Below are positions 1 through 30,968 of a stretch of 30,968 bases of DNA, piece by piece (the first letter of the stretch is position 1; every line of letters starts with the position of its first letter). The DNA is from a virus: IMG/VR virus record IMGVR_UViG_3300025872_000203, positions 1 through 30,968 of that record. The stretch is one strand, 5' to 3'. The translations under genes were made by a program, and so were the position numbers. A model generated the notes under the pieces. It was not told where the DNA came from and made no database searches. It saw nothing but the letters and a program-made list of their open reading frames with translations.

Positions 1-400
1 GGAACGGCATCGGCACCGCAGCGTGCGGATCTTGGCCTGGCCTGCGGCAGTAGTACGCATGGAAGATCACCGCAGCGTCTGGCCACCGCATCGTGCTCTG
101 CACGACGCCAGGGTAGAGCTCGTCGTCCGCCGAGAGCCCGATGATGTGCCGGCCGCCAAACGATCCAAACTGCTCGGCAGCCGCCTTCTCCCAGCACTTG
201 GCCTTCACAGCGTTGCGCTGCACCCAGACGGAGTCGTACGTCATCGCAGCAGCGTCGGCCACGGCAACGCTGTCGTCGGTGCTGGCGTCGTCAATGACGG
301 CCACCTCGAGCGGCATCTGGCTCGCGGCCGAGTAGATCGCCGCCGGCAGCGTCTTGGCGTGGTTGTGATTCGGGATGTAGACCGAGACGCCGAACTTCAC
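1..400 (-). CDS. Family 2 glycosyltransferase (GT-A fold), partial, C-terminus off the window
   Basis: The first 133 residues of a gene that continues beyond the left edge. It starts at a GTG (400) that overlaps the TGA of the upstream rusA-like gene in a GTGA junction, so the two are probably translationally coupled. The N-terminus reads VSVYIPNHNHAKTLPAAI, then AVIDDASTDDS (about residues 34-44): the typical GT2 beta-strand, nucleotide-binding loop and DD motif. ADDE at about 91-94, after the strand IIGLS, fits the DXD-like metal/nucleotide-sugar site. GT2 enzymes transfer a sugar from an activated nucleotide-sugar. In a phage the acceptor could be a virion protein, a host surface glycan or a modified DNA base; the sequence does not say which. 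The fold call is strong and the substrate unknown. Confidence 0.85.
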   Translation of the reverse strand, partial: MKFGVSVYIPNHNHAKTLPAAIYSAASQMPLEVAVIDDASTDDSVAVADAAAMTYDSVWVQRNAVKAKCWEKAAAEQFGSFGGRHIIGLSADDELYPGVVQSTMRWPDAAVIFHAYYCRRPGQDPHAAVPMPF

Positions 401-795
401 GAGATCCGCACGGTAGTACGTGCCTCCTGGCCGTAGCTCTTCTCCACCACCAGGCGGGCCACGTGCGTGTCGTCGCCAATCACGTCCTGCAGTGCATCCA
501 GCACTGCCTTGGCTATGTTGTCCACATCCGGCCGTGGCAACCGTGGTGCGTCTGGCTTCGGTCCGCTTTTGTTCAAGTGCGACTTTGGCCTACAGAACTC
601 GGCACAAATCACGACGTTCAGCGGCTCGCCTGTTGCCGTGAGCCCTGCACCTCGAGCAGCCGCCGCCAGCGACTGCCGGTAGGCATGCACCGGGTGATCT
701 TTCGGGACGTACGCACGGGCGAACCCGCCCGCAGTCGAGACTCGTGGCCTTGGCTGCGGGACGGGCTGCCCGATGACTGAGAACGTGACGGCCAA
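397..795 (-). CDS. rusA: RusA-family Holliday junction resolvase
   Basis: A 132-aa protein, close to the usual 120-135 aa of the RusA family. It opens with VTFSVIGQPVPQPRPRVS, matching the family start in which a small strand is followed by basic residues (G-x-P-x-x-K/R-x-R). The signature PRPDVDNIAKAVLDAL (about residues 87-102) is followed by VIGDDTHV and the strand ARLVVEKSY. The acidic residues in PDVDN, LDAL and GDD are the metal-binding catalytic aspartates. RusA dimers cut four-way junctions; in phages this resolves recombination or replication intermediates before packaging. The stop overlaps the GTG start of the glycosyltransferase, and the secreted-protein gene ends 3 nt upstream. 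Recombination partners (SSB-like and Sak4-like proteins) lie further upstream in the same direction. Confidence 0.93.
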   Translation of the reverse strand: MAVTFSVIGQPVPQPRPRVSTAGGFARAYVPKDHPVHAYRQSLAAAARGAGLTATGEPLNVVICAEFCRPKSHLNKSGPKPDAPRLPRPDVDNIAKAVLDALQDVIGDDTHVARLVVEKSYGQEARTTVRIS

Positions 796-798
796 GGC

Positions 799-1104
799 TC
801 ACCGGTAGCGGATGACGGCGAACCAGCGGCGAGCCACGGGCGAGTAGGCCACGCCTTCCTCCACGATGACACGCTTTCCGTAGAAGCAGCAGTTACGCCG
901 TGCCGCTTCTGGCGTCGAGCCGGTGCCGATCCCCTCGTACTGGCCGCAGCTGCTATGCACCAGCGAGCCACGACGAGCGATCACAACGGCGTGATCCTGA
1001 GCACTGATGACGCTGCCACGACGAGCCACCACGGTGGTATCGGCGTTGGCCGTGACGGCACAGGCCACGAACAAACAAACGAGCAAGGCAACCAAGAAAC
1101 GCAT
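799..1104 (-). CDS. Small secreted protein with signal peptide, function unknown
   Basis: A 101-aa protein with a clear signal peptide: MRFLVALLVCLFVACAVTANA followed by D-T-T. Cleavage probably falls after ANA at residue 21. The mature part has two repeats of VARRGS / IARRGS and a core reading YEGIGTGSTPEAARRNCCFYG, then a C-terminal strand WFAVIRY. The three cysteines (one in SSCGQ, a pair in NCCFYG) may form a disulfide after export. I recall similar small exported proteins from planctomycete genomes, but no function is known to me. It has its own leader of about 200 nt with promoter-like and repeat sequences and a GGAGG site about 8 nt before the ATG. That makes it a possible lysogenic-conversion (moron) gene. 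The function is not assigned. Confidence 0.8.
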   Translation of the reverse strand: MRFLVALLVCLFVACAVTANADTTVVARRGSVISAQDHAVVIARRGSLVHSSCGQYEGIGTGSTPEAARRNCCFYGKRVIVEEGVAYSPVARRWFAVIRYR

Positions 1105-1116
1105 ACATCATCCTCC

Positions 1117-1145
1117 GTGAACTCCCGGTGTCTGCCGGGACTCAC
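1117..1145 (-). promoter_or_regulatory. Imperfect hairpin just upstream of the secreted-protein Shine-Dalgarno
   Basis: TCCCGG (1123-1128) pairs with CCGGGA (1135-1140) around a 6-nt loop. GTGA (1117-1120) pairs with TCAC (1142-1145) across a small internal bulge. The hairpin sits directly against the GGAGG (1112-1116) of the gene starting at 1104. No T-tract follows it, so it is more likely a leader RNA structure or protein-binding site than an intrinsic terminator. Confidence 0.45.
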
Positions 1146-1168
1146 GCAGGATGCCAAGGCTGTCAAGC

Positions 1169-1199
1169 AACACGGCGGCGGCGTGTTATACGGAACACG
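1169..1199 (-). promoter_or_regulatory. Promoter-like element with alternating AACACG/CGTGTT repeats
   Basis: AACACG (1169-1174), CGTGTT (1182-1187) and AACACG (1194-1199) alternate in orientation with gaps of 7 and 6 nt. A TATAAC -10-like hexamer on the minus strand (1190-1185) lies between the second and third copies, although its -35 is poor. This would be an operator over a promoter for the secreted protein and perhaps the downstream rusA and glycosyltransferase genes. It is inferred from pattern only. The 198-nt gap 1105-1302 otherwise shows nothing I can name. Confidence 0.4.
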
Positions 1200-1302
1200 A
1201 TAGCGGCGTCGTTCAGCGTCTCGGGGCCGTGCGGCGCGATTTGCTGGCGTACTATGCAGCACGGCCGGCTGCTATCGGGAACCGCATAATCAGTGGTTCT
1301 GC

Positions 1303-2592
1303 CTACAACCTATCGACCTTTTGAATCCGCTCCCCAATCCACCGCATGACCGGAACCGCCATGCTGTTGCCCAGCGCCCGGTACCGCGGCCCGTCAGCGG
1401 CTGGCTTCTTGCGGTACTCCACCAGCGTGTAATCGTCGGGGAAGCCTTGCAGACGCTCGCACTCGCGGGGCGTGAGGCGACGGACGGCCATTGCTTGCTG
1501 CACCATTGGCGTATTTCGTCCGCTGGCGTTCTGATTGGTGTTCACCGTTCCCATGATCTCAGCGTTGGTGCGAACCTCGCCAAGTTGATTTTGGGCGAAC
1601 GCAACCACGCCGACGCCTTGGTGGCTCCCATCGCTGTGTCCGCTCGCAGGCAGGCAATCCGTGCGGTCGCCGGTCATCCACGCGGGCTGGTTGCTGTAGC
1701 CGCTGTAGGTGAAGCCTTGGGCAACCGCCAACTGCCCGCCTCCGTTAGCATGGCTTCCGCTATGCCCCATCGCCCGCATTGTTGGAGAAACATCATGCGA
1801 GGCATCATCGCCGCAGCCCATCGCGTGCGTCGAGCCGTCAACGCTGCTGATCGGGTCTTGGGTGGGGTGGAAGGCTACGAGGTTGTAGCACTCGTCCCCG
1901 GCTGGGCCTCCGGCTCCCTTGGCCCATTTGCTGCTGACATTTCCAGCGATGCCTTCAGGGCTGGAGGTAATGCCTTGCCCCTTCGCTCCGCGCGTCGGAG
2001 GATTCCCGAACACGCTTTCGCGCTCAAATAGTACCGCTGCGGCACGTCTCCAATCTCCAAGGTAGCCGACAACGAACACACGGCGGCGACGCTGGGCGAC
2101 TCCAAACCATTGAGCGTCAAGAACTCTATAGGCGAACCCATACCCGAGTTCGCCCAACGCCCCGAGGAAGGTTCCAAAATCCCGCCCTTTGCCGCTACTG
2201 AGGACGCCCGGCACGTTTTCCCAAACGATCCATTTGGGCTGCATGACAGCAGCAAGCTGGACGAATCGGAGGGCCAGGTTGCCACGCGGGTCAGCCAATC
2301 CGCCGCGGAGCCCTGCGACCGAGAAGGATTGGCATGGCGTTCCTCCGACAAGAAGTTCAACTGGCGCATCTAGCATTTCCTCCGTGATAGCCGTCATGTC
2401 CCCGAGGTTGCGGAATCCGTAGTGGTGTTCAACCACCGCAGCCGGGAATGGTTCTATTTCGCTCGTCCATTGGCACTGCCAGCCAAGCGGTTGCCAAGCA
2501 ACATGGGCAGCCCCAATGCCATCGCAGACCGATGCGTACCGCATGGCAGAACCAGCCGATGCAACGGACGGCCCAGCGTCGTCATGCGTCAT
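1303..2592 (-). CDS. C5-cytosine DNA methyltransferase
   Basis: A 429-aa protein with the C5-methyltransferase motifs in the usual order. Motif I is YASVCDGIGAAHVAW (SAM binding, about residues 19-33). Motif IV is GGTPCQSFSVAGLRGGL with catalytic Cys87. Motif VI is WENVPG (ENV, about 125-127) and motif VIII is QRRRRVF (about 167-173). The target-recognition region (about 190-370) is rich in Gly, Ser, Asn and His. Motifs IX/X are RRLTPRECERLQGFPDDY and YRALGNSMAVPVMRWI near the C-terminus. It methylates carbon 5 of cytosine at an unknown site. No cognate restriction enzyme is visible, so an orphan enzyme that protects phage DNA is likely. The ATG at 2592 has a GGAGG 7 nt upstream. Composition is a little less GC-rich than the structural genes. 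Confidence 0.95.
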   Translation of the reverse strand: MTHDDAGPSVASAGSAMRYASVCDGIGAAHVAWQPLGWQCQWTSEIEPFPAAVVEHHYGFRNLGDMTAITEEMLDAPVELLVGGTPCQSFSVAGLRGGLADPRGNLALRFVQLAAVMQPKWIVWENVPGVLSSGKGRDFGTFLGALGELGYGFAYRVLDAQWFGVAQRRRRVFVVGYLGDWRRAAAVLFERESVFGNPPTRGAKGQGITSSPEGIAGNVSSKWAKGAGGPAGDECYNLVAFHPTQDPISSVDGSTHAMGCGDDASHDVSPTMRAMGHSGSHANGGGQLAVAQGFTYSGYSNQPAWMTGDRTDCLPASGHSDGSHQGVGVVAFAQNQLGEVRTNAEIMGTVNTNQNASGRNTPMVQQAMAVRRLTPRECERLQGFPDDYTLVEYRKKPAADGPRYRALGNSMAVPVMRWIGERIQKVDRL

Positions 2593-2631
2593 GGTGAGTC
2601 CTCCGGTGGCCGCCGTTGATCTTCCGTGTTC

Positions 2632-2961
2632 TCAGCCCAATCGTTCCAATAGCCAGCGAAGCCTATCCCGATGCATCCTGCACAGTTCGCCCGCCACGCC
2701 GCCCAGTTTCTCTGTTTCCGGCAGTGCCCCTCTAATGCAAAACCGGAGCGACTCCCGCTCCGCGTCGGTGAGCGTGGCGTCCATCGTCACTGTTACGGTT
2801 CCGCCCACTACAGCAAGCGTAGCGTCTTGGTCCGCCATGCGGCGGATGGCTTCACGCAACCTTTCGATCTCGTCGGCCGCCGCAGTGATGGCACCAGCCG
2901 GATCGCTCTCGATGGTCTCGCGATCGACCCACTGTCGCAGCCTCGTCACGATGTCAGCCAC
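2632..2961 (-). CDS. Hypothetical protein, helical N-terminus
   Basis: A GTG at 2961 is preferred (109 aa) because GGGAGG lies 8 nt upstream; an upstream in-frame GTG at 2991 has no comparable site. The start overlaps the end of the preceding small gene by 8 nt. The protein begins VADIVTRLRQWVDRETIESD. It then has a probable helix AADEIERLREAIRRMADQD, a strand pair VVGGTVTVTMDATLTD, and a basic C-terminal helix RDRLRWLLERL. Short phage proteins starting this way often accompany early genes, and the function is unknown. The methyltransferase start follows 40 nt downstream, so the two are probably cotranscribed. Confidence 0.6.
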   Translation of the reverse strand: MADIVTRLRQWVDRETIESDPAGAITAAADEIERLREAIRRMADQDATLAVVGGTVTVTMDATLTDAERESLRFCIRGALPETEKLGGVAGELCRMHRDRLRWLLERLG

Positions 2962-3181
2962 GATGGCATCCTCCCTGTTGCGTCGTCTCACCGCGTCGCC
3001 ACTTTGTCGCCTTCACGCGCGACGCGTCGTCGCTCTCGGCCATCCTGCCGGCGAGGTGAGACGCTCGGATCGGCTCGGCACGTCTCGCCACCCACGGCGC
3101 GAGCGCGAGCCCTGCCAGCGATGCCGCCTCTTCGTCGGCCGGTACGGAATCCGGCCAGTCTGGGTCGTACTCGTAGCTCAC
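2954..3181 (-). CDS. Small hypothetical protein
   Basis: A 75-aa protein from a GTG at 3181 that overlaps the TGA of the initiator-like gene in a GTGA junction, which supports translation by coupling. It begins with an acidic stretch (SYEYDPDWPDSVPADEEAASLAGLA in part). A short helix and a basic tail (KATKWRRGETTQQ) follow. I do not recognise a family. The tight overlap with both neighbours is the best evidence that it is real. Confidence 0.55.
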   Translation of the reverse strand: MSYEYDPDWPDSVPADEEAASLAGLALAPWVARRAEPIRASHLAGRMAESDDASRVKATKWRRGETTQQGGCHRG

Positions 3182-4056
3182 GCTCCTGCCTCCTGTTTGA
3201 TCTTCTCGGCCATGGCCCTCTTCGTCCGCTCAAACGCCTCGGCGTCGGCCCCGGTGAACGCTTGGGGCGGTCCTCGGTCCTCGGGTCCGCGGTAGCCGCC
3301 TCGTGCCGGCTTGTCGCGGTCGTTGTCGAACTGCCCGCCGAGGACCTTGTCGACGAATCCGGCCGTCACGAGCTGCGGCAGCGTCACCGGGTCGCGGAAG
3401 TAGCGGCACCGTGGAAGGGCTTCGATCGCCGCCAGGGCCTTCTCGAACCAGCCAGGCTCGGCCAGCCGGTCGGCGGCCTTGTCCGGCGGGTCAGGCAGAT
3501 TCCACGGGCGGCCCTTCCCGGCCTTCCATGCGGCCCGCAGGGCCTCCCAGCCGCCCTGCTCGGGCTCGTGGTCACCTTGCGCAGAAATGTCCCCGAGTTT
3601 CTGCGCAGCCGTTCCGAGGGAAGAAGAAGAATTTCTATCTCCTCTATCTCTTCTCTCTGGTGCGCCGCCGCGCACCGGCCCGTGCGCTTTCGCGCACTGA
3701 CCCGTGCGCGTCCGCGCATCATCGGCCCGAATCGCGTGCATTGCCCGTGATTTCGCGGATTTCGAGAACCGACGCTCCCATCCGGGGATCGCCACAGTTC
3801 CGTTGTCCGCGTCGACGTGCAGCCAGCCGACGGCCTCGACCTCCCGCCAGAACTCCTCGTCGCCGCCACAGACCCGCCCGAGCAGCCGGATCGACATCCG
3901 GGCCGTCCCGTCGGAGCTGTTTAGAGCCGCCCAGCCCCATAGCATGACGAGGCGGCCGACGACCTGGTCCGGCGCGAGGCCGGTCCTGTCGACGAGCTCG
4001 AGGACCTCGGGCTTCTGGGGGAGGCAGACGTCGTAGGGGACCCATTCACCGGCCAT
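3178..4056 (-). CDS. Phage replication-initiator-like protein (winged-helix N-terminus)
   Basis: A 292-aa protein. The ATG at 4056 is chosen because AAGGAGG lies 6 nt upstream; the open frame extends to 4185 without a better site. The N-terminal 110 residues (GEWVPYDVCLPQKPEVLEL, then VVGRLVMLWGWAALNSSDG and FWREVEAVGWLHVD) look like the compact winged-helix domain of phage replisome-organiser/DnaD-like proteins. A low-complexity central linker is Ser-rich (NSSSSLG) and charged. A helical C-terminal part follows (WFEKALAAIEALPRCRYFRDP). Inside the coding sequence are three regularly spaced palindromes beside an AT-richer tract, the layout of a lambda-O-type origin. That supports an initiator role. 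Family recognition by eye is moderate; the gene itself is near certain. Confidence 0.72.
   Translation of the reverse strand: MAGEWVPYDVCLPQKPEVLELVDRTGLAPDQVVGRLVMLWGWAALNSSDGTARMSIRLLGRVCGGDEEFWREVEAVGWLHVDADNGTVAIPGWERRFSKSAKSRAMHAIRADDARTRTGQCAKAHGPVRGGAPERRDRGDRNSSSSLGTAAQKLGDISAQGDHEPEQGGWEALRAAWKAGKGRPWNLPDPPDKAADRLAEPGWFEKALAAIEALPRCRYFRDPVTLPQLVTAGFVDKVLGGQFDNDRDKPARGGYRGPEDRGPPQAFTGADAEAFERTKRAMAEKIKQEAGA
3619..3719. other. Candidate replication origin: three palindromic iterons plus AT-richer tract
   Basis: Three copies of GTGCGC-N4-GCGCAC lie at 3660-3675, 3682-3697 and 3704-3719 (the last copy ends GCGCAT). Each copy starts exactly 22 bp after the previous one. A poorly conserved similar sequence occurs around 3747. 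The 22-bp period is not a multiple of three, so codon repetition in the host gene does not explain it. Beside the array (3619-3659) is a strand-biased, AT-richer purine/pyrimidine tract with repeated GAGATAGA on the minus strand, a plausible unwinding element. The array lies inside the initiator-like gene, as in lambda O. Confidence 0.6.
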
Positions 4057-4126
4057 TTGTGGCCTCCTTTCCATTCCGCCCCGCCGCGTCGAAGCGGCAC
4101 CGTGCCTATCACGAGGGCGGCTTAGA

Positions 4127-4984
4127 TCAGTCGAGATACCGAAACGGGTCGCATTTCGGAGAGCGGCTAAGCATCGTTCGGTCATCCTTTATCCACCTAT
4201 CGATGCACGCCAATCCGATACACACGGCATCGTGGAAGTGAGTAAAGCCGCCGCCCGACTGCTTCCTGTTGTCGTCGATTGCATTGGCGAAGACCTGGAC
4301 GCAGTCCTGCGTCCTCCCGAGCTTCATGCCAGCGTTTTCCTTGTAGCGCGTGAAAAACTTATCGACTACCTTTCCGTGCTTTTTTCGCGCCATCAAAAAG
4401 CAACAAACCGCGCACCCGATGGCCTTGTCCTTCGGTAAGTTGAGAAGATCGAGAGCGATGATCTCTTCACGAAAGAATCGGACGCCCTCGTGGACATGAG
4501 GCTTCTTTCCTCCTGACGGAACGCTCGAGTTTGTCGCGTATGAGTGCGCCGTTCGGACTGCATTTGTGAAACGGCAACCAGTAACCAAGGACGATTCGGC
4601 GGTGATGCTGCATTCCCGCAAGGCGCCAAAAAGCCTGTCCGTTACGGTTTCAACTTCTTCTTTGCTGTTGAACTGCCCGTACAGTCGCTTAGCCTCGTCC
4701 TCGTCATGGACCAGATACACGCGGACATCGACAGACTCTGGCGCAATGTCAGGCATGTCTGTCCAGACCTTTGCGCGAGTGTGGCCCTCTAGCTTGCACC
4801 TGCCGCCTTCCCATTCGGCCATGTGAACCAGCGTGTGTGCAGACTCAAGTGTGTGCAGGTGCTTCGCAGTTTTTGATCTGCGGTCGGTGTCTCGCTGCCT
4901 AGGGTTGTCTGGAACATTCGCCCATTCTTCCGGCGTCATTGTTGTGATGTAAGTCTCGGCCAGTCCGTTTATCGCAGTAGCCAT
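4127..4984 (-). CDS. ParB/sulfiredoxin-like-fold protein, function unknown
   Basis: A 285-aa protein from the ATG at 4984, which has AAAGGAG 6 nt upstream. Residues about 30-110 carry a strand-helix pattern ending in CKLEGHTRAKVW. This resembles the [LV]-[DE]-G-[HN]-T-R-x-x-x-[WA] motif of ParB-like nuclease/binding folds. It is followed by VRVYLVHDEDEAKRLYGQFNS, as in phage ParB-like proteins. The C-terminal half is helical with several Cys and His (GCAVCCFLMARKKHG). Codon use is visibly less GC-rich than the neighbours, which suggests separate acquisition. It sits between the initiator-like gene and a small early gene. I cannot tell whether it binds DNA, cuts it or acts on NTPs. Confidence 0.7.
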   Translation of the reverse strand: MATAINGLAETYITTMTPEEWANVPDNPRQRDTDRRSKTAKHLHTLESAHTLVHMAEWEGGRCKLEGHTRAKVWTDMPDIAPESVDVRVYLVHDEDEAKRLYGQFNSKEEVETVTDRLFGALRECSITAESSLVTGCRFTNAVRTAHSYATNSSVPSGGKKPHVHEGVRFFREEIIALDLLNLPKDKAIGCAVCCFLMARKKHGKVVDKFFTRYKENAGMKLGRTQDCVQVFANAIDDNRKQSGGGFTHFHDAVCIGLACIDRWIKDDRTMLSRSPKCDPFRYLD

Positions 4985-5028
4985 GTTTGGCTCCTTTTGT
5001 TTCCGATCCACCGAACCACGTCCGCGCG

Positions 5029-5400
5029 TCAACGTGACGCCGACGATGCTTTCCAAAGCCGCCCGCCCGCCGTCCCGTGGCCTTTCGCCCGCGCGACGAA
5101 TCCGACGGCCTTGATCAGACCTCTCCGAGCCAGCGTCCCGATCACCGCCCCGAACGCCCTAGCGTCGTGCGGGACCATCCCGAGCCGCTGGCAGTGGTCG
5201 ACGAGCTGCTCGCCGCTGCGGGCGACGCCGTCGGCCAGGAGCTCGAGGATCGCGGCCCGTGCCGCGTCAGCGTAGAACGAGGTCGTACGCTCGGCCTTCG
5301 CTAGGCACGCCTCGCCTGCAGCACGGCCAGCGTCTGCCTGCTTCGCCTGGGCGAAGATCGGCAGCGACTCGATCGCGTCCATGGTCGTCCGTAGCGTCAT
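5029..5400 (-). CDS. Hypothetical protein with winged-helix-like pattern
   Basis: A 123-aa protein; the ATG at 5400 lies just after the stop of the upstream gene (2-nt gap) and has GGGAG upstream. The second half fits a small helix-turn-helix: ARAAILELLADGVARSGEQLVDHCQRLG, then FGAVIGTLARRGLIKAVGF and a strand/turn AKGHGTAGGRLWK. This is the H1-H2-H3-wing order of a winged helix. Such proteins are common in phage early regions and often bind DNA. No family is recognised. The frame continues upstream of 5400, but that part is the shadow of the preceding gene. Confidence 0.65.
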   Translation of the reverse strand: MTLRTTMDAIESLPIFAQAKQADAGRAAGEACLAKAERTTSFYADAARAAILELLADGVARSGEQLVDHCQRLGMVPHDARAFGAVIGTLARRGLIKAVGFVARAKGHGTAGGRLWKASSASR

Positions 5401-5402
5401 GC

Positions 5403-5621
5403 TCAGTCTCCCGTCCAGTTCGTGCCGGCCCGCGGGCCCGTGTATCCGACCACCGTCGCCTCCGAGCCCCATCGCTCGTGCCAGGCCTGACGGACGGCTC
5501 GCTCGTCGTCAGACGGCCGGAGGCCCGCCTGGGCCTCGGCCGCGACGCCGTTGGCGATCGCCTGTGCGGCGTGCCGGTTCGCGGCTTCGTTGATAGCGAC
5601 GATCGCGTCCGTGATTTCCAT
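5403..5621 (-). CDS. Small hypothetical early protein
   Basis: A 72-aa protein from an ATG at 5621 with GGAGGG 4-5 nt upstream. Sequence MEITDAIVAINEAANRHAAQ leads into a second helix rich in Ala and ends WGSEATVVGYTGPRAGTNW. It is mainly one or two helices. It sits 2 nt before the next gene, consistent with one operon. There is no family I know. The in-frame extension to 5786 has no start signal and is not counted. Confidence 0.55.
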   Translation of the reverse strand: MEITDAIVAINEAANRHAAQAIANGVAAEAQAGLRPSDDERAVRQAWHERWGSEATVVGYTGPRAGTNWTGD

Positions 5622-5758
5622 CCGTCCCTCCGTGTATTTGCGGCGTGTCGTGCCGCAGCCGCCAGACGCAGACTGCAAGGCTTCAGCTCGTCGGGTGCCG
5701 GTGTTATTTCGCGACCGCCGGCAGCGCTCTCCCCGTGGCCGAGATAGGCAGCCACTAC

Positions 5759-5772
5759 GGCCGGGAGCGGCC
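5759..5772 (-). other. Small GC hairpin after the SSB-like gene
   Basis: GGCCG (5759-5763) and CGGCC (5768-5772) form a 5-bp stem with a 4-nt loop, starting about 10 nt past the SSB-like stop. There is no T-tract, so termination would be weak; it could be an attenuator or mRNA-stabilising element. The rest of the gap 5622-5782 shows no gene I can support. Confidence 0.3.
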
Positions 5773-5782
5773 TGGCGAATGA

Positions 5783-6298
5783 TCAAAACGGAATGTCGTC
5801 GTCCGGCATGGCGGCCGCCGCGTCGGCCTTCTGTGTCGCGGTCCGCTTCACGCTCGACCTCGAGGACGGCGGCGCGACAGCACGCTCGACGGCCGGAGAC
5901 GTTGTCGCCGTCTCGACGACAGGCTCGGCCGGCTTGAACTCGGCGACGTTCACGAACGTCTTCCCGTTTCCGGCCTTGTGGTAGATCCGTGCCACGACGC
6001 GACGGCCCGCGAGGTCAGTGATCGGAGCGGCAGCCCACTCGTCGCGGGACATGCCGAGCGACTTCCGGAGCGACGACAGGATCGCCCGCGACCAGTTCGC
6101 CTCCTTAGGAAGCCTCGCGAACACCCAGCCGTAGCGGCGGTCGTCGTGGACGAGCCGAAACTCGACCTTATCGCCGTGGTCGATCACCTCCTTGATCCTG
6201 AAGGCGTGGTCGCCTTCAGGCACCAGCTCACGCTCGGGCGCTCTCGTGTCGTCCTGGACGGCAACCGGCGGAAAATCGTCATCAAGTCCCCAGTCCAT
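5783..6298 (-). CDS. Phage single-stranded DNA-binding-like protein with acidic tail
   Basis: A 171-aa protein. Residues about 25-115 alternate strands and turns (HAFRIKEVIDHGDKVEFRLV, then YGWVFARLP). ARIYHKAGNGKTFVNVAEF near the end of this part looks like the last strands of an OB-like or DUF669-type domain. A Pro/Ala/Ser-rich linker leads to a C-terminus ending DDDIPF, which is the tip motif of bacterial SSB proteins that docks recombination and replication partners. It would coat single-stranded DNA and recruit partners. It lies one small gene downstream of a Sak4-like ATPase, a pairing seen in phage recombination modules. The C-terminal tip is visible directly; the domain name is an inference. 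Confidence 0.72.
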   Translation of the reverse strand: MDWGLDDDFPPVAVQDDTRAPERELVPEGDHAFRIKEVIDHGDKVEFRLVHDDRRYGWVFARLPKEANWSRAILSSLRKSLGMSRDEWAAAPITDLAGRRVVARIYHKAGNGKTFVNVAEFKPAEPVVETATTSPAVERAVAPPSSRSSVKRTATQKADAAAAMPDDDIPF

Positions 6299-6548
6299 CG
6301 TTCGTCTCCTGTTCTTGGGATTTCGCGGTCGCGAACTCGATCACGGCGATCAAGTGGTCGCGGCCGTAGTGGCAGTGGCGGTACTTCTGCTCCGGCTTCG
6401 GCAGGCCTGCGATCGCCTGCCGAATCTCGTAGCGGGTCATTCGGTAGCCGGCGGCCTGGCTCGCGTCGATCAGGTCCGAGCATCGGAACCAGTCGCGATC
6501 GTGGTCGTGCCGCAGGCCGTTGAATGTCAGGTGTTCGAGCGAGGTCAC
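6282..6548 (-). CDS. Small hypothetical protein between recombinase and SSB-like genes
   Basis: An 88-aa protein starting with GTG at 6548, in a GTGA overlap with the stop of the Sak4-like gene; its end overlaps the SSB-like start by 17 nt. The middle (WFRCSDLIDASQAAGYRMTR, then YEIRQAIAGLPKPEQKYRHC) has the pattern of a small helix-turn-helix followed by HYGRDHLIAVIEF, probably a strand-loop-helix. The tight overlaps on both sides suggest coordinated production with the recombination proteins. Family not recognised. Confidence 0.6.
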   Translation of the reverse strand: MTSLEHLTFNGLRHDHDRDWFRCSDLIDASQAAGYRMTRYEIRQAIAGLPKPEQKYRHCHYGRDHLIAVIEFATAKSQEQETNDGLGT

Positions 6549-7456
6549 GCCGTGGCCTCCGCGCGAGGCTCGATCTCGTCGTGGCGGGCGTTGACCATGT
6601 CGGTCAGCTCGGACCACTCGTTGCCGGTGATCTGGTCCTCGCTCACGAGCTGGTCAAGGCGGTCGGTGATCTTCCCGAGCGTCCGGACGTTCGCGGCCTG
6701 GCGGATGTAGCCGCGGATCTGCTCGACATCGACTCGGACGACGGCCGGAGGCTCGACCTTCACTGGCTCGGCCCCGGCGAGCCACTCGGCGAGACGCTTC
6801 CCGGTCTCGGCCGTGATCGGCTTCGGGTCGCCGCCGAAGATTCCGGTCCGGTCCTTCGAGACCGTCGCGTAGTGTCCGTCATGGACTAGGTCGAGTACGG
6901 TCGTGAACTCGTACTCGAGGCCGTCTCGGGCCTCCAGCTTCATGCCGAGCTTCGTGACCTTCTTCCGACCGTGGTCCTCGACCTGGGCCGTCTCCGTCTT
7001 ACTGCGGCCCGTACAGATCACATGGGCCGACGACCGTAGGATCGCGTCGACGAAGGCCCGCCACCGCGGCGTGATCACCGAGAAGGCCGACCAGGTGTTT
7101 CCGCGGAACTGGGCCTTCGCGATGTCGTCGACCAGTTCCAGGCACCCGCCCTTGCCGCTCCAGCAATGAGTGACAGAGTCGATCACGATCACCTCGTATC
7201 CGGCGGCCTCGGCCGCGGTGATCGCCTCGACGTACCTCTCGGGCGTGAAAGGCGGCTTCAGGTCGATCACGTCGAACTCGTGCAGCTCGTCGTAGAGGTC
7301 GCTCGACCCTTCCTCGGTGTCGATCACGACCGTCTTCCCGCCGAGCCCCTTCGCCAGGAGCAGGGCTCCGAACGTCTTCCCGCCGCCGCTCGGGCTCGTG
7401 AGCAGGATTCGCAGTTTCGTGGCCGATCGCTTCGCCTTGCGGATTGAAATCGTCAT
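6545..7456 (-). CDS. Sak4-like RecA-fold ATPase (phage single-strand annealing protein)
   Basis: A 303-aa protein; the ATG at 7456 has AGGAGG about 8 nt upstream and overlaps the preceding stop (ATGA). Walker A is SPSGGGKT (residues 21-28), followed by TVVIDTEEGSSDLY. Walker B is EVIVIDSV (about 88-95). A long insert with GNTWSAFSVITPRW and a conserved-looking HVICTGRSKTE follows, then strands to about 220 (TTVLDLVHDGHYATVSKDR). The C-terminal 80 residues are helical. This matches the short RecA-core ATPases called AAA-family or Sak4, which anneal single strands with an SSB partner. The SSB-like gene is the next but one. The fold is very likely; the Sak4 assignment is probable. Confidence 0.82.
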   Translation of the reverse strand: MTISIRKAKRSATKLRILLTSPSGGGKTFGALLLAKGLGGKTVVIDTEEGSSDLYDELHEFDVIDLKPPFTPERYVEAITAAEAAGYEVIVIDSVTHCWSGKGGCLELVDDIAKAQFRGNTWSAFSVITPRWRAFVDAILRSSAHVICTGRSKTETAQVEDHGRKKVTKLGMKLEARDGLEYEFTTVLDLVHDGHYATVSKDRTGIFGGDPKPITAETGKRLAEWLAGAEPVKVEPPAVVRVDVEQIRGYIRQAANVRTLGKITDRLDQLVSEDQITGNEWSELTDMVNARHDEIEPRAEATA

Positions 7457-7725
7457 CGCCAGTACCTCCTCGCCTGGTTTGCACTCATCCAGCCGGTCTC
7501 GCGGAACACCCGGAGAGCGGCGGCGCGGTCTGGCTCCGCCAGCCGCGACCCGATCTCGACTCCATCCATTCCGGCCTCGTGCCGGTGTCCTTTCCGACGA
7601 CGCTCCCTGGCGTCGGCCTCGTCCATGAACTTGTGAAGGAAGACGACGCCGATCGTGATCGACACGGCCGCCGAGACGAGCGACGAGCCGACGATCCACG
7701 CGGCGAGAAAATGCTCTAGCGTCAT
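7453..7725 (-). CDS. Small single-pass membrane protein
   Basis: A 90-aa protein. The ATG at 7725 lies 7 nt after GGGGAGG and overlaps the previous stop. Residues about 5-30 (FLAAWIVGSSLVSAAVSITI, continuing GVVFL) form one strong membrane helix. The rest is charged (MDEADARERRRKGHRHEAG) and ends in a possible helix-turn-helix with ETGWMSANQARRYW. The C-terminus overlaps the ATPase start. It could be a membrane-tethered accessory or superinfection protein; nothing in the sequence decides. Confidence 0.65.
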   Translation of the reverse strand: MTLEHFLAAWIVGSSLVSAAVSITIGVVFLHKFMDEADARERRRKGHRHEAGMDGVEIGSRLAEPDRAAALRVFRETGWMSANQARRYWR

Positions 7726-7982
7726 TTCCAAACCTCCCCTGTCTGATCCTCGAGGTACGGCATCGCGGCCTCGAGAGCCGCCCGTGCCCTCAGTTTCGTC
7801 ACGCTGTTCACCTGGCAGCCGCAGGCGTCGACCTCGGCCAGGAGGTCCTCCAAGGCCCGCAGCGGACGCCAGGCGGCAATCGCCAGGTGTCGAGCCAGCC
7901 GAGCCCCGCGGGCGATCGGGTGGTTCCGGTCGTGCGTGTTTCTGTGAAGAGCGGTGTCGTTGCGCGAGATCATGCGTCCCAT
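7722..7982 (-). CDS. Small hypothetical helical protein
   Basis: An 86-aa protein from an ATG at 7982 with GAGGAG 8 nt upstream; its TGA overlaps the next ATG. It has a basic N-terminus with many His and Arg. Two predicted helices follow, including RALEDLLAEVDACGCQVNSV and KLRARAALEAAMPYLED. No known family. The operon position, ribosome site and overlap support it as a real early gene. Confidence 0.6.
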   Translation of the reverse strand: MGRMISRNDTALHRNTHDRNHPIARGARLARHLAIAAWRPLRALEDLLAEVDACGCQVNSVTKLRARAALEAAMPYLEDQTGEVWK

Positions 7983-7993
7983 GTGTTCGCTCC

Positions 7994-8272
7994 TCAGAAA
8001 GGCAGGATCGCGCCGTCCGGCCACGGTCGTCCGTCGATCACGCGGACCGTCTTCTCGTCGTCCGTCTCGACCACTACGAGCGGACGGTCGCCTTCCTGAA
8101 TCCGGATAACGCGGCCGGCTTCCCATTCGGCCTCGGTGTGGAACTTCAGCCGGTAGGCGATCCGGTCGCCGATGCTCGGTAGTTGGCAACCTGACGGCCT
8201 GCCATAGGTCTCCTGCATTCCCTCGACGGCGGCGATGTATTCGCGTCCGTGCGGGTCGTTTTCGTGTGCCAT
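7994..8272 (-). CDS. Small beta-rich hypothetical protein, first gene of the early operon
   Basis: A 92-aa protein from an ATG at 8272 with GGAGG upstream. After a short helical start the sequence becomes a run of strands: IGDRIAYRLKFHTEAEWEAG, then RVIRIQEGDRPLVVVETD and KTVRVIDG. This resembles a small SH3-like barrel. It is the first gene after the candidate promoter at 8423-8450. The function is unknown. Confidence 0.6.
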   Translation of the reverse strand: MAHENDPHGREYIAAVEGMQETYGRPSGCQLPSIGDRIAYRLKFHTEAEWEAGRVIRIQEGDRPLVVVETDDEKTVRVIDGRPWPDGAILPF

Positions 8273-8322
8273 CCGGTGGTCCTCCTTGTGGGTGGCGTAA
8301 CTGAACAAATGAACAGTCAGAG

Positions 8323-8339
8323 GTCAAACGTTTTTTGAC
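8323..8339 (-). promoter_or_regulatory. Inverted repeat in the early leader
   Basis: GTCAAA (8323-8328) and TTTGAC (8334-8339) flank a 5-nt loop. Next to it is a direct repeat, TGAAC-AAA-TGAAC (8303-8315). Both lie between the candidate early promoter and the first gene. They could form an operator or a leader hairpin. Confidence 0.4.
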
Positions 8340-8422
8340 GCGTGGCGCTCGGGAAAAACATCAAGTTGGGGAGTCGAAGTTTTGTATAGGTGGCGGCTTT
8401 CGTATCGGATGATGCGTGCATA

Positions 8423-8450
8423 TGTATACGGCGGTCTTTGCATAAGTCAA
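8423..8450 (-). promoter_or_regulatory. Sigma70-like promoter for the leftward early operon
   Basis: On the minus strand TTGACT (8450-8445) and TATACA (8428-8423) are separated by 16 nt, in the AT-richest part of a 174-nt gap. Transcription would start near 8416 and reach the gene at 8272. The spacer and flanks hold TTTGCATAAG and TGCATATGTA, half-like versions of the palindrome at 9047-9060, so the same regulator may act at both places. Confidence 0.5.
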
Positions 8451-8590
8451 CGGGCAAGAATGCCGGCGACGTTCGCCAGGAGTTCGAGCAGATCGTGAAC
8501 GGCACGGGCGGCGGCGGAATCGCAGCCAAGCTCCTGGCCGAGGCGGACAAGGACGAGCGATTGCAGGGCGGCGTTCCAGTGGCGTGTCAT
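8447..8590 (-). CDS. Possible 47-aa protein
   Basis: A short frame from an ATG at 8590 with GGAGGG 5 nt upstream, ending at 8447. It encodes mostly helix: TRHWNAALQSLVLVRLGQEL, then a second helix AVHDLLELLANVAGILA. Hydrophobic residues are regularly spaced. Its last codons overlap the -35 of the early promoter. It is kept because of the good ribosome site and helical regularity, but it could be chance. Confidence 0.45.
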   Translation of the reverse strand: MTRHWNAALQSLVLVRLGQELGCDSAAARAVHDLLELLANVAGILAR

Positions 8591-8679
8591 GGTGGCCCTC
8601 CGTGGCCAAAGAATCCTGTGTGCGATTGCCACCCGTTTTGCATCTGTCGGCAGGCCGGGTGGCCCCACCTTTGATTTGT

Positions 8680-8979
8680 TCACAGAGCGGCGATGAACGC
8701 CTGACTCACTCCGCTGATGTTCATGGTGAAGCAACCGTGCAGGATGGCCGAGTAGCCGCCGACCCCAGAGCCGTCCGTGCCCCACATGCTGCCGCCGCGA
8801 GCCTTCACAAGCGACAGGATGCCGTAGTATTCGCCGTCGAGCTTGACGAACTCGTCGCGGCTGTTGGGCGTGAAGTGCTTGGTGATCGTGACCACGTTTT
8901 CGCGAACGCTGATCTTCCAGCCAGCCTCGCGGGCGGCGGCGACAAACTTGGCGGCGGCGGTCTTGGTCGAGGTCTTCAT
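8680..8979 (-). CDS. Hypothetical early protein (99 aa)
   Basis: The ATG at 8979 has AGGA upstream. The sequence starts MKTSTKTAAAKFVAAAREAG, a basic amphipathic helix. Two strands follow (WKISVRENVVTITKHF) and then DEFVKLDGEYYGILSLVKARG. The C-terminal half is Gly-rich with SMWGTDGSGVGGYSAIL and ends in a helix. It is preceded by its own promoter and palindrome, so it may be an early or regulated gene. I do not recognise the family, although similar short proteins are known to me from planctomycete-type phages. Confidence 0.65.
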   Translation of the reverse strand: MKTSTKTAAAKFVAAAREAGWKISVRENVVTITKHFTPNSRDEFVKLDGEYYGILSLVKARGGSMWGTDGSGVGGYSAILHGCFTMNISGVSQAFIAAL

Positions 8980-9030
8980 CGTTTCGTTCCTTGTTTTCTG
9001 GCCGCGAGTCTCAATCGCTCGCATGCCCCA

Positions 9031-9060
9031 GTTATATCGGCGGATCATTGCATATGCAAT
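9031..9060 (-). promoter_or_regulatory. Promoter with overlapping 14-bp palindromic operator
   Basis: ATTGCATATGCAAT (9047-9060) is a perfect palindrome. On the minus strand it contains a TTGCAT -35 (9059-9054), followed after 17 nt by TATAAC (9036-9031), a good -10. The start point would be near 9024, giving a leader of about 45 nt to the ATG at 8979. A repressor bound at the palindrome would cover the -35. The nearest DNA-binding candidate is the helix-turn-helix protein encoded immediately upstream. Confidence 0.6.
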
Positions 9061-9083
9061 AGGGCTAAATGCCGGGAGAAATG

Positions 9084-9103
9084 CGGATTTTCAAAAAAAT
9101 CCG
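9084..9103 (-). terminator. Terminator-like hairpin after the helix-turn-helix gene
   Basis: CGGATTTT (9084-9091) pairs perfectly with AAAATCCG (9096-9103) around a 4-nt loop, directly after the stop codon of the gene ending at 9104. The stem itself is T-rich on the minus strand, with no separate long T-run after it. It probably isolates this gene from the promoter that follows. Confidence 0.55.
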
Positions 9104-9412
9104 TCAGGATCGGGTGGCTTTGCGGGCTCGCTTGGCCTTGGGAGCGGCCTTTGCCTTTTCGGCTTTGCGGCTGCGGCCCCTTGGATAGCCGACGCCAGGA
9201 CTCTTGGCGGCTTCTTCCTCAAGGTACTTGGCCACGCTCTTCTTTTGGATCATCCATCCGTGGCCCTCGATGAGCTTGCCAGCAAGCCGCTTCCCGTCCG
9301 GCTTGGGGCGGTCTTCGTCATAGACGAGCCGCGTGACCGTGCTGGGGGCCAGCGCATCAATAGCCTCCATCGTCTGTCTGACGGTGAAGTAGTCGGCGAA
9401 TGGGTTGGCCAT
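9104..9412 (-). CDS. Small helix-turn-helix DNA-binding protein with basic tail (excisionase/regulator candidate)
   Basis: A 102-aa protein. The ATG at 9412 is chosen because GGAGG lies 10 nt upstream; an ATG at 9421 is too close to that site. Residues 8-60 (YFTVRQTMEAIDALAPSTVT, then VYDEDRPKPDGKRLAG) read like the helix-turn-helix and wing of MerR/excisionase-type proteins. GHGWMIQKKSVAKYLEEE has the usual closing 'W-I-x-x-x-x-x-x-x-Y-L' pattern. The last 30 residues are a Lys/Arg/Ala tail (KAEKAKAAPKAKRARKA) that would hold DNA non-specifically. It is divergent from the integrase, a typical place for an excisionase or lysogeny regulator. Confidence 0.72.
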   Translation of the reverse strand: MANPFADYFTVRQTMEAIDALAPSTVTRLVYDEDRPKPDGKRLAGKLIEGHGWMIQKKSVAKYLEEEAAKSPGVGYPRGRSRKAEKAKAAPKAKRARKATRS

Positions 9413-9622
9413 GGCGATCATGCCTCCAATCGTATCGTCACGTCTTTGCAAATCAAACTGTCCGAGCGCCCAGCCCCCGCAAACCGCCAGCCCGGCACGT
9501 CCCGCAGAATCGGAACGGCAGAGCGCCGATAGTTGGGTGCTGGGCAAAGTATGAGTGGAGGCGAGGGGAGTGGAAATCCGTACACTAGTCGGCATGGAAG
9601 CCATGAAAGGAAAAGTGATGCC

Positions 9623-10546
9623 ATGCCGATGCCTATCCGCGATCTATTTGATCGCTACGCGATGCTGCGAGGACTGAACCGAAAGACGATCACGCTCTAC
9701 GTCATGCTTGCCGACCGCCTCGACACGTTTCTCGGGCGGCCCGCTACGTCGACGGACCTGGACGATCTCCAGATCAGTCGATACCTACGCTGGCGAGCGG
9801 AGACTCCAGGCTGGCGCGGCCGCCTGCCGTCTGCGGCGACGGTCCGGAAAGACGCCGTCATGATCAAGGCCGCGTGGACGTATGCCGCGCGGAAGCGAAT
9901 CGTGGCAGAGTTCCCAGAACTGCCGAACATCAAGGTCCCAAAACGAATCCCGACGGGCCGGGCCTACACGATCGACGACGTATCAAAACTGGTACGCCGC
10001 GCGCGGAAACGAATCGGCAAGACAGGTGGCGTTCCATCGTCGTGGTGGTGGTCGACGTTGATCTATGCCGCGGTGACGACCGGCGAGCGCTTCACGGCTT
10101 TGTCGAGCGTCCGCTGGTCGGACGTTGACCTCGAGCGGCTGCGGATCACCTTCCGTGGCGAAACGCGAAAAGGCTCGACCAGAGACATCCAGCGGCAGAT
10201 CACGCCGGAACTCGCAACCATGCTCGCCGAGAATAGCCGAGGGCCGGACGATCTCGTCTGGCCGTGGGATCGTCGGACACGCAGCCAGTGGGCGTCGCTT
10301 CGCCTGCTATGCGACCTGGCACAGGTTCAATATCGAGGGTTCCACGGATTTCGCCGGACGGCGGCCTCATACGCGGCCCTGGCCGGCGGGCGGGCTGCCG
10401 CTACAAGGCTCCTTGATCACAGCGACCCGGCCCTCCAGGCCGTCTATGTCGACGACCTGATCTGCCCGAGTGACGAGAACTCCTGCGCAGCGTTGCCGCC
10501 GTTGAACCTGATCGATCCGCCTCCGGACGTCACGCGTCCGGCGTAG
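9623..10546 (+). CDS. int: Tyrosine recombinase / phage integrase
   Basis: The only confident plus-strand gene (307 aa from the ATG at 9623, with AAAGGA upstream). Residues about 5-95 form the SAM-like core-binding domain (FDRYAMLRGLNRKTITLYVM). The catalytic domain follows. Arg156 lies in TTGERFTAL and Lys183 in the beta-turn TRKGSTRD. His241 and Arg244 form the HGFRR box, His266 is in LLDHSD, and the nucleophile is Tyr275 in QAVYVDD. All catalytic positions are present, so it should be active. It would insert phage DNA at an attachment site that I could not locate. Its 3' end meets the convergent diphosphohydrolase-like gene with a 17-nt overlap. Confidence 0.93.
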   Translation: MPMPIRDLFDRYAMLRGLNRKTITLYVMLADRLDTFLGRPATSTDLDDLQISRYLRWRAETPGWRGRLPSAATVRKDAVMIKAAWTYAARKRIVAEFPELPNIKVPKRIPTGRAYTIDDVSKLVRRARKRIGKTGGVPSSWWWSTLIYAAVTTGERFTALSSVRWSDVDLERLRITFRGETRKGSTRDIQRQITPELATMLAENSRGPDDLVWPWDRRTRSQWASLRLLCDLAQVQYRGFHGFRRTAASYAALAGGRAAATRLLDHSDPALQAVYVDDLICPSDENSCAALPPLNLIDPPPDVTRPA

Positions 10547-11024
10547 GCGGTCGACATCCAGGCCCCCGGAGCGTCCCGGCGTTCAGTTCGGGCCAGAGGG
10601 CCTCGGAGTGGATCGCCGCGAGCAGGCCCCACGCGGCGTGTGGTAGGTGATCTTCCGACCGATCGCCTGCGAGATATTTGTAGATGTGCCGCAGCGCGTG
10701 ATTCAGGAGGTCGTTCACCGGCATACCGGCCTCCCAGTTGAAGTCCGAGTATTTCTCGGCCCCTTCCGCGCACGTTCTCGCGACGGCCTCCAGGCCGATC
10801 GGCGAGATCAGGTCGTAGCGTGTCGCCTCGGCGTCGCTTGATCGGATCGCCCCTGTCGAAAACTTCACCGTCCCGCCGGCCGTCGTCTTCATTCGTCGTT
10901 CCCTCAGTTCGCGGATCATCGCCAGAGCGAACGAGGCTAGGCTTCCGCCAGTGCCAGTCCAGCAGTTCGCCGGACCGAGCCGGCGGCAGAGCTGCTCGGC
11001 CTGCTCGAGGTCGGCGTCAGTCAC
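10530..11024 (-). CDS. dATP/dGTP diphosphohydrolase-like protein (former DUF5664, MazG-related)
   Basis: A 164-aa protein from a GTG at 11024 that overlaps the upstream stop by 8 nt; an internal ATG at 10893 with GAGGG upstream could start a shorter form. The second half carries the family pattern: KFSTGAIRSSDAEATRYDLI, then GLEAVARTCAEGAEKYSDFNW, NDLLNHALRHIYKYLAG and DHLPHAAWGLLAAIHSEAL. The acidic and His residues in these helices match MazG-like metal sites. Such enzymes hydrolyse dNTPs to dNMPs and pyrophosphate and shape the nucleotide pool. A 45-residue helical N-terminal extension is additional. No PurZ-like gene is visible here. Confidence 0.75.
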   Translation of the reverse strand: MTDADLEQAEQLCRRLGPANCWTGTGGSLASFALAMIRELRERRMKTTAGGTVKFSTGAIRSSDAEATRYDLISPIGLEAVARTCAEGAEKYSDFNWEAGMPVNDLLNHALRHIYKYLAGDRSEDHLPHAAWGLLAAIHSEALWPELNAGTLRGPGCRPPTPDA

Positions 11025-11304
11025 GAAGGCGATACCCGAGAGCCCAGAGAATCCGAGCGAGATCGCGGCCGGCCCCAGAGACCGTCTCCTCGCAGAGATC
11101 GGGAAACAGTTGGTGGATTCCCTCGTGTATCTCGGTCTCCAGCCGAGCCCGGCCCGCGAGCCGAGAGTCGATCAGGACCTTCCGCTCGAGGTCTGGCCGC
11201 TTCTCGTCCGGCGTGATCGACCAGCCGGCGGCCCGGCCCCTGAGGCGAGCGTATCGCCAGAGGACGCGAAGGCCTCGGATTCGGAAGTGGTGGTCGCCGT
11301 TCAC
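11017..11304 (-). CDS. Small HExxH-motif protein (putative metallopeptidase-like)
   Basis: A 95-aa protein, GTG at 11304 in a GTGA overlap with the HNH gene. The centre reads ETEIHEGIHQLFPDLCEE, with H60-E61-x-x-H64, a classical zinc-metallopeptidase helix, and acidic residues 72-73 as a possible third ligand. It is followed by an Arg-rich helix RDLARILWALGYRL. The region before it (ERKVLIDSRLAGRARLE) is a strand-turn typical of the short phage HExxH proteins I remember. It is much shorter than usual peptidases, so its target and activity are uncertain. Confidence 0.65.
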   Translation of the reverse strand: MNGDHHFRIRGLRVLWRYARLRGRAAGWSITPDEKRPDLERKVLIDSRLAGRARLETEIHEGIHQLFPDLCEETVSGAGRDLARILWALGYRLRD

Positions 11305-11933
11305 GCCAGAGACCTCCGGGCTGCCGCCACGTCGTCGAGCGTCCAGAACAGTTTCCGCTGCTGCACGGGGACCGTGGCTCGCTTACGCAGGTTGTCCTGT
11401 TTCCAAAGCGGCCGAAGGTTCGTGTAGTGAAACGCGACGGCCTGCTGGGCATCATCGGCCAGATTGAATGCCGAACACGGAATGATGTGATCAATGTGCC
11501 ATTCGCTTCTGTTCTCCCAGGACATGCCGTCCACAAACTGGCTTTCGATCCACTCGCGGAGCTGCGTTGCCGTGCAGCCGGTGAGCTGATAGAGGCCCCT
11601 GGCTTTCTCTGCGCCACGCTTACGCGTTGCGGTCTTGATTCTGGCCCTGAGCCTGCAAGCGATCGAGTAGCCCTCGTCCTCGGCCCGCTTTCTACGCTGG
11701 TACTCGGCAGCCTTCTTGCGATACCCGTCGCCGTGGTACTTGAGCCAGTGCCGCCTGCGAATAGCCCTTCGCTCTTCCAGCGTCATAGCCTCGCGACGCT
11801 TCCGCTGGTAAGCCGCGTTCTCTTGGTAGCGGGTCCGCTTTTGCTCCGGGGTCATTTCGGCACGCTTCCTGGCCGCTCTTTTTCGGTCACGCTCGCGCCT
11901 ACGCTCTTTCTGTTCCGGCGTTTCAGGCTTCAT
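11301..11933 (-). CDS. HNH endonuclease
   Basis: A 210-aa protein starting at an ATG (11933) that overlaps the phosphoesterase stop (ATGA). The first 90 residues are very basic and helical, with near-repeats MTPEQKRTRYQ and MTLEERRAIRRR that suggest DNA-contacting helices. The catalytic ββα-metal unit is WHIDHIIPCSAFNL (about 145-158) followed by FHYTNLRPLWKQDNLRK (about 168-184), supplying H149, N172 and N181. It could be a homing-type or packaging-associated nicking enzyme; it lies far from the terminase genes, so packaging is less obvious. The open frame runs further upstream only as a shadow of the phosphoesterase. Confidence 0.85.
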   Translation of the reverse strand: MKPETPEQKERRRERDRKRAARKRAEMTPEQKRTRYQENAAYQRKRREAMTLEERRAIRRRHWLKYHGDGYRKKAAEYQRRKRAEDEGYSIACRLRARIKTATRKRGAEKARGLYQLTGCTATQLREWIESQFVDGMSWENRSEWHIDHIIPCSAFNLADDAQQAVAFHYTNLRPLWKQDNLRKRATVPVQQRKLFWTLDDVAAARRSLA

Positions 11934-13108
11934 GGCGTCGTCACCCCGACGTATTCCATGTGCATCTCGTGCAGCCCGCCACGCTGCGAATACACCCATT
12001 CCTGCATGGCACGCTCGGCACCGACGAACCCCATATCGACGTGCCACGAATCGGGCGGAACGATGGTCGGGGCGGTCCGCACGATCACGCCGTCGATCGT
12101 CCCGACCTCGGCCGATTGGTTGTGGAGGTGGCCGACGTGCCATTCCCTGTGCCGACACTTCGACCACAAGGCGGCGGCCTCGATCGCCATCAGTCCAGCC
12201 AGTTTTTTTCTTGCCTTGTCGCCGTGCGTGACGCCGATCAGGTTCCCGCCGTAAGCCAGATACTTTCGTGCGGTGAACTCCGTGTTGACTGATACACGCC
12301 TGTCGTCGCGGTATCGCTCGACGAATATTTTCTGGAGAGCCCACGCCATCGCGGTATCGTGGTTCCCTGGAACGAACACCACATCCGTAGGTAGCGAATC
12401 GGCAGACTGTTCGACTACCCCGGCGATCGACGAGACGGCGAGCTCAATCGTCTTCTGAAGCCGCGAGTCACGGTCGATATAGGTCCCGCCTGTTGTCGTA
12501 CCCGATATCGTGTCGAAATGCAGGGTGTCGCCGGCCAGGACGATCGTCCTCCGGCAGGCGTAGCCGCTTCTCTCGATAAGACGGCTTGCCGTCTTGGAAA
12601 CAAGATCAGCGGCGATCGACAGGTCGTAGTCGTTTCCGGTGGTGTGTCTCCACGAGCGGCCCCCGAAGTGCAGGTCGCTCATCACAAGCACCGACCACAG
12701 ACCAGACTGCTTGCGTCCGTGGCTTGGCCTCTTTGGCTGGCGCACTGAGCCGGCCGCCCCCGCGATCATCGCCTCGACCAGCTCGCGGACGCTTGGCCCG
12801 GCCTTCGGCCGCAGTCGAACGAACACCCGGAAGAGTTCGGTGACGACAGGCTCCCCTGTCTCGCGGTCCGCCGTCAGACCTTCCCACTTCGTGGCCTCCG
12901 AGGCCGCGACCTCGAATCGTGTCAGGTCGGCCTCGATGTGCCGAAGCAGGTCCTCGACCGTGCGGATCGTCCGCGAGACGCTGCGGGCCTCCAGGGCGTC
13001 GCCTGCGGACTTCTGCGTGACCTCCTCGATCGTCAGGCCGTCGCCTGCTGCCGCCTTCGTGGCGGCCTTCCTGGCGACGCGGTCGGCTAGTCTCGCCGAG
13101 CGAGCCAT
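11930..13108 (-). CDS. Calcineurin-like metallophosphoesterase
   Basis: A 392-aa protein. The first 130 residues are helical and low in recognisable motifs (an accessory or DNA-contacting part). The catalytic core has every metal-binding motif in order: MSDLHFG (D145, H147), LAGDTLHFD (G193-D194), PGNHD (248-251), THGD (294-297) and GHLHN (326-330). This family hydrolyses phosphomono- or diesters. In phages it is often an SbcD/Mre11-like nuclease or nucleotide phosphatase. Here it is coupled to HNH, HExxH and diphosphohydrolase-like genes, so a DNA or nucleotide role is likely. It overlaps the upstream gene by 22 nt. Confidence 0.9.
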   Translation of the reverse strand: MARSARLADRVARKAATKAAAGDGLTIEEVTQKSAGDALEARSVSRTIRTVEDLLRHIEADLTRFEVAASEATKWEGLTADRETGEPVVTELFRVFVRLRPKAGPSVRELVEAMIAGAAGSVRQPKRPSHGRKQSGLWSVLVMSDLHFGGRSWRHTTGNDYDLSIAADLVSKTASRLIERSGYACRRTIVLAGDTLHFDTISGTTTGGTYIDRDSRLQKTIELAVSSIAGVVEQSADSLPTDVVFVPGNHDTAMAWALQKIFVERYRDDRRVSVNTEFTARKYLAYGGNLIGVTHGDKARKKLAGLMAIEAAALWSKCRHREWHVGHLHNQSAEVGTIDGVIVRTAPTIVPPDSWHVDMGFVGAERAMQEWVYSQRGGLHEMHMEYVGVTTP

Positions 13109-13332
13109 ACGCGTAGCCCCTGAGGTCCGCAGAGTTCGTATCCGCTCGCCTTCGCTTCCTCGATTAGCACGTCCGCGAGAGCCGACGCCGAGGCCACGAT
13201 CTCGCCGGCATGGAATCGGCGACGGACCTCGAGCAGCTCGGCCTGGGCGGTGTCAGGTAGCCTGTCAAAAAAACTTCGAGGCCCTGGGGCAAGACGCGAG
13301 ACACGATCGGCGACGCGATCCGCGAACGACAT
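13087..13332 (-). CDS. Small hypothetical protein
   Basis: An 81-aa protein from an ATG at 13332 with GGAGG 5 nt upstream. It is mostly helical: SFADRVADRVSRLAPGPRSF, then DTAQAELLEVRRRFHAGEIV and ASALADVLIEEAKASGYELC. The last part (GPQGLRVWL) could be a helix-turn-helix close. It ends inside the start of the phosphoesterase gene, so the two are coupled. Family not recognised. Confidence 0.6.
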   Translation of the reverse strand: MSFADRVADRVSRLAPGPRSFFDRLPDTAQAELLEVRRRFHAGEIVASASALADVLIEEAKASGYELCGPQGLRVWLARRD

Positions 13333-13387
13333 GGCGTCCTCCGTGCTGGCCTGCGGCCGTCCGTGGCCGCCGATCCACGCTACCCGA

Positions 13388-13720
13388 TCAGGTCTGCGAG
13401 TCCATCGGGCCTGGGGCCGTCGATCCAGGCGGCAGGCCCAGCCATTTCGCCCCGGCCGCGTTTAGCGCCGCTTGGCGTTCCGGGCATGCACACGGGCCGC
13501 CGACAAGCGCCTCGACGCGTTCCTTCGTGATCCCAATCGCGTCGAGGGCCGACGCGACGCGGTCCCCAAGGCCGGGCCGCGGCCGCGGGTAGGCCGGATG
13601 CGTCTCGTCGACGGTGATCATGTCGCCGTCCTGAGAAACGATGCACGGCCTGACATCGTCGAGCGTGTAGCCACGCTCGCGGCAGCGTTGCTCAAGGTGG
13701 CCTATCATGCAGGAGATCAT
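13388..13720 (-). CDS. Small tail-region hypothetical protein
   Basis: A 110-aa protein reading MISCMIGHLEQRCRERGYTL, then VRPCIVSQDGDMITVDETHP. It ends in a loop with GGPCACPERQAALNAAG. The CxC/Cys pattern and the 'HLEQRCRERG' start are common in phages with this gene order, just after tail genes; I know of no function. Its 5' end overlaps the Cys-rich gene by 4 nt. No strong ribosome site is seen, so coupling may provide translation. A later ATG at 13708 is an alternative. Confidence 0.65.
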   Translation of the reverse strand: MISCMIGHLEQRCRERGYTLDDVRPCIVSQDGDMITVDETHPAYPRPRPGLGDRVASALDAIGITKERVEALVGGPCACPERQAALNAAGAKWLGLPPGSTAPGPMDSQT

Positions 13721-14526
13721 GGGAGCGGATTGCAGCAGAGATTGGTCGAGTAATTGCAGTTTGCGAAACAGGCCGTGTATTTCTGAATCACGACGCTATG
13801 TGCTCCGTCAAAATCCGACGCGAGGAACTGACTGTACCCCTGCCCTGAGTTGAGCTGTCCATTTGTCCAATAGTAAAGCTGCGACGATCCGCCACAATCG
13901 ACAGTCACACCATTCTGCGAGAACGAAAACGTCGTAGGCGTTGGCAGATGGAAGAACTCGGGACCTCCGCAGCAGCTAAGCGACGCATCGCTTACGCATT
14001 TCCTGTCTTCGGCAGTTTGCGAATAAAACGAAGTTAGGTTGCGCCATCGGTTTCCGCTAGCACCAGCGAATGACGCGCGAAACGTCCACGAGATAAGGCC
14101 TGTTTGCGATTCTGTCGTGTAGTTTATGTCGAGCTGTGCGTATATGTATCGTGCAGGTATTGAGTAAAGTGCAGCGAGCGGAGACGCTGTGTACGTAGTG
14201 TTGTTAAAGTACGATGGGAAAAAATAATAGTTTGAAATAACAAATCCCGAGCCGAGGGCGTAATATCCGCCGTAAGCGTTATTTGAGACACTCTGATAGA
14301 GACCACCGACGGCACCGCATTGGCTTGTTGCGGCGTTTCTTATGCTTGAAGATGGCGTGAAGGTGTATTCGGAACTCCCTGTTGGTTCGCTTCCGGTCAT
14401 ACCGGAAGGTACACCGCACCGAAAATCCCACGATTTGTATCCGTTTACCTCGACCGAATACGGAGCCAGATTCGGAAAACCGCACGGAGCGGCCGTGCAG
14501 CACACACACCCAGGCAAGAGCACCAT
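13717..14526 (-). CDS. Cysteine-rich, Tyr/Ser/Asn-rich tail-region protein
   Basis: A 269-aa protein; the ATG at 14526 overlaps the upstream stop (TGATG). Fourteen cysteines are spread over the chain, including CVCC near the start and TACFANCNYSTNLCCNP at the end. The body is rich in Tyr, Ser, Thr, Asn and Gly with few charges (SNNAYGGYYALGSGFVISN). This suggests an extended beta-structure with disulfides rather than an enzyme. Local composition falls well below the surrounding GC (lowest about 14150-14260), which suggests recent exchange, as in host-range genes. The position at the end of the tail block fits a tip or receptor-binding protein, but this is inferred. No catalytic motif is seen. 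Confidence 0.65.
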   Translation of the reverse strand: MVLLPGCVCCTAAPCGFPNLAPYSVEVNGYKSWDFRCGVPSGMTGSEPTGSSEYTFTPSSSIRNAATSQCGAVGGLYQSVSNNAYGGYYALGSGFVISNYYFFPSYFNNTTYTASPLAALYSIPARYIYAQLDINYTTESQTGLISWTFRASFAGASGNRWRNLTSFYSQTAEDRKCVSDASLSCCGGPEFFHLPTPTTFSFSQNGVTVDCGGSSQLYYWTNGQLNSGQGYSQFLASDFDGAHSVVIQKYTACFANCNYSTNLCCNPLP

Positions 14527-14867
14527 CACGAGCACTCCGCCGCGATCAGGTAGTACGAGCCATTCGCGCCGCGGGCCACGATCACCCACTTTCCGGTCGC
14601 GACGTTCGCGAACTTGTTGACGCATCCAGTAAGCGTCGCGGACGAGCTGGTCTCGCTCGGTGGCGTGCCGCTCTCGTAGAGGTCGATCGTGGCGGTCGTG
14701 CCCTTGTTCCAGGCGGCCGTCGTTTTCCCAAGCCTGACGGGCTCGCCGTCGTCGCCGACCTGGCGAAAGGCGATCGGCGACATGGAGCGATTTCCGCCCT
14801 CGTAGGCCTTCGTGGCCGCGATCACGCGGCGGGCCCCGTCTTCTGAGAATGCGACAGGCTTCGTCAT
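14526..14867 (-). CDS. Tail-associated hypothetical protein
   Basis: A 113-aa protein starting MTKPVAFSEDGARRVIAATK. The C-terminal half has strands (ATIDLYESG, WVIVARGANGSYYLIAAECS) like a small beta-sandwich. It overlaps both neighbours (ATGA at the start, TGATG at the stop). Position between the tail-tip gene and the Cys-rich gene implies a virion role. No family is recognised with certainty. Confidence 0.65.
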   Translation of the reverse strand: MTKPVAFSEDGARRVIAATKAYEGGNRSMSPIAFRQVGDDGEPVRLGKTTAAWNKGTTATIDLYESGTPPSETSSSATLTGCVNKFANVATGKWVIVARGANGSYYLIAAECS

Positions 14868-15763
14868 GACAGGAGCGACGGCGATCCGAAGCCCGTCGTG
14901 AAGTCAGCGGTCGAGTAAATGTCGACGCCAGCCCCGGCGTTGATCACCGACGGCTTCTGGCCGTCGCTCTTCTTCGTGCCGTTTGAGTTCAGGGCGACCG
15001 GCTGCTTCACGGCCTTGCCGGTTGAGTCGAGGATCGCCTTCCGCGAGCCGCTCACCAGTTCCATAAAGCCAACGTCCCACGGCATACACTTCCACGTTCC
15101 GACGTCGTACTTGAACTCCCATGTCGCCTCGATGTAGTCGAGCGTCTGGCCGTCGGCCGTTCCGTCGAGCTTCGTCACCGAGACCTTTTTCGCGCCGCGG
15201 AGATAACACTTCCACGTTTTCGCAGCCCCGCCGGCCCACGAGGCCGAGTTGACCTTTCCAGGGTATTCGGCCGCCGCGTCGGTGAACGCTGCCTGCGTCG
15301 AGTAGGCCTTCCGCAGCGTCCAGCCAAACTCGTGGCGCTCTTTCTCCAGGCCTTCGAGCGGATCGCCGGCCGCGTTGGTGATCGTGTTTCCTGACGTGTC
15401 GACGAACGCCGGGACGGTGACTGTCCCGCCCGCGAACTCCCACACGTCGGCCGGGATGCTGCTGCCGGTCTGCGGCTTCTTCGTCGGTGGCGGGACGTAG
15501 TATCGGACCGAGAGGACCCACCGCATCCCCTCTTTCCCTTCCGGCGAGAGGTCGAACTCCATCGCCTTCAGGGCTGAGAACTCAGGATGTGAAGAGCCCC
15601 ACGTCACGCCAGTCGACGTGGAGACTCCGACCAGAATGTCGGCCTTCGATGTCGCCGGAGAGTCGACGCGGATCTGCCACCGCTCGGTGACCTGGAGCGA
15701 CTCTCCGAACTTCCCCGAGACCTGTACGCCGTCGAGGATCCGCTGATAGTTCACCCACGCCAT
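14864..15763 (-). CDS. Putative tail-tip / distal tail protein
   Basis: A 299-aa protein immediately after the tape measure gene (TGATG overlap), where siphophages usually encode distal tail or tip proteins. It is beta-rich with Trp/Tyr strands (WRWQIRV-like segments such as VTERWQIRVDSPA, and WTLRKAYSTQ). The centre has EFGWTLRKAY and TWKCYLRGAKKVSVTKLDG, and a late strand WEFKYDVGTWKCM precedes a Gly/Asn C-terminal tail. I know similar proteins at this place in planctomycete-type siphophages. The assignment rests on position, so it is moderate. Confidence 0.6.
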   Translation of the reverse strand: MAWVNYQRILDGVQVSGKFGESLQVTERWQIRVDSPATSKADILVGVSTSTGVTWGSSHPEFSALKAMEFDLSPEGKEGMRWVLSVRYYVPPPTKKPQTGSSIPADVWEFAGGTVTVPAFVDTSGNTITNAAGDPLEGLEKERHEFGWTLRKAYSTQAAFTDAAAEYPGKVNSASWAGGAAKTWKCYLRGAKKVSVTKLDGTADGQTLDYIEATWEFKYDVGTWKCMPWDVGFMELVSGSRKAILDSTGKAVKQPVALNSNGTKKSDGQKPSVINAGAGVDIYSTADFTTGFGSPSLLS

Positions 15764-17292
15764 CAGAAGCCCTCCACGACGGTAAATCCATCGCCGGACG
15801 TGTTCGCCGCGATCTCCTCGAGGACGGAGAGCTGCTGCTGCTGAACGTCACCCGAGCCGCCACGCATCAGCCGGAACATCTCAGCCACGCCGGCCGATGT
15901 CCGCGAGTCGATTCCCTTGATCGCCTCGGAGATGTCGACGACAACGGCCTGCTTCACGTCTACCGGGGCCTTCTTGGCCTGGTCGATCGCCTGGGCGGAT
16001 TGCTGGGCGTTGGCGACCGCCGTGTCGAGCGACGCCACCAGCGGCCCGGCGATCGCCTGGCCGATCTGCGGGGCCGTACCCGAGAACGCGTCCGAGAACG
16101 CCTGCCCGCTCGCGGCGAGGCTTTCGTTCGCAGCCGCGAGGTAGGTGTCAGCTTGCGTCGCCATGTAGTCGGCGGCCGTCTTCAGGCCGTCGGCAGTCCC
16201 GCCGAAGCCTGGGATCAGGGCCGCGGTGTCGCTTGCCGCCTGAAGGAGCATCGCGACGATGTCGGAGATCACGCCGCCGATGGTGTTCCCGACGAACTCG
16301 AAGATCTTGAACGCGCCGACGAACGCGGACGCGACGCCTTGGCCGAACGCGAACACCGTTCCCCACTGGTCGCCGACGCTCGACAGGTAGGAAAACGTGG
16401 CTCCGAAGTTTTGGATGATGTAGTCGCCAATCGACGCGAGGAATCGAGCCCCGGCGAGAATGCCGTCGCCGATCGCCTGGCCGATGTTCGCCCCTCCCAT
16501 CGTGCCGACGAACTCGACGAACGTGTCGAAGACTCCCTTGATCGCCGGAGAGAGGTATGCGACGACTTGCTGGACGACCCCTGCGATCGACTTCTGGACC
16601 ATCGTGAAGGCGTCGTTCATCGCCTCGACGTCCTGGCCCTGGGAGTTTGTCAGCACGAGTCCGAGCCGCTCGGCCTGCTCGCGGGCCTGGGCGATTCCTT
16701 CGGCCCCGCCAGCGAACAGCGGCAGCAGCTCGGCCCCGGCCTTGCCGAACACCTGGACGGCGGCCGCCGCCCGCTCGGCCTCGGTCGGGAGATTGGCGAT
16801 AGCGGCCGCGATCGCGTCGAACCGCTCGGCGGCCGACATCTGGCCGAGCTGCTCGACCGAAAGGCCGAGCCGTCCGAACGCCGCCTGGGCGACCCGCGAA
16901 CCGTTGGACGCATTCGCGAACGCGATCTCGGCCTTCTGTGAGGCCTTGCCGACGGATTCCATCGACACTCCGGCGAGATCCGCGGCGAGACTCAGGCCCG
17001 CGAACTCGCCGTAGTTCATCCCGAGACGGGCAGCCATCTTGCTGGCGGTGTCGATCACCTGCGCCTGCCCCTGGGCAAACGCGAGCAGGCTGCGCACACC
17101 CGAGGCCGCCGCCGATGCGACCGAGCCGAAGAGCTGGGCCCCGTTGATCGCCACCAGGGCCCGCATCGACGACTCAAGGCCTTTCGTGTCCGACTGGAGC
17201 GACCGGAACGACGACGACGCGGCTTTCACGCCAGCCGTCAGGCCAGACGTGGAGGCCGTGAAAACGGCGGATACTTTTCCGATGGCTGCCAT
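15763..17292 (-). CDS. Tail tape measure protein
   Basis: A 509-aa protein following the frameshifted chaperone genes, the canonical tape-measure place. The first 250 residues are Ala/Ser/Gly-rich alpha-helix (TASTSGLTAGVKAASSSFRS, and MSAAERFDAIAAAIANLP with VQVFGKAGAELLPLF, a typical tape-measure segment). The middle has hydrophobic glycine-rich stretches (FAFGQGVASAFVGAFKIFEF, then VGNTIGGVISDIVAMLL) that could insert in membranes. The C-terminus is helical with Gln runs. By the 1.5 Å per residue rule, 509 residues give a tail near 75 nm. It starts 2 nt after the chaperone fusion stop. Confidence 0.93.
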   Translation of the reverse strand: MAAIGKVSAVFTASTSGLTAGVKAASSSFRSLQSDTKGLESSMRALVAINGAQLFGSVASAAASGVRSLLAFAQGQAQVIDTASKMAARLGMNYGEFAGLSLAADLAGVSMESVGKASQKAEIAFANASNGSRVAQAAFGRLGLSVEQLGQMSAAERFDAIAAAIANLPTEAERAAAAVQVFGKAGAELLPLFAGGAEGIAQAREQAERLGLVLTNSQGQDVEAMNDAFTMVQKSIAGVVQQVVAYLSPAIKGVFDTFVEFVGTMGGANIGQAIGDGILAGARFLASIGDYIIQNFGATFSYLSSVGDQWGTVFAFGQGVASAFVGAFKIFEFVGNTIGGVISDIVAMLLQAASDTAALIPGFGGTADGLKTAADYMATQADTYLAAANESLAASGQAFSDAFSGTAPQIGQAIAGPLVASLDTAVANAQQSAQAIDQAKKAPVDVKQAVVVDISEAIKGIDSRTSAGVAEMFRLMRGGSGDVQQQQLSVLEEIAANTSGDGFTVVEGF

Positions 17293-17293
17293 G

Positions 17294-17937
17294 TCAGCGT
17301 CCTTGCTGTGCCGCGAACGCGGCGATCTTCGCGTCGATCTCGTCCTGTGTCATTTCTCGATCTGGGTCATAACTCGGAAGGAACATGTCGATGAATGCGT
17401 CGTCTGCTTTCGCTCCCATCGCAATAGCCGTGAACAGCGTCCCGCGAGCCGTGCGAAGCCAGTCCTCGCCGTATGGCTCGACACGGTAGTACGCCATCCA
17501 TCGGTGAACCTGATCGAGCGTGACCTCCTTCTTCCATTCCTCGACGTTCCAGATCTTCAGGTGTGCCGCGAGCCGGTACAGGAAGCGATCCGTCAGTCCT
17601 TCCCGGCTTCGGAGTTTTTTTCCAGTTCCGAAACGACAGCGTCGCCAGACTTCAGGACCGTCTCCCAGGCCCGGTTGTAGATCCACAGAACGCGCTGGTG
17701 ATTTGCCTTCATCACCTTTGCGGCCTCTAGGCCCGCCGGCTTTCCTTCAGCGTCCGAGATGCACGTCGTGAGCGTCTTCGCGATCAGGTCGGCCGGTGGC
17801 GTCGCGCCTTCGAGTTCGCGGTGAGCCTTCGCCAGGGCGTGCCATTCCTGGAACGTCGGGTATCGAAGGTAGACAGACTCGGACGAGCCTGGAGGAGTCA
17901 CGGTCACGACATCGGCGACGGAATCAAGAACTGACAT
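17294..17937 (-). CDS. Tail assembly chaperone, -1 frameshift fusion (G-T type)
   Basis: About 214 aa, made when ribosomes slip back one base at A AAA AAC (17620-17614) within the 114-codon upstream frame and continue to 17294. The downstream part begins LRSREGLTDRFLYRLAAHLK and includes VHRWMAYYRVEPYGEDW and MTQDEIDAKIAAFAAQQG. These resemble the T part of lambda-like tail chaperones, including the phage 'R-x-A-x-x-x-x' helical pattern. Such G-T proteins hold the tape measure during tail assembly. The downstream frame has no credible start of its own. The call rests on the slippery site, frame and position just before the tape measure. Confidence 0.85.
17581..17622 (-). promoter_or_regulatory. 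Programmed -1 ribosomal frameshift site
   Basis: The zero-frame codons GAA AAA AAC form the heptamer A AAA AAC at 17620-17614, the most efficient bacterial type. After slippage the next codon is CTC at 17614-17612, which enters the downstream chaperone frame. Eleven nt after the heptamer, 17603-17599 can pair with 17585-17581 (GGAAG/CTTCC, 13-nt loop), a modest stimulatory hairpin. Confidence 0.8.
17593..17937 (-). CDS. Tail assembly chaperone G-type, unshifted product
   Basis: A 114-aa protein, ATG at 17937. Residues read VTVTPPGSSESVYLRYPTFQ, then WHALAKAHRELEG and LIAKTLTTCISDAEGKP. It ends ELEKNSEAGKD beside the slippery heptamer. Length and position match the gpG-type chaperone, produced in excess over the frameshift fusion. 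It follows the tail-tube-like genes with a 3-nt gap. Confidence 0.85.
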   Translation of the reverse strand: MSVLDSVADVVTVTPPGSSESVYLRYPTFQEWHALAKAHRELEGATPPADLIAKTLTTCISDAEGKPAGLEAAKVMKANHQRVLWIYNRAWETVLKSGDAVVSELEKNSEAGKD

Positions 17938-17940
17938 TGG

Positions 17941-18321
17941 CTAGTCTCCAGAGATCCGGAACGTGGCCTGGCCGACCAGGAACTGGCCGACCTGGCCCAC
18001 GACGTCAAACGAATCGAGGTAGGCGTTCATGGAGATGGAGCCACCCGAAAACGTGAACGACGCCAGGCCCTTGTCTCCGAGGTTCCCGTAAACGTACGGA
18101 GGGCATCCGTATAGCGTGACCTCGATCGTCCCCGGATCAATGGCGACACAGTCGTAGGTCTTCAGGATCCGCGCCCCTGCGCCTTCGCCCACGACGGTGC
18201 TCGTGATGTTCGTCTTCTCGGCGTAGACCGCCGAGCCTGGGGCCGCACGAAAACGAGTCACCGATCCGATCGTCGACCCATTGAAAGAACAGGTCGAACC
18301 CTGCGAGGAAGGCGTGGGCAT
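17941..18321 (-). CDS. Tail-tube-like protein 3
   Basis: A 126-aa protein; GGGGAGG lies 8 nt before its ATG. It is Ser/Gly/Thr-rich and beta-predicted: STCSFNGSTIGSVTRFRAAP, then VAIDPGTIEVTLYGCPPYV and the ending FLVGQATFRISG. This resembles short siphophage tail-tube proteins, which ring to form the tube. It is the third of three such small proteins in a row, directly before the chaperones. I cannot tell which is the main tube subunit. Confidence 0.65.
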   Translation of the reverse strand: MPTPSSQGSTCSFNGSTIGSVTRFRAAPGSAVYAEKTNITSTVVGEGAGARILKTYDCVAIDPGTIEVTLYGCPPYVYGNLGDKGLASFTFSGGSISMNAYLDSFDVVGQVGQFLVGQATFRISGD

Positions 18322-18341
18322 CTATTCGGCCTCCCCTACGG

Positions 18342-18710
18342 TCAGGCCGCGTAGTCGCTCGTGTAGTTGGCGGTCCACTTGTGCAGCTCGCCGGCCGAGT
18401 CGTCGTCCGTCACGTCCATGCACTTGCAGGTCACGCTCTCGGCCGTGATCGTTGTCCCCTTCGTAGGCGACGTTCCGAGGCCTTCGATGGTCACCGTGAC
18501 GACGACGCCGGTCGCGCTGTTCTGGCCGTAGTCGGTCAGGCCGCTCTCGTAGGTGCGAGCCGATCCGTGGGCCAGCGACAGTGTCGAGTTGTCGAGCTGC
18601 GGAGTGACGTCGCTCTTCCGAGAGACTTTGACCGAGCACTTCGTCGCGCCGGTGACGCCGAACGCGCTGAATCCCTGGGAACTGGTGAATGTGGCTGGTG
18701 CTTCTGGCAC
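18342..18710 (-). CDS. Tail-tube-like protein 2
   Basis: A 122-aa protein from a GTG at 18710 with AAGGAG upstream. It has a beta pattern with EAPATFTSSQGFSAFGVTGA and TKCSVKVSRKSDVTPQLDNS, then TGVVVTVTIEGLG. The ending ITAESVTCKCMDVTDDDS followed by KWTANYTS is like a tube or decoration domain. Length and composition match its two neighbours. Confidence 0.6.
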   Translation of the reverse strand: MPEAPATFTSSQGFSAFGVTGATKCSVKVSRKSDVTPQLDNSTLSLAHGSARTYESGLTDYGQNSATGVVVTVTIEGLGTSPTKGTTITAESVTCKCMDVTDDDSAGELHKWTANYTSDYAA

Positions 18711-18722
18711 TGTGTCGGCTCC

Positions 18723-19067
18723 TTACGTCGCGGGCGGATAGTAGGAGAACTCGGCGGAAAACGTGGCGTACTTGCCGACCTCGTAGGTCTTCTCGTAGCT
18801 CTCGCAGATCCACCCGGTGACCGTTGCCGCAGCCGTCACCGCAAGCGTCGTGTTCGACTTCAGATTCCCGGAGACCGAGCAGGTCTTCGTCGCCGTGTTG
18901 GTCCCGGCCTCGACCAGCGGAGGCGACGCGTACTGTCGCGAGGTGTCGCCGAGGACGGTCACGTCTTCCTTCGGCGTCGCGCCGGCCGTCTCGATGTTCT
19001 TGATCGAGACCGTCTTCGCCCCTGCCGGGATCGTCGGGCCGCCGCCTGGCGTAGTCGAAAGTGGCAT
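18723..19067 (-). CDS. Tail-tube-like protein 1
   Basis: A 114-aa protein from an ATG at 19067 with AGGAG upstream. It starts MPLSTTPGGGPTIPAGAKTV and continues in strands (SIKNIETAG, EDVTVLGDTSRQY). It ends LAVTAAATVTGWICES with KYATFSAEFSYYPP, again like a small tail-tube fold. It precedes two similar-sized proteins. A paralogous origin is possible, but identity is too low to prove by eye. Confidence 0.6.
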   Translation of the reverse strand: MPLSTTPGGGPTIPAGAKTVSIKNIETAGATPKEDVTVLGDTSRQYASPPLVEAGTNTATKTCSVSGNLKSNTTLAVTAAATVTGWICESYEKTYEVGKYATFSAEFSYYPPAT

Positions 19068-19123
19068 CCGTTCCGCTCCTGGTGTTCGTGGTCGATTTTA
19101 GGGCTCGTACACGCTGCCGAATC

Positions 19124-19537
19124 TCACTCCGTCCAGCGGATCTCGACGGAGAGTTCGACCGTGTAGGTCGGCGTCTCGCGGCCCTCGAGGTAGTCGGGCT
19201 GTCCGTCTCGCTCGTCGAGGACCAGGCAGTGTTCGACCGTCGTCCCGTCGGCGGTGCCGGCGTACTTGTGAATCGCCGCGGTGATCTGGCCGGCGAGCGT
19301 CCAGGCCTGGACGTAGTCGTCGCAGTAGACCGCCACCAGGAACCGTGCGACCGGGTTGACCTGGTCGGCGGACGGAGTGTCGTCGAACGTGTCGGCGAGG
19401 ACCTGCTCGCGGCCCGTCGCCTCGCGGGCGTAGATCGTGAACGGCGGCGACTGGGTGCCAGTCATGCCGACGGGCCAGGCCGTGGCCGACGTGGCGTCCT
19501 CGATCGCTTCCTTTAGCCAGACGTGCGGGGTTCCCAT
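19124..19537 (-). CDS. Tail terminator / tail completion-like protein
   Basis: A 137-aa protein, ATG 19537 with AGGAG 5 nt upstream. The pattern GTPHVWLKEAIEDATSATAW, then PFTIYAREATG and NPVARFLVAVYCDDYVQAW suits the family. TLAGQITAAIHKYAG and a closing strand YTVELSVEIRWTE match DUF3168/gpU-type proteins, which cap the tail before joining the head. Position between HK97-gp10-like and tail-tube genes agrees with siphophage order. Confidence 0.75.
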   Translation of the reverse strand: MGTPHVWLKEAIEDATSATAWPVGMTGTQSPPFTIYAREATGREQVLADTFDDTPSADQVNPVARFLVAVYCDDYVQAWTLAGQITAAIHKYAGTADGTTVEHCLVLDERDGQPDYLEGRETPTYTVELSVEIRWTE

Positions 19538-19545
19538 AGTGGCTC

Positions 19546-20112
19546 CTACTTGGGGGCGACGCCGGCCGCGATACCGCGTTTCGACATGCCGGGATTCATC
19601 TTGGAAGCCAGCTCGTTCGCAGCCTTGTCGAGGGCCAGCGACATCTCGGTTGCCAGCTTCTCGGCAGAAACGGATCCGACCTGTCGAAGGGTCATCGCGA
19701 CCATCCCGCGAGCAAACGAGTTTTCGGTCCCGAACTCTAGCCAGATCGCCTTTCGGCTTTGCGAGACGCCGTTATAGGGATCCTTTTTGTCTGACCGATA
19801 CCCGACGACGCCGGTGACTGTGGACCCGTTCCCCTTCGTGCGGATGTATGTCGATTTGATCGCGACCGAGGCCCGCAGGCTGCCGCCCTTGATCTTTGTC
19901 ACGCCATACTCCCCGCCGGGCTTCCGGTTGTTGAACACGATCCGCCGCCCTCGCTTCGGCGTGTTCTTTTTCATGATCGGGACCATCCCCTTCATCACTC
20001 GCTTCACGGCCGCGGAGGCGTGCTTCCTGGCGATATGATTCGGGAGAGCGTCGAACCGAGCCATGAGAGCCCCGATCTGCTCTGTGACGTTTCCAGTGTC
20101 GAGCGAGATCAT
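19546..20112 (-). CDS. HK97 gp10-like tail component
   Basis: A 188-aa protein, ATG 20112 overlapping the upstream stop (ATGA). A basic helix VKRVMKGMVPIMKKNTPKRG is followed by GGSLRASVAIKSTYIRTKGN, WLEFGTENSFARGMVAMTLR and a closing helix EKLATEMSLALDKAANELAS. The GSL-x-x-S-V and x-E-F-G-T-x-x-x-x-A/P motifs are characteristic of the HK97-gp10/minor tail family, which acts at the head-tail joint. Longer than the usual 120-150 aa because of an extra basic segment. Confidence 0.82.
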   Translation of the reverse strand: MISLDTGNVTEQIGALMARFDALPNHIARKHASAAVKRVMKGMVPIMKKNTPKRGRRIVFNNRKPGGEYGVTKIKGGSLRASVAIKSTYIRTKGNGSTVTGVVGYRSDKKDPYNGVSQSRKAIWLEFGTENSFARGMVAMTLRQVGSVSAEKLATEMSLALDKAANELASKMNPGMSKRGIAAGVAPK

Positions 20113-20441
20113 GCCGCCGTCTCCTCGACGGTCAGCTCGAGGTCGTCACGGTTGCCTTGCTCGACGACGGCCGAGACGTACAGCAGCCGGTCGCCGCGGC
20201 TCGGCCAGCGGAGACGCATGTCACCCGCCACACCTGCCCGCCATCGCGTGTAGACCGTCGCCGATATACCGCCGCCGATCTGCCCGCGGCGGGCCTGCTC
20301 GTTGTACGACGTGGCCTCGTACGACCCGAGGATCGTCGCGACTGTCTCCCAGGTCTCGACGGTGCCGCCGGCAGCGTTCCGCGAGCGGACGGGCCGCTCC
20401 AGGACAAACACCTCGCGGTAGCGGCCGGCAGCTCGTGCCAT
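20109..20441 (-). CDS. Head-tail adaptor (head closure) protein
   Basis: A 110-aa protein. The ATG at 20441 overlaps the connector's TAA and has GGAGG 6 nt upstream. It begins with basic residues, then REVFVLERPVRSRNAAGGTV and WETVATILGSYEAT. A strand set ending LRWPSRGDRLLYVSAVVEQG and NRDDLELTVEE closes it. The RYREVF-x-L-x-x-P...W-x-x-V-A-T pattern fits the SPP1-gp16/HK97 head-tail joining family. It closes the capsid after packaging. Confidence 0.8.
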   Translation of the reverse strand: MARAAGRYREVFVLERPVRSRNAAGGTVETWETVATILGSYEATSYNEQARRGQIGGGISATVYTRWRAGVAGDMRLRWPSRGDRLLYVSAVVEQGNRDDLELTVEETAA

Positions 20442-21001
20442 TACCAGCCTCCGTTCCACGAGCTGGCCGCGAGGAGCGTCTCGAACGCCTGGGGCAGCTC
20501 GCCGCCGCCTTCGGTGTTCAGGACGCCGCGGTTCTCAAACTGGTGGTTGACGTAGGCCAGGATCGCCGAGCGGACCATCGGCTCGATCATGCCGCCAGGA
20601 GCGACCCCGGCCCAGTAGGTCACGACGACCTTCTCGTCAGTCGCGGTGTCTAGCGTGATCGTCGCCGGGAACGCGTCCTCGTCGACCTCATAGTCGGCGG
20701 CCGCCAGGGCCACGCCATCGACGGTGACGGTGATCGGGTACGTCGCCGAGATCAGGACGGGCGGGGCAGGCAGCTCGAGCACGCTGCCGCCGGCCTTCCA
20801 GGTGGCCCGGTACTGGGTGGCAACGAGCGTCACCGAGAGGCGGCTCTCGACGAGCCTGCGGGCTGCGGCGAGCTTGTCGAGGAGGAACCGATCGTACTCG
20901 GTCACGTCCGCGAGCATTCCGCACTGTGCCTTGGCCTCGGTGAGCGACACAGGCTCGACGACGGGCCACTGGAGGACGCGGATCGTGTCGGGCTTCGCCA
21001 T
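20441..21001 (-). CDS. Head-tail connector (gp6/gp15-like)
   Basis: A 186-aa protein, ATG 21001 with GGAGG 5 nt upstream. It opens with VVEPVSLTEAKAQCGMLADV, then DRFLLDKLAAARRLVESRLS and YRATWKAGGSVLELPAPPVL, the family pattern of phage gp6-like connectors (P-V-S-L-x-E-A-K). The C-terminus has MVRSAILAYVNHQFENRGV, the final helix. It sits one gene after capsid as usual. Confidence 0.85.
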   Translation of the reverse strand: MAKPDTIRVLQWPVVEPVSLTEAKAQCGMLADVTEYDRFLLDKLAAARRLVESRLSVTLVATQYRATWKAGGSVLELPAPPVLISATYPITVTVDGVALAAADYEVDEDAFPATITLDTATDEKVVVTYWAGVAPGGMIEPMVRSAILAYVNHQFENRGVLNTEGGGELPQAFETLLAASSWNGGW

Positions 21002-21023
21002 CGCTTCCTCCGGATAGACGGAA

Positions 21024-21055
21024 GGCCGGGGCCGGCATCCCTGCCAGCCCCGGCC
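21024..21055 (-). terminator. Strong GC hairpin between capsid and connector genes
   Basis: GGCCGGGGCCGGC (21024-21036) and GCCAGCCCCGGCC (21043-21055) form a 13-bp stem with one mismatch and a 6-nt loop, 24 nt past the capsid stop. No T-run follows, so full termination is unlikely. A partial terminator or 3' stabiliser that raises capsid mRNA over later genes is more plausible. Confidence 0.6.
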
Positions 21056-21079
21056 CCCAAAGAATCACGAATCGACGGA

Positions 21080-22312
21080 TCAGGAGGTCGCCTTGGCGAG
21101 CCGGCCGACGAACTCGGGGCCGTGGTTCAGCACGCCGAGGCGGCTGGAAGCCACGAACAGCGTCTGCCGCGACCGGACGAGGAGCTCCTTCGCAACGTCG
21201 ATCTTGATGCCCTCGGCCGCGAGGCCGACGGCGGTCGACTTGCTGAAGTCGCCGTAGAGGGCCAGCGTGGTCGCCGGCATTCCCTTGGCGATGAAGACCG
21301 GAGCACCGTAGACCGTCGGGACGACCCGGCCGCCGCCGACCGTCATGGTCGTCTGCTGGGCGGCCCACAGCTTCATCAGGTCGACGTAGCCGGCCTTCGA
21401 GCAGACCCAGGCACCGGTGCCCATGATCGTCTCGTCGACCTTCCCGGTCACGTCCGCGAGGTTCGCGGCCGTGGTCGAGGAGTTGAGAGCCACGGTCACC
21501 GTGTTCGGGTTGCCGCTGATCGCGGCCACCGCGGCAGGAAGGCCGGTGATCGTCGGGCTCGACGTGTTGCCCGTCAGCCACTTCTGGTCATACCAGACCG
21601 CGAACCCGTAGGACACGCGGTCGACGATCAGACCGGCCACGTCGATCGGCGAGTCGTTCAGGAGAGCGTTCGACACGGCGACCGAGCCGCCGGCCTCGTA
21701 GAGGGTCAGCGTCGGGCCGCTGGTCGAGAGGTCCTGGTCGGTGAAGGCCGAGCCCTCGCCGGCGAACGAGACCGTGAAGTCGCCGCTCTTCGGGAGGTTG
21801 ATGCTCTGACCCTTGGGACGGAACATGCTCGCGAGCTGCATGGCGACCGACTGGTACTGGAGCCGGTTGACGATCGCGTCGTAGAGCTCGGTCACGACGT
21901 AGGAGTCGCCGTAGCCCGAGACGGTCTCGCCCATCGCCCGCTTCTCGCCGTTGGCGAGGCGGACGAGGAACTCGCCCACGTCGGCCGCGACCTTCGCCGA
22001 GCGGAAGGCCCGGACGCCGCCTCGGATGTCGGGCCGCTCGGAGGGTTCGGGGGAGATCGCCTCCTCGGCCGGCTTCGGCGAGCTGGGCGAGGTGCCCGTC
22101 ACGCCGCGGAGGGCGGCGAGCTTCTCGTCGAGGGCCCGCTCGGCGGCCGCCTCGTTCGCGATCACGTCCGACCGCTCGGAGAGAGCGGCGAGCCGCTCCT
22201 CGACCCTCGCCTTCTCGGCGTCGTCGGCCGGCTCGATGGCGCGAAGGTCGTTGATCTCGGCCGCGACCTTCGCGGCCTCGTCCTGGATGCGTGCGAGCTT
22301 GGGCGACGGCAT
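21080..22312 (-). CDS. Major capsid protein, HK97 fold
   Basis: A 410-aa protein. The first ~100 residues are a charged coiled-coil (AARIQDE-like start; KARVEERLAALSERSDVIAN), matching the scaffold delta-domain cut off by the protease. The mature part begins near RPDIRGGVRAFRSA. It has the HK97 pattern: AMGETVSGYGDSYVVTELYD, the E-loop/A-domain segments INLPKSGDFTVSFAGEGSAF and LTLYEAGGSVAVSNALLND, and the late strand GDFSKSTAVGLAAEGIKIDV. AAGG is 6 nt upstream. Gene order portal-protease-capsid is kept, but with a six-gene insertion before the capsid. Confidence 0.93.
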   Translation of the reverse strand: MPSPKLARIQDEAAKVAAEINDLRAIEPADDAEKARVEERLAALSERSDVIANEAAAERALDEKLAALRGVTGTSPSSPKPAEEAISPEPSERPDIRGGVRAFRSAKVAADVGEFLVRLANGEKRAMGETVSGYGDSYVVTELYDAIVNRLQYQSVAMQLASMFRPKGQSINLPKSGDFTVSFAGEGSAFTDQDLSTSGPTLTLYEAGGSVAVSNALLNDSPIDVAGLIVDRVSYGFAVWYDQKWLTGNTSSPTITGLPAAVAAISGNPNTVTVALNSSTTAANLADVTGKVDETIMGTGAWVCSKAGYVDLMKLWAAQQTTMTVGGGRVVPTVYGAPVFIAKGMPATTLALYGDFSKSTAVGLAAEGIKIDVAKELLVRSRQTLFVASSRLGVLNHGPEFVGRLAKATS

Positions 22313-22370
22313 GGCATTCCCTTCGTGTTCGTGTGGTGTCCTTACCGCACGCCACGATAGGGCCGTTCGT

Positions 22371-22385
22371 CCCGGCAGAATCTCG
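22371..22385. repeat. 15-nt intergenic repeat, copy 1
   Basis: Identical to 27562-27576. It lies in the 95-nt gap 22313-22407 before the capsid gene, inside a 7-bp inverted pair ACGATAG (22354-22360) / CTATCGT (22394-22400). I see no clear -35/-10. Confidence 0.5.
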
Positions 22386-22407
22386 CAGGCGTTCTATCGT
22401 AGGACGA

Positions 22408-22704
22408 TCAGCGACACGTTCCGGACGTGCATGTCTTCGCGCGCTCGGCAACGCATCGAGGGCACTTGCACGCGCAGCGCTGCTCGATCCGTCCGTCTGG
22501 CTTCCACACCCCGCGGACGCATGTCTGGCCGCAGTCGCAGGCCGTCGGCGTCGGTGCCGGCGACGGAGCCGCCTCGGGCAGCATCGAGGCGCGAGCCGCC
22601 GACACGGCCGCGGCCGCCTTCGGGGCCTCGAGATCGACGGCCCGAGGATCCGACGAGAGCCAGACCAGGATCGCGACGAAGGCGTTCCAGATTCCGGAGA
22701 GCAT
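22408..22704 (-). CDS. Small membrane protein with Cys-rich C-terminus
   Basis: A 98-aa protein whose ATG at 22704 overlaps the upstream stop (TGATG). Residues 1-18 (LSGIWNAFVAILVWL) form one membrane helix. A Pro/Ala linker (AAPSPAPTPTACD) separates it from a cysteine-rich end with eight or more Cys: CDCGQTC, CACKCPRC and CTSGTC. That end could bind zinc or form disulfides. It lies between another membrane protein and the capsid gene. The function is unknown. Confidence 0.6.
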   Translation of the reverse strand: MLSGIWNAFVAILVWLSSDPRAVDLEAPKAAAAVSAARASMLPEAAPSPAPTPTACDCGQTCVRGVWKPDGRIEQRCACKCPRCVAERAKTCTSGTCR

Positions 22705-22961
22705 CACCAGCCCCTTCCGTGTTGCACGATCGGGTAGCCGTCTTCGCCGATGCTCGCGGCCCTCGCGACGTGGTGGTCCGGCTGCTGATCCTCGGGCGGC
22801 TTCTCGGCCAGGAGAGCGACCCAGAGCAGGCTCCGAGCGGCCCTGGCGATCCAGCGGACGACCGGACGCTCGGACGGCTTCGGAGTGGTGTCGTGCGACG
22901 ACGCGAGCCAGTAGCCGACGACTAGGGCGACGACGACAGCGGCGAGAGTTCGGCGATCCAT
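22704..22961 (-). CDS. Small membrane protein
   Basis: An 85-aa protein from an ATG at 22961 with GAGG 6 nt upstream. Residues about 5-20 (TLAAVVVALVVGYWLAS) are a membrane helix, with a weaker second one at WIARAARSLLWVALLA. The tail is polar (EKPPEDQQPDHHVARAA). It follows the peptidase gene by 8 nt. Paired small membrane proteins near a peptidase suggest a lysis or envelope role, unproven. Confidence 0.6.
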   Translation of the reverse strand: MDRRTLAAVVVALVVGYWLASSHDTTPKPSERPVVRWIARAARSLLWVALLAEKPPEDQQPDHHVARAASIGEDGYPIVQHGRGW

Positions 22962-22969
22962 GTCAGACC

Positions 22970-24100
22970 TCAGGGCGACAGCGTGAACGTGAACGGAGCG
23001 AACAGGTCGGCGATCGTTTCGGGCGGTGCCGGCGTGAGCCAGTTTCCGTTGTGGAGGTCACGCCAGCCGAAGCCGGCGACCGAGCCGACAGCGAACGAGT
23101 CCTTCTGCCGGAGCATCGACTCGACGACGGGCCGCGTCACCCAGAACGAGCCGTCGGGCTGGTCTGGCGGAAACTTGCCGCGATAGGTGATCCATTTCGG
23201 ACCCCACGAGTTCAGGCACAGGAGAGCGTCGGACGGGCTGCCGTTCTTCTGGTAGCGGACCGCGATAAAGCACATCTCGTGGGCCCACTGGCCCGAGGCC
23301 GCGGCGTAGCCCTGCTGATCGGTGACGCTCGCGAATCCCTGCATCGACGCGACCGGGATCGGGAAGCCGGCCTCGATCGCGGCGGCCGCCTCGGCCCAGG
23401 TCGTGACCATCGCGACATGTTGGGCCGGATGTCGCTTCGCGATCGCGTCGAGCTTTCCGCCGTCGCCCTGTCCGCCGCAGCCGTACGCGCCCCACTCTTT
23501 CGCCCGATTCGCCGAGTAGGCCGACAGGTCATAGCGGTCGAACTTCTCGCGGTAGACGACGCCCCAGTCGCGAACGAACCGGGCGGCGGCCGCCCCGAAC
23601 GATCCGTCGGAATAGCCGCCGACCGGCGACGAGCCGTCACCACTTCGGCCCCTGGCCTCGACGCGCGAGCCGCCATAGATCGCTTCGGTGCTTGGGAAGA
23701 GCGGAGGCTCGGAAAGTCGGCCTGTCTCCCAGTCGACGGCCTGGGCGACGTAGACGCCGTGGGACCAGCCCCACGACACGCAGTCCCCGATTCCTTGCCG
23801 CTCGACGATCCACGGCTTTCCGTAGCGTGCGACGTGCGCCCGGTTCGCGGCCCGATAGAGAAACGTGTCGACGCCTTTCGCCTCGCGGACCGTCTCGGCC
23901 CCGGCCTGCCGGAACAGCGGCTCGGGCAGCTCGGCGAGGAACGCCTCGACGCCTTGCGGGTCGGGACGGTAGCCAAAGTTTTCGTCGCCCGGCCACGCCG
24001 ACGGGCCTGGGCCTCGATCAAGGCCTGCGACGATCGCGGCGGCCGCCAGCCCGAGGAGCAGAGCGACCGCCAGCCAGCGGAGAGCGTTATCGCGAGGCAT
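22970..24100 (-). CDS. Membrane-anchored papain-like cysteine peptidase
   Basis: A 376-aa protein from an ATG at 24100 with GAGGG 9 nt upstream. An N-terminal helix (LRWLAVALLLGLAAAAIVAG) anchors or exports it. The catalytic set of the papain fold is present: Gln102 (oxyanion) and Cys107 in RQGIGDCVSWGWS, His274 in QWAHEMCFIAV, and Asn297 in LCLNSWGP. IYGGSRVEARG, YSDGSFGAAAARFVRDWGV and ANRAKEWGAYGC are segments I recall from planctomycete relatives. The substrate could be envelope or host protein, peptidoglycan cross-links, or virion. It lies inside the capsid operon, which is unusual. Fold and active site are strong; the role is inferred. Confidence 0.85.
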   Translation of the reverse strand: MPRDNALRWLAVALLLGLAAAAIVAGLDRGPGPSAWPGDENFGYRPDPQGVEAFLAELPEPLFRQAGAETVREAKGVDTFLYRAANRAHVARYGKPWIVERQGIGDCVSWGWSHGVYVAQAVDWETGRLSEPPLFPSTEAIYGGSRVEARGRSGDGSSPVGGYSDGSFGAAAARFVRDWGVVYREKFDRYDLSAYSANRAKEWGAYGCGGQGDGGKLDAIAKRHPAQHVAMVTTWAEAAAAIEAGFPIPVASMQGFASVTDQQGYAAASGQWAHEMCFIAVRYQKNGSPSDALLCLNSWGPKWITYRGKFPPDQPDGSFWVTRPVVESMLRQKDSFAVGSVAGFGWRDLHNGNWLTPAPPETIADLFAPFTFTLSP

Positions 24101-24632
24101 CGGCAGCAGCCCTCGCGATGTCACGGTAGGCCGCCACCCACGCCGACCGCTGGGCCGGCGTCAGCGGACCGCCGGATGTCCCGGCCGTCGCGTCGAGGTG
24201 CGACTTGATGGCCTCGCGGGCTCGCGGGTGCTTCTCGCCAAGCGACACGCCACGGCATCGCAGCTCTCGGGCCCGCTGCCGCAGATCGTCGACCGCGACG
24301 CCTGTCCTGATCAGCGGCTCGGTCTGCATTCCATCCCACTCGACCTCCGAGGCGAGTTCGTCCATCAAGGCCGACACGGTCGCGGCGTCGGCCGCCGCGT
24401 CGGGGCCGACAAACGTCCCGCGAAGATTCAGCCCGCCGGGGGCCGGGCCTGGGACCGGTGTCGGTGCCGGCGGCGAGGACTGGGCCCACGCGTAGGCGGC
24501 CGCCGCAAGAAGGGCCGCCCCGACGACGTGTCTCCGCTCAATGGCCGGCAGCGACACGGTCGAGGCGTACTGGTTCAACTTGTCGCCAGCGAACGCATAC
24601 GCCGCGGCGGCGATCAGGAGCGCGACGATCAT
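24087..24632 (-). CDS. Two-helix membrane protein
   Basis: A 181-aa protein, ATG 24632 overlapping the upstream stop. Two membrane helices: IVALLIAAAAYAFAGD at the start and VVGAALLAAAAYAWAQ near residues 36-51. A Pro-rich linker (PPAPTPVPGPAPGG) leads to a helical domain with DDLRQRARELRCRGVSLG and TPAQRSAWVAAYRDIAR. The peptidase start overlaps its end. Such an arrangement resembles spanin or accessory lysis proteins in shape only. Confidence 0.65.
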   Translation of the reverse strand: MIVALLIAAAAYAFAGDKLNQYASTVSLPAIERRHVVGAALLAAAAYAWAQSSPPAPTPVPGPAPGGLNLRGTFVGPDAAADAATVSALMDELASEVEWDGMQTEPLIRTGVAVDDLRQRARELRCRGVSLGEKHPRAREAIKSHLDATAGTSGGPLTPAQRSAWVAAYRDIARAAADASR

Positions 24633-25006
24633 CGGGCAAGCCTCACAAGCGGAAGGAGCTGCTCGAGCACGCCGCCCGCGAGAGCCAGGACGAGCGACCG
24701 CACAGCCGGACGGGCGACGAGCCAGATCGGGTAGAGCGTCACAGGGACCGCGTAGTCGGCGACCGCGTCAAACAGCCTGGCGACGGCGTCGAGGGCCATG
24801 GCTTTTTTCTCAGCGCCAGAAAGCGTCGACACGGAGTCGAGAGCCGACACGACTAGCCGAAGCAGGGCGAGGAGCAGCTCGCCGAACTCGCCCCACGTCA
24901 GCCCGTCGGATGCCGCGACCTTCGCAGACGCGATGTAGGTCGTGATCTTGTCAAGGAGGCCCGGCTGGTCGACGGCCTTCGTGATCGGGACGACCGTGAT
25001 ACTCAT
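24629..25006 (-). CDS. Holin-like or amphipathic membrane protein
   Basis: A 125-aa protein from an ATG at 25006. Residues include LTWGEFGELLLALLRLVVSA, then LSGAEKKAMALDAVARLFDA and PVTLYPIWLVARPAVRSLVL, ending LAGGVLEQLLPLVRLA. The 'G-x-E-K-K-x-x-x-L-x-x-V' helix is reminiscent of phage holin-type proteins. Hydrophobic helices suggest membrane association. The ATG overlaps the zinc-ribbon stop. Holin is a suggestion. Confidence 0.55.
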   Translation of the reverse strand: MSITVVPITKAVDQPGLLDKITTYIASAKVAASDGLTWGEFGELLLALLRLVVSALDSVSTLSGAEKKAMALDAVARLFDAVADYAVPVTLYPIWLVARPAVRSLVLALAGGVLEQLLPLVRLAR

Positions 25007-25158
25007 CGTTTCCGTCTCCAGATTTGATCGGCCGGGACGACTTGCCGGCGACGCTGCCGACAGGTCTGACACTCGACGTAGCGGACCTGGCGGTCGCCGG
25101 CCCGCTTCGACGACTCGACGCGGCAGCGGCCGCCGCAGGTAGGGCACTCAGCCGGCAT
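25003..25158 (-). CDS. 51-aa zinc-ribbon microprotein
   Basis: An ATG at 25158 opens a frame to 25003 encoding two CxxC pairs: CPTCGG at the start and ECQTCRQ after a 21-residue spacer. The tail is basic (RQRRRQVV... IWRRKR). This is the shape of a zinc ribbon that could bind nucleic acid or protein. The start overlaps the protease stop by 11 nt, and its TGA overlaps the next ATG, supporting real translation. Confidence 0.7.
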   Translation of the reverse strand: MPAECPTCGGRCRVESSKRAGDRQVRYVECQTCRQRRRQVVPADQIWRRKR

Positions 25159-26143
25159 GTACCTTCATCCTGGCGACGGCGGCCGCGGCGGCTGCCCTGG
25201 CTCCGGCCAGGGTCGAGACCTTCACCGATCGCGACGGAGTACCGTCGTTTCCAGCGGCCGAGACGATCCCCTCCGGGTAGTCGTCGACCCACACGTCGAC
25301 CGCGAGGCCGGCAGCGGCCGCCGCGTCGCGCTTCTGGGTGTCAGGGCCGCAGAGGATCAGGTCAGCGATGTCGAGGTCCGCGAACGCGAGCCGCAGCTCC
25401 TCGCGGTTCGCCTCGTCGTTCTCGCGTCGCGAGATGCAGACGACCTTGTTCCCGGCGTTCGTCGCCATCGAAACAAACGACCGCCAGAGGCCGGGGGCCG
25501 CGGTGAACGTCCGGTCGTAGTCGAGCGAGATCACCAGTCCGCGGCCTTGCTCCCGATGCTGGACGAGCCCTCGGGCTGCCTTCCACGCGGAGAGGGAGCG
25601 AAGGCCGACGGAGCTGTTTGGGTAGGCTGCGTGGGTTACTGGGCTCACGTCGAAGATCGCCGCCTCGGTGATCGTCCTCGTCACGTTGCCGGCTGGATCC
25701 TCGTCCCACGATTCGCATCGTGCATCGGTCAGCGAGAACGCGAACGACGACCCGAAGATGTAGCGGTCGCGGATCAGCGGGACGACCTCGGCCGTCGTCG
25801 GCGTGCCGACGGGCGGGGTCGCTCGAAACACGAGGCCCTTGTCGGTCTCCTCGATCGACAGCGTCCCATTCGTGGTCCGGCCGAGGACCTTGGAGTCCTC
25901 GTGGTTGTATTTCGCGACGACGTCCGCCTGGCCTCGCGGGTCGTTCGGCGATCGGTCGAGCCACTTGCGAAACGCTCCAGGCATGAAGCGTTCCTTGAAC
26001 CCGCCGAGGTCCACCGACCACTTGTTCCACGGCGGGGCCATGCCGACGATCACCGGGCGGCCGTCGGCTCGTTCTTCGAGCCGCAGTTCGACGTCTGGGT
26101 CGTTCGCCTGCGAGAGATAGCGGGTCTCGATCTGATTCGGCAT
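25148..26143 (-). CDS. HK97-type prohead protease fused to a HAD-like domain
   Basis: A 331-aa protein; the ATG at 26143 lies 2 nt past the portal stop. Residues 1-190 are a U35 protease: GRPVIVGMAPPWNKWS, GGFKERFMPGAF, His81 in YNHEDSKVLGR, Ser132/133 in IFGSSFAFS, and FDVSPVTHAAYPNSSVG. It cleaves the capsid delta-domain and itself. Residues about 203-300 are different: VISLDYDRTFTAAP (HAD motif I, D208/D210), VVCISRRE (motif II), a late Lys271, and VWVDDYPEG (acidic motif IV, D287/D288). This HAD-like part is normally a separate protein. The reading frame is continuous. The fold calls are strong, the fused function is unknown. Confidence 0.87.
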   Translation of the reverse strand: MPNQIETRYLSQANDPDVELRLEERADGRPVIVGMAPPWNKWSVDLGGFKERFMPGAFRKWLDRSPNDPRGQADVVAKYNHEDSKVLGRTTNGTLSIEETDKGLVFRATPPVGTPTTAEVVPLIRDRYIFGSSFAFSLTDARCESWDEDPAGNVTRTITEAAIFDVSPVTHAAYPNSSVGLRSLSAWKAARGLVQHREQGRGLVISLDYDRTFTAAPGLWRSFVSMATNAGNKVVCISRRENDEANREELRLAFADLDIADLILCGPDTQKRDAAAAAGLAVDVWVDDYPEGIVSAAGNDGTPSRSVKVSTLAGARAAAAAAVARMKVHAG

Positions 26144-26145
26144 GG

Positions 26146-27537
26146 TCAGGTTCCCGTCGTGGCGTCTGGCATGGTCTGCGGATCGGCCGAGGTCGGATCG
26201 TTCGGCATGTGGTCGCCTGATGTCGGATCTGCTGGAGGCTGCGGATCGGCGGCGGCTGCCGGAGGCTCGCCACCAGCGGCCCCGGCCTGGGCGGCCGCGG
26301 CGTCGAGCGTCGAGAACCCGAGCTGCACGAAGGTCTGATTTGCCGCCGGCGTGTCGAGCAGCTCGAAGTCTTCGCGGTCGCGGATCTCGTTCGGCGTGAT
26401 CGCCCCCATGTTCCAAAGCGACTGGTAGAGGGCGGCCCGGCCCGCGGTGTCGGCCCGCAGGATCCCGCGGGTGTCGAGCTTCGCGTAGACGTTCTCCCCG
26501 TAGACCGGCTGGAGCGCCATGTCGATCGGCGACTCCATCCGGCGAGCCCACGGCAGCAGGCACCAGACCTGGGCCGAGAGGTGCTCCTGCTCGACCGTCG
26601 AATACTTGTTCATCTTGGCGTCGCCGAGAAGCGTCGACGGGACGCCCCAGTGTCGGCAGACATCCGGCAGGATCGCGTCCCGCAGCTCTTGGAACTGCGA
26701 GGCTTCCATCGAGTTGCTCTCGATCGGCTTCAGGCGGGTTTTCTTCGGCAGCACCGCCGCCCGGCCGCGGTTCGCGGCCCCGCCGTAGGCCTCCTGGAGC
26801 ATCTCTCGGATCGCGTCGACCGCCGCGTCGGGGACCTTCTCGTCCGTCTCGAGGACCATGTCAGGCCGGGCCGAGTTGCTCCAGAACGCGGTGGCTGCGG
26901 TGTCGAGCTGCCGGGCGAGGTTGATACTCGTCGCGTTCATCTCGGCAGGGGCGTGGCCGACGATGCCGTTGTCCGAGATCCACCGCCAGTGGAGGACGCG
27001 ATCAGTGAGCGGCTCCCAGACCCCGCGGTCGTTCCAGAACTTGTAGGTCAGCGAGTAGTCGGCGGCGGACTGCTCGACCTTCACGCGTGAAGGGTGGAGC
27101 GGGATCAGTTGCGTCATCCATCCACGCTCGCCAGAGACCACGCGGGCGTAGCCGTTGCCGTGGAGGGCGGTCCAGTAGGCCTGGAGGGTGTAGAAGTCCC
27201 AGGCCGACTGCCAGTTGTTCGGCCGCTTGCGGAGCGTGTAGGCGGCGGGGATGTCGGCCTTCTGCTTCCGGCCGTCCGGCATCTCCTGCATGATCTGCAT
27301 CGGGCAGATGCCGACGGCCTGGGCGATCCAGCGGACGACTCCGAAGATGCTCGAGATCCTGACCGCGGTCTCGGGCCCGACGGCCGACGGCAGGATGTCG
27401 CCCCACATGCCGGGGACCGGGAGCGAGGTCCGCCGGAGTTGGATCACGCGCGGGGCCGCGGCGGCCTTTGCCGGAGTCCGGCGGCGGCTGCCGCGGCCTC
27501 CAGTGGTGGACGAGCGGCGATTCGTGGGGCTGGGCAT
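26146..27537 (-). CDS. Portal protein (HK97 family)
   Basis: A 463-aa protein. A basic N-terminus leads to AVRISSIFGVVRWIAQAVGI and YTLRKRPNNWQSAWDFYTLQ. WTALHGNGYARVVSG, MTQLIPLHPSRVKVEQ and RVLHWRWISDNGIVGHAPAE follow. The crown/clip part has CRHWGVPSTLLGD, then KYSTVEQEHLSAQVWCLLPW. These are the standard landmarks of lambda/HK97 portals. The C-terminus is a Pro/Asp/Ala tail with DPTS repeats, common and unimportant. It forms the DNA entry ring. A 40-nt gap separates it from the terminase gene. Confidence 0.95.
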   Translation of the reverse strand: MPSPTNRRSSTTGGRGSRRRTPAKAAAAPRVIQLRRTSLPVPGMWGDILPSAVGPETAVRISSIFGVVRWIAQAVGICPMQIMQEMPDGRKQKADIPAAYTLRKRPNNWQSAWDFYTLQAYWTALHGNGYARVVSGERGWMTQLIPLHPSRVKVEQSAADYSLTYKFWNDRGVWEPLTDRVLHWRWISDNGIVGHAPAEMNATSINLARQLDTAATAFWSNSARPDMVLETDEKVPDAAVDAIREMLQEAYGGAANRGRAAVLPKKTRLKPIESNSMEASQFQELRDAILPDVCRHWGVPSTLLGDAKMNKYSTVEQEHLSAQVWCLLPWARRMESPIDMALQPVYGENVYAKLDTRGILRADTAGRAALYQSLWNMGAITPNEIRDREDFELLDTPAANQTFVQLGFSTLDAAAAQAGAAGGEPPAAAADPQPPADPTSGDHMPNDPTSADPQTMPDATTGT

Positions 27538-27561
27538 GGCTGCCAGTTTCCCCCGCGATCA

Positions 27562-27576
27562 CCCGGCAGAATCTCG
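27562..27576. repeat. 15-nt intergenic repeat, copy 2
   Basis: CCCGGCAGAATCTCG occurs here between terminase and portal genes and again, exactly, at 22371-22385 before the capsid gene. In transcription direction it reads CGAGATTCTGCCGGG. A related sequence lacking two G lies near 9500. It might be a late-gene signal. Confidence 0.5.
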
Positions 27577-27577
27577 G

Positions 27578-29245
27578 CTAGATCAGCCGGACCTTCCAGT
27601 CGTCGAGGTTCGCGGCCTCGCCTGTGTCCTCGTCGGTGGACGCCAGCGCGAGGGCATTCACGAGCGCCGCGATCCCGTCGATCTTCTCGTTCGACTTCGC
27701 CTTGTCCGGTTTGATCATTCCCGTGGGATCGGTGTAGACGCAAACATTGTTCGCGTTCCAGGCAGCCACGGGATTCGCTCCCGTGCGGAGTCGCTTCTCG
27801 ACGACCAGGGCCTCGAGCAGTTTGCACGACGAGTTGAGATAGGCCGTCCGCTGCGGGATGTCGCGCGTCGTGATCCCCTCGCGTTGGAGCAGCGTCTCCA
27901 GGGCCCCGGCCTGCCACGGGTCGCAGCCCACGGCCTTGATCTCGTGAGTCTCGCCATATGCCACGATGTCGCGGGCCACCGATTCGTGATCGAGCCGGTG
28001 GCCGTCGGTCACCGTGACCCAGCCGTCGCGGATCCACGCGTCGTATGGGATCCCCTCGCGGACGCGATCTGCCACGGTCTCGCGTGGGACCCAGTAGCGC
28101 CACTCGACCGAATAGGACCCGTCCGATTCCTTGAACACGAACGCGGCCGCGGTCATGTCGAGGTTGCTCGCCAGGTCGACGCCGACCCAGCACGGGCGGC
28201 CGGCGAGCGGAGCGAGCGGGGCTGAGTTGCACTTCGCCCAGTCGTCGCCGTGGAACCAGCGAGCGTCGGCCTGTGCCCAGATTCCGAGCCGGTATCTGAG
28301 GAACGCCGTCATCTTCGTCGGGGCCGTGAGGGCGTCGGCGTAGTCGGCCGCGAAGTCCTTCTCGGTGATCGTGACGCCTATCGACGGGTTCGCCTCACGC
28401 CACACTTCCGGGTCGCCGTAGCCGCGAGGGTCGTCCGGCTTCGCCTCGTAGATCTTCCCAAAGAATGTCGGGTTCGCGGCTGGGTTTGCTTGGACCAGCC
28501 GGGCGTCCTCGTACCATCGAAAGCCAATCCCGTTCCGCGACTCGCCGGCCGTCGAGATCGCGACGACGAGCGGCTGGGATCTCGCGGCCCCGGCGTAGGT
28601 CAGGGCCTGGACGAGGTCCGGCTTCCTGTGAGCGTGTAGCTCGTCGATCACGACGGACGACGCGTCGATACCTTCAGCCCTCCACGAGTCGGCGGCGAGG
28701 CAGGTGTATCGGCTGGCCGTCGGCTTGTGGACGATGGTCGACCGCGAGTCGATCACCTCGAGGGCTCGCGTCAGCTCGGGGTTTGCCCTGACACTCGCGG
28801 CGACGGCACGGTATATGAGCCCGGCCTGGATTCGGTCCACTGCCGCTCCGTAGACCGCGGCCCCCGGCTCGCCGTCGGCCAGGAGGTGATACAGGACCAG
28901 GGCAGCCATCAGCGACGACTTCCCGTTCTTCTTACTGACGAAGATCGCGGCCCGGCGGTAGCGTCGCAGCCCGTCGTCGTCGACCCAGCCGTAGAGCGGT
29001 TCGATGATGTCGTGGATCTGCCACGGCATCAGCTTCATCGGCTTCCCGGCAAACTTCCGGCCGCTCGTCATCGTGACAAACTGCTGGACGAACTTCACGA
29101 CCCGGTCGGCTCGCTCCTGCTCGAACGTGTAGCCGGCGACGTACTCCGGCCTCCGCTTCCAGGCCGGGCCGCGAGGCTTTCGCGGTGCGGCCGGCTTAGG
29201 CGCGGCCTTCGATGAACGCTTGGAGCGTGTCTCGGACTTCGCCAC
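27578..29245 (-). CDS. terL: Terminase large subunit
   Basis: A 555-aa protein. A basic start is followed by an adenine/Q-like region MPWQIHDIIEPLYGW (about 73-87). Walker A is IFVSKKNGKSSL (102-112), the terminase-1 variant with Lys and Ser. Walker B is SVVIDELHAHRKPD (197-210), then coupling motif VVAISTAGE. The nuclease domain begins with VGVDLASNLDMTA (D357 metal ligand) and continues through VGCDPWQAGAL and KIDGIAALVNALALA (late Asp). This is the two-domain ATPase/nuclease that packages DNA. It overlaps the end of the small subunit gene by 50 nt. Confidence 0.95.
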   Translation of the reverse strand: MAKSETRSKRSSKAAPKPAAPRKPRGPAWKRRPEYVAGYTFEQERADRVVKFVQQFVTMTSGRKFAGKPMKLMPWQIHDIIEPLYGWVDDDGLRRYRRAAIFVSKKNGKSSLMAALVLYHLLADGEPGAAVYGAAVDRIQAGLIYRAVAASVRANPELTRALEVIDSRSTIVHKPTASRYTCLAADSWRAEGIDASSVVIDELHAHRKPDLVQALTYAGAARSQPLVVAISTAGESRNGIGFRWYEDARLVQANPAANPTFFGKIYEAKPDDPRGYGDPEVWREANPSIGVTITEKDFAADYADALTAPTKMTAFLRYRLGIWAQADARWFHGDDWAKCNSAPLAPLAGRPCWVGVDLASNLDMTAAAFVFKESDGSYSVEWRYWVPRETVADRVREGIPYDAWIRDGWVTVTDGHRLDHESVARDIVAYGETHEIKAVGCDPWQAGALETLLQREGITTRDIPQRTAYLNSSCKLLEALVVEKRLRTGANPVAAWNANNVCVYTDPTGMIKPDKAKSNEKIDGIAALVNALALASTDEDTGEAANLDDWKVRLI

Positions 29246-29678
29246 GGTTGACCTCCATTCCAGCCCGCGCCGAAGGCGTTAGGCCGTACTCCTGCTCGAT
29301 CCGGAGCATCGACTGGGCCAGCTTGACGAACATCGTCGCGGCCGGCGTCGATTGCATGTACTTCACCTTCCCGTCCTTGTCGCGGATCACGAGTACGTCG
29401 AGACCGCGGCGGATCTGGTCGAGGTAGCGCACCCACTGCTCGTACATCGCACAGTAGCGGCCGATCGCTTCGGTGTCGGCCGTCGTGATCAGACCCATCG
29501 CCTCGAGCTGCGGGACGACCTCGTCCCACTTTTCGCGAGCCTTGCCGGTCACCCATGCCGGGGCGACGACGGCCCCGGCCGGCGGGACCGGCTCGTCGGC
29601 GTGTTTGCCTTCCTTCGACGGGTCGCCGCGAAGAAGGCGGAGCTTCGTCGGCTGTTTACGCGGTCCGCGTTTTCCCAT
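29196..29678 (-). CDS. terS: Terminase small subunit, P27 family
   Basis: A 160-aa protein. It starts MGKRGPRKQPTKLRLLRGDP, the characteristic P27-type N-terminus, then PAWVTGKAREKWDEVVPQLE and GLITTADTEAIGRYCAMYEQ. The C-terminal half has LAQSMLRIEQEYGLTPSARA, the P27 'GLTPSAR' signature. It recognises the packaging site and loads TerL. Its start overlaps the methyltransferase stop. Confidence 0.93.
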   Translation of the reverse strand: MGKRGPRKQPTKLRLLRGDPSKEGKHADEPVPPAGAVVAPAWVTGKAREKWDEVVPQLEAMGLITTADTEAIGRYCAMYEQWVRYLDQIRRGLDVLVIRDKDGKVKYMQSTPAATMFVKLAQSMLRIEQEYGLTPSARAGMEVNRGEVRDTLQAFIEGRA

Positions 29679-30879
29679 GCGTCACCTCCTCGCGGGTCGC
29701 CTTCTTGCCGGTCAGTGTCTCCCACCGCTTCACGATCACATCGCAATACTGCGGGCTGATCTCCATGCCGTAGCACTTGCGGCCCAGTTGCTCGGCGGCG
29801 ATCAGCGTGGTGCCGGAGCCGCAGAATGGGTCGTACACAATCTCGCCTTGCCGCGATCCGTCCGTAACGGCCTGCGCCCAAAGGGCGACCGGCTTCATTG
29901 TGGGATGTTCGCGGTTAGCCTTGGGCCGGTCGTACTCCCAAAGCGTGGTCCGCGTGCGGTCAGAGTTTTTGTGGCGGTCGCCTGGAATCCACCCAAACAG
30001 GATCGGCTCGTGCTGGTAGTGGTACTCGCTGTGCCCAAGCACCATCGAGTCCTTGGCCCAAACCATGATCTGCCGCAGGATGCCTCGCCGCTTCCAATCG
30101 TCGGCAAAAAGAATATGCAACGGTCCCGCCGGGACCGTTGCATACCAGTAGGCACCGGCACGACAGCTTGCCTCGGCATTGTCAAAAGCCGCTACAACGA
30201 GTGCTGTCAGGTCTTCCTCGTCAAGCTCGTCGTTTTCGACCTTCAGGGCATCCTTCGTCTTGCCGACGTAGGAGACGCCGTAGGGCGGGTCGCTGAGAAC
30301 CATGTCAGCCTGCCCCCCCCCCATAAGTTTCCCAACCTGCGCCGCGTCGGTTGAGTCGCCGCAGAGCAGGCGATGCTCTCCAAGAATCCACAGGTCGCCC
30401 GGCTTCGTGATCGGATCGACCGGCGGCTCGGGGATCTCGTCCTCGACGATTTCTTTCGCGTTGTCCTTGTAGAGGTCCGCCGCGTCGGCCAGGTCGGAAT
30501 ACATCTGCTGCAGCCCCTCGCTGCCGGTGTCTACTTCGCGGAGCAGTGAGTCGAGGGCCGCGGCGTTTGTCTCGGCCAGGGCCGCGAGCGGGTCGAGCGA
30601 CAGGAGCAGCTTGTCGGCCTCGGCCTCGTCGATGTCCAGGACTAGGACCGGGACCTCCTGATCGGGCGTCGTCTCGGCCCGGAGGTGGCCGTCGACCAGC
30701 ATCAGCGACCCGTCGGGCAGCTCGCGGGCGAGCAGGGCGTCGGCGTATCCGACCTCGGCCAGTATCCCGCGAAGGGCGTCGGCCTGGGCCTTCGGGTGGG
30801 TTCGCCAGTTTTTCGGGTTCGGCGTCAGGTCGCCGGCCCTGACGCGGCGTAGCTCGCGGACGCGGTCTCGGATCTGCAT
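29656..30879 (-). CDS. ParB-like domain fused to DNA (N6-adenine or N4-cytosine) methyltransferase
   Basis: A 407-aa protein, ATG 30879 with GGAGG 6 nt upstream. Residues 1-100 are ParB-like (AGDLTPNPKNWRTHP and LMLVDGHLRAET). The methyltransferase follows with catalytic DPPYG at 197-201 before the SAM-binding FCGSGTT at 352-358, the beta-class order. EYHYQHEPILFGW and HPTMKPVALW are other landmarks. This architecture is widespread beside phage terminase genes and modifies phage DNA. The C-terminal half has less GC-rich codon use. It contains a G10 run and a 31-nt palindrome in the coding sequence. The modified base (adenine or N4-cytosine) is not decided. Confidence 0.92.
   Translation of the reverse strand: MQIRDRVRELRRVRAGDLTPNPKNWRTHPKAQADALRGILAEVGYADALLARELPDGSLMLVDGHLRAETTPDQEVPVLVLDIDEAEADKLLLSLDPLAALAETNAAALDSLLREVDTGSEGLQQMYSDLADAADLYKDNAKEIVEDEIPEPPVDPITKPGDLWILGEHRLLCGDSTDAAQVGKLMGGGQADMVLSDPPYGVSYVGKTKDALKVENDELDEEDLTALVVAAFDNAEASCRAGAYWYATVPAGPLHILFADDWKRRGILRQIMVWAKDSMVLGHSEYHYQHEPILFGWIPGDRHKNSDRTRTTLWEYDRPKANREHPTMKPVALWAQAVTDGSRQGEIVYDPFCGSGTTLIAAEQLGRKCYGMEISPQYCDVIVKRWETLTGKKATREEVTHGKTRTA
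30114..30144. repeat. 31-nt perfect inverted repeat inside the methyltransferase gene
   Basis: TATGCAACGGTCCCG (30114-30128) and CGGGACCGTTGCATA (30130-30144) match as exact reverse complements around one base. It lies in a coding segment (ATVPAGPLH). Confidence 0.85.
30313..30322 (-). repeat. Ten-G homopolymer in the methyltransferase gene
   Basis: The coding strand reads ATG plus nine G (10 G in all), encoding M-G-G-G at 186-189, eight residues before DPPY. Length change by one base would shift the frame before the active site. Confidence 0.8.
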
Positions 30880-30882
30880 TAT

Positions 30883-30896
30883 GGGCCTCCAGGCCC
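30883..30896 (-). promoter_or_regulatory. Hairpin covering the methyltransferase ribosome-binding site
   Basis: GGGCCT (30883-30888) and AGGCCC (30891-30896) are reverse complements separated by two bases. The GGAGG used by the ATG at 30879 lies within it, so pairing could hide the ribosome site. Confidence 0.5.
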
Positions 30897-30968
30897 TTAC
30901 GGTACGGGAGTGGTGGTCCGGATCAATCTGGCCCCCTTATCGAAAACCTCCGGAAATACGCGCCGAGG

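Follow-up and report, generated by a model that had tools for sequence, protein, structure and literature searches.

A probable iteron-type replication origin embedded in the gene for its own initiator in a family of phages

Palindromes and a polypurine tract within an initiator-like gene

The window, the 30,968-nucleotide stretch of viral DNA analysed here (IMG/VR record IMGVR_UViG_3300025872_000203), carries on its minus strand a gene for a 292-aa protein whose residues 1-123 match the profile of the replication initiation family PHROG_2509 (E 1.8e-22; Table 1). Just positions 1-121 of the 277 in the profile are matched, and the C-terminal part of the protein differs. A Pfam search gave no match even at E 10, with lambda O itself scoring 5.7e-36 in the control search with PF04492, and no match to solved structures was obtained with phmmer. 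An AlphaFold2 model of the N-domain, built with 63 sequences, has a mean pLDDT of 85.8 (about 67-96 per 10-residue block across residues 1-100) and predicts a winged helix at residues 16-95 followed by a helix at 99-124, the 3´ half of which is encoded by the palindromic DNA described below. Foldseek found no match to this model in the PDB at E<0.001. With VIA-align, the top neighbours were the N-domains of the RepA_N initiators 4pql and 5kbj, a middling match (Z 6.6, rmsd 4.8-5.2 over 90 residues), with 4pta at Z 6.0. The full-length model is poor (mean pLDDT 56), and its low-confidence stretch beyond the helix, residues 119-171, fits what would be expected of a tolerant linker. The C-terminal part probably provides the contact to the replication machinery.

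Table 1. Positions of the origin-like element, the parts of the initiator gene and other features of the window
Feature	Position	Strand	Basis or remark
Initiator gene, 292 aa, PHROG_2509 replication initiation protein	3178..4056	-	Translation and profile match
Winged-helix N-terminal domain, codons 1-97	3766..4056	-	AlphaFold2 model
Long helix after winged helix, codons 99-124	3685..3762	-	AlphaFold2 model
Class-diagnostic residues 107 and 111, in helix 99-124	3736-3738 and 3724-3726	-	Class comparison, 57 sequences
C-terminal part, codons 165-292, conserved whatever the iteron class	3181..3564	-	Identity within and between classes
Iteron 1 (sense order), one mismatch	3704-3719		GTGCGCGTCCGCGCAT on + strand; sequence reading
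Iteron 2, perfect	3682-3697		GTGCGCTTTCGCGCAC; sequence reading
Iteron 3, perfect, adjoins tract	3660-3675		GTGCGCCGCCGCGCAC; sequence reading
AT-richer polypurine (sense strand) tract, probable duplex-unwinding element	3620-3659		Stability rank and synonymous constraint
Perfect 10-bp inverted repeat TGCGCAGAAA/TTTCTGCGCA with 10-nt spacer, beyond tract	3578-3607		Sequence reading
C5 cytosine methyltransferase gene	1303-2592	-	Catalytic part nearest HhaI; absent from 13 relatives' records
Gene upstream of initiator, PHROG_2615	4127-4984	-	No counterpart in relatives' flanks
Tyrosine-integrase-like gene	9533-10546	+	Opposite strand to other identified genes
ParB-like domain apparently fused to DNA methyltransferase domain	about 29656-30879	-	PHROG_498, 8071

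Codons 113-133 of the gene contain an array of palindromes at a spacing of exactly 22 bp. A preliminary description of this DNA had given them as three copies of GTGCGC-N4-GCGCAC, which holds for two; the third departs from the pattern by a single mismatch, at its last base. The description had also argued that the pitch excludes a protein repeat, and the three units indeed each lie in a different reading frame, so a protein repeat cannot account for them. An equal-pitch triple whose arms agree at 11/12 positions occurs once in the window, and the best equal-pitch palindrome triple in 40 Markov simulations of the window reached 3/12 identical arm columns, versus the 11 observed. When the peptide was held fixed and synonymous codons were redrawn, one of 200,000 draws attained the observed 17/18 paired arm positions, and two of 200,000 attained the observed identity among the palindrome copies.

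In the sense direction, the palindromes are directly followed by AGAGAGAAGAGATAGAGGAGATAGAAATTCTTCTTC, which includes the AT-richer 40-bp polypurine tract that had been noted beside them. The tract has 38% GC versus 65% genome-wide and ranks second for low duplex stability among all non-overlapping 40-bp stretches of the 31-kb window. GC skew, proposed as a check, is weak and has no turning point near 3.7 kb; since the record is a fragment, this speaks neither for nor against an origin there.

Several other features of the window were noted. The inverted repeat beyond the tract folds as a stem in computed folding of the single strand and, besides the window, is present only in relative L065, where one pair is changed on both sides in a compensating manner; it is possibly incidental. 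Positions 14109-14300 (GC 0.23-0.40), where the window reaches its highest AT content and lowest stability, lie within or beside a 302-aa ORF without a PHROG match and are a possible late acquisition. The PHROG_2615 gene is possibly an inserted moron-type gene. The tetranucleotide GCGC occurs at 0.33 of the Markov expectation across window positions 1-30968 and is also depleted in most relatives, yet the 60-bp array holds six copies; AATT, at 0.12 of expectation, occurs twice in the window, one copy being in the tract. The integrase is also found in 12 of the 13 relatives' records, yet no relative was confirmed in cellular genomes by a pattern scan.

Half-site classes and constraint at the level of DNA

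We collected 57 distinct full-length genes, the window's included, from two scans of viral contigs; the set holds near-copies and is thus not 57 independent observations. The array lies at the same gene position in all 57, with three to five units per array (some imperfect), and is followed by a polypurine tract that is nearly identical throughout, whatever the iteron class. Three half-site classes were distinguished: class A, GTGCGC (arms GTGCGC/GCGCAC, 24 genes); class B, GGGCGC (arms GGGCGC/GCGCCC, 28 genes); and class C, ACGCGC (arms ACGCGC/GCGCGT, five genes). The pitch is 22 bp in classes A and B and 21/22 bp in class C. The arms vary in pairs, on both sides together, and the loops are free, with 20 different tetraloops within class A alone. 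Palindromes of these classes occur 132 times within the initiator genes versus not once in 428,846 flanking bases. The array and its pitch are therefore kept in relatives while the arm sequence and the encoded amino acids change, as the preliminary description had anticipated for an origin. The case it had named as contrary, a relative with the protein but without the palindromes, was not found among the 57 full-length genes.

Codon comparisons indicate that the constraint over the iterons and tract acts on the DNA. Synonymous differences are at 0.04-0.41 of the expected level in codons 111-160, compared with 0.36-0.93 (mostly 0.5-0.8) elsewhere in the gene; within this interval the iterons give 0.17-0.41 and the tract (codons 136-145) gives 0.04. 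The synonymous sites just before, in codons 101-110, are free to vary, at 0.84 of the expected level. The rare codons AGA, TCT, GAT and AAT are kept in the tract; in the rest of the gene AGA makes up 1% of Arg codons and TCT 4.5% of Ser codons. In an independent set of 68 distant genes with another type of half-site (class D), synonymous variation dips to 0.06-0.11 at the equivalent place.

Distant homologues, in the replication initiation families PHROG_2509 and PHROG_9474, belong to gammaproteobacterial phages and include Escherichia TL-2011b, Pseudomonas VW-6S, PAN70, Xanthomonas Olaya, CP2 and the Rac-type prophage of strain 442/2. The order of parts within the gene is the same, a winged helix, a basic helix, half-sites and a polypurine tract such as AGAGAAGAGAAGAGAAGATATA. 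A generic period search was mostly without result here because the half-sites are in mixed orientation, and they were recognised by reading the sequence directly. Across 113 class-D genes, the 23.7 kb of the half-site segment contain GTAAC/GTTAC 405 times, versus 287 times in the remaining 64 kb, with the half-sites in the order >><< and spaced 12, 12 and 11 bp apart. Two further classes, each resting on few sequences, have TGTCAC/GTGACA (L294 and L303) and TGTCCGC/GCGGACA half-sites (L314 and L315); in L314 the sites and helix are distinct, yet the sequence downstream is shared with the class-D gene L311. Among 5,426 complete E. coli genomes, 775 carry a related element. We found no description of these iterons, or of DUF1376/YdaU origins, in the open literature, outside which most subscription papers lie.

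Joint change of site and protein, and readings of the array

Two residues follow the half-site class without exception in the 57 sequences. At position 107, every class A protein has H, class B proteins have A, S or T and class C proteins have E; at position 111, the three classes have A, H and N, respectively. Identity over residues 105-112 is 0.78 within classes versus 0.41 between them, compared with 0.86 versus 0.83 for residues 1-97 and 0.74 versus 0.72 for the C-terminal part, and none of the three neighbouring genes for which a test was possible tracked the iteron class. The best trees need seven class changes with N-terminal codons and 15 with C-terminal codons, of which well-supported branches force two to five, and class A as a single clade is rejected (AU p 5e-11 for the C-terminal tree, p 0.026 for the N-terminal tree). 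Together, these results establish that a cassette consisting of the helix end and the iterons has been exchanged repeatedly.

We consider it probable, at roughly 0.84, that the 100-bp element is an iteron origin of replication lying inside the gene that encodes its initiator, as the preliminary description had suggested; the conserved array, the suppressed synonymous variation and the name of the protein family all point this way. In the mechanism that we infer, each palindrome would serve as an iteron to which the 292-aa protein binds as a dimer, using the N-terminal winged helix and the helix that follows. Given that half-sites recur about once per helical turn, bound dimers would be aligned on one face of the DNA, stacked along the array with one half-site per turn. 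This protein-DNA array could then strain and open the adjoining AT-richer polypurine tract, where the C-terminal part would bring in replication machinery, probably the host helicase. No DnaB-type helicase and no IstB/DnaC-type loader were found in the 14 records, which may be fragments, and the involvement of a helicase is therefore conjecture. Iterons and the class-specific helix segment would be inherited as one cassette and exchanged between phages, such that binding specificity and binding site change together.

How the sites are read is a separate matter. Residues 107 and 111 may read the half-sites by direct contact with the outer base pairs. We lean towards regarding the PHROG_2509 family as a case of natural origin re-targeting, in which one winged-helix scaffold would be combined with an exchanged cassette of up to about 50 codons; residues 107, 111 and 114/115 would form a readable recognition code, the half-sites, of which at least six kinds were observed, would always change with the recognition residues, and the tract and the rest of the protein would stay. 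Close linkage alone could also yield a perfect association, since residues 107 and 111 adjoin the iterons. A less favoured but possible alternative is an origin for whose specificity the winged helix or other residues are responsible: the diagnostic codons lie within about 50 bp of the iterons, and independent supported class switches are few (the phylogenetically independent pairs on well-supported branches number two and four, all concordant and too few for significance). Against it, the classes are nearly alike over residues 1-97, residue 107 is constant or almost constant within each class while codons 101-110 are synonymously free, and residues 107 and 111 belong to a predicted helix that continues from the DNA-binding fold.

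Other functions of the array appear improbable to different degrees. Phased arrays are also possible for repressors, and this array lies within a transcribed gene, so that what the initiator binds might be an operator or silencer keeping down the expression of the initiator gene itself or of genes downstream. We regard this as unlikely given that the array is in mid-gene and not at a promoter (no sigma-70-like promoter was found around it), that it is coupled to an unstable tract common to all classes, and that the flanks have no additional copy of the palindrome at a promoter. The ParB-like domain that, elsewhere in the window, appears joined to a methyltransferase might suggest that the array serves partition, packaging or another cis function and simply accompanies the initiator gene. 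The tracking of class with residues 107 and 111 and not with the three neighbouring genes tested, as well as the retention of the array in the same gene in distant homologues, makes this quite improbable.

Hairpins in the mRNA that control translation or transcription seem hardly credible as an explanation of the palindromes. The sense strand does fold well as a single strand (DNA parameters, z -6.8), but any palindromic DNA site will do so when folded computationally; furthermore, the loops are unconstrained while the pitch is fixed, the >><< order of class-D half-sites at 11-12 bp is unlike simple hairpins, and an Rfam search matched no family. Equally far-fetched is a SeqA/Dam-like control of the origin in which the phage's own C5-methyltransferase would methylate GCGC in the iterons. 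Each arm contains GCGC, the motif is depleted threefold in the window, and HhaI is the nearest solved structure to the window methyltransferase (catalytic part only), yet the enzyme gene is peculiar to the window among 14 records with the same kind of array, GCGC depletion is general in relatives, and the half-sites of the distant classes lack GCGC. GCGC methylation was rejected as a general mechanism, with a C5-methyltransferase in one of the 14 records.

If the origin reading is true, an origin would be mapped to about 100 bp in many genomes, E. coli prophages included, and an initiator family annotated merely as "replication initiation" or "hypothetical" would gain a mapped origin. As a short exchanged piece would hold both site and reader, sequence could serve to predict incompatibility between co-infecting phages, and the rule of protein-DNA recognition could be tested directly with a few purified N-domains. 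The main value would be a natural set of swapped specificities.

Comparison with known initiators and their origins

The mechanism is most likely similar to those of lambda O/ori-lambda and the RepA_N plasmids, though the protein is in neither Pfam family. In lambda, dimers of the O protein attach to the inverted-repeat iterons within gene O, and a 40-bp A+T-rich region opens (PMC5043065). The lambda-O-like character given to the element at the outset thus stands for the layout: as in lambda (PF04492, PHROG_277), dyad iterons lie inside the initiator's own gene after an N-terminal DNA-binding domain, and an A-rich or purine-rich tract is directly downstream of them in the sense direction. It does not extend to family membership, as the window protein has no PF04492 match. 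The exact 22-bp pitch and short GC-rich arms also differ from lambda, where the iterons annotated at 39034, 39054, 39078 and 39101 start 20, 24 and 23 bp apart. In addition, no DnaC-like loader gene was found beside the window initiator, the downstream ORFs resembling other things, and, unlike in lambda, several half-site classes are naturally swapped within one close family.

In the RepA_N initiator RepA of pSK41, a winged-helix N-domain binds Rep boxes central in rep and the encoded linker is dispensable (PMC5703833); in the natural chimera pPR9, the N-domain plus origin has been exchanged (PMC5703833). The window gene shares with this group (pSK41, pTZ2162; PF06970) an origin-like array central in the gene, and RepA_N N-domains rank first in structural comparison, albeit with the middling score given above. 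The window protein differs in having no match to PF06970 at E 10 and in the smaller size of the exchanged piece, which comprises the helix end and iterons and not the whole N-domain.

The PHROG_2509/PHROG_9474 phages (TL-2011b, Rac-type 442/2, VW-6S, Olaya and CP2) share the N-terminal family and the position of array and polypurine tract with the window. They differ in having GTAACGC, TGTCAC or TGTCCGC half-sites, versus GC-only in the window, in the >><< orientation of class D versus the alternating one of the window, and in C-terminal domains that vary among the proteins (DnaT-like in VW-6S). The Rac prophage of E. coli K-12 has a functional origin, oriJ (PMC3945230). K-12 Rac has an initiator-like gene, ydaU, followed by a DnaC-like (IstB family) gene, and in mid-gene ydaU has inverted TGTTCAAAC/GTTTGAACA sites and a purine-rich stretch (L389:5480-5640), which we suggest as a candidate location of oriJ. 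YdaU belongs to another Pfam family (DUF1376, PF07120), to which the window protein has no match; the Rac protein of strain 442/2 (MN652886) was ruled out as its equivalent for the same reason, YdaU being DUF1376. Overall, the window has the general layout of iteron origins, with several phased putative sites beside an AT-rich unstable element. This layout is familiar; what sets the element apart is a pitch of exactly two helical turns, a tract that does not depend on class and the repeated swapping of site plus reader.
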